In this document: piece after piece, positions 1-34,506 of the stretch | Numbering within the stretch: position 1 is the stretch's first letter | Layout: each line of letters opens with the position of its first letter | Assembly (NCBI GenBank): GCA_012031225.1 | Contig: JAAUTZ010000036.1 | Span: 1-34,506 of the forward strand | Reading direction: 5' to 3' | DNA: 34,506 nt | Source: Chloroflexaceae bacterium | GTDB taxonomy: Bacteria > Chloroflexota > Chloroflexia > Chloroflexales > Chloroflexaceae | Made by a program: the position numbers and the translations under genes | Notes under the pieces: generated by a model | The model's database searches: none | What the model saw: only the letters and a program-made list of their open reading frames with translations | Told to the model about the DNA's origin: nothing

Positions 1-1760
1 CTAGCAACCCCGCCCCTAGCAGGACTGGCCCAGCTAGCCCGCGCAGCCATGCCCGCGCACTGCGCCAGCCCTGTTGCCAGCCCGCCCCGCAGCACGAGCA
101 ACAGGAGCACTGGCCCAACATACACACCATCGTAGTGGGCCAGTAAGCCGAGTGCCAATGCGCCCGCACACAGGCTCAGGGCGCGCTGCGGGGGCAGCCG
201 GTGATCGTTGGGGGAGGCAGTGGCAAAGAGCCACGCACCCAGCACCGCTACCGCACTCATGAGCAGCACGATGCTCTGATACTGCACGATCCGCGCAAAG
301 CCGATCAAGAAGCCATCGAGGGCGAGGATTAGGGCAACCAGCAGCCCAACGTGCCGAGCCTGTGTCGCCCCGATCAGGGTGTGCCATAGGTGTGTGGCAA
401 GGACGTAGCCTGCAAGCACCACGCCGATGCCCGCCAATGCAAACGGGAGCCGCGCCGCCCATTCGGTGATCTGTCCGGTCAGGATCAGTGGGGCGGCGGG
501 CAAGAGGGCTTCGACGGGGCCCTTGCGGTGCAGCAAAAGTACATCGGGCTGCCCGTGCTGCACCGCCATTGCCAAGAGCATCGCCCGCGCTTCGTCGCCT
601 TGAAACTCGGCATTACCGAGCCAGAGCAGGCGCACACCCGCCGCTAACGCAAGGATTGGCCACAGCGCAGGGGGCAGCGGTGCCGACCCGCCAGCGGGGG
701 GTGGGGCGGCGGTGGCGTGGCGCACCGCTAGCGCGGCACTGAGCAGCAGACAGCTTGCCCAGAGTGCGCCGCGTAGAAGGTCGGGGGCAAGCCGATGCAG
801 CCCCAAGAGCATCACCACTGGCAACGCAAGCCCAGTTGCCAGTGCTACCAGCCAGCGCACGCCTGTATCGGGCACAGCCCGCACGAGCCACAGCCCTAGC
901 AACATGCCCGGCATCAGCACGATAGCCCACGCCAGCGTGCCGCGTAGCTCTGGCGCAAGCGGCAGGAGCAGCAGGAGCGGCGGCAGAAGCAGCCCCGCCG
1001 CTAGCCCTAGTTGCTGGAGGCGCGGGGATTGGGCACGCTGGGCGATTGCCGCCCGTGAACGCCAACCGGCTCGCCCTACCCCCAGTAGGGGCACTGCCAG
1101 CACTGTCGCCCAGAGCAACCCGCCGGCGAGGAGCGGCAGCAGCCATAGGGCGAGCGTGAGGGCGACGGCAAGCGCAAGCACCGCCCCTACCCGCCGCGTC
1201 AGCCACGCTAGCCCAACCAGTGCGCCGTGCATCAACAGCGCAGGAAGCAGCCCGCCCCATGCTAGCCCGGCAGCAGGTGCGGTGATCTGGACCTGCGCGA
1301 GGGGCACCCCCAATACGCGGTTATCTTGCTCGGCGGGGCAGTAGGGGGAAATACGTAGGGTAAGCGGTACGGGCAGCCGGGCAGCCGGTGCGGCAGGCGC
1401 AAGCAGGGTGTAGGTGCGCCAGCCCGCCATTGGTGCAAGCGGGGTGTGCGTGCCATCCGGCAGGTGCAGCGTCAGGTCTGGTGGCGGGCGATCCCCGCTC
1501 AGGCGCAAGCGCACGAGCAGCGGGCGGGGAGTAGGCGGCAAAAGCCAGAGCTGGCTCTGCACGCTACTCCAGCGAAAGGCGATGCCCGTATCGCTCTGTT
1601 CGGGGGCAAAGAAGCCGTGCCACAGGAGGGCGGCGGCGGGACTATCGGCGGATATGGTTGTGGCTGGCCATGGGCGGAGCCATGCCCCTAGCAACGCCAG
1701 TGCCACCAACGCCGCTACCGCAAGCAGGCGTAATCGTTGCCCGCCGAGCGAGGTTCTCAT
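1..1760 (-). CDS. GT-C fold membrane glycosyltransferase (PMT/GT39-like), 3' end cut by window edge
   Basis: The minus frame from ATG at 1760 is open to the window edge, so the C-terminus is missing. The protein starts with a membrane segment (about residues 10-29) and then has a periplasmic-looking beta-rich domain (about 30-165). A run of hydrophobic helices follows. At about 386-391 there is FQGDEA, the acidic loop motif typical of dolichyl-phosphate-mannose or undecaprenyl-linked sugar transferases. A transfer of lipid-linked sugar on the outer face of the membrane is inferred; the acceptor is unknown. From about position 85 towards 1 the frame looks wrong: the neighbouring frame gives a basic loop plus helix (ARAWLRGLAGPVLLGAGLL), which fits a membrane protein better. 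A 1-nt indel in the G-rich stretch at 81-88 would explain this. The next gene upstream on the same strand lies about 115 bp away. Confidence 0.7.
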   Translation of the reverse strand, partial: MRTSLGGQRLRLLAVAALVALALLGAWLRPWPATTISADSPAAALLWHGFFAPEQSDTGIAFRWSSVQSQLWLLPPTPRPLLVRLRLSGDRPPPDLTLHLPDGTHTPLAPMAGWRTYTLLAPAAPAARLPVPLTLRISPYCPAEQDNRVLGVPLAQVQITAPAAGLAWGGLLPALLMHGALVGLAWLTRRVGAVLALAVALTLALWLLPLLAGGLLWATVLAVPLLGVGRAGWRSRAAIAQRAQSPRLQQLGLAAGLLLPPLLLLLPLAPELRGTLAWAIVLMPGMLLGLWLVRAVPDTGVRWLVALATGLALPVVMLLGLHRLAPDLLRGALWASCLLLSAALAVRHATAAPPPAGGSAPLPPALWPILALAAGVRLLWLGNAEFQGDEARAMLLAMAVQHGQPDVLLLHRKGPVEALLPAAPLILTGQITEWAARLPFALAGIGVVLAGYVLATHLWHTLIGATQARHVGLLVALILALDGFLIGFARIVQYQSIVLLMSAVAVLGAWLFATASPNDHRLPPQRALSLCAGALALGLLAHYDGVYVGPVLLLLVLRGGLATGLAQCAGMAARASWASPARGGVA

Positions 1761-1875
1761 AGTGCCTGCGCCTCACGCTGATCGCCCACGAACCAGTTTC
1801 GCGCATCGTTGCTAGGCCATACCCAAGCATGGCCATCAGCGCATCTTGTGTGCGGACCCATGTTCGCCGCAGTGA

Positions 1876-3282
1876 TTATCCCGCTAGCACCTCATCCGCG
1901 GCCCGTTCGCCGGAGATAAACGCCCCGTGAACCGTCGCAGAATAGGTTGCGAAGGTTGCCTCGCCCGCGAAGAACAGCCGCCCGGCAACCGGTTGGGCGA
2001 GGGCTTGATGATCGCGGGGGTGTGCGCCGGGCGGGATGTGTGAATAGGAGCCGCGTGCAAACGGATCGGATGACCAGCGCGTATACAGCGCGGCTTCCGG
2101 CTCTGGCATGCGCGGGTAGGCTTGGCGGAGCGGTGCGGTCAAGGTTGCTACCACCTGCTCAAGCGGCTGCTGTTCGAGCTGGCGGGCATATGCCCCCGCC
2201 ACCAAGCCGGTCAGGGCGGGGCGAGCCGGCTGCTGGGGAATCCACCATTCGACAATCTGGGCTGGCTGATCGTGCAGGTGGCTGATCAGGTGCAGCTCAG
2301 CATCCCAGAAGCGGTGCGGAAAGACGAGCGCGAGCTTGTTCAGGGTACCCATGGCAAGGCGTTGCTGGGCTTGTAGGCGGGCAGCTGGGAGCGGCGGCTC
2401 GAAGGTGACGCTGCCCGCCTGCAACACGCCGAGCGGCAGCGTCACAACCACCCGTTCGGCGCGGTAGCTCTGCCCCGCCTGCGTGCCCACCGTTACGCCC
2501 TGTGCATCGTAGCTGATCTGGTTGACCACCTGTCCATAACGAATATCTAGCCCTTGCGCCAAGCCCTGCACAATCCCGCCGTAGCCTTGCGGGAAGGTAT
2601 GCTCTGCGCCCCCAAACCCTTCCTCATTATCGAACCATGCTAGCGACAGTTCATCGCGGCCTGCTGCCATCGAGATTTCGATAGTGTAGCTGATGTACCA
2701 ATTCAGCAGGCGCGTATCCTCGGCATTGAGCCGGTAGCGCCGCAGCAGACGCTCAATCCCCTCGCGCAATACGGCATCATCTTCGGCTTGCTCCTGCAAC
2801 GCGGCGAGGTCATCATCAAACTGCTCGCCCAGCTGCCATAGGCGTTGGTATTGCTTGTTGCCCAGTTCGCGCCCATCCAAGCCATAAACCACCGTAGCAT
2901 CATCATCCGTAGCAACCGTGTTCAGTCCGTAGGCTTTTACGAGTGCGGTAATTGGATTCTGCTCAACCCCATGGATCCACGACGCGCCGAGATCAAATGG
3001 TGTGCCGAATGAGGTATCAGTCCACACTCGCCCACCGGCGCGTTCGCGGGCTTCGAGCAACTGCACGGGCACGCCCGCCGCCTGTAGCTTGCGCCCGGCA
3101 GCCAAGCCTGCGATCCCGGCCCCGATAATCAGCACGCTTGCCTGTGTCACTGCACTATCGTCCTGCGGCGTGTTAAGCGGCGCACACGCGAGGAGGCTGG
3201 CAACCATGCTCAGCCATAGAAATTGGCGACGCGAAAGCTGCAACTGCGTTACGGTTGCGGGCGCTATGTTGGGGAGCTTCAT
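1876..3282 (-). CDS. Exported FAD-dependent amine oxidase (monoamine/polyamine oxidase family)
   Basis: 468 residues, the normal size for flavin amine oxidases. The N-terminus has a twin arginine (SRRQFL, R18-R19), a hydrophobic stretch and LLAC with Cys33. It therefore looks like a Tat-exported lipoprotein, with FAD bound before export. The Rossmann motif GAGIAGL (54-60) is followed by EARERAGGR, and GASWIHG is the usual third family motif. LNK with Lys316 matches the conserved active-site lysine. FAGEATFATYSATVHGAF near the C-terminus is the FAD-binding signature. Family members oxidise amines to aldehydes with release of H2O2. The substrate cannot be read from sequence. The gene stands alone with about 115 bp to the downstream glycosyltransferase and about 190 bp to the upstream gene. 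Confidence 0.9.
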   Translation of the reverse strand: MKLPNIAPATVTQLQLSRRQFLWLSMVASLLACAPLNTPQDDSAVTQASVLIIGAGIAGLAAGRKLQAAGVPVQLLEARERAGGRVWTDTSFGTPFDLGASWIHGVEQNPITALVKAYGLNTVATDDDATVVYGLDGRELGNKQYQRLWQLGEQFDDDLAALQEQAEDDAVLREGIERLLRRYRLNAEDTRLLNWYISYTIEISMAAGRDELSLAWFDNEEGFGGAEHTFPQGYGGIVQGLAQGLDIRYGQVVNQISYDAQGVTVGTQAGQSYRAERVVVTLPLGVLQAGSVTFEPPLPAARLQAQQRLAMGTLNKLALVFPHRFWDAELHLISHLHDQPAQIVEWWIPQQPARPALTGLVAGAYARQLEQQPLEQVVATLTAPLRQAYPRMPEPEAALYTRWSSDPFARGSYSHIPPGAHPRDHQALAQPVAGRLFFAGEATFATYSATVHGAFISGERAADEVLAG

Positions 3283-3325
3283 CTTGATCCTATACGATTT
3301 ATTGGCGTAATTTTCATCACACCTT

Positions 3326-3331
3326 ATTATA
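3326..3331 (-). promoter_or_regulatory. -10 element TATAAT upstream of the amine oxidase gene
   Basis: On the minus strand a perfect TATAAT lies about 45 bp before the ATG at 3282. No good -35 is visible 17 bp upstream, so this is a tentative promoter. Confidence 0.35.
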
Positions 3332-3407
3332 CACCGGACGAGCGGTGCTTACCATGCGTACACATGTCACGGTATGCTCGGATGCGCGTAAGATTGTACC
3401 CCGTAGC

Positions 3408-3460
3408 AGGTGTCAGGTGTCCGAAAACACATCCCACGCAGAACCTGACACCTGACACCT
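3408..3460. repeat. 14-bp perfect inverted repeat with an internal 7-bp direct repeat
   Basis: Left arm AGGTGTCAGGTGTC (3408-3421) and right arm GACACCTGACACCT (3447-3460) are perfect complements around a 25-nt loop. Each arm is itself two copies of AGGTGTC or its complement. It begins 16 nt past the stop of the secreted-protein gene on the minus strand, so it could end that transcript. No T-run follows, however. A dispersed genomic repeat or a protein-binding site is equally possible. Confidence 0.6.
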
Positions 3461-3475
3461 TGCACCCGCCACTGG

Positions 3476-4903
3476 CTACGGAGCAGCTTGGGTGGTACTC
3501 ATCCATACGTCGTCGCGCCATTCCTGCTCATTGCCTGCGTGGTCTCGCGCCCGCACCCGGAAGCCAAAGTGTCGCCCCTCATCTGGCCCAAACCAATTCG
3601 AGGTACGATCTGTTGCCCGCATCCATGTGCGCCACAATCCGTCCGGCTCTTGCCGCACCTGTACATCGTAGCTGGCAACGCCGCTCAAGTCATCCTCGCC
3701 CACCCACTGCACGCGGTAGCCGTTGCGTTCGCGGCTGATGCTGGTGATCTGGGCTTGCGGCGCAGTAGTGTCTAGCACGGGGACCCACGCCAGCGCATCG
3801 AAACGCACCGCGAAGCCATCATCACCAGCGTGCGCGGTGAGCTTGACACTGGCTTCGCCCACACGCCCAAAGCTATACGTACCGAGGGGAACCCACCCCC
3901 CCGCGAATGCCTGCTGATCTGCGGTGATCTGGGCCACGCCCGCATCATGCACGATGGTGTAGCGCGCATTGCCTGTCGCAGATAGCTCGCCGCAGGGCGG
4001 GATGTAGGCTTGCAGCGCATACAGTCCGGCTGGCGCAGGCAGGGTCCACAGCCCCACCGTGCTAGCGGCGCGGGCGGCATCCGTCGCGGAAGGAACCCAC
4101 AGGTGGGCCCCATTCACGCCGCACACGGCATCGCGCCAACCATCCCCGCTGCGCTGAAAGCCACGCTCGCCATTATCCACCGTGATCGCCCCATCAGGAA
4201 TGACCGGGCTATCCAGCGGGATGGGTGTAGCGGTTGGGGGCGGGGGCGGGATGTCCGGCGGAGGCGGGATGTCCGGCGTTGCCGTCGGTGCGGCAGTCGG
4301 TGCAGGCTGATCTGCCGGAACAGGCCCACGCTCGTTCACTGCCGCCGCAGGGCCCGGATCGGCTCCGAGCCACAGAAACGACACCGTAACCCAATCATTA
4401 TCCGCCATACCGAGATCATCCCAAAACGCGCCATCGGCAATGTCAATCCCATTCGGCAAGCCGACCACGCGCCCAAACTCATCGCGCCCGCCATTGTGCC
4501 CGTAGTAGAAGGCGGCTTCGGCTTGGGGCATCCCCACCGGCAGATCGGGATAATCACCCCGATTGTACTGCCAATAGGCATCATTTGTATTCCATGGACC
4601 TACGTCCCACACTGGCAGCACCACCGAACGCCCATTGTACGTCACCCGTACCTGATACTCCGCGCCACCGCGACTGGATAGCACCGTCCACGAAGGCAGG
4701 GCCACAAACCGATCACGGGGCTGGATGATATGCCCATTGGCGGTGCGGTAGCCAACTAAGCCTTCACGGGTGGCAAACACACGATAGGTTGGGGCAAGGG
4801 GCTGTTGGGCAGAGCTATTGGGGGGCGCAGGGAGCAACAGACTGAGCAGGAGCAGCAGCAGCACGGAACCTGCCAGTAACCACTGAGATGCAGCGAATTT
4901 CAA
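3476..4903 (-). CDS. Secreted protein with double-psi beta-barrel-like, golvesin/Xly-like and Fn3-like domains
   Basis: I chose the TTG at 4903: AGGAGG lies 7 nt upstream and translation then begins directly with a signal peptide (KFAASQWLLAGSVLLLLLLS). The ATG at 4957 would put 18 unlikely residues in front. The result is 475 residues. After the signal comes a domain resembling RlpA-type double-psi beta-barrels: VWDVGPWN, then GIDIADGAFWDDLG and a closing V-rich strand. A proline/threonine linker follows (PPPPDIPPPPPTATP). Next is a golvesin/Xly carbohydrate-binding-like domain with GGWVPLGTYSFG and VRFDALAWVP. The C-terminus is a fibronectin-III-like domain (DLSGVASYDVQVR, FRVRARDHAGN). A role on the cell surface, binding or remodelling polysaccharide or peptidoglycan, is inferred. 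No catalytic residues can be assigned. Confidence 0.8.
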   Translation of the reverse strand: MKFAASQWLLAGSVLLLLLLSLLLPAPPNSSAQQPLAPTYRVFATREGLVGYRTANGHIIQPRDRFVALPSWTVLSSRGGAEYQVRVTYNGRSVVLPVWDVGPWNTNDAYWQYNRGDYPDLPVGMPQAEAAFYYGHNGGRDEFGRVVGLPNGIDIADGAFWDDLGMADNDWVTVSFLWLGADPGPAAAVNERGPVPADQPAPTAAPTATPDIPPPPDIPPPPPTATPIPLDSPVIPDGAITVDNGERGFQRSGDGWRDAVCGVNGAHLWVPSATDAARAASTVGLWTLPAPAGLYALQAYIPPCGELSATGNARYTIVHDAGVAQITADQQAFAGGWVPLGTYSFGRVGEASVKLTAHAGDDGFAVRFDALAWVPVLDTTAPQAQITSISRERNGYRVQWVGEDDLSGVASYDVQVRQEPDGLWRTWMRATDRTSNWFGPDEGRHFGFRVRARDHAGNEQEWRDDVWMSTTQAAP

Positions 4904-5031
4904 ATAACGACCTCCTCTGTTCGGCATCCTTTCTAATGGAAAAATCGCATCAAGCAAAATAGACCTGCGTTATTGTACCACAGCTTGTTACAGGGCACGT
5001 ACAAATGGGCACGCATCGCTTGGCAAAAGGA

Positions 5032-5056
5032 AACGGCAGCACTGGGTGCTGCCGTT
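5032..5056 (-). terminator. Intrinsic terminator downstream of ssb
   Basis: A perfect 11-bp stem, AACGGCAGCAC against GTGCTGCCGTT, closes a 3-nt loop about 40 nt past the ssb stop on the minus strand. It is followed by TTTCCTTTTG. The T-run is interrupted, but the stem is strong. Confidence 0.75.
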
Positions 5057-5095
5057 CGGAGCTGCGGATGATGCGCCGCAACGTGCGGTGTATGC

Positions 5096-5635
5096 CTAGA
5101 AGGGAATGTCTTCCTCAGTCATATCCTGCTCGATGGGCTGCGGTTGGTTGCGCCGTGCGGGGGTGTCTTTGCTGCTGGGCTGGCGAGCGGGCGGAGCCGC
5201 TTGGCGGGCTTGGCGCGGGGCGGCGGCGGGTTCATCCTCATAGCCGTCTGCCTCATCAGGACCACCACTGCGGTAGCCACCGCTGCCGCCGCCGGTATCA
5301 CCCTTTGAACTGAGCAAGATCAGGTCATTCGCCACCACGTCAATTGAGGTGCGCTCGATCCCGTCTCGATCTGTATACTTGCGCGACTTGACTCGCCCCT
5401 CGATATATACTTGGCTACCCTTCGTGAGATACTCATTGGCAATCTCGGCAAGGCGATCCCAAGCATCAATCCGAAACCATTCGGTATCGTCGCGTTCGTT
5501 GCCGTCGCGGTCAGTCCACTTGCCGCCAGTCGCAAGGCTGAAGTTGGTAACGGCTTTGCCCTGCGCGGTGTAGCGCATCTCTGGATCGCGTCCGAGTCGT
5601 CCAATCAGTTGAATTCGATTTAGTCCGCGTGACAT
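5096..5635 (-). CDS. ssb: Single-stranded DNA-binding protein
   Basis: 179 residues from the ATG at 5635 (MSRGLNRIQLIGRLGRDPE). Longer in-frame starts exist but lie inside the promoter. The OB fold covers about residues 5-110: GRLGRDPEMRYT, TEWFRIDAWDRLAEI, then QVYIEGRVKSRKY. A flexible Gly/Ser/Pro/Gln-rich linker leads to the acidic tip EEDIPF. That tip is the conserved docking site for replication and repair partners such as primase, RecO, RecQ and exonuclease I. It binds ssDNA as a tetramer in the family. The gene is single and is not next to rpsF/rpsR, which often flank ssb elsewhere. It has its own strong promoter and terminator. Confidence 0.96.
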   Translation of the reverse strand: MSRGLNRIQLIGRLGRDPEMRYTAQGKAVTNFSLATGGKWTDRDGNERDDTEWFRIDAWDRLAEIANEYLTKGSQVYIEGRVKSRKYTDRDGIERTSIDVVANDLILLSSKGDTGGGSGGYRSGGPDEADGYEDEPAAAPRQARQAAPPARQPSSKDTPARRNQPQPIEQDMTEEDIPF

Positions 5636-5701
5636 TGGCTGTGCCCTTTCGTTTGTGTATGGGGTTAGATTTTCTCGTGAGCCTACGCCTACGATGCGTC
5701 T

Positions 5702-5730
5702 ATTATATAGGACATTTGTTTGCTCGTCAA
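5702..5730 (-). promoter_or_regulatory. Strong sigma-70-type promoter for ssb
   Basis: On the minus strand TTGACG (5730-5725), a 17-bp spacer and TATAAT (5707-5702) are seen. The predicted leader to the ATG at 5635 is about 60 nt. Confidence 0.85.
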
Positions 5731-5815
5731 GAGCCAATTTTAGTGATTAGGAACGGAATCAGCAAGGCGCGACCTGCACCGCGCAGAGCCGCGCCCCAGC
5801 CAGCACGCAGGGTGC

Positions 5816-7054
5816 TTAGGCTTCCACTTCCACAGCAACTGGCTCGGCTAGCTCGGCTGGCTCAGCGGCTAGCGCAGCCGGTTCATCCGGCTCATCCGGC
5901 TCACTCTCAGCCGGAGCCGCCTGCGCGTCTTCCCCGACGCGGCGCAACGACAAGCCCATGCGCTGGCGTTGGCGGTCAAGGCTGATCACGCGGGCGGTCA
6001 CAGTCTGGCCCGGCTGCAACACATCACGCGGCTGCACCTGCGGGTCGGCATCCAGTTCGCTGGCGTGGATCAGGCCCTCGACGGCTTCTTCCACCTGCAC
6101 AAACGCCCCAAACGGGGTCACATTGGTAACAGGACCTGAAACCAGTTGCCCCAAGCTATAGCGTTGGTCAATCGTTTCCCACGGGTTCTCTTGCAGGCGG
6201 CGCAAGCTCAAGCCGATGCGCTCGCGGTCCCGGTCAATCTCAACCACGACGACCTTGACTTCTAGGCCAATCGAGAGGACTTCACGCGGATGATTGACGC
6301 GCTGCCACGATAGCTCGCTGATGTGGGCTAGCCCATCGGCTCCGCCCAGATCAATGAATGCGCCAAAGTTGGTCAGTTGGCTCACCCGCCCGGTAAGAAC
6401 ATCGCCCGCTTGCAGCTCGGTGAGCAGGCGGTGCTTCTGAGCTTTGCGCCACTCTTGGGTTGCGCTACGCTCGGAAAAGACCAAGCGATTGCGTTCGCGG
6501 TCTACCTCGATCACCTTCAAGGGAATCTCTTGATTGACCATACGCTGGAGCGCTTGCTGGCGTTCGTCGGCGGCGGTGCGCCCGTGCAATTGGGCCACCT
6601 GCGATGCGGGCACAAAGCCCCGAATCCGATTGTACTGCACGAGCAAGCCGCCCTTGTTGAAGCCGATCACCTTACAGCGCACAATTTCGCTTTCGTGCTG
6701 CAAGCGGCGGGCCTCTTCCCAATCGCGGGCTACCTGCACCATCGTCAGCGAGAGGATCAAATCCCCGTCGCGGCTTTCTGGATCTTGCACATACACCTGA
6801 ATCACATCACCAACCCGCAGCCCACTGATGTACTCATCGCCCATTTGGCGGGCATCGCCCCATGGGATAAGACCTTCGCGCTTTGTGCCAATCGAGACCA
6901 ACACGCCCGTATTGTCCTCGATCTGCATAATCATGCCATCCCGCAATTCGCCGCGTTGCGGGCGTGCATAATCGTACTCATCGAGCAACAATGACCAATC
7001 TTGATCCATTTCATCCAATGCTTCATGTGCGCTCTGGTCTGGTTGAATCACCAT
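5816..7054 (-). CDS. rpsA: S1 RNA-binding domain protein (ribosomal protein S1-like), four S1 domains
   Basis: 412 residues; AGGAGG lies 10 nt before the ATG at 7054. Four S1 (OB-fold) repeats are visible at about residues 35-103, 122-193, 216-285 and 301-371. The last two have the classic pattern (TNFGAFIDLGGADGLAHISELS and TPFGAFVQVEEAVEGLIHASEL). The C-terminal 30 residues are an acidic Glu/Ala/Pro tail. Proteins of this build act as ribosomal protein S1, binding mRNA leaders on the 30S subunit. Four domains is the short form seen outside Proteobacteria, where E. coli has six. The gene is monocistronic here, divergent from a MerR-like regulator, and preceded by an unusual roughly 295-nt leader containing an intrinsic terminator. 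Confidence 0.9.
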   Translation of the reverse strand: MVIQPDQSAHEALDEMDQDWSLLLDEYDYARPQRGELRDGMIMQIEDNTGVLVSIGTKREGLIPWGDARQMGDEYISGLRVGDVIQVYVQDPESRDGDLILSLTMVQVARDWEEARRLQHESEIVRCKVIGFNKGGLLVQYNRIRGFVPASQVAQLHGRTAADERQQALQRMVNQEIPLKVIEVDRERNRLVFSERSATQEWRKAQKHRLLTELQAGDVLTGRVSQLTNFGAFIDLGGADGLAHISELSWQRVNHPREVLSIGLEVKVVVVEIDRDRERIGLSLRRLQENPWETIDQRYSLGQLVSGPVTNVTPFGAFVQVEEAVEGLIHASELDADPQVQPRDVLQPGQTVTARVISLDRQRQRMGLSLRRVGEDAQAAPAESEPDEPDEPAALAAEPAELAEPVAVEVEA

Positions 7055-7349
7055 GTAAATAAAACCTCCTAGTAAAAATGTTGTGTATGAGCTATGCCTA
7101 TGCGCGGGTCACGTTTTGCCGTCAATTTCCCCTCTTGCTCATTTGCAACAAAAAACGCTATCGCCTACCCGTGATAGCGCAGACACCTTCTCTATTGGTC
7201 TGTCTTGCTCAGAGCCTTCGGGTTACGTCTCCTCCAAAGCATGCAGGCAACATGCCGTACATTCATATGCGCAATGTACAAACCCTGCCGATCTGTGGCG
7301 CATGGGCCTGAATCCGAAGCCTGACCGTTACAAGGCATGAAACTCATCT
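7055..7349 (-). promoter_or_regulatory. Structured 5' leader of the S1 gene, candidate attenuator
   Basis: About 295 nt separate the mapped promoter (TTGACA-17-TATACT, start near 7349) from the S1 ATG, with no gene in between. In transcript order it holds a 7-bp hairpin (arms 7273-7279 and 7257-7263, loop 9), further short stems, the terminator hairpin at 7156-7179 with its U-run, and then about 95 nt down to the AGGAGG site. The 9-mer TGAGCAAGA occurs on both sides of the terminator. The order promoter, hairpins, terminator, start codon is that of a transcription-attenuation leader. I do not recognise a known riboswitch class in it. Confidence 0.6.
7150..7179 (-). terminator. Intrinsic terminator inside the S1 leader
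   Basis: On the minus strand CGCTATC (7179-7173), a 10-nt loop and GATAGCG (7162-7156) form a perfect 7-bp stem. Six Ts follow (7155-7150). No gene ends upstream on this strand, so the signal lies within the leader of the S1 gene. Confidence 0.75.
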
Positions 7350-7355
7350 CAGGGG

Positions 7356-7384
7356 AGTATAGCGCAGGGAAGCCGGATTGTCAA
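7356..7384 (-). promoter_or_regulatory. Strong promoter for the S1 gene
   Basis: Minus-strand TTGACA (7384-7379), exactly 17 bp, then TATACT (7361-7356). It is back-to-back with the promoter of the regulator gene, and the two -35 boxes are about 21 bp apart. Confidence 0.85.
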
Positions 7385-7405
7385 CCATTCCGCATGCAAA
7401 GCAGT

Positions 7406-7434
7406 TTGACAGGCAGCATTGCACACCCTATAAT
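7406..7434 (+). promoter_or_regulatory. Consensus sigma-70 promoter for the MerR/RsbRD-like gene
   Basis: TTGACA (7406-7411), 17-bp spacer, TATAAT (7429-7434): a full consensus match. Such a strong promoter on a regulator gene suggests it is normally held down by a repressor. Confidence 0.9.
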
Positions 7435-7444
7435 CAAGAGTATC

Positions 7445-7465
7445 TGGGTAGCCGCAGGCTACCCA
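7445..7465 (+). promoter_or_regulatory. 9-bp palindrome at the transcription start, probable operator or leader hairpin
   Basis: TGGGTAGCC, a 3-nt spacer (GCA) and GGCTACCCA form a perfect inverted repeat beginning 11 nt after the -10 box. It therefore spans about +4 to +25. The position suits a repressor site, perhaps for autoregulation by the downstream HTH protein. Confidence 0.6.
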
Positions 7466-7487
7466 CGCACCAGCGTAGGAACTGCCT

Positions 7488-8129
7488 GTGTCTATCGAGC
7501 AGCGGATCGAACAACCCGTGTATCTTTCTTTGGCGGAAGCCTGCCGCCAACTTGGGGTGCATAGTAGCACGTTGCGCCGCTGGGCAGATAATGGACTGCT
7601 CCCCGTTTACTACACCCCCGGCGGGCATCGTCGCTTTGCCATCACGGATGTGCAAGCCCTACGCGAACGCCCCCCTACGTCTCCCGCACCCAATGCCAAT
7701 AGCCTTGCCACACGCTGGGCGAGTCATGCCCTCGCGCAGACCCGTTCAGAGCTACGCGAAGGCGATCAGCATCCCGCGTGGCTGTCCCGCCTCACCGATG
7801 ACGAACGCGCCATCTGGCGGCACGTCAGCATGCGCTTGATGGGCGTGGTGTTGCGCTACATCAATGCCGATCCAGCCACCGAACCCGATCTGTTGCAGGA
7901 AGCCCGCGCCGTTGGGAGCGACTATGCGAACCATGCGCGGCGGCTCAATATCCCCCTTACAACTGCGCTGGAGGCGGCCCTGTTCTTCCGCGATGCGCTG
8001 ATCGAGGCGGCGATGGACATGCCCGAACAGACCAGCACGACACCTGCCACAAGTGCGCGGCTACTGCGCCGCATCAACCAAGTCCTGAATGTGGTGCAAT
8101 TGGCCGTGGCGGCGGGCTACGAGGATTAA
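7488..8129 (+). CDS. MerR/excisionase-type HTH regulator with RsbRD-like C-terminal domain
   Basis: 213 residues from GTG at 7488, with AGGA about 8 nt upstream. Residues 12-60 form the winged helix seen in MerR and BldC-like proteins: LSLAEACRQLGVHSSTLRRW, then GLLPVYYTPGGHRRF. After a short linker, residues about 90-210 are all-helical and resemble the RsbRD N-terminal (globin-like) domain, with ARRLNIPLTTALEAALFFRDALIEA and RRINQVLNVVQLAVAAGYED. In known families this second part is a sensory or partner-binding helical domain of stressosome regulators. Direct DNA binding controlled by that domain is inferred. The gene starts from a consensus promoter with a palindrome at +1 and is divergent from the S1 gene, so it may control either gene. 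Confidence 0.8.
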   Translation: MSIEQRIEQPVYLSLAEACRQLGVHSSTLRRWADNGLLPVYYTPGGHRRFAITDVQALRERPPTSPAPNANSLATRWASHALAQTRSELREGDQHPAWLSRLTDDERAIWRHVSMRLMGVVLRYINADPATEPDLLQEARAVGSDYANHARRLNIPLTTALEAALFFRDALIEAAMDMPEQTSTTPATSARLLRRINQVLNVVQLAVAAGYED

Positions 8130-8312
8130 GCCCGCGTGCCCGCCGTTGCCCTGAGCCACAGCACGCTCGGCCCGTAGCTACCAGCCCCACGTAACCAATC
8201 GCCCCTTGACACCATGCCGGCCACCATCTGTCCTCCGCTTGCCCTATTCGCAGTACAATAGAGACAAGACAATCGGTAATCGTGAAGAGAGGCGAGAAAG
8301 AATAGCACTTGT

Positions 8313-9455
8313 ATGCACACGCACACCCTTGTTTTCACTGGCAATAGCTACCCTAGCATCAGCTTGGCGGCAGCCGCAACCGCTGCGCTAGCCGCCCGCG
8401 ATGGCTACCGCACCCTCCTGATTAGCACCGGCCCCCAGCACAGCATCAATACCCTCTTGCAGCATAGCCCGACCAGCACGCCGATCACAGCCGTGCCGGG
8501 GCTGGATGTGTGGGCGTTGAACACGCCCGCGCTACTGGCCGAATACCTCGAACGGATCCGCCCCCAGCTACAGGTCTTTCCGGCCCTCGCGCAGATCAGT
8601 GGCGACGAACTCCCGCTGTTGCCGGGCGTGGAGATTTTTCTGGTGGTGGAGTACCTGAGCCGCCTGCCCGCCAATCAATACCAGATGATTGTGCTGGATG
8701 CGGGCGGGCAGGATAGCTTGTTGCGGATGCTGGCCCTGCCCGATAGTGTGCGCTGGGGCATTCGCATTGGGCTAGGGCTAGATCGGGAACCGGGGCGCAG
8801 CCTCGCTTCAGTTGGGCGGGCCCTGATGCCGACCAGCCTGCTCCCGCGTGAGTGGCTCGATCCGGTGCAGGAAGCGCGTGTCCAGTTTGAGCGCGTGCGC
8901 GATCAGATTGCCGCCACAGCGCAGGTGCGCTACGTGCTGCGCCCGGATCTGTTTGCGCTGGAAGAGGCTAAGCTGGTCGTGCCAGCCCTGCACCTGCACG
9001 GCGCAGCGGTAGATGGCATCATCCTTGCGCCGCTGCTGCCGCCCGATCTGGCTGATGCCCGGCTGGCCAGCAGCAGCGAGCAGCAGCGCATCGTGCAAGC
9101 CGAAGCAGAACGGCTGTGGGGCTTGCCCGTGCTGGGCATGCCCATCGGGGCAGCGGCGGGGAACTTCGCCGAACTCGCCCAGACCGGCTACCAGATGTAT
9201 CAAGGGCACGCACTGGCCCAACTGGCGGACAGCACCGCCCCGATCAGCTACAGCCTTGATGGGCAACCCGCTATCGTCATTACGCTCCCCGGCTTGCAGC
9301 GCGATGCGCTCAGCCTGACGATGAGCGGCGATGAGCTGATTGTGCGGGTGGGCCCCTATCGGCGGCACATCCTGCTGCCGGATGGCTTGCGCGGGGTGGC
9401 AAACATTCGCGCTAGCCGCGAAGCGGGGCGGCTGGTGGTGCGGCGACGGGCATAG
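8313..9455 (+). CDS. ArsA/GET3-like protein with degenerate nucleotide site and HSP20-like C-terminal domain
   Basis: 380 residues. The overall layout is that of ArsA-type anion-transporting ATPases. The N-terminal strand-loop-helix reads TLVFTGNSYPSISLAAAATA and is followed by RTLLISTGPQHSINTLL, matching the family's LLVSTDPAHSL segment. The P-loop GKGGVGKT is absent (GNSYPSIS instead). The DTAPTGH switch is replaced by LDAGGQDSLLRML, and the adenine-contacting VVNR by IILAPLL. All three losses occur within well-conserved flanks, so this is not a frameshift. The last 65 residues (IVITLPGLQRDALSLTMSGDELIVRVG) form the HSP20-like domain typical of ArsA proteins in phototrophs and Chloroflexota. 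It probably cannot hydrolyse ATP and may act as a partner or chaperone-like subunit. It lies about 180 bp after the regulator gene on the same strand. Confidence 0.8.
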   Translation: MHTHTLVFTGNSYPSISLAAAATAALAARDGYRTLLISTGPQHSINTLLQHSPTSTPITAVPGLDVWALNTPALLAEYLERIRPQLQVFPALAQISGDELPLLPGVEIFLVVEYLSRLPANQYQMIVLDAGGQDSLLRMLALPDSVRWGIRIGLGLDREPGRSLASVGRALMPTSLLPREWLDPVQEARVQFERVRDQIAATAQVRYVLRPDLFALEEAKLVVPALHLHGAAVDGIILAPLLPPDLADARLASSSEQQRIVQAEAERLWGLPVLGMPIGAAAGNFAELAQTGYQMYQGHALAQLADSTAPISYSLDGQPAIVITLPGLQRDALSLTMSGDELIVRVGPYRRHILLPDGLRGVANIRASREAGRLVVRRRA

Positions 9456-9477
9456 CAGACCCAGCCGGAGCGATCCG

Positions 9478-10428
9478 CTAGCTCTCCTGCTTGCGGGTCT
9501 GATGAGTGTAGGTACTCTCGAAGATGCCATCAGCATTGCCCGCATCAAACCCATCCCGGCGATGCTCGCGGCCAAGCTGATCGAGCGGCAGATCGTGGAA
9601 ATCGGGCAGCACGCGCCGCTCGGCAAATTCGATGTAGGAGCCAGCAATGCGCTGCGCCAACGTGCCCCCGTGCTCATCGGCAAACGTCGCCGGAACGATT
9701 TGGGCTACGAGCGAACTCTGGATCAGGTTGCCATCCGCACTCACTTTGATCGTCCCCCCCGCATCATTGAGCGTGAAGCCATGCGCCACCAGAAACTCGT
9801 TGAAGCTGGCGATAGTGTTGTAGGGCGCAGGCAGATTGTGGACTGTCACCGTGAAGTGGTTGAGGTAGTAGCGATTGTAGATCACCCACGCCGCAAATTC
9901 GCTCTCGCGCAGCAAGGTCTGGTAATCAGCCCATGTGGGCGTGCGCCAGAGGGGTTGGTGCAAGAACGCATCCACCGCCTGCCCATCATCGAGATCAAGA
10001 TCGCGGACGGGATCATGGGGCACCTCATCGGTATAGCTTGTGATGATCGCTTGGGCCTGCGGCGATAGCTCTGGCACGCGCAGTTCACTGATGAAGATGC
10101 GCGGGAAGTGGGCCTGTGGCGGGCGATACCAGTAGGCCGTCAGTTTCTTGGTGGCGAAGTTGTAGCGATCATGGCGGGTGTAGCCATAGTGCAGGAAGAT
10201 CTGCTCAAGGGAGGCAATCCCCAAGTGCGGCACGCCCATGGTGCGGAAGGCGATATGGTCATTCTCGACTGCGCCCGCGTGCTGAATCAAGCCGGCCGCA
10301 GTCATCACCTGTAGCACCCGGGCCACATCGGGAACCCGCGCTTGGTAGCGGCGCATCAGCCCCGCGAGGACGGTGGATAAGGTTTCCAAGCGGGCATCCC
10401 GCACCGCTCCCGTATCTGTGGATAGCAT
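9478..10428 (-). CDS. DUF1338 protein, 2-oxoadipate dioxygenase/decarboxylase family (HglS/YdcJ-like)
   Basis: 316 residues; AAAGGAG lies 6 nt before the ATG at 10428. The family turns 2-oxoadipate into 2-hydroxyglutarate using Fe(II) and O2, a step in bacterial lysine catabolism. Its key residues can be placed: DHIAFRT gives the metal-binding His58 and the substrate-binding Arg62 four residues on. NHFTVTVH gives His191, and SYIEFAERR gives Glu267. FPRIFISEL (109-115) is another conserved strand. The length fits the short form of the family; E. coli YdcJ is longer. No other lysine-degradation gene is nearby, so the pathway role rests on the family alone. Confidence 0.8.
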   Translation of the reverse strand: MLSTDTGAVRDARLETLSTVLAGLMRRYQARVPDVARVLQVMTAAGLIQHAGAVENDHIAFRTMGVPHLGIASLEQIFLHYGYTRHDRYNFATKKLTAYWYRPPQAHFPRIFISELRVPELSPQAQAIITSYTDEVPHDPVRDLDLDDGQAVDAFLHQPLWRTPTWADYQTLLRESEFAAWVIYNRYYLNHFTVTVHNLPAPYNTIASFNEFLVAHGFTLNDAGGTIKVSADGNLIQSSLVAQIVPATFADEHGGTLAQRIAGSYIEFAERRVLPDFHDLPLDQLGREHRRDGFDAGNADGIFESTYTHQTRKQES

Positions 10429-10500
10429 AGTCTGCTCCTTTGCATCATCCGAATATATCCCTCATCATACCAAATTTGGCGGCAGCATGCGAGCCAGATG

Positions 10501-11046
10501 CTAGCCCTCGCTTTCACGGCTGAGGCTGCTCGCAGTCATAATGCGGTGCGGATCGGCAACTAGCTGCCCGCCGCGCACCGTCGCACCGATTACGAGGGCG
10601 GCTGCTACTAGCACCATATTCTTGATGATGTACTGCCCTTCCAGCGTGGGCGCATACGGGATGTGCGTGAAGGTCAGCTCAGGGAAGATGAACAACGGCA
10701 TCACGGTGCCAATCATCTGGAAGAACAGCAGCAGGAGTGTGAGGCGCAGGAACCGCCCCGTGAGGAAGCCCAGCCCGATCAGCACCTCCCATAGGGCAAG
10801 GATCGGCTGGGCCAGCGCGAGCGGCATCAACCCAAAGGTTAGCACGGCTATCGTATCGAGGGCGAGGTCTTCGGCGGGGCTGAGGCCCGGCACGAATTTG
10901 AGTGCGCCGAACCAGACGAACACGAAGCCCAAGCCGAAACGCAGTAAGGTTACGCCGTAGCGTGACATCCATTCAGCGAGAAAGCGATCCACCAATTCAA
11001 ACAAGCCCCGTAGAAGCGGTATGGTCATAGGGCGGCAATGCTCCAT
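10501..11046 (-). CDS. DoxX-family membrane protein
   Basis: 181 residues, four predicted membrane helices. The first has the DoxX-type pattern RFGLGFVFVWFGALKFVPG followed by SPAEDLA. The last is preceded by the usual EGQYIIKNMVLVAAALVIG. An alternative start is Met7 (11028); neither start has a clear Shine-Dalgarno. Members are small quinone-linked or redox-related integral membrane proteins; the exact function is unknown. The gene is divergent from prfB and lies about 70 bp upstream of the DUF1338 gene on the same strand, so the two may share a transcript. Confidence 0.8.
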   Translation of the reverse strand: MEHCRPMTIPLLRGLFELVDRFLAEWMSRYGVTLLRFGLGFVFVWFGALKFVPGLSPAEDLALDTIAVLTFGLMPLALAQPILALWEVLIGLGFLTGRFLRLTLLLLFFQMIGTVMPLFIFPELTFTHIPYAPTLEGQYIIKNMVLVAAALVIGATVRGGQLVADPHRIMTASSLSRESEG

Positions 11047-11069
11047 TTCTAGGGTATGGTACAGTGGCA

Positions 11070-11087
11070 GAACAGCTCCTGCTGTTC
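11070..11087. promoter_or_regulatory. Inverted repeat GAACAGC-N4-GCTGTTC in the DoxX/prfB divergent region
   Basis: Perfect 7-bp arms with a 4-nt spacer. It sits just downstream of a minus-strand TATACT (11100-11095), so it would cover the start of the DoxX transcript. It looks like an operator; the binding protein is unknown. Confidence 0.45.
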
Positions 11088-11175
11088 CGCATTCAGTATA
11101 GCAGGGGCAAGATACAAATCATATACAGCCACAGCTGGGGCGGGCGAATCAATGCCTGCCGCGCCTGCCACAGCA

Positions 11176-11184
11176 TGCTATAAT
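11176..11184 (+). promoter_or_regulatory. Extended -10 promoter for prfB
   Basis: TGCTATAAT (TG at 11176-11177, TATAAT 11179-11184) lies about 49 bp before the preferred prfB start. The -35 region is poor, as is usual for extended -10 promoters. Confidence 0.6.
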
Positions 11185-11232
11185 GCATGGGTGTAGCCGA
11201 ACAGTACCAGTGTGCAGAGAGACCCGATACTC

Positions 11233-12375
11233 ATGCGTGATTTGTTGAGTGAATTGATCAGCCTGCAAGAGCGGCTTGCGGCAATGCAAGCCAGCCTGAA
11301 TCTCCCCGCCCGCCAGCACGAGATTGCTGCGCTAGAGCATAAAGCGGCTGACCCCGATCTGTGGAACGATCAACGTGAAGCCCAACAGACCCTGCAACGC
11401 CTGACCCGCCTCAAAGCCGAGCTAGAGAGCTGGAGCAGCCTTGAGCAGCAGCTCACTGGGCTGGCCGAACTGCTGGAGCTTGCCGATGCGGAAGCGGATG
11501 ACTCGCTGCGAACGGAGCTTGCCGCCGAGCTAGATACCGCGCGGGTGACACTGGAGAGCCGCGAACTTGCGCTGTTGCTGAATGGCAAGTATGATGACCG
11601 CGATGCGTTCCTCTCGATCCAAGCTGGGATGGGCGGCACCGATGCCCAAGATTGGGCGGAGATGATGCTCCGTATGTACACCCGCTGGGCTGAGGCACAC
11701 GCCTACACTGCCACGTTGGTAGATGTGAGTGCTGGCGACGAGGCGGGCATCAAGAGTGCTACGCTAGAGTTGCGCGGGCCGAATGCCTACGGCTACAGCA
11801 AAGCCGAAACGGGCGTGCATCGCCTGATCCGATTGTCGCCGTTTAACTCAGCCCACACCCGCCAGACTTCGTTTGCCCGCGTCGAGGTCATGCCGGAAGT
11901 AGACGACGCGCCGGAAGTGCAGATCAACCCTGACGACATTCGGATGGATGTGTTCCGGGCGGGTGGGCACGGCGGGCAAGGCGTGAATACTACCGACTCG
12001 GCGGTACGGATTACGCACATCCCCACCGGCTTAGTTGTCGTTTGTCAGAACGAACGCTCGCAACTTCAGAACCGTGAAACGGCGTTGCGGGTGTTGCGCG
12101 GGCGGCTGCTTGAACGTGAGCTGCAACGCCAGCGCGAAGAACGCCTGCGCCTGCGCGGAGATTACCAGCAAGCCAATTTTGGCAGCCAGATGCGGACGTA
12201 CTATCTCCACCCCTACACGCTGGTCAAGGATCACCGCACCGATGTTGAAACCAGCGATGTGCAGTCCGTGCTGGATGGCAACCTCGATGCGTTTATCGAA
12301 GCCTACCTACGGCTGAGTCTTGGCGCGACGAGCGAACCAAATGGAGTTACTGGAGTTACTGGAGCGAAGGAATAA
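11233..12375 (+). CDS. prfB: Peptide chain release factor 2
   Basis: 380 residues from ATG 11233, which has AGAGAG about 10 nt upstream. A GTG at 11212 would add seven residues but has no ribosome site. The N-terminal helical domain is followed by GTDAQDWAEMMLRMY. The stop-codon recognition tripeptide SPF lies in RLSPFNSAHTRQTSFA, which distinguishes RF2 from RF1 (PxT) and gives UGA/UAA specificity. The catalytic GGQ lies in AGGHGGQGVNTTDSAVR. The usual programmed frameshift site near codon 25 (CTT TGA C) is absent: the frame runs through uninterrupted, so the normal autoregulation is not present. The C-terminal TGVTGAKE tail is lineage-specific. The next gene starts 4 nt after the stop. Confidence 0.96.
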   Translation: MRDLLSELISLQERLAAMQASLNLPARQHEIAALEHKAADPDLWNDQREAQQTLQRLTRLKAELESWSSLEQQLTGLAELLELADAEADDSLRTELAAELDTARVTLESRELALLLNGKYDDRDAFLSIQAGMGGTDAQDWAEMMLRMYTRWAEAHAYTATLVDVSAGDEAGIKSATLELRGPNAYGYSKAETGVHRLIRLSPFNSAHTRQTSFARVEVMPEVDDAPEVQINPDDIRMDVFRAGGHGGQGVNTTDSAVRITHIPTGLVVVCQNERSQLQNRETALRVLRGRLLERELQRQREERLRLRGDYQQANFGSQMRTYYLHPYTLVKDHRTDVETSDVQSVLDGNLDAFIEAYLRLSLGATSEPNGVTGVTGAKE

Positions 12376-12379
12376 CGGT

Positions 12380-13705
12380 ATGCCTCACCTCACCCGCACC
12401 CATCCAACTCACGCGCTAGCGGTTGCGCTATTGCTTAGCCTGCTATGGATCGCAGGCTGGGCCATGCCCACCCCTGTCGCGGCACGCGGCACAGTCACGC
12501 TACTTGAAAGTACGGCGACAGCAACCTTCGACAGCGATGTCACCTTCACGCTGGATGTACGTAGCCCAACGGGAATTGCCGAAGTAGACCTGCTCTACGG
12601 TTCCGGCGGCAACAGCTATACGATTGTGCCGCTGCCGATCACGCCTGCGCCGCAAGTGCAGGTGCAGCATCGCCTCGATCCGCGCATCTTCTACTTGCCG
12701 CCCGGCGTAGACTTGACCTACTACTGGCTGATCCGCGACACCGACGGTAACGAGTACGCCAGCGAACGGCAAAGCGTGACCTATATGGATACGCGCTTTG
12801 CGTGGCAAGAACGCAGCGAGCGCAACGTTACGGTGTATTGGTATGAGGGCAATGCCGCATTTGGCGAAGAGCTGCTTGGCACTGCAATCCGCACCGTCAA
12901 TCGGATGGAAGCCGAACTGGGCACACCGGTCAGTGGGCCGATCAAGATTTTTATGTATGCCAGTGGGCAGGATATGCGCGGTGCGCTGCGAGCCAATTCG
13001 GTGGAGTGGGTTGGAGGGCAGGCATTTCCGGGCTTGGGCATCATCATTGGCATAGCTGTGCCGGGCAATGTGGCGGAGGTGCGCCGGATTGTGCCGCACG
13101 AACTCTCGCATATTGTGCTGCACCAAGTCCTTGATAACCCCTACGGCGGCTGGCCCCTCTGGTTCGATGAGGGCTTAGCTGTCTACCATCAGGAAACGCC
13201 CGATATTGGCTTCGACACGCTGCTGAACGATGCCGCCCGGAGCGATACGCTGATCCCGCTTGAGGCTCTTGCGGCGAGCTTCCCCACCGATACCAACCGG
13301 GCCTTGCTCTCGTATGCTCAGAGCCACAGCATGGTCGTCTACATCATCGAGACCTACGGGGTTGAGAAGCTGCAAGAGCTAGCTGCTGCATTCCGTGCCG
13401 CTACGCCCGTTGCGGTGGCGATTGAGCAGGTGTTTGGCATAAGCCTTGACGAACTAGATGCAGCGTGGCGCAGCACCTTGCCCGCCCCAGAACGCGCCGC
13501 TCCACCGTTAGAGGGGGGCCCCTCGCGTGCGCCTGCGGATCGCTTCTCGTCAGGTACGCCGGGCTTGCCCACCCCGCACCTAGGCGATGGCGGTTACTTC
13601 TGGCTCAGCACGTTGCTTGTACCGGTGCTGATCGTTGCTTGGCTAGGCTCGCTCCGGCGGATGACGCGCCCAACTCCAGACGATCCACCCGAAGAGGAGG
13701 GCTAA
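12380..13705 (+). CDS. Secreted, C-terminally anchored zinc metallopeptidase (peptidase MA-like, HExxH)
   Basis: 442 residues from ATG 12380, preceded by AAGGA at a suitable distance and only 4 nt after prfB. This start gives a clean signal peptide (ALAVALLLSLLWIAGWA). Residues about 37-135 are a beta-rich domain. The peptidase part has PHELSHIVLHQV, with the zinc ligands His240 and His244 and the catalytic Glu241. LWFDEGLAVY follows, in which Glu264 is the likely third ligand, the gluzincin layout. A Pro-rich linker leads to a single C-terminal helix (WLSTLLVPVLIVAWLGSL) ending in basic residues, so the enzyme would sit outside the cell, anchored in the membrane. The substrate is unknown. 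It is probably transcribed with prfB and the HIT gene. Confidence 0.85.
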   Translation: MPHLTRTHPTHALAVALLLSLLWIAGWAMPTPVAARGTVTLLESTATATFDSDVTFTLDVRSPTGIAEVDLLYGSGGNSYTIVPLPITPAPQVQVQHRLDPRIFYLPPGVDLTYYWLIRDTDGNEYASERQSVTYMDTRFAWQERSERNVTVYWYEGNAAFGEELLGTAIRTVNRMEAELGTPVSGPIKIFMYASGQDMRGALRANSVEWVGGQAFPGLGIIIGIAVPGNVAEVRRIVPHELSHIVLHQVLDNPYGGWPLWFDEGLAVYHQETPDIGFDTLLNDAARSDTLIPLEALAASFPTDTNRALLSYAQSHSMVVYIIETYGVEKLQELAAAFRAATPVAVAIEQVFGISLDELDAAWRSTLPAPERAAPPLEGGPSRAPADRFSSGTPGLPTPHLGDGGYFWLSTLLVPVLIVAWLGSLRRMTRPTPDDPPEEEG

Positions 13706-13707
13706 GG

Positions 13708-14205
13708 ATGGAAGTCGTTTTCACGCCATGGCGCATGCACTACATCAACAGCCACAAGGCTCCGCGCCCCGGCTGTGTGCTGTGCAATATCCACGCCGAT
13801 GGGCCGGAGCATGATGGCGAGCATTTCATCGTGCATCGTGGCGCAACTTGCTACGTGGTGCTGAACATCTTCCCCTACAATACCGCCCACCTGATGGTCG
13901 TGGCGTTTCAGCACACCGGCGATCTGTGCGCCCTCGATGCGGCGACATCGCTAGAATTGTTTGACTTGACGCGCCAGAGTGTTGCTATCGTGAATCGGGA
14001 GTATCAGCCGCACGGCTGCAATGTGGGTATGAACTTGGGGCAGGCGGCGGGGGCAGGGATCGCCGATCATCTGCATATGCATATCGTACCGCGCTGGGGC
14101 GGCGATGCCAATTTCCTGCCGATCATCGGCGGCACCAAGCTGATCCCCGAAACGCTCGAAGCGACGTTCGCCCGCCTGAAGCCGCACTTCGCCCAGCTAG
14201 GCTAG
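13708..14205 (+). CDS. HIT-family hydrolase (Ap4A phosphorylase-like branch)
   Basis: 165 residues; AGGAGG lies 7 nt before the ATG, 2 nt after the preceding stop. The histidine triad is HLHMHIVPRW, with His121, His123 and His125 providing the nucleotidyl-transfer site. GCVLC at 22-26 is the N-terminal Cys pair that, with a His, binds structural zinc in this branch. NIFPYNTAHLMV and GMNLGQAAGAGIADH are the other family motifs. Members cleave dinucleoside polyphosphates or nucleoside phosphoramidates in the cytoplasm. It is the last gene of the prfB/peptidase/HIT run. Its TAG stop shares the palindrome CTAG with the stop of the convergent response-regulator gene. Confidence 0.93.
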   Translation: MEVVFTPWRMHYINSHKAPRPGCVLCNIHADGPEHDGEHFIVHRGATCYVVLNIFPYNTAHLMVVAFQHTGDLCALDAATSLELFDLTRQSVAIVNREYQPHGCNVGMNLGQAAGAGIADHLHMHIVPRWGGDANFLPIIGGTKLIPETLEATFARLKPHFAQLG

Positions 14206-14594
14206 GCTATCAGCGACTCGATCAGGCGCAGCAGCAGCTCCACCTCGAATGGCTTCTGCACAATCGCCGCGCCTTCATCCTCTAGCGTTGCAAACCATGC
14301 CTTGCGGTTCAGGGCGGTCATCACGATAATCGGGATGCCGTCATCCTGTAGCCGCTCCTTGATCTGGTTGAACATCTCGACCCCATCCATTTGCGGCATC
14401 ATAATGTCCGAGATGACCAACGCGGGCTGCACGAGTTCGAGCAGCTTCAGCCCTTCTTCGCCGTTCGTGGCGGTCTGCACTCGGAACCCGGCACTTTGCA
14501 AGGCGATCACCAGCATCGAGACCAAGCCGGGATCATCATCAATAATGACAATCGGGCGATGCGGGGCGGGCAGGCTTGAGTCAGGCACAGGCAT
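14202..14594 (-). CDS. Single-domain response regulator (CheY-like receiver)
   Basis: 130 residues, a receiver domain with no output domain. The acidic pair Asp20-Asp21 is in IVIIDDDPG, and the phosphoacceptor is Asp63 (ISDIMMPQMDG). Thr93 is in VMTALN and Lys114 in QKPFE, so all signalling residues are present. It begins 19 nt after the NERD gene's stop on the same strand and probably shares a transcript with it and perhaps uvrB. No histidine kinase is in the window. It likely relays phosphate or acts by protein-protein contact. Confidence 0.92.
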   Translation of the reverse strand: MPVPDSSLPAPHRPIVIIDDDPGLVSMLVIALQSAGFRVQTATNGEEGLKLLELVQPALVISDIMMPQMDGVEMFNQIKERLQDDGIPIIVMTALNRKAWFATLEDEGAAIVQKPFEVELLLRLIESLIA

Positions 14595-14613
14595 AGGGCT
14601 AACTCACTTTCTG

Positions 14614-15948
14614 TCACTCATTGCCATCGAGGGCAACCAGCCAACTAGCTTCACCAAACGGTTGGTCTTTCAGGCGCACCAGCAACGAAAGGGCATTCTG
14701 GCTCACAGGGCGATCTGCAATCACCACGCCCTGCGCTGTACTGTTGGGGCGAATGCGGAGGAGCTGTGGCTCGGAGAGCTGATCGGCAACTAGGTAGGCG
14801 TTGCCCATCGGGTCAAGGATCGTGATATTGGCATTGGTGAGCGGGAAACTAATGCTCTGCTGGCTATTGTTGCGCACACTCCAGCGCAGCTCAATCCGAT
14901 TCGTACAGGTATCAACGGTTTCGAGCGTCACCACCACCTCCGGCGGAATATCGCTCGGCAGCCCGCTCACCCCCACACTCTGCCATGCCTGCCCATCCGC
15001 GCTGCGGCGTTTGCCCACAGCCTGATAGCCCGACCAGATGCACTGCTGCACCTCTGCTTGGGGCGCAACCGGAAAGACCCCACCTGCGGCTGGGCCACTT
15101 GGCGAGACGGCTAAGGGGTTCGCAGTTGGTGGCGCGGGGATCGTTGGGCGGGTCAGCAACACCCCCATCAGCATCAGCGCAACAAGGCTCACCACGAGGG
15201 CCACCACCCCACTGAAGCGGGTCACCGCGTGGCTGATCTGGCGCATCTGGCGCCTGTAGGGGGCAGGGGGCGGCGGGGGCGGTGCAGGTTCTGGGGCGGG
15301 TTCCGGCGCAGGTTCCGGCTCTGGGGCCCACTGCGGGGCAACCCCCACCAAGAGTTGGTTCACATCGTTCCAGCGCGAACAACCGAGCATGGCCGGAATT
15401 GCTAGCATCTCCGCTTCCGTCAGGCGAATTTCGGGCGAGCGTTCGGTGACAAGGAACGCGGGCAACTCATCCAGCCCCTTGACCTGCACCTTCCAGTCGA
15501 GGTCAAGCTCCGAGCCAGCTTCGATGCGCGGGGCAATCACCACCACGCGGCGGCACGAGCGGAAGCTCATCGTATTGGCTTTGTGTTCGCTGAGGAACTC
15601 GGCACGCTGATCGTTGAGGAAGTTGGTCAGGCTGTAGTAGTAGGAGATGACTTGGTTGTAGGGGTTTTTGCGGCCCGGGTTGAGCCGCTTGCGCGAGCCG
15701 CCCGCACTCTCGACATACCACGGCCCGTTCACGTCGCCAAAGATTTTGCCATCGCAGTGCTTCAGCTCAATGATGAAAATGCCATCCGGCTTAATCACCA
15801 CCAGATCAATTGTGCGCCCGCCCACATTGAAATTAGCCAGCAGCAGATACAGGCTCTCCATGCGCTCGAGGCCATTAGCAAGCGTTACAATTGCACGCCG
15901 CTCATTCGGATGATCGGGCTTCTCCCCAATCCACACCTGCACTGCCAT
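14614..15948 (-). CDS. NERD-domain (nuclease-related) membrane protein
   Basis: 444 residues. The N-terminal 200 residues carry the NERD fold, a PD-(D/E)xK relative: RTIDLVVIKPDGIFIIELKH contains Asp48, Glu61 and Lys63, the expected catalytic triad. A Pro/Glu/Ala-rich linker (PEPEPAPEPAPEPAPPP) leads to a membrane helix at about 245-268 (VVALVVSLVALMLMGVLLT). An outer domain of about 150 residues follows, with a beta-sandwich look (RIELRWSVRNNSQQSISFPL). The nuclease part would face the cytoplasm. Substrate and role are unknown. It starts 32 nt after the uvrB stop and runs into a response-regulator gene, a context that suggests a link to DNA damage or stress. That link is inference. Confidence 0.82.
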   Translation of the reverse strand: MAVQVWIGEKPDHPNERRAIVTLANGLERMESLYLLLANFNVGGRTIDLVVIKPDGIFIIELKHCDGKIFGDVNGPWYVESAGGSRKRLNPGRKNPYNQVISYYYSLTNFLNDQRAEFLSEHKANTMSFRSCRRVVVIAPRIEAGSELDLDWKVQVKGLDELPAFLVTERSPEIRLTEAEMLAIPAMLGCSRWNDVNQLLVGVAPQWAPEPEPAPEPAPEPAPPPPPPAPYRRQMRQISHAVTRFSGVVALVVSLVALMLMGVLLTRPTIPAPPTANPLAVSPSGPAAGGVFPVAPQAEVQQCIWSGYQAVGKRRSADGQAWQSVGVSGLPSDIPPEVVVTLETVDTCTNRIELRWSVRNNSQQSISFPLTNANITILDPMGNAYLVADQLSEPQLLRIRPNSTAQGVVIADRPVSQNALSLLVRLKDQPFGEASWLVALDGNE

Positions 15949-15980
15949 ACGGTAGCTACTCCTGCTGTCCGGTTCCTAAC

Positions 15981-18071
15981 CTATGCGTCAAGCTCTACGG
16001 CAACCACACCGCCGGTGCCGGTAGTGACGTGATCTTCGAGAGCTAGCAATTTGCGTAGCTCAATGATCTGATCGCGCAGCGCGGCGGCGGCTTCAAATTC
16101 GAGATCACGGGAAGCCTGCTTCATCTGCTTCTCCAGATCGCGGATGATCGCCAGCACTTCGGCACGCGGCAAGCCGGTGCCCGGCGCACCCAGCGTGCGC
16201 CCCTGTACGGTGTAGGCTGCGCGTGGCTCAGCGACTTTCTTCTTCGGTGCGGCGGCATCCGGCTCGTGCTCGGTGAGCTTCCGCAACCGGTCGGTCAAAT
16301 CACGCACCTGCTTGGTAATGCCCCGCGGCGTAATATTGTTAGCTTGATTATACGCTACTTGCAACTCGCGGCGGCGACGAGTCTCATTGATCGCCGCGTC
16401 CATCGAAGCCGTCACCGTGTCGGCATACATAATCACCGTGCCTTCGATATGCCGCGCCGCCCGCCCAGTCGTCTGGATCAGCGACGTAGCCGAGCGCAGG
16501 TAGCCTTCTTTGTCTGCATCTAGGATAGCAACAAGCGAGACTTCTGGCAAATCCAAGCCTTCCCGCAGGAGGTTGATCCCAACAATCACATCATACACGC
16601 CCAGCCGCAGATCGCGCAGAATCTCAACCCGCTCAATCGTATCCAGATCAGCGTGCAGGTAGTGGGTGCGTAAGCCCATCTCGCGCAGGTACTCGGCAAG
16701 GTCTTCAGCCATCCGTTTCGTCAGGGTTGTCACCAGCACCCGATGCCCCTGCTGCACCCGTTGGCGGGCTTCCAGCACAAGGTCTTCGATCTGCCCTTTC
16801 GTGGGGCGCACATGGATCAGCGGATCAACAAGACCGGTTGGGCGGATGATCTGCTCCACAATCTGTTGGCTACGCTCGCGCTCATAGGGCCCCGGCGTAG
16901 CCGAGACGTAGATCACTTGATAGACATGGTGCTCAAATTCATCGAAGCGCAAGGGGCGGTTATCCATCGCCGACGGCAAGCGGAAGCCATAATCTACGAG
17001 CGTCTCTTTGCGCTTGCGATCCCCCAAAAACATGCCCCGCACCTGTGGCAAGGTAATGTGGCTCTCATCAATAAACAGGAGGAAATCATCGGGGAAGTAG
17101 TCCAGCAGCGTCCACGGCGTTTGCCCCGCCAGTCGCCGATCCATATGGCGCGAGTAGTTCTCGATGCCGGAGCAGTAGCCTAGCTCTTCCATCATCTCCA
17201 GATCGTAGCTGGTGCGTTGCTTGAGGCGGGCCGCTTCAAGCAGTTTGCCCGCCTGCTCTAGCTCCTGCACGCGCTCGGTCAGCTCATCGTGAATATCGCG
17301 CACCGCTTGCAGCAGCTTCTCTTTGGTAGTGACAAAGTGCTTGGCGGGAAAGATTTCGACGCTGCTGCGCTCGGTGAGCAGCTCGCCCGTAAGCGGGTCC
17401 ACGTCCACGATCCGCTCAATCTCATCGCCCCAGAAGATGACCCGCACGGCAATCTCGCTGTTGGCGGGCATGATGTCTAACGTATCGCCGCGCACGCGGA
17501 ATGAACCGCGCTGGAAGTCAATATCTTTGCGCTCAAACTGCAAGTCAATCAGTTGGCGCAGCAGCTTCTCACGGTTCCGCACTTCGCCAGTACGGAGCTT
17601 GACCGCTACCTGCCCATAGTCCTGCGGCGAGCCGAGACCGTAGATCGCCGACACTGAGGCGACAATCAGCACATCGCGGCGGGTAAACAGAGCTTGCGTG
17701 GCGGCGTGGCGCAGCCGATCAATCTCGGCATTGATGCTCGCTTGCTTCTCAATGTAGAGATCGCGGTTGGGCACGTAGGCTTCCGGCGTATATTCATCGT
17801 AGTAGGAGATGAACATCTCGACGGCGGCATCGGGCAGGAACTCGCGGAACTCCGACCAGAGCTGCGACACGAGTGTCTTATTATGGGCCAGCACCAGCGT
17901 CGGGCGTTGCACCTGCTCGGCAATCCACGCCATCACCGCCGTTTTGCCGGTGCCCGTTGCCCCCAGCAAGGTCTGGTGCTGATAGCTCCGCTGCACCCCC
18001 TCAATGAGGCGGGCAATCGCGTTGGGCTGATCGCCGGTAGGTTTGTAGGGAGCATCCACCCGAAACGACAT
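15981..18071 (-). CDS. uvrB: Excinuclease ABC subunit B
   Basis: 696 residues, full length. Walker A is GATGTGKT (37-44). The DNA-clamping beta-hairpin region is [20 protein letters not shown] with the Tyr-rich tip. The helicase motifs include [46 protein letters not shown] and [12 protein letters not shown] motif near the C-terminus ([25 protein letters not shown]) contacts UvrC. Between them lies a lineage-specific stretch rich in Lys/Ala/Pro. It verifies damage with UvrA and recruits UvrC in nucleotide excision repair. No LexA-type box was recognised upstream. A minus-strand TATAAT lies at 18134-18129 with a weak -35. Confidence 0.98.
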
Positions 18072-18195
18072 ACGGTTCCACTTTCAACACCCGCTTGATC
18101 CACGCCAGCGTGCGTGTACGCCTGTTTCATTATAGCGAAGATTGGCGGCTTACGCTAGCGTCAAAAGGATGATGCGCGGATGATTCGTGTGTGAT

Positions 18196-18227
18196 GGGTG
18201 GAGGCAGGCAACTACCCGCCCCCACCC
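18196..18227 (-). terminator. Imperfect GC-rich hairpin after the Calx-beta gene
   Basis: Arms of 13 bp (18196-18208 and 18215-18227) pair with two mismatches around a 6-nt loop. It begins about 18 nt past the stop on the minus strand. No T-run follows, so termination is only likely. Confidence 0.4.
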
Positions 18228-18244
18228 TCCCATTGCCAATGCCC

Positions 18245-20956
18245 CTAGCGTGTGCCCGGTGTGAGCACATCATCGTCAATGATCGTGATCGAGGTACTTG
18301 TTACCGCGCCAAGCTGCATGTCGCCCTGTGCGTTGTTGAGCAGCATCAGGAAGTTGCGGTTGCCGTCGCGGATCGTATTGTTGATGATGGTGACGCTAAT
18401 CGTCTGCGTCCGGGTGATGCCCGGCACAAACGTCAAGGTTCCGGCCACATCCTCATAATCGCGCCCAATCTGCGCCGATTGCGGCAGCGTGCGGTACTCG
18501 ACGGTGGACGTGTAGCGCACGGCGTTGCTCAGGGAAACTTCTACCGCGAGCACCCCCGCATCTTCGCGGACCGAGATGGTGGGACGAGTGAACTCGACCT
18601 CACTCGGCGCACCTTGCATATAGGGGAGGAACAAGCGTTGATTGAGCTGGTTCCCATTGCGGATCCGCACGACTGCCTGCGTCGGCTGGGCGAGGGTCGC
18701 TTCGCTCTGCGGATCACTCAGGAGCACCTCAAACTGGCGATCTTCACGCTCAAACGGATCGCGGGTGATCGTGGTGGTGACAACTCGCGTGAGCGTGGTG
18801 GGGGTGAATACGCCGCTAAACTGCTGAAGCGCGGTCGTATCGAACGTAACCCGCCGGTCTATTGGGACGTAGTCACGGTTGGCAAGGGCGGTTCCGTCGC
18901 GGCTGCGGATCAGCACGCTGAAGTCGGTCTCTGGGCGGGCGGTCACAAAAGCCGAGACAGTGATGCGGGCGACGGTCTGACCCGCTGCAACAACAAACTC
19001 AGGCGCACTGAAGCGCACGGCGGGCGGGGCTTCATCATCAATGATTGTGACCTCGTGGCGCACTGGTTCGCCCAGCGCACCATTCACAGGATTGCTCAAC
19101 ACGACCTCGAAGGTGCGCGGGTCGGGATTGATCACGTAGTTGTTGAGGATCTCGACCTCAATCGTTTGGGTCAAGGTGCTGGGCGGGAAGGTGAGCGTGC
19201 CATTCACCGTGCGGTAATCTTCACCGGCGACGGCGGTCAGCGGGGCGGTGGCATAGCGCACCGTGATCTCTTGCGGCGAGGGCGCACTCAGCCGGACTTC
19301 GAGGCGTTGGAACCCCGCATTCTCGCGCACGGAGCTGCTGGCATCGGCGAAGGTAATCTCAGGGCCATCGTTGTCTTGAATGACGATAAACGCCGTCCGC
19401 CCCGACTCAGCAATGCCAACACTATCGGTTGGGCGGGCGTTGCTCAGGGTAAGGGTATACGTGCGATTGGTCTGATCTATCTCATTGTCAATCGTTTGGA
19501 TCGCAATGCTCTGCGGGCGCACGTTGCCTGCTGCAAACGTGAGCGTGCCATTGAGCGGATCAACAATCGTGAAATCGTTGCCTTCGACAGCATCGCCGGT
19601 GTCAATACTATAGTCTACCTGTGTTTCGGCAATGCTCGCCGGATTGAGGCGCACCTGAAAGCTGAGCCGCCGCCCTTCAGGGCCGGTCTGGCCCGTTGCC
19701 GAGAAGAGCGCGACCCCATCATCATCTTGGATGGTAATCTGGGTCTCATTGGGTGTCCCAATGGCAACCCGTCCAGCGTTATCAGGATCAGGGATCAAAC
19801 GCACGCTGAAGAACTCTGGCGGCTCTTGCACGCCGTCATCGCGGATCGTGATATTGAACGACTCTGAGATCACGCCTGAATCAAAGACCAGTGCGGTACC
19901 CGGCAAGATGAAATCCGTACCGGATTCTGCGGTGCCCCCCTCGATGAGTTCGAGGCGCAGGCGGATCTGTTCGCCGCGGGCGGGCGGGTAGTTCAGGCGC
20001 ACGGGCAGCCGAAACAGGCCCACGTCTTCAAGCACCGTATAGGTCGTTTGTTCAAAGCGGGCAATCGAAAGATCGTTGTCGCGGATCGTCACGCTCACAA
20101 GGAGTTCTTCTTGATTGTTGGGGAAGCGTAGCGTTTCTGGATTGAACAGGCGCACAAACAACACCTTTTCGACTTCGGGCACATCATCATCAAGGATGTC
20201 AATCACGATGCGCTCGGAGCCACTGCCTGCAAATGTCAATGTGCGCTGGGGAAAAGCGGTGAAGTCTACGCCGGCCACCGCGCAATCTTGATTGGCGGCA
20301 AGATCGGCCGGGAGGCACGGCGCAAGCGCATACGTGAAGCGCACGGGCACCCCCGCCGCCGGGCGGATGGTGAGGTTGATGATCGCTTCATCATCAATAC
20401 CCTCCGTCACGATCACGTTGCTGACCTCTAGCAGCGGGATCGGGTCATTCTCGATGATCGTGCCGGTAGCTTCGGCGCGGGCCAGCGTCACGCCAGTGAC
20501 GGCTCCGTTGCCATCAGCCACAATCTGCGGGTTGGCGAGATTGACGCGGAACTGAAGATTATCGGGGCGGTACACGTCGTTGCCAAGTGTTGTGACGGTA
20601 ATCAATTGTTCCGTGATGCCGGTGGTGAACGTCAGGGTGCCGGATGCGGCGAGGTAATCGAAGGGCTGGCGGGCCGACAAATCCTGCGTGGCATAGTCCA
20701 CCGTGAGTACAGCATTTGCGGGCGGGGCTTGATCGAGGCGCACCGCAAAGTCAATCTGGGCCGTCTGGTTGGTATCTACCTCATCGCCTTCGGCATCATC
20801 AATCGTGAAGGCAAAGGCCGTCTGAAGCACGGGGGCGGGCAGGCTCAGGGCGGCACTACTCTGCTGCGCGGAGGGAGCAAGCACCGGCATACCGAGCAAA
20901 CACACGATCAACAGAAGTTGCCAGCGGAAAGCGATCTTGAAACGTGCATTGTACAT
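18245..20956 (-). CDS. Secreted protein with seven Calx-beta repeats
   Basis: 903 residues; AGGA lies 7 nt before the ATG. A signal peptide (WQLLLIVCLLGMPVLAPSAQ) is followed by seven Calx-beta domains of about 110-130 residues. They can be counted by their ends (IIENDP, IRDND, IQDDD, IQDND, IIDDE, IRNG, IIDDD) and by the central GxDY/F...GTLTF motif, as in AGEDYRTVNGTLTF. Calx-beta folds bind Ca2+ through acidic clusters and usually serve in surface adhesion. Between repeats six and seven is RLFLPYMQG, resembling short LP motifs near the ends of secreted proteins in this phylum. No enzyme domain is present. It follows the kinase gene by 49 bp on the same strand and so probably belongs to its operon. 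Confidence 0.9.
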   Translation of the reverse strand: MYNARFKIAFRWQLLLIVCLLGMPVLAPSAQQSSAALSLPAPVLQTAFAFTIDDAEGDEVDTNQTAQIDFAVRLDQAPPANAVLTVDYATQDLSARQPFDYLAASGTLTFTTGITEQLITVTTLGNDVYRPDNLQFRVNLANPQIVADGNGAVTGVTLARAEATGTIIENDPIPLLEVSNVIVTEGIDDEAIINLTIRPAAGVPVRFTYALAPCLPADLAANQDCAVAGVDFTAFPQRTLTFAGSGSERIVIDILDDDVPEVEKVLFVRLFNPETLRFPNNQEELLVSVTIRDNDLSIARFEQTTYTVLEDVGLFRLPVRLNYPPARGEQIRLRLELIEGGTAESGTDFILPGTALVFDSGVISESFNITIRDDGVQEPPEFFSVRLIPDPDNAGRVAIGTPNETQITIQDDDGVALFSATGQTGPEGRRLSFQVRLNPASIAETQVDYSIDTGDAVEGNDFTIVDPLNGTLTFAAGNVRPQSIAIQTIDNEIDQTNRTYTLTLSNARPTDSVGIAESGRTAFIVIQDNDGPEITFADASSSVRENAGFQRLEVRLSAPSPQEITVRYATAPLTAVAGEDYRTVNGTLTFPPSTLTQTIEVEILNNYVINPDPRTFEVVLSNPVNGALGEPVRHEVTIIDDEAPPAVRFSAPEFVVAAGQTVARITVSAFVTARPETDFSVLIRSRDGTALANRDYVPIDRRVTFDTTALQQFSGVFTPTTLTRVVTTTITRDPFEREDRQFEVLLSDPQSEATLAQPTQAVVRIRNGNQLNQRLFLPYMQGAPSEVEFTRPTISVREDAGVLAVEVSLSNAVRYTSTVEYRTLPQSAQIGRDYEDVAGTLTFVPGITRTQTISVTIINNTIRDGNRNFLMLLNNAQGDMQLGAVTSTSITIIDDDVLTPGTR

Positions 20957-21005
20957 AAAGCCATCCTTATATTGCGTTGAAACACCCGAAACGAATGCGC
21001 GTAAT

Positions 21006-23102
21006 TTAGCCGATCAACAGGTACACACTGAGAATTCCAACAACGACCATCAGAACTCCAATTGCAATAATCGTCAGCACCCACTTCCAATCCAACAACC
21101 GCCAATCGTTAGGCAATACATTCTCAAAGCCATACACGGTCACCCGATACAAATCCCGCTCATTGGGCTGCACTGCCCCTAGATCAAAGACCACATCCGT
21201 TGTTGGCATAAACTGAATCGTCACTTCACACAGCACCACCCGTGCATCATCGTTGATCGCCTGTTGGGCCTGCTCAACCATTGCCCGCACCAGCGGAATC
21301 TCAAACCACTCGCGCCGCCACGGATCCATCTGGGGATTGGGCGTATCAGCCGGACACGTCGCCTGCTCTTGATAGATCTGGCGCACGGTGCAATGCCGCA
21401 AGAGCCATGCCTCATTGATGACATCCAGATCGTCCTGCTCATCGAAATCATAAGCGGTGCGCTGCCAGCGAAACGCCTGCTGACGGATCAGCCGCCCCAC
21501 CCCATCGCAGCGTTCGCAGATGATCCCACCGTGCCCGCTACAGTCGGGGCACGCCACAAGGACTCGCTCGGTGCGGGTTATGGTTGGGATCGGCGGCGGA
21601 TCAGCCACAGCCGCACTCACGCCGTCACTCACCGCATTGCCAAGATTGCCGCTCACGGCCCCCCGGCGGCGCGAGCGAGGTGGCTCCGGCAACTCGGCGG
21701 GCACTTCCACCTCGCGGGTTTCATAGATCCGCCCCTTGCCTTCGCAGCGCGGGCAGATCCGCTTACCGCGCCCGCTACAGTCTTCGCAGGCGGCAACGTG
21801 CATCGAGCCGGGCAGCATTGCCAAGCCACCATCTTCATTGGCAATGCTGGTGGGTGCATCCAGCGCAACCTGCCAGCGATCCCGCACGGTATCGAGCGGC
21901 AGCGGGCGGTTGTGATAATCTGGCTCCTCCAGTTGCTCTGGTGCGCCACGCTGCTCATACAGCACCCGTAACTGGTAGAAGTACAGATTGCGATTCTGGA
22001 TGCGATGCACCCGCGCCAAGCGTCCGAGTGGGCGGCGGCGGAGTAGCCCTTGCTGCGACCACTGATCTAGAATACGCGAAATCGTTTCGGGATGTTGCAT
22101 CTGGTCGGCACGCTCCTGTGCCTCAATCACCAATGCCCGCGCAAGGCGGGGGCCAAGAGCTTCCTCGACAGGATCGGGTTCGCGGTCATCAGGCAACAAA
22201 CCGACTGGACCTGCCGCCGGGGTGGGGCTGGCTGGGGCCTGCTCGGCGGATGTGGCAATGCGATGGCGGTGGAGGATCCGTTCAAGGTCATCGGCGGCGA
22301 GCGTCGCCTGTGGGTAACGCTGGGCGGGATCGGGCGCGAGCAGGGTTGCCAGCACACGATCTACCTCCGCCGGAATGTTGCGTGCGCCGCGTTCGCGCAG
22401 GGGCGGCGGCGCACCGGGTAGATGGTAGGGCGGGGTCAGGTTTTCTTCCCACGGCAGATCGCCGACCAGCATCACATACAGCACTGCGCCTAGTCCGAAA
22501 ATATCGGACAGGGGCGTGACGGCTGTCGCTGAGCGAGTATGTTCTGGGGACCAGTAGCCGGGCGTGCCCATAATCGTAGATTGCACCGTGAGCTTGTCGG
22601 CGTGGCTTGCCAAGTCGCGGGCAATCCCAAAATCGGTGAGCAAGGCTCGCCCGCCGGCTTGTTCGAGCAGGATGTTGCCGGGCGAAATATCACGGTGGAT
22701 TACATCGCGGCTGTGGGCATAATCCAGCGCGTGGGCAATCTGACGAAAGATGCTGACCGCTTCGGGCAGGGCGATTTTGCCGTGCCGTTCGAGGTAGTGT
22801 TGCAACGAGGAGCCATTGATATATTCGAGGACGGTGCAGTGAAACTGCCCCCGCCCTTGCGGAGTCGGGTAGATGCCGTAATCATACACCTGCACGATGT
22901 TGGGGTGGCGTAGCTGGCTGGCAACTTGGGCTTCGCGCCGGAAGCGTTCCATCGTCTCCGAATCGTGGGCAACCAAGATTTTGACGGCAACGCGCCGTTG
23001 CTCCAGAAAGGCGTGACGAGCAAGCCAGACCTCACTTGTGGCTCCCCGTCCGATTTTGCGGTCTAGCCGATAGTTGCCGATTTGCTGTGGTATGCTGCTC
23101 AT
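21006..23102 (-). CDS. Ser/Thr protein kinase with DnaJ-type zinc-finger module and C-terminal membrane anchor
   Basis: 698 residues. Kinase domain about 8-280: glycine loop IGRGATSEVWLAR, Lys41 in VAVKIL, Glu58 in the C-helix, HRDISPGN with Asp138 and Asn143, DFG Asp157, and GTPGYWSPE. The usual Lys of HRDxKxxN is Ser, a variant found in some bacterial kinases. A helical region follows. Then come four CxxCxGxG motifs: CEDCSGRG (439), CPRCEGKG (450), CPDCSGHG (518) and CERCDGVG (529). This is the number and spacing style of the DnaJ cysteine-rich domain, which binds two zinc ions, but here split by about 60 residues. A conserved-looking C-terminal domain of unknown type ends in one helix (VLTIIAIGVLMVVVGILSVYLLIG), so the kinase faces the cytoplasm. 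The partner gene downstream encodes a Calx-beta surface protein. Confidence 0.9.
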   Translation of the reverse strand: MSSIPQQIGNYRLDRKIGRGATSEVWLARHAFLEQRRVAVKILVAHDSETMERFRREAQVASQLRHPNIVQVYDYGIYPTPQGRGQFHCTVLEYINGSSLQHYLERHGKIALPEAVSIFRQIAHALDYAHSRDVIHRDISPGNILLEQAGGRALLTDFGIARDLASHADKLTVQSTIMGTPGYWSPEHTRSATAVTPLSDIFGLGAVLYVMLVGDLPWEENLTPPYHLPGAPPPLRERGARNIPAEVDRVLATLLAPDPAQRYPQATLAADDLERILHRHRIATSAEQAPASPTPAAGPVGLLPDDREPDPVEEALGPRLARALVIEAQERADQMQHPETISRILDQWSQQGLLRRRPLGRLARVHRIQNRNLYFYQLRVLYEQRGAPEQLEEPDYHNRPLPLDTVRDRWQVALDAPTSIANEDGGLAMLPGSMHVAACEDCSGRGKRICPRCEGKGRIYETREVEVPAELPEPPRSRRRGAVSGNLGNAVSDGVSAAVADPPPIPTITRTERVLVACPDCSGHGGIICERCDGVGRLIRQQAFRWQRTAYDFDEQDDLDVINEAWLLRHCTVRQIYQEQATCPADTPNPQMDPWRREWFEIPLVRAMVEQAQQAINDDARVVLCEVTIQFMPTTDVVFDLGAVQPNERDLYRVTVYGFENVLPNDWRLLDWKWVLTIIAIGVLMVVVGILSVYLLIG

Positions 23103-23225
23103 GTGTTCCCGCCAACATCGGTGTACGTTGCTGATCTCCCATTCAGCACAAATGTCTGTGCCCTCTCTTCTCTACAGTATAACACAGCACCGCACTATGT
23201 TCATTACATTCGCGTCGGCTAAGGC

Positions 23226-23255
23226 TTGACGTAGAGGTGATCAGCATGTTACTAT
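23226..23255 (+). promoter_or_regulatory. Promoter of the bifunctional-nuclease-family gene
   Basis: TTGACG (23226-23231), 18 bp, TACTAT (23250-23255). The leader of about 85 nt contains a 7-bp hairpin (GCAGAAT 23291-23297 with ATTCTGC 23317-23323) just before the ribosome site. Confidence 0.5.
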
Positions 23256-23346
23256 ATCCCATATCTTACTAGACACTTCCTTATGAGTTGGCAGAATACG
23301 GCTTCCTGTTGTAGGCATTCTGCTCGCCCCAATGAAAGGTCAGCCG

Positions 23347-23913
23347 ATGATACGAGTATCTGTTGACAGCATTCGTGTAAGCCTGCTTACCCAACATCGT
23401 GTTGTGGTGCTGCGTGAGGCGGATAGCCGCCACTATATCCCGATTTGGATTGGGCCCTTTGAGGCTGATGCTATCGCTATGGCAATTCAGGGGCACGAAC
23501 CACAGCGGCCACTCACGCACGATCTGCTCAAGGCAACAATCCTCGATCTTGGCGGCAGCGTCAATCATATCCTCATCAGTGATATTCAGGATAACACCTT
23601 CTTCGCCCGCATCGTCGTTGAGCAGAACGGGCGCACTATCGAGATTGACTCGCGCCCCAGTGATGCGATTGCGCTTGCGGTGCGGGTGGATGTACCGATC
23701 TTTGTTGAAAACCACGTCCTCGAACAAGCTGGCGTAGTTTTCGATGAAGATGAACAGCCTTCGCTTGAATTGCCTACGGATGATCTGGCCCCGGCCAGCG
23801 AAACTACCCCCAGCGATGCCCCGATTGAAGAGAGTGACATGTCGCTGTTCCGTGACTTTATCAATACGCTCGATCTCGATACTGATAAAAGCGATCCCGA
23901 GCGCAATCAGTAA
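23347..23913 (+). CDS. Bifunctional nuclease (BFN/DUF151) family protein
   Basis: 188 residues from ATG 23347, with GAAAGG 7 nt upstream; the ATG at 23332 overlaps that site. The BFN domain fills residues 1-135: [27 protein letters not shown], then [15 protein letters not shown] and [14 protein letters not shown]. The C-terminal part (from [10 protein letters not shown]) is acidic and probably disordered. Plant and bacterial relatives have been reported to have both RNase and DNase activity, but many bacterial members are uncharacterised. The gene is alone, divergent from the kinase gene, and is the last gene before the origin-like region. Confidence 0.9.
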
Positions 23914-23918
23914 TACCA

Positions 23919-23949
23919 TACGCGGGGAGGGGGCTAGCCCCCCCGCGTA
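23919..23949 (+). terminator. Strong GC hairpin after the BFN gene
   Basis: TACGCGGGG on the left pairs with CCCCGCGTA on the right around a G/C-rich core centred on GCTAGC. It begins 6 nt after the stop. No T-run follows. It probably ends the BFN transcript and shields the non-coding region beyond it. Confidence 0.55.
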
Positions 23950-24029
23950 CCACGCCAACGCACACAAGCCTATGTCCCCGCTTGGCATGCTTCCTGCTTA
24001 GCGGCTTTTGCCAACCTTATGCAAAAAGA

Positions 24030-24365
24030 ACATTATGTTATCCCCAATTGTGGATAACCTTGCATTCTGTGTGGATAACTTATCCACGCTGTGAACAACG
24101 TGCAGTCCCCCCGCCCTGATCCCGGCAGTTTTCCCCATTTGGCGTGCATAGTCTGTCGAGAATGTGCGTATTGATCTGTACAAAATATGGCGATCACCAT
24201 GCCCCCACGCACTTGTCCGGATCTCATCCCCGCCTATCCACAGCCGATCCCGATCAGCTCAAGCGCATCCCGATGCGCTCCAAGCGACCCAATCCACACA
24301 ATCCACAGCCCTACTGTTGCGACTGATTTCTTCTTTATTTTATAAACATGAATCGAATAGTAAGC
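24030..24365. other. Candidate replication origin: cluster of DnaA-box-like 9-mers and an AT-rich tract
   Basis: No gene lies between 23914 and 24426. DnaA-box matches (consensus TTATCCACA): TTATCCCCA 24038-24046; TGTGGATAA (perfect, minus) 24049-24057; TGTGGATAA (perfect, minus) 24070-24078; TTATCCACG 24080-24088; CTATCCACA 24234-24242; and two tandem CAATCCACA at 24290-24298 and 24299-24307. The second and third pairs form the palindrome GTGGATAA-C-TTATCCAC. A hairpin AGCGCATC-CC-GATGCGCT lies at 24262-24279. Next to the last boxes is an AT-rich tract, about 24325-24362, in an otherwise GC-rich region, which could be the unwinding element. Box clusters next to AT-rich DNA are the hallmark of bacterial oriC. 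dnaA itself is not in the window. A non-replicative DnaA-titrating cluster is the alternative. Confidence 0.65.
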
Positions 24366-24426
24366 GGCTTTGGGGAAAATGGGTGTAACGCGGCGCACGC
24401 ATGAGCGTATATCTCATGAACATGGA

Positions 24427-25218
24427 TTACGTCGGCTTGTGCGCCATGATAATCCCGAATGTGCCACGCAAGGATTGTACCCGACCCTCCGCCACCTCAA
24501 TCTGAAAGAAATCATGGTAGCGTGGCTCTGCCGCGAGCAACCACTGCTCTAGCTGATCGCGCTCGCTATCCGGCATGCGGATGCGGGCTGTCCATGCAGC
24601 AAAAGGGTATGACTCCCATTGATACGGCTCGGTGTGGGTCAGCTTCAAGCCTGCCGTAATGCAGAAGTGCTGCCATTCGGCGAAGCTATAGGCACGCACA
24701 TGGCTTGGATCGCGCCAACGTTCAAACCGATCCATAAACGCATCGAGGTCGGGGTCATCCAAGCCGATATGGTCTGAGACGAGCAATGCCCCACCCGGCT
24801 TCAGCACCCGCGCACTCTCCTGCACGAATGCCTGAATATCGGCGAAGTGGTGGGCCGCAACCCGACACGTCACGAGGGCGAAGCTCGCCGCCGCAAACGG
24901 CAGGGCTTCGGCGGGGCAACGGCAGTAGCTCAGCTGTGGGTAGCCCTGCGCGGTGATGTGTTCGCGGGCGGCGTGCAACATGGCTAGCGTCAGGTCGCTA
25001 GCGACAACGTGCTGGGCCACACCCGCCAATGCTAGGGCCATATGCCCGCCACCAGTAGCCACATCAAGCACCCGCTCTGGGCCGAGCAGGGCGGCTAGCT
25101 CCAGCATCCGCTGGCGATCTGGGCCGTGCGCGTGGGTGGGGCTGTGGACGTATGCCTGCGCGACAGGGGCAAACTGGCTCTGGGCGAGGTGCTGGATCTG
25201 GGTGGGATCAGAGGTCAT
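24427..25218 (-). CDS. Class I SAM-dependent methyltransferase (UbiE-like)
   Basis: 263 residues from ATG 25218, preceded by AAAGGA; the ATG at 25266 is inside a hairpin and unlikely. Motif I is RVLDVATGGGHMALAL (SAM binding). VVASDLTLAMLHAA gives the acidic motif that holds the ribose, CPAEALPFAAASFALVTCRVAAHHF is the UbiE/COQ5-type motif, and LKPGGALLVSDH is motif III. The acceptor is unknown; quinone or lipid substrates are typical of relatives. The C-terminal 90 residues have no recognised domain. It follows the VanW gene on the same strand with a hairpin between them. Confidence 0.88.
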   Translation of the reverse strand: MTSDPTQIQHLAQSQFAPVAQAYVHSPTHAHGPDRQRMLELAALLGPERVLDVATGGGHMALALAGVAQHVVASDLTLAMLHAAREHITAQGYPQLSYCRCPAEALPFAAASFALVTCRVAAHHFADIQAFVQESARVLKPGGALLVSDHIGLDDPDLDAFMDRFERWRDPSHVRAYSFAEWQHFCITAGLKLTHTEPYQWESYPFAAWTARIRMPDSERDQLEQWLLAAEPRYHDFFQIEVAEGRVQSLRGTFGIIMAHKPT

Positions 25219-25252
25219 CGGTGCAGATTCCTTTCTTGGGTTACGACAGCAC

Positions 25253-25281
25253 GATGCCCCGCTCACGGTGAGCGAGGCATC
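25253..25281 (-). terminator. Hairpin between the VanW gene and the methyltransferase gene
   Basis: GATGCCCCGCTC and GAGCGAGGCATC pair with one mismatch (12 of the arms shown, 5-nt loop). It lies about 30 nt past the VanW stop. No T-run follows, so it may be a weak terminator or a processing site. Confidence 0.45.
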
Positions 25282-25311
25282 AGGATAGGTGTTGCGGCAG
25301 TTCTCAGGATT

Positions 25312-27096
25312 TCAATTCACGCTCGGCGCAATGCTCGCCTCAAAAGTCGGCACGGGCACTGCCTCAGTTGGGGCGGCCTCTGGGGTTGGCTCCGGCTCGG
25401 CGGGGGCGGCCTCGCTGGGCGGTGGGTCCTCAGCGGGGGCAGCCTCTAGGGTTGGCTCCGGCTCGGCGGGGGCATCCAGCGGCGTTTCGGTTGGCCCTTC
25501 GGGAAGCACGGTGGCTTCAGGGGCGGGTGTAGCCTGAGCCTGCCCATCTGCTGGATCAGCTGGATCAGCCGGATCTGCTAGCTCCACACTGGCTGGGGTT
25601 CCCGTAGCATCCGGCGTGGGGGTCTCGGTTGGCGTTTCGGTTGGCGTTTCGGTTGGCGTTTCGGTTGCCTCAGGTCCGTAGCGGATCACACCCGGCACCG
25701 GTGGGTAGCTGCTGAAGGTCTGGTCGTTGTGGCGGATTGTGCCATCCGCGCCGATAATCTGGCGTACCACCGTCACATCGTAGCCGAGGGCTGCCTCGCG
25801 CACAACTTCTTCTGTGTTCGGTTCCAGCGTCTCATCGAGGATGCGAATAATCGGCGGCTCGCTCGCGGCAGTGATGATCGGGCTAACCTGCACCGTATTG
25901 CCGCTCGTATGTCCCCATAGCTCGACGCGCACCACATCGGCGGCATAGTCAGGGTAGGCGCGGATGTGCAGCGGGTAGCCGCTGCGGTTGCGCCAGCGTA
26001 AGTCTTGCCAGCCTTCGTCAGCCGCATACACCGCCGCCTCGATGCCCGGCTGCCCCGCAAAGAAGTTCAGGAAGTAGCTATGCTGGTGGCGTTCGGTAAT
26101 CTCCATGCCACTCCACAGGGCGGCATCGTACAGGGCACTGGAGACTTGGCAGATGCCGCCACCCATAATCGGGACAATCATGTCGTTGATGATGCCCAAG
26201 CCGGCCACGAAGCCGTTATCGGCACTGATTGTCCCAATCGCCGCGAGGAACGATAGCTCAGCACCGGCGGGTACAACCAAGCCGTCAATCAAGTGGGCGG
26301 CAAGGATGATGTTCGCACTCTCTGGCAGTGTGCCGCCGTACAGAGGCGTGCTAGCAGTTGCCAGTAGTGTGAAGGGGGGCACTGGCGCAAAGGCACTTGT
26401 GGGTACGTCGTTCAGGCGGGCGAGATCATAGCCGAGTAGCCCTAGCCGAATTGCGGCGGGTTGCCCATTGGTAGCGGGGTGATACTCCATGCGGGCGCGC
26501 TCGAAGTATTGCACGAAGTAACGTTCGTTCTCGATCTGCTCTACGAGGGGCACCGAGAGCGGCTGTCCAAATAATCGTTCATCACCGCGTTCGTGGTAAT
26601 AGGGTGCGAATGCGTCAAAAACCTGCTGCGAGGGGCGTAGCACGCGCAACGACCCACCGCCGGGCATGCTCATCGTACCCGAAATGATCGCGGCTTGGCG
26701 GACCTGCTCAAAAGCGGGTTCGCTCCGGGTGCGGGTCAGTTCGGAGCCGATGTCAGTCAGGTGTACTTGGCCAATGCCGGTGGTCGGATCGAAGTGCCAC
26801 TCCATGCGTGCGCGCTCGAAGTATTGCACAGTCATACCCGTGTGGGTGTCAGTTATCAGCTCGGTGATCGGAAAGCCAAATATCTCGGTGCTGCCGTTGT
26901 TGGTGTGGTAGCTGAGGAACGCGCCGCCGAGGTTGTGCCCCGTCTCTTGATAGTAGCGAAAGGGTCCACCTAGCCGCACCGTCTCCTCAATTGGTTGGGC
27001 CCGGGTGAAGTTCCAGCCGATCAGGAAGGTGGCAAGGATCAGGATCGGGATCGCCATGCCAGCCGCGAAACGCGCAAAATAGTGTTTGGGGAGCAT
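25312..27096 (-). CDS. VanW-family surface protein with duplicated N-terminal module and low-complexity tail
   Basis: 594 residues from ATG 27096, which has AGAGGA just upstream and starts directly at the anchor. The ATG at 27150 would place 18 extra residues before it. A membrane helix (AIPILILATFLIGWNF) comes first. Two related modules follow, both ending in QYFERARMEWH/QYFERARMEYH with a nearby EIFGFPITE or RLFGQPLS. The VanW domain contains GGGICQVSSALYDAALWSGMEI, its most conserved block. A G5-like strand set (EEVVREAALGYDVTVVRQI) follows, then about 110 residues of Thr/Pro/Glu/Ala. The tail includes TETP repeats coded by tandem 12-bp units. VanW proteins are linked to peptidoglycan, but their biochemistry is unresolved. 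Surface location is inferred. Confidence 0.88.
   Translation of the reverse strand: MLPKHYFARFAAGMAIPILILATFLIGWNFTRAQPIEETVRLGGPFRYYQETGHNLGGAFLSYHTNNGSTEIFGFPITELITDTHTGMTVQYFERARMEWHFDPTTGIGQVHLTDIGSELTRTRSEPAFEQVRQAAIISGTMSMPGGGSLRVLRPSQQVFDAFAPYYHERGDERLFGQPLSVPLVEQIENERYFVQYFERARMEYHPATNGQPAAIRLGLLGYDLARLNDVPTSAFAPVPPFTLLATASTPLYGGTLPESANIILAAHLIDGLVVPAGAELSFLAAIGTISADNGFVAGLGIINDMIVPIMGGGICQVSSALYDAALWSGMEITERHQHSYFLNFFAGQPGIEAAVYAADEGWQDLRWRNRSGYPLHIRAYPDYAADVVRVELWGHTSGNTVQVSPIITAASEPPIIRILDETLEPNTEEVVREAALGYDVTVVRQIIGADGTIRHNDQTFSSYPPVPGVIRYGPEATETPTETPTETPTETPTPDATGTPASVELADPADPADPADGQAQATPAPEATVLPEGPTETPLDAPAEPEPTLEAAPAEDPPPSEAAPAEPEPTPEAAPTEAVPVPTFEASIAPSVN
25380..25675. repeat. 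Tandem low-complexity repeats in the VanW tail
   Basis: Three copies of a 12-bp unit (GGCGTTTCGGTT on plus) encode TETP repeats at about 25633-25670. A run of GGATCAGCT/C units encodes ADP repeats near 25552-25575. A longer segment starting GGTTGGCTCCGGCTCGGCGG occurs twice (about 25385 and 25451). Such tracts vary in copy number between strains. Confidence 0.7.
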
Positions 27097-27424
27097 TGTT
27101 CCTCTTCCCTGCAATACAGTGCAGTTCATTCTCATTTTTTGATGAGTCAAGTCTTCAGGCAGAAAACAATCGCAGTCTCGCCCATTACCTGCCCACAGCT
27201 ATTATACCGCTTGTTGGGGGTAGATTTGTCATCCGCCCGGCTGATTTCCGGCATAGATCGGACTGATGGGTGGCTGAGGCAGGTGCAGCATGTGAGCGTA
27301 TGGGTTATGTGGTCGGTGTACCGATAATGGATTGAGCTGCGCCCTGCGCGGGCCCATTGCCAGAAGTGGCTCCTACTGGTACAGTAGAGAGAAGAATCCG
27401 CTGCTGTGTGGTGAGGAAGGCCCC
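27097..27424. other. Divergent non-coding region between the VanW and amidohydrolase genes
   Basis: No convincing gene is present. A minus-strand TATAAT at 27206-27201 (weak -35) could serve the VanW gene with a leader of about 100 nt. A better plus promoter lies at 27357-27385. No other structure was seen. Confidence 0.5.
27357..27385 (+). promoter_or_regulatory. Promoter of the amidohydrolase gene
   Basis: TTGCCA (27357-27362), 17 bp, TACAGT (27380-27385), about 40 bp before the ATG at 27425. One mismatch to consensus in the -35 and two in the -10. Confidence 0.6.
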
Positions 27425-29062
27425 ATGCGTGAACCAATCTTGATGCTGTATAACGGAACGATCCATACCCTGAATCCGGCCCAACCGCATGCCCAAGCGA
27501 TGGCGATTCGTGGCGAGCGCATCGTGGCGATAGGGACGTATGGGCAGGTGCTAGCGGCGAGTGTTGGTGCGCCACGCGAGGTGCTAGATTTGCGCGGGCG
27601 CACCGTGCTGCCCGGCTTGACCGACTCCCACGCCCATATTACATGGTACGGCTTGCAACTCCAGCAGGTGCAATTGGCGGGGGTTCGCAGCCTTGCCGCC
27701 GCGCTTGATTTGGTCGCGGCGCGAGCGTCCCAGCTCCCGCCCGATGCATGGATTGAGGGCGGTGGCTGGAACCAGAGCGAGTGGCCCGACTGCCCCGAAC
27801 TGCCACCGCGCGATGCTCGATCAGGTTAGCCCCCAGCATCCGGTATTCCTGATCCGCAAAGACGGGCATTCGGCGTGGGTCAATAGCCGTGCGCTAGAGC
27901 TAGCCAATATTACGGCCACCACGCCTGATCCGAGCGATGGGCAGATCGTGCGTGACGCGGACGGCGAGCCAAGCGGGATCCTGCTGGAGAACGCGCAAGC
28001 CCTCGTGCGGCGGGTGATTGGCGACCCAAGTGCAGGGGTACGTCTGCATGCGTTGCAGCAAGCCCTCACCGAAGCCCTGAGCTATGGCATCACCAGCCTG
28101 CACATTCCGGCTGGGCCGCGTGCCGCTGATGGCGCGGAGACGCTGAGTGATTTACACACCCTGCACATGCAGGGCGCGTTGCCCGTGCGCTGCTTGACCT
28201 ATGCCAGTGCCAGCGAGCTAGATGCGCTGATTGGGCTGGGGCTACGCAGTGGCATCGGCGATGCGTGGCTCCGGATCGGTGGGCTGAAGATTTTTGCCGA
28301 TGGCTCGCTTGGCTCCCTCACGGCGGATATGCTCAAACCCTATGCGGGCACCAAGCAGCGCGGCATTGCTATGTATCCTGCGGCCGCCTTGACCGAGATG
28401 ATTACCCGCGCCAATCTTCACGGGATCAGTGTGGCGGTGCATGCGATTGGGGATGCCGCCAACCGCAAGGTGCTGAATGCGCTGGCCCATGCCGCCGCGG
28501 CCCGCGAGAGCCAATCTGCGCTGCCGCCACTGGCTCTGCCCAATCGGATTGAGCATGTGCAACTGTTGCACCCCGACGATCTGCCGCGCCTTGCCCAGCT
28601 GGCGTGCTTGCTTCAATGCAGCCCCTGCACGCCACCGCCGATATGCTGCTTGCCGATCAGCTGTGGGGCACACGGAGCCAGCTAGCCTATGCCTTGCGTT
28701 CGGTGTGGGAGAGTGGCGCGACGGTGCTGCTTGGCTCGGATGCGCCGATTGAGACGCTGAATGTGTGGCACGGCATTCACGCCGCCGTAACCCGCCAACG
28801 GATTGATGGCTCGCCGCCGGGCGGATGGTATCCCGCGCAGGGCTTGACTCTGGCCCAGACGCTACAGGGTTATTGCATCAATCCCGCCCGCGCTAGTGGC
28901 GAGACGGACCAGAAGGGCATGCTCAAAGTGGGCATGCTGGCCGACTTGGTGGTTCTCCCCGCCGATCCGTTTCGCTGTGCCGCGCGCGAACTGCACAAGC
29001 TCTCTGTCGACCTGACCCTTGTGGGTGGGCGCGTAGCGTGGCGGCGAGCTAGCACCGATTGA
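27425..29062 (+). pseudogene. Amidohydrolase family 3 (YtcJ-like), interrupted by two frameshifts
   Basis: Three consecutive frames together make one complete protein of about 545 residues. From ATG 27425 (AGGAAGG upstream) the first piece runs to the metal motif GLTDSHAHI (His69, His71) and WIEGGGWNQSEWPD. It breaks at 27807-27812, a CG repeat one unit short of what the family alignment would need. The second piece holds HPVFLIRKDGHSAWVNSRAL, LKIFADGSLGS and AVHAIGDAANRKVL. It breaks at about 28601, where one G appears missing. The third piece restores the first frame: LASMQPLHATADM, LLGSDAPIE, then the C-terminal barrel-closing strands. Relatives hydrolyse amide bonds in varied small molecules; the substrate is unknown. 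Conservation of all three pieces points to very recent decay or to sequence error. Confidence 0.8.
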
Positions 29063-29299
29063 AGTGGCTGAAGTGATTGCGGCGATTGCGGCGTGGCACG
29101 GGCGAGTCCGGGGTCCCATGATGCACGCCCACCCGCGCTCACCCGCGCTATCCCCAAGCTGTCCACATTGCACCAGCGCCCACAATCTGCTACCATACAA
29201 CAGGAACGCAGGGCGCGGCTGATCTCCCCCACTGAACAACACGGGAGCCGTGTGCCGGCCTCGTGCTAGGATCCAAGCATAGGCAAAGGATAGCGACGA
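29063..29299. other. Non-coding region before parA
   Basis: No gene seen. It contains a direct repeat of CACCCGCGCT (about 29130-29151) and two weak DnaA-box-like 9-mers (CTATCCCCA, CTGTCCACA). The palindrome and extended -10 described separately lie at its right end. Confidence 0.4.
29239..29272 (+). promoter_or_regulatory. Extended -10 promoter and overlapping palindrome upstream of parA
   Basis: TGCTAGGAT (29264-29272) resembles an extended -10. The inverted repeat ACACGG-GAG-CCGTGT (29239-29253) covers the -35 position. ParA-family operons are often self-repressed, so this is a candidate operator or a centromere-like site. It does not match the common parS consensus TGTTTCACGTGAAACA. Confidence 0.4.
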
Positions 29300-30066
29300 A
29301 TGACGCGGATTATCGCATTGGCAAACCAAAAAGGCGGCGTAGGCAAAACCACCACCACCCTCAATCTGGGGGCTGCCCTAGCAGAACGCGGGCGGCGCGT
29401 GTTGTTGGTGGATATTGACCCGCAGAGCAACCTCACCACCTGTCTCGGCGTGAATCCCGATGCACAGGAGTATACGATCTACGAAGTGCTCCTCAATCCG
29501 CAGCAGGGGGCGGGCTTTGCAGTGCAGCAGGTGCGCGAGAACCTGTATCTGATCCCCTCGACATTGGGGCTGGCTGCTGCCGAACTGGAACTGTCGGGCC
29601 AGATCGGGCGCGAGAAGCTCCTCTACAAAGCTCTCCGCCCAATCCGCGATGCGTATGATTACATCTTGATTGACCCGCCGCCGAGCTTGGGTCTCTTTAC
29701 CCTGAATGCGTTCTCAGCAGCCACAGAGGTACTCGTGCCGTTGCAGGTGCAAATCCTCTCGCTCAAGGCGGTGGGGCAGCTGTATCAGACAATCCAGCGC
29801 GTGCGCGAGGATATTAACCCTGTGCTGGATATTGGCGGGGTGCTGTGTACGATGGTGGATCGGCGCACCTCGTCTCGGAATTGATCGAGACCAAAGCCCG
29901 CAAGACGTTCGGCACCCGCGTGTATCAGACGACCATCCCGCACAATGCCCAACTCGTCAAGGCGACAGCAACGGGCAAAACAATCCTTGAATATGATCGT
30001 TCCTGCTCTGGGGCGGTAGCCTACATTGCCTTAGCCAAAGAGGTGGATTGTGTCCAAGCGTCGTGA
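29300..30066 (+). pseudogene. parA: ParA/Soj-type partition ATPase, one frameshift
   Basis: The start at ATG 29300 has AAAGGA about 10 nt upstream. The first frame carries the deviant Walker A KGGVGKTTTTLN (the Lys pair of ParA/MinD ATPases), VLLVDIDPQSNLT, and YILIDPPPSLGLFTLNAF (Walker B region). It then runs to GVLCTMVDRRT before a stop at 29884. The next frame continues at 29872 exactly where the family does: VSELIETKARKTFGTRVYQTTIPHN, then LEYDRSCSGAVAYIALAKEV. The break lies at 29870-29871; one (or four) bases seem missing. No slippery heptamer is present, so programmed frameshifting is unlikely. A full protein of about 255 residues would be a normal Soj-type ATPase that drives chromosome or plasmid partition. 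The ParB-like gene overlaps its end by 17 nt. Confidence 0.85.
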
Positions 30067-30805
30067 TTTTGCCGATCAGATTGATGCGATTGAGCTACCA
30101 CCGGCCCCCGTCATTCAGCGCGGGCAGGGCTTGGAGGGACTCATCACGCCGCAGGTTGCAGCTATCGAGGTGGGCACCGAGACCGAATTGAGCTTCGATG
30201 AGCAGGACGAACTGCGCCGCTGTGAGTTGATTATCGAGCGCGGTTTGAAGACCTTCTTCGAGGTGGGGGCGGCTCTCGCGCGGGTGCGTGAGCTGCGCCT
30301 GTATCGCACCACCCACGCCACCTTTGAAGCCTATTGCCAAGACCGCTGGGATTTCTCGAAGACGTATGCCAACAACCTGATCGCTGCGACCAGTGTGCGC
30401 GAGAATTTGACAACAATTGTTGTCAAACACCTGCCTGCCAACGAAGCCCAAGCCCGCCCCTTGACGCGCCTGCACGATCCTGAGCAGCAGCGCGAGGTGT
30501 GGCAACAAGCCCTCGCCACCGCCCCCGAAGGGCGCATCACGGCGGCGCACGTCGAGGCAGTGGTGCGGGCGTTTCTGGAGGGCATCGCCGCGACACCACC
30601 TGCGCCAAGTACGCCGGCAGCACCAGTGCGGACGCTCCGCCACTACCTGCACGAGGCCCACCGCCTGATCGGGGCGTATGCGCCGCAGCTCGCCCAACTG
30701 CGCGACACAGCCCAGCAGACGAACGACCCCTCCGCGCTAGCTGTGCTTGATCTGATTGAGCGGCTGACGCACCTGCTCGCAGAGGCCGAACAGCGCGGGG
30801 GGTAG
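30050..30805 (+). CDS. ParB-like helical DNA-binding protein, parA partner, lacking the ParB N-terminal domain
   Basis: 251 residues from GTG 30050; GAGG lies about 7 nt upstream, inside the end of parA, so translation is coupled. The N-terminus is basic then acidic. The centre (about 58-120) is helical with an HTH look: CELIIERGLKTFFEVGAALARVREL, then FEAYCQDRWDFSKTYANNLI. Residues 123-180 (TIVVKHLPANEAQARPLTRL, EGRITAAHVEAVVRAF) resemble the helical region after the HTH in ParB/KorB proteins. The CTPase/nuclease-like ParB N-domain with its GERRxRA box is missing. A site-specific DNA-binding adaptor for ParA is inferred; other ParA partners of this kind occur on plasmids and phages. The C-terminal 60 residues could mediate dimerisation. 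Confidence 0.75.
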   Translation: MSKRRDFADQIDAIELPPAPVIQRGQGLEGLITPQVAAIEVGTETELSFDEQDELRRCELIIERGLKTFFEVGAALARVRELRLYRTTHATFEAYCQDRWDFSKTYANNLIAATSVRENLTTIVVKHLPANEAQARPLTRLHDPEQQREVWQQALATAPEGRITAAHVEAVVRAFLEGIAATPPAPSTPAAPVRTLRHYLHEAHRLIGAYAPQLAQLRDTAQQTNDPSALAVLDLIERLTHLLAEAEQRGG

Positions 30806-30817
30806 GGCTTCAGGGCA

Positions 30818-30843
30818 GGGCTAGGATTTCTGACCCCTAGCCC
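30818..30843. terminator. Hairpin between convergent ParB-like and cyclo-ligase genes
   Basis: GGGCTAGG (30818-30825) pairs perfectly with CCTAGCCC (30836-30843) around a 10-nt loop and overlaps the stop of the minus-strand gene. It could serve both directions. No clear T-run. Confidence 0.5.
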
Positions 30844-31424
30844 CCGCCCCTAACCCCTGTCTCGATCACACCCTGCTCGGTCACAATCCAATCCAGCCGC
30901 CAATCATGAGCTTCGGCGGGGATCATCGCTACCGCCTGCACCGCAAAGGCAATCCCGATGGTGGGGGTGGGGTGCGCTGCCAGCATCCGGTCGTAGTAGC
31001 CCTTACCGTAGCCGAGCCGATAGCCGCGCCGACAGAAGGCCACGAGTGGCACCAGCGTCAGCTGCCATGCCCCCACTGGCGCAGGTACAAGCTGGCGCGG
31101 CTGCGGCGTGCCATACACCCCCGCCGTGAGATCGGTGGGGGTGCAGCTTGTCAGCCAGCTATGCCCCAGATGCGGTGTGCCCCGCTCAACGATGGGCACA
31201 ATCACCCGCTGCCCACGGGCCAGTAGCGTTGCTAGCAGGGGCAGCGGATCCACCTCGCTGCGAAAGGGCAGATACCCATGCACCACCTGCGCCGCCTGCA
31301 TAAATGCGAGTGCCGCCACCTGTTCACAGATGACGGCACTCGCCCATGCGCGGTAGGCTGGCTCAAGCTGATCGCGGCGGTACAGCGCGTGCTGGCGCAG
31401 TTCCGCCTTCAGCGTGGGCTGCAT
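30837..31424 (-). CDS. 5-formyltetrahydrofolate cyclo-ligase
   Basis: 195 residues from ATG 31424, which overlaps the hemY stop as TGATG; longer frames upstream lie inside hemY. The signature CRRGYRLGYGKGYYDRML is the ATP/substrate-binding block of the family. YLPFRSEVDPLPLL and GRQ/RVIVPIVERG are the other conserved parts. The enzyme turns 5-formyl-THF into 5,10-methenyl-THF with ATP, recycling the folate pool. Length is normal. The 1-nt overlap with hemY indicates translational coupling, although the two pathways are not obviously linked. Confidence 0.93.
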   Translation of the reverse strand: MQPTLKAELRQHALYRRDQLEPAYRAWASAVICEQVAALAFMQAAQVVHGYLPFRSEVDPLPLLATLLARGQRVIVPIVERGTPHLGHSWLTSCTPTDLTAGVYGTPQPRQLVPAPVGAWQLTLVPLVAFCRRGYRLGYGKGYYDRMLAAHPTPTIGIAFAVQAVAMIPAEAHDWRLDWIVTEQGVIETGVRGGG

Positions 31425-32875
31425 CAGGTAGGCACACCCGCCGCCCGCGTGAGCGGCAGCTGTGCGCCGAGTGCCGTGCCCTTGTGCCAACACTTCTCGA
31501 CACTCACCCCAGCGCGGTAGTTGCCGAGATAGTACAAGCCCGGATAGCGGGCTTCGCTCTCCTGTAGCACCGCAAGGCGTGTGGCATGCCCCGCGACATA
31601 TTGTGGGATCGCCCGCTCCCACCGCGCAATCCGCACAAAGATCGGCTCGCCGTGTGCGCCAATCAAGTCGGCGTGTTCGCGGCGCACCACATCAACAAGT
31701 GCGGCATCATCGTATTCAGCGAGATGGGCCATCCGCGCCCCGCCAACAAACGTTGTCGTCAGCACCGTGCCTGCGGGCGCACGCCCCGCAAACAGCGACG
31801 AAGGGTAGAGAATGCCCAACACGTTGCGCCGCTCACGCGCCGGACAGAGGGCCCCGAACCCATCGAGCGGATCGCTGACATCCTCGCGGCGGTAGCCGAG
31901 ATGGACCACCGAGAGCGGGTAGCTGGGCATCGTGGCAAGGGCGCGGCTCGCCTCCCGATCAAACACGGCGATCAGTTCCGCGAGCACATGGGCGGGAGCC
32001 GCCAACACCACCTGCGCGGCAGTCACGGTGACTGGTTGCTGATCGCGGAGCACGGTTGCCTCCCAGCCCTGCGCGGTGGGGTAGAGGCGTTGCACGGGGG
32101 CATTGAGCCACACCTGCTCGCTACCGAGAGCCTGCGCTAGGGCGCGGGGCCATGTTGCCAAGCCCTCGCGGAAGCTGAACATCACACTCTTTTCGCGCTT
32201 GGGCTTGGGTTGGGCGGGGTCGCCATTGGTGGGCGGGGGGGCTTTGGTGGGCTTGGCGGTGAAGGCTTTGGCAAGCATCCCGCGCAGGATACTGCCGTGC
32301 TGCTGCTCAGCTTCCCACAGGGTCGGGAACGTTGCCTGCACCGAGAGTGCTTGCGGATCGCCGGAGTAGATGCCGGACACAAACGGATCAATGAGATGCT
32401 GCATTGGCTCGCGGCCAATGCGCCGCGTAAAGAATGCCGCGACACTCTCATCTGGGGTGCAGGCGGGCGGGATCAGTGGTTCCGCCAGCATCCGGAGCTT
32501 GGCGATGGGCGAGAGCAGATCGCTCTTGATCAGGGCCGGCGGTGAGGTGGGGATCAGCGTGGGCTTGCCATTCAGCACGATGTAGCGTTTGCCGCTGCTG
32601 CGATCTGCCGTGAGCCGTTCGGCTTCGATCCCAAGTGTGCTGAGCTGCTGCCAGATAGCCGGATCACGATTGACGACGGTGTTGGGGCCATTCTCCACCA
32701 CGAAGCCCGCTGGCGTGACTTCACTGCGGATTGAGCCGCCTACCTCTGCGCGGGCTTCCACCACCACCACCCGCGCCCCGCGCTGATGCAGGGCATACGC
32801 CGCCGCCAAGCCACTGATGCCTGCGCCAATTACCAGTACGTCATAGTTGGTTGCCAATGAGTCGAGCTTTTGCAT
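31424..32875 (-). CDS. hemY: Protoporphyrinogen oxidase (HemY type)
   Basis: 483 residues; AGGG lies 7 nt before ATG 32875. The FAD motif GAGISGLAAAYALHQRGA is followed by VEARAEVGGSIRSE. FVVENGPNTV, DPFVSGIYSGDPQALSV (a PPOX signature) and C-terminal GLYYLGNYRAGVSVEKCWHKG are family hallmarks. A Pro/Lys-rich insert (KAPPPTNGDPAQPKPKREK) lies around 205-230. It oxidises (copro)protoporphyrinogen IX using oxygen, late in heme and, in phototrophs, (bacterio)chlorophyll synthesis. It is membrane-associated in relatives. No other tetrapyrrole gene is in the window. Its ribosome site can pair with the sequence just after the upstream gene's stop. Confidence 0.93.
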   Translation of the reverse strand: MQKLDSLATNYDVLVIGAGISGLAAAYALHQRGARVVVVEARAEVGGSIRSEVTPAGFVVENGPNTVVNRDPAIWQQLSTLGIEAERLTADRSSGKRYIVLNGKPTLIPTSPPALIKSDLLSPIAKLRMLAEPLIPPACTPDESVAAFFTRRIGREPMQHLIDPFVSGIYSGDPQALSVQATFPTLWEAEQQHGSILRGMLAKAFTAKPTKAPPPTNGDPAQPKPKREKSVMFSFREGLATWPRALAQALGSEQVWLNAPVQRLYPTAQGWEATVLRDQQPVTVTAAQVVLAAPAHVLAELIAVFDREASRALATMPSYPLSVVHLGYRREDVSDPLDGFGALCPARERRNVLGILYPSSLFAGRAPAGTVLTTTFVGGARMAHLAEYDDAALVDVVRREHADLIGAHGEPIFVRIARWERAIPQYVAGHATRLAVLQESEARYPGLYYLGNYRAGVSVEKCWHKGTALGAQLPLTRAAGVPT

Positions 32876-32880
32876 AGTTT

Positions 32881-32945
32881 TACCCTGTCACTAAAGCCCG
32901 TGCGTGGAACTCACACGGGCAATATTGCTGCCTACTTACAGGGTA
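32881..32945 (-). promoter_or_regulatory. Nested inverted repeats between the DUF4491 gene and hemY; terminator and possible SD sequestration
   Basis: An inner stem GCCCGTG/CACGGGC (32896-32902 with 32914-32920, 11-nt loop) is followed by TTTAGT on the minus strand and looks like a modest terminator. An outer pair TACCCTGT/ACAGGGTA (32938-32945 and 32881-32888) encloses it. The second outer arm contains the AGGG ribosome site of hemY. Confidence 0.55.
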
Positions 32946-33278
32946 CTACAGATGGGGAGCTTTGATGCGTTTAATCCAGTTAACGCCGGGTGGATCTTTC
33001 TTGTCTGGATTGAAGGGGAACCAACCCAGTTCAGCACGGACTGCCTGTTCTTTCAATTCGGTTGCGCCCCAGATGAACGACCCTCCTGTGATCCCAAGCA
33101 AGGCACTCCAGCCCGCATCGGGAAGAAACAGCGTGACGATAATCATGAGGATCCCGATGGCCATTGGGTAGGGCCACCACAGATAGCCGCCGAAGCGTTC
33201 GAGGCGGATTACCCAGTAGAAGCCGAAGCCAATAATCCCAAAGCTAAAAAAGCCAAGTGCAAGACCTTCCCACATCAT
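32946..33278 (-). CDS. DUF4491-like small membrane protein
   Basis: 110 residues. Three hydrophobic segments: FSFGIIGFGFYWVIRLERFGGYLWW, MAIGILMIIVTLFL and ALLGITGGSFIWGATEL. A polar C-terminus ends in KEQAVRAELGWFPFNPDKK, the pattern I associate with DUF4491 (length about 100). Function unknown. Its ATG overlaps the stop of the upstream gene (ATGA), so the two are translated as a pair. Confidence 0.75.
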   Translation of the reverse strand: MMWEGLALGFFSFGIIGFGFYWVIRLERFGGYLWWPYPMAIGILMIIVTLFLPDAGWSALLGITGGSFIWGATELKEQAVRAELGWFPFNPDKKDPPGVNWIKRIKAPHL

Positions 33279-33772
33279 GCTGATTCTACCTCCGCGTATT
33301 CACGTTGGGCAACGACGCTATGCCGATCAGCGGACGCATTGTGCGGCACAGGTTGGTGTGGCGCAGGCGCATTGACTAGGTAGCCCTGTGGCTCACGAGC
33401 CAGCAAATCCTCAGTGGTGCCCATACCGGCAGCCAAATATGCCGCATGGCGCGGGTTTGCTCGGTTGGCGGGGGCATGCCCTTTCTTAATCCGATTCTGC
33501 TGGCGGTACATTTCCAGCCCATCCCACATGAGCGTAATCCCGATGATGCTCGCTACACCCGATAGCGTAAGCAGCACATCGGCACTTGCGTTGGGCAGGA
33601 TGCTCGGCATCAGCAGCGCGGCAAGGTTTAGCCCAACGCCAACTACCGCCAATACAACAATGGGGATCCAGATGCTACGGCTGTGCGCTTCGAGCCAACG
33701 CACCCCAACGTGCCCCCACCAGATTCCCAGAAAGGTGGCAAGTGCCATCCAGAAACCAGCGAATTGAAGCAT
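33275..33772 (-). CDS. Small membrane protein, partner of the DUF4491-like gene
   Basis: 165 residues; AAGGA lies about 8 nt before the ATG. Three or four hydrophobic segments occupy the first 95 residues: FWMALATFLGIWWGHVGVRW, IWIPIVVLAVVGVGLNLAALLM and LLTLSGVASIIGITLMWDGLEM. A cytoplasmic-looking tail of about 65 residues then follows (RQQNRIKKGHAPANR onwards). I do not recognise its family. GMGTTEDLLAREPQGY in the tail looks conserved but has no known role. It is the first gene of a two-gene unit with its own strong promoter. Confidence 0.75.
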   Translation of the reverse strand: MLQFAGFWMALATFLGIWWGHVGVRWLEAHSRSIWIPIVVLAVVGVGLNLAALLMPSILPNASADVLLTLSGVASIIGITLMWDGLEMYRQQNRIKKGHAPANRANPRHAAYLAAGMGTTEDLLAREPQGYLVNAPAPHQPVPHNASADRHSVVAQREYAEVESA

Positions 33773-33850
33773 ACTTTTTTCCTTCTAGGCAGATACAGCA
33801 GACTTAGCGTGGATATATCGCTAAAAACTGTGCTTGCGATCATTGCTTTT

Positions 33851-33879
33851 ATTGTACGGTGCTGTATGATGTGTGTCAA
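33851..33879 (-). promoter_or_regulatory. Strong promoter for the small-membrane-protein pair
   Basis: Minus-strand TTGACA (33879-33874), 17 bp, TACAAT (33856-33851). The leader to the ATG at 33772 is about 72 nt. Confidence 0.8.
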
Positions 33880-33962
33880 CCTACGCTTGATTGCAGACAG
33901 TTCTACGCTGATTTTGCATGAAAAGCAACACAACGCACTAGATTACCATGAAAAACACAAAT

Positions 33963-33985
33963 TGCACCGCGTTCACAGCGGTGCA
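33963..33985 (-). terminator. Intrinsic terminator of the secreted-protein gene at the right end
   Basis: TGCACCGC and GCGGTGCA form a perfect 8-bp stem with a 7-nt loop. On the minus strand it is followed by AATTTGTGTTTTTC. It lies about 37 nt past the stop at 34022. Confidence 0.75.
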
Positions 33986-34021
33986 GGTGCATTAAGAAAT
34001 GGTGAGGGTTTCCTGTTGGGC

Positions 34022-34506
34022 TTACATTTGGCGTACCACGAAGGGCAGATACACCCGCTGTAACGTGCTTGGGTCAAGTGGCGCAATGCTGGCGGGGATG
34101 ATGATCGGCGGGGGGCTACCCGCTGCGGGCACACGCACTGGTGCATCCGCCGCGAGGGTGTAACGCGCACTAGCGAGGGCTGCTTGTTGCAGGCGGGTGC
34201 TGGGTATGGTCTGCACAATCCCCACCTCGGTCGTATACTTGCCGACGGCTGCTTGCTCGGTGGTACTCAGCACAAAGGTGGCATCACCCACCGCATCGCT
34301 CCGGATCTGCGCGGCGAGTAGCACCCCATTGATCCTGATGAAGAGGTTGGTAGCGGGGGGCAAGCCTGTGGCAGTGAAGGTGAAGGCACTGCCCGGCGCA
34401 CCCTCAGAAAAGTTGCCGCTTAAGACAGGGGTTGGGATTGGGGTTGAAGTGGGGGTTGCGCCTGCCGCGTCGGTGGGGGTAGGGGTTGCGCCTGCCGCGT
34501 CGGTGG
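34022..34506 (-). CDS. C-terminal part of a secreted protein, 5' end beyond the window
   Basis: The minus frame is open through the right edge, so only the last 160 or so residues are seen. They begin with a TDAAGATPTP repeat linker (Thr/Pro-rich), then VLSGNFSEGAPGSAFTFTATGLPPATNLFIRINGVLL, an Ig-like or beta-sandwich domain. The end is LDPSTLQRVYLPFVVRQM. The final YLPFVV resembles the LP motif that many secreted Chloroflexota proteins carry near the C-terminus. An internal TTG at 34363 could be mistaken for a start, but the upstream frame clearly continues the domain. Function unknown. Confidence 0.7.
   Translation of the reverse strand, partial: TDAAGATPTPTDAAGATPTSTPIPTPVLSGNFSEGAPGSAFTFTATGLPPATNLFIRINGVLLAAQIRSDAVGDATFVLSTTEQAAVGKYTTEVGIVQTIPSTRLQQAALASARYTLAADAPVRVPAAGSPPPIIIPASIAPLDPSTLQRVYLPFVVRQM
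34452..34506. repeat. 30-bp tandem repeat in the linker of the truncated secreted protein
   Basis: A 25-bp block beginning GGGGTTGCGCCTGCCGCGTC occurs at 34452 and again at 34482, period 30 bp. It encodes TDAAGATPTP. More copies may lie beyond the edge. Confidence 0.75.

Follow-up and report, generated by a model that had tools for sequence, protein, structure and literature searches.

A probable chromosomal replication origin of Chloroflexales located beside a BFN nuclease gene and apart from dnaA

The closest described counterpart of the locus reported here is the basal unwinding system (BUS) of Bacillus subtilis, in which DnaA-boxes 6/7 act together with DnaA-trios (PMC8287927) and which belongs to an oriC that flanks dnaA. 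Origins unlinked from dnaA are known from E. coli (PMC8287927) and from cyanobacteria such as Synechococcus elongatus, where oriC lies near dnaN (PMC7198777). For the order Chloroflexales, the literature searched offers only the genome paper of C. aurantiacus, whose map has oriC in the twelve o'clock position and in which dnaA is Caur_0001 (PMC3150298). The literature searched yielded no prior statement of an origin positioned beside a BFN gene, while a DoriC entry may exist.

We analysed a stretch of 34.5 kb (hereafter the window), a single contig from the draft genome of a Chloroflexales bacterium (205 contigs, 4.2 Mb). An initial annotation of this DNA had proposed a chromosomal origin without dnaA beside it in about 510 bp free of genes. 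The gene-free gap measures 513 bp, and dnaA is indeed found on a separate contig, the 32.5-kb C84 (at 24.4 kb). With a probability of roughly 0.93, the bacterium starts chromosome replication in this region, an oriC unlinked from dnaA. The proposal of an origin away from dnaA is supported by the order-wide conservation of the locus and by the position of the GC skew and of parB/parS in relatives, all of which, like the anatomy of the region, are observed directly; for the window genome itself the assignment is a prediction from homology and motifs. The features of the locus are as follows.

23332 to 23913, plus strand: BFN-domain (bifunctional nuclease, PF02577) gene, Pfam 5e-43; conserved left neighbour of the proposed origin
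23914 to 24426, no strand: proposed oriC intergenic region, 513 bp, flanked by the BFN and methyltransferase genes
24038 to 24046, plus strand: DnaA box TTATCCCCA, one mismatch; retained in the sister species
24049 to 24057, minus strand: DnaA box 1 of the three-box array, perfect TTATCCACA
24070 to 24078, minus strand: DnaA box 2 of the array, perfect; 21 bp after box 1
24080 to 24088, plus strand: TTATCCACG, one mismatch; between array boxes 2 and 3
24090 to 24098, minus strand: DnaA box 3 of the array, decayed TTGTTCACA; 20 bp after box 2
24234 to 24242, plus strand: DnaA box CTATCCACA (at most one mismatch), right-hand group; Chloroploca-type relatives have an equivalent 57 bp before the tandem pair
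24290 to 24307, plus strand: tandem weak DnaA boxes, CAATCCACA twice (starts 24290 and 24299), two mismatches each; spacing 9 bp, adjoining the unwinding element
24311 to 24319, plus strand: CTA-CTG-TTG, three DnaA-trios (bottom-strand reading) after the spacer GCC; definition from PMC8287927
24320 to 24364, no strand: AT-rich tract, 73% AT over 45 bp, probable DNA unwinding element by composition
24427 to 25266, minus strand: methyltransferase gene, right border of the gene-free gap
29300 to 29884: solo ParA, 194 aa, about 50% identical to the chromosomal ParA of Chloroflexus-type relatives
30050 to 30805: open reading frame after ParA, with no ParB domain above the Pfam cut-off and a sub-threshold HTH_ParB match (E 0.09)

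Comparison of this layout with the described systems reveals both likeness and difference. As in the B. subtilis BUS, two tandem boxes are followed by a 3 bp spacer, the trios CTA-CTG-TTG and an AT-rich tract; unlike in B. subtilis, there is no dnaA nearby, and a three-box array with 21 and 20 bp spacing stands about 190-240 bp from the unwinding module. The separation of oriC from dnaA and the skew shift at the box cluster are shared with the unlinked origins of E. coli and cyanobacteria, which differ in that the neighbour here is the BFN nuclease gene (in relatives also parAB-parS and/or SRP RNA) and the unwinding module is of the Bacillus type. Arrays from other Chloroflexota families (L119 in genome G350 and L144 in genome G168) consist of the same three-box direct repeat with 20-22 bp spacing, but those arrays are directly beside dnaA while that of Chloroflexales is beside BFN. 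The locus is a known architecture in an unlinked position, and dnaA-unlinked origins are already a known kind. The box layout had originally been proposed as a new arrangement, should the region be oriC; that proposal does not hold for an ancestral three-box array joined to a standard module of DnaA boxes, DnaA-trios and AT-rich DNA, with the same array found beside dnaA in other Chloroflexota.

An oriC was recognised here by an intergenic DnaA-box cluster beyond chance, an AT-rich unwinding element beside the boxes, a cumulative GC-skew minimum at the site and a position conserved among relatives. The whole window holds nine matches with at most one mismatch to TTATCCACA, five of which fall between 24038 and 24242. 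This intergenic clustering exceeds chance: when the window was shuffled 300 times with its dinucleotides preserved, no 270-bp span contained more than 3 boxes (at most one mismatch) vs 5 observed, and 0/300 shuffles reached five. The cluster first noted within 270 bp was confirmed as five such boxes plus the tandem two-mismatch CAATCCACA pair. Its supposed four-box core is better read as a degenerate three-box array (24049/24070/24090) with two extra boxes around it, and the palindrome GTGGATAA-C-TTATCCAC described with it is present at 24071-24087 but absent from the pattern common to relatives. Array box 3 reads TTGTCCACA in the sister species and TTATCCACA in most relatives; the TTATCCACG box has no counterpart at the same place in the listed relatives. 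Within the 4.2 Mb draft assembly, TGTGGATAA-N12-TGTGGATAA at 24049-24078 is the sole tandem pair of the form TGTGGANAA-N5-30-TGTGGANAA.

The right-hand end of the region carries the putative unwinding module. The tandem boxes, CTA-CTG-TTG and the AT-rich tract match, at the level of sequence, the basal unwinding system of DnaA boxes, DnaA-trios and DNA unwinding element. The published BUS search pattern, a DnaA box with at most 2 mismatches and three or more NAN trios no more than 16 bp beyond it (PMC8287927), is present in the window as CAATCCACA CAATCCACA-GCC-CTA-CTG-TTG. The AT-rich tract noted earlier is real, with an AT fraction of 0.60-0.75 across 24300-24379, and its 45 bp of 73% AT place an AT-rich unwinding element beside the boxes. 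Across the order, the sequence to the right of the array presents tandem weaker boxes, mostly a 3-4 nt spacer, CTACT(A/G) and an AT-rich tract often ending in ACATG, with only two clear trios in many Chloroflexales relatives. A combined score for the tandem boxes and CTACT exceeded the 99% level of shuffled regions in 32/35 loci (9/35 on the reverse strand); since this score was shaped on the same sequences, the shuffles guard against chance and not against fitting.

These elements suggest a mechanism of initiation. DnaA would bind the array boxes 21 and 20 bp apart, a distance of about two helical turns, and the array would probably nucleate or store DnaA. DnaA would also bind the tandem weak boxes at 24290/24299, from which, following the BUS literature, a DnaA-ATP filament is predicted to run onto the DnaA-trios and melt the AT-rich tract at 24320-24364, and the helicase would be loaded at the opened tract.

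Conservation was evaluated with the BFN gene as anchor for the syntenic place in relatives and with a strict definition of the array (three boxes on one strand, spaced 21 and 20 bp without tolerance, and no more than 4 mismatches over all three). The array was detected downstream of BFN in 38/42 loci in or near Chloroflexales vs 0/38 BFN loci of other Chloroflexota, so defined that the first set comprises the window, L205-L243, L255 and L271 and the second comes from Caldilineae, Anaerolineae, Thermomicrobia and other Chloroflexota. The records of two of the loci, L255 and L271, say no more than 'bacterium', and it was the presence of the array that placed both with the order; without them the strict count is 36/40, and counting both as outsiders gives 2/40 outside. 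Named genomes with the same locus include Chloroflexus islandicus, Candidatus Chloroploca, Candidatus Viridilinea, Oscillochloris, Kouleothrix and Roseiflexus MAGs. The position is conserved among relatives: members of the order retain the cluster at one syntenic place, and the boxes upstream of dnaA are fewer. Of 400 scanned genomes of the phylum, 33 have a perfect three-box array (20-22 and 19-21 bp spacing), and the reversed control gave 0. The array directly adjoins the dnaA gene in the two other families mentioned above, and the simplest reading of these sequences is that it is old, would once have stood beside dnaA and became unlinked in Chloroflexales. Three further loci from other Chloroflexota families (L116, L117 and L120) have the same array near a gene pair that resembles a nucleotidyltransferase and a nucleoside kinase (names read from the translations only), with neither dnaA nor BFN beside it; these arrays may be further relocated origins.

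Three closed relatives allowed the position of the array to be compared with the strand composition of the chromosome. Two of them, G029 (5,258,541 bp, one contig) and G033 (4,890,986 bp), belong to the window's family and the third, G042 (5,801,598 bp), to another family of the order. In each of the three, dnaA sits at 0.8 kb; the BFN gene is found at 1.967 Mb in G029, 1.888 Mb in G033 and 0.136 Mb in G042, which separates the array from dnaA by 135 kb to about 2 Mb. Local minima of cumulative GC skew, taken from densely read stretches of 400-420 kb and not from complete chromosomes, lie at 1,967,135 in G029 (array boxes 1,967,011-1,967,060), 135,824 in G042 (boxes 135,641-135,690) and 1,895,959 in G033 (boxes 1,889,154-1,889,203), within about 150 bp of the array in the first two and 6.8 kb from it in the last. 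In G029 and G033, skew sampled genome-wide in 20-kb stretches is mostly negative before the BFN locus and mostly positive after it, and dnaA marks no such change. Splitting the circle at the array gave skew contrasts of 0.045, 0.030 and 0.027 for G029, G033 and G042 (permutation p 0.0004, 0.0064 and 0.0076); splitting it at dnaA gave -0.030, -0.018 and +0.015. The coarse genome-wide fit is broad, with slightly better positions within about 0.2-0.7 Mb in G042 and G033. The skew minimum thus falls at or near the locus in the dense stretches, and the genome-wide sample contradicts dnaA in two of the genomes and prefers the locus over dnaA in the third. Of 21 loci from drafts or named genomes that had 4 kb or more on either side, 17 showed a rise in skew from the left to the right flank of the array (means of -0.020 left and +0.017 right). 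The window has its own skew minimum at 18.1 kb and not at the cluster, skew within this 34.5 kb being uninformative. A published dif site for Chloroflexus was also sought to place the terminus; the main text of the source names only Dehalococcoides.

A second conserved tandem DnaA-box pair occurs about 6.6-6.9 kb from the main array (G029:C1:1960162-1960190 and G033:C1:1895753-1895781).

In the closed relatives the partition locus lies near the array as well. The only perfect parS (TGTTTCACGTGAAACA) of G029 is at 1,969,325 and the only perfect one of G033 at 1,886,744, each 2.3-2.4 kb from the array, and G042 has a one-mismatch site at 136,634, 0.9 kb from the array, with three perfect sites at 36-75 kb. 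The strongest ParB gene of each genome stands 1.8-3.3 kb from the array (G042 137,524; G029 1,970,199; G033 1,885,616). Both parS and parB are near the array in all three relatives. The window genome as assembled lacks parS and contains no strong chromosomal ParB (best E 7e-13 vs about 1e-33 in relatives); the 34.5-kb window has no parS at up to 3 mismatches, and 20 kb of the sister locus L205 hold none either. What had been described as a parA/ParB-like module 5 kb from the cluster turned out to be a solo ParA, though closed relatives do carry chromosomal parAB-parS at the place of the proposed origin. The window parA and the next reading frame were considered as a chromosomal parAB and rejected, given that the frame has no above-cut-off ParB domain and that chromosomal ParB matches nothing in the window. 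Either ParB-parS was lost in the window lineage or contigs are missing; the window genus may have lost or rebuilt its partition system.

The region upstream of dnaA, which carries 2-4 boxes, was considered as a better origin and rejected on the skew and the position of the partition locus. Regularly spaced boxes, often about 101 bp apart, are kept there in L001 and L035-L049 and possibly serve autoregulation or are a remnant of the ancestral origin. Such conserved boxes upstream of dnaA speak for a rival reading in which initiation occurs there and the cluster serves to titrate or reactivate DnaA, like datA/DARS or the DnaA-box clusters of Bacillus, and the second tandem pair of the Chloroflexus-type genomes, 6.6-6.9 kb from the main array, illustrates that extra box pairs exist. 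We nevertheless consider this explanation very improbable. A datA/DARS site lies away from the origin and has no unwinding element, whereas the skew minimum, parS and parB of the closed relatives are at or near the cluster and not at dnaA, and neither trios beside an AT-rich tract nor a reset of strand composition is expected of a titration site. Slightly less probable again is a bipartite or dual origin, in which the cluster and the dnaA-upstream boxes cooperate through DnaA looping or can each fire. The order-wide persistence of regularly spaced boxes upstream of dnaA and moderate unwinding-module scores in some of these regions speak for it, but in closed genomes a distance of 135 kb to about 2 Mb lies between the two sites, and in G029 and G033 only one of them shows a sign change of the skew. 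Known bipartite origins span only about one gene, which also counts against it. A chance or promoter-related box cluster without a replication role, or the origin of a contig-borne plasmid, deserves hardly any credence: the genome is a draft and the contig only 34.5 kb long, yet no shuffle reproduced the cluster, it is conserved order-wide at one chromosomal place, it shares its contig with uvrB, and the syntenic place of closed relatives is in their main chromosome.

Taken as oriC, the 0.5-kb gap is almost certainly where chromosome copying starts across the whole order of filamentous (mostly photosynthetic) Chloroflexota. The three closed genomes examined in the order are numbered from dnaA, and analyses of copy number, growth rate (peak-to-trough) or gene strand that use the dnaA point would err by up to 2 Mb. 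In evolutionary terms the locus is a clear example of oriC separating from dnaA, other Chloroflexota families having this array next to dnaA. It also provides a fragment ready to be used in DnaA assays and in the construction of plasmids that replicate in Chloroflexus-type phototrophs. Tentatively, and at clearly less than even odds, we suggest that oriC and dnaA parted a single time, early in the history of Chloroflexales (probably including Herpetosiphonaceae), with the three-box array of the phylum and the ancestral unwinding module kept beside BFN/parAB while dnaA kept a box set of its own, and that the pair could form a long-range circuit of initiation and autoregulation. If so, DnaA expression and origin dosage would be set at distant parts of the chromosome.

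The Herpetosiphon-like genome G053 likewise has a box pair beside BFN (5.566 Mb) and parS sites (5.533-5.536 Mb) at a great distance from dnaA (0.5 kb), but its ParB gene is located at 6.13 Mb. In several relatives a small SRP RNA gene (RF00169) stands directly past the AT tract (L212:11042-11138, L225:10876-10972 and L229:11007-11103).
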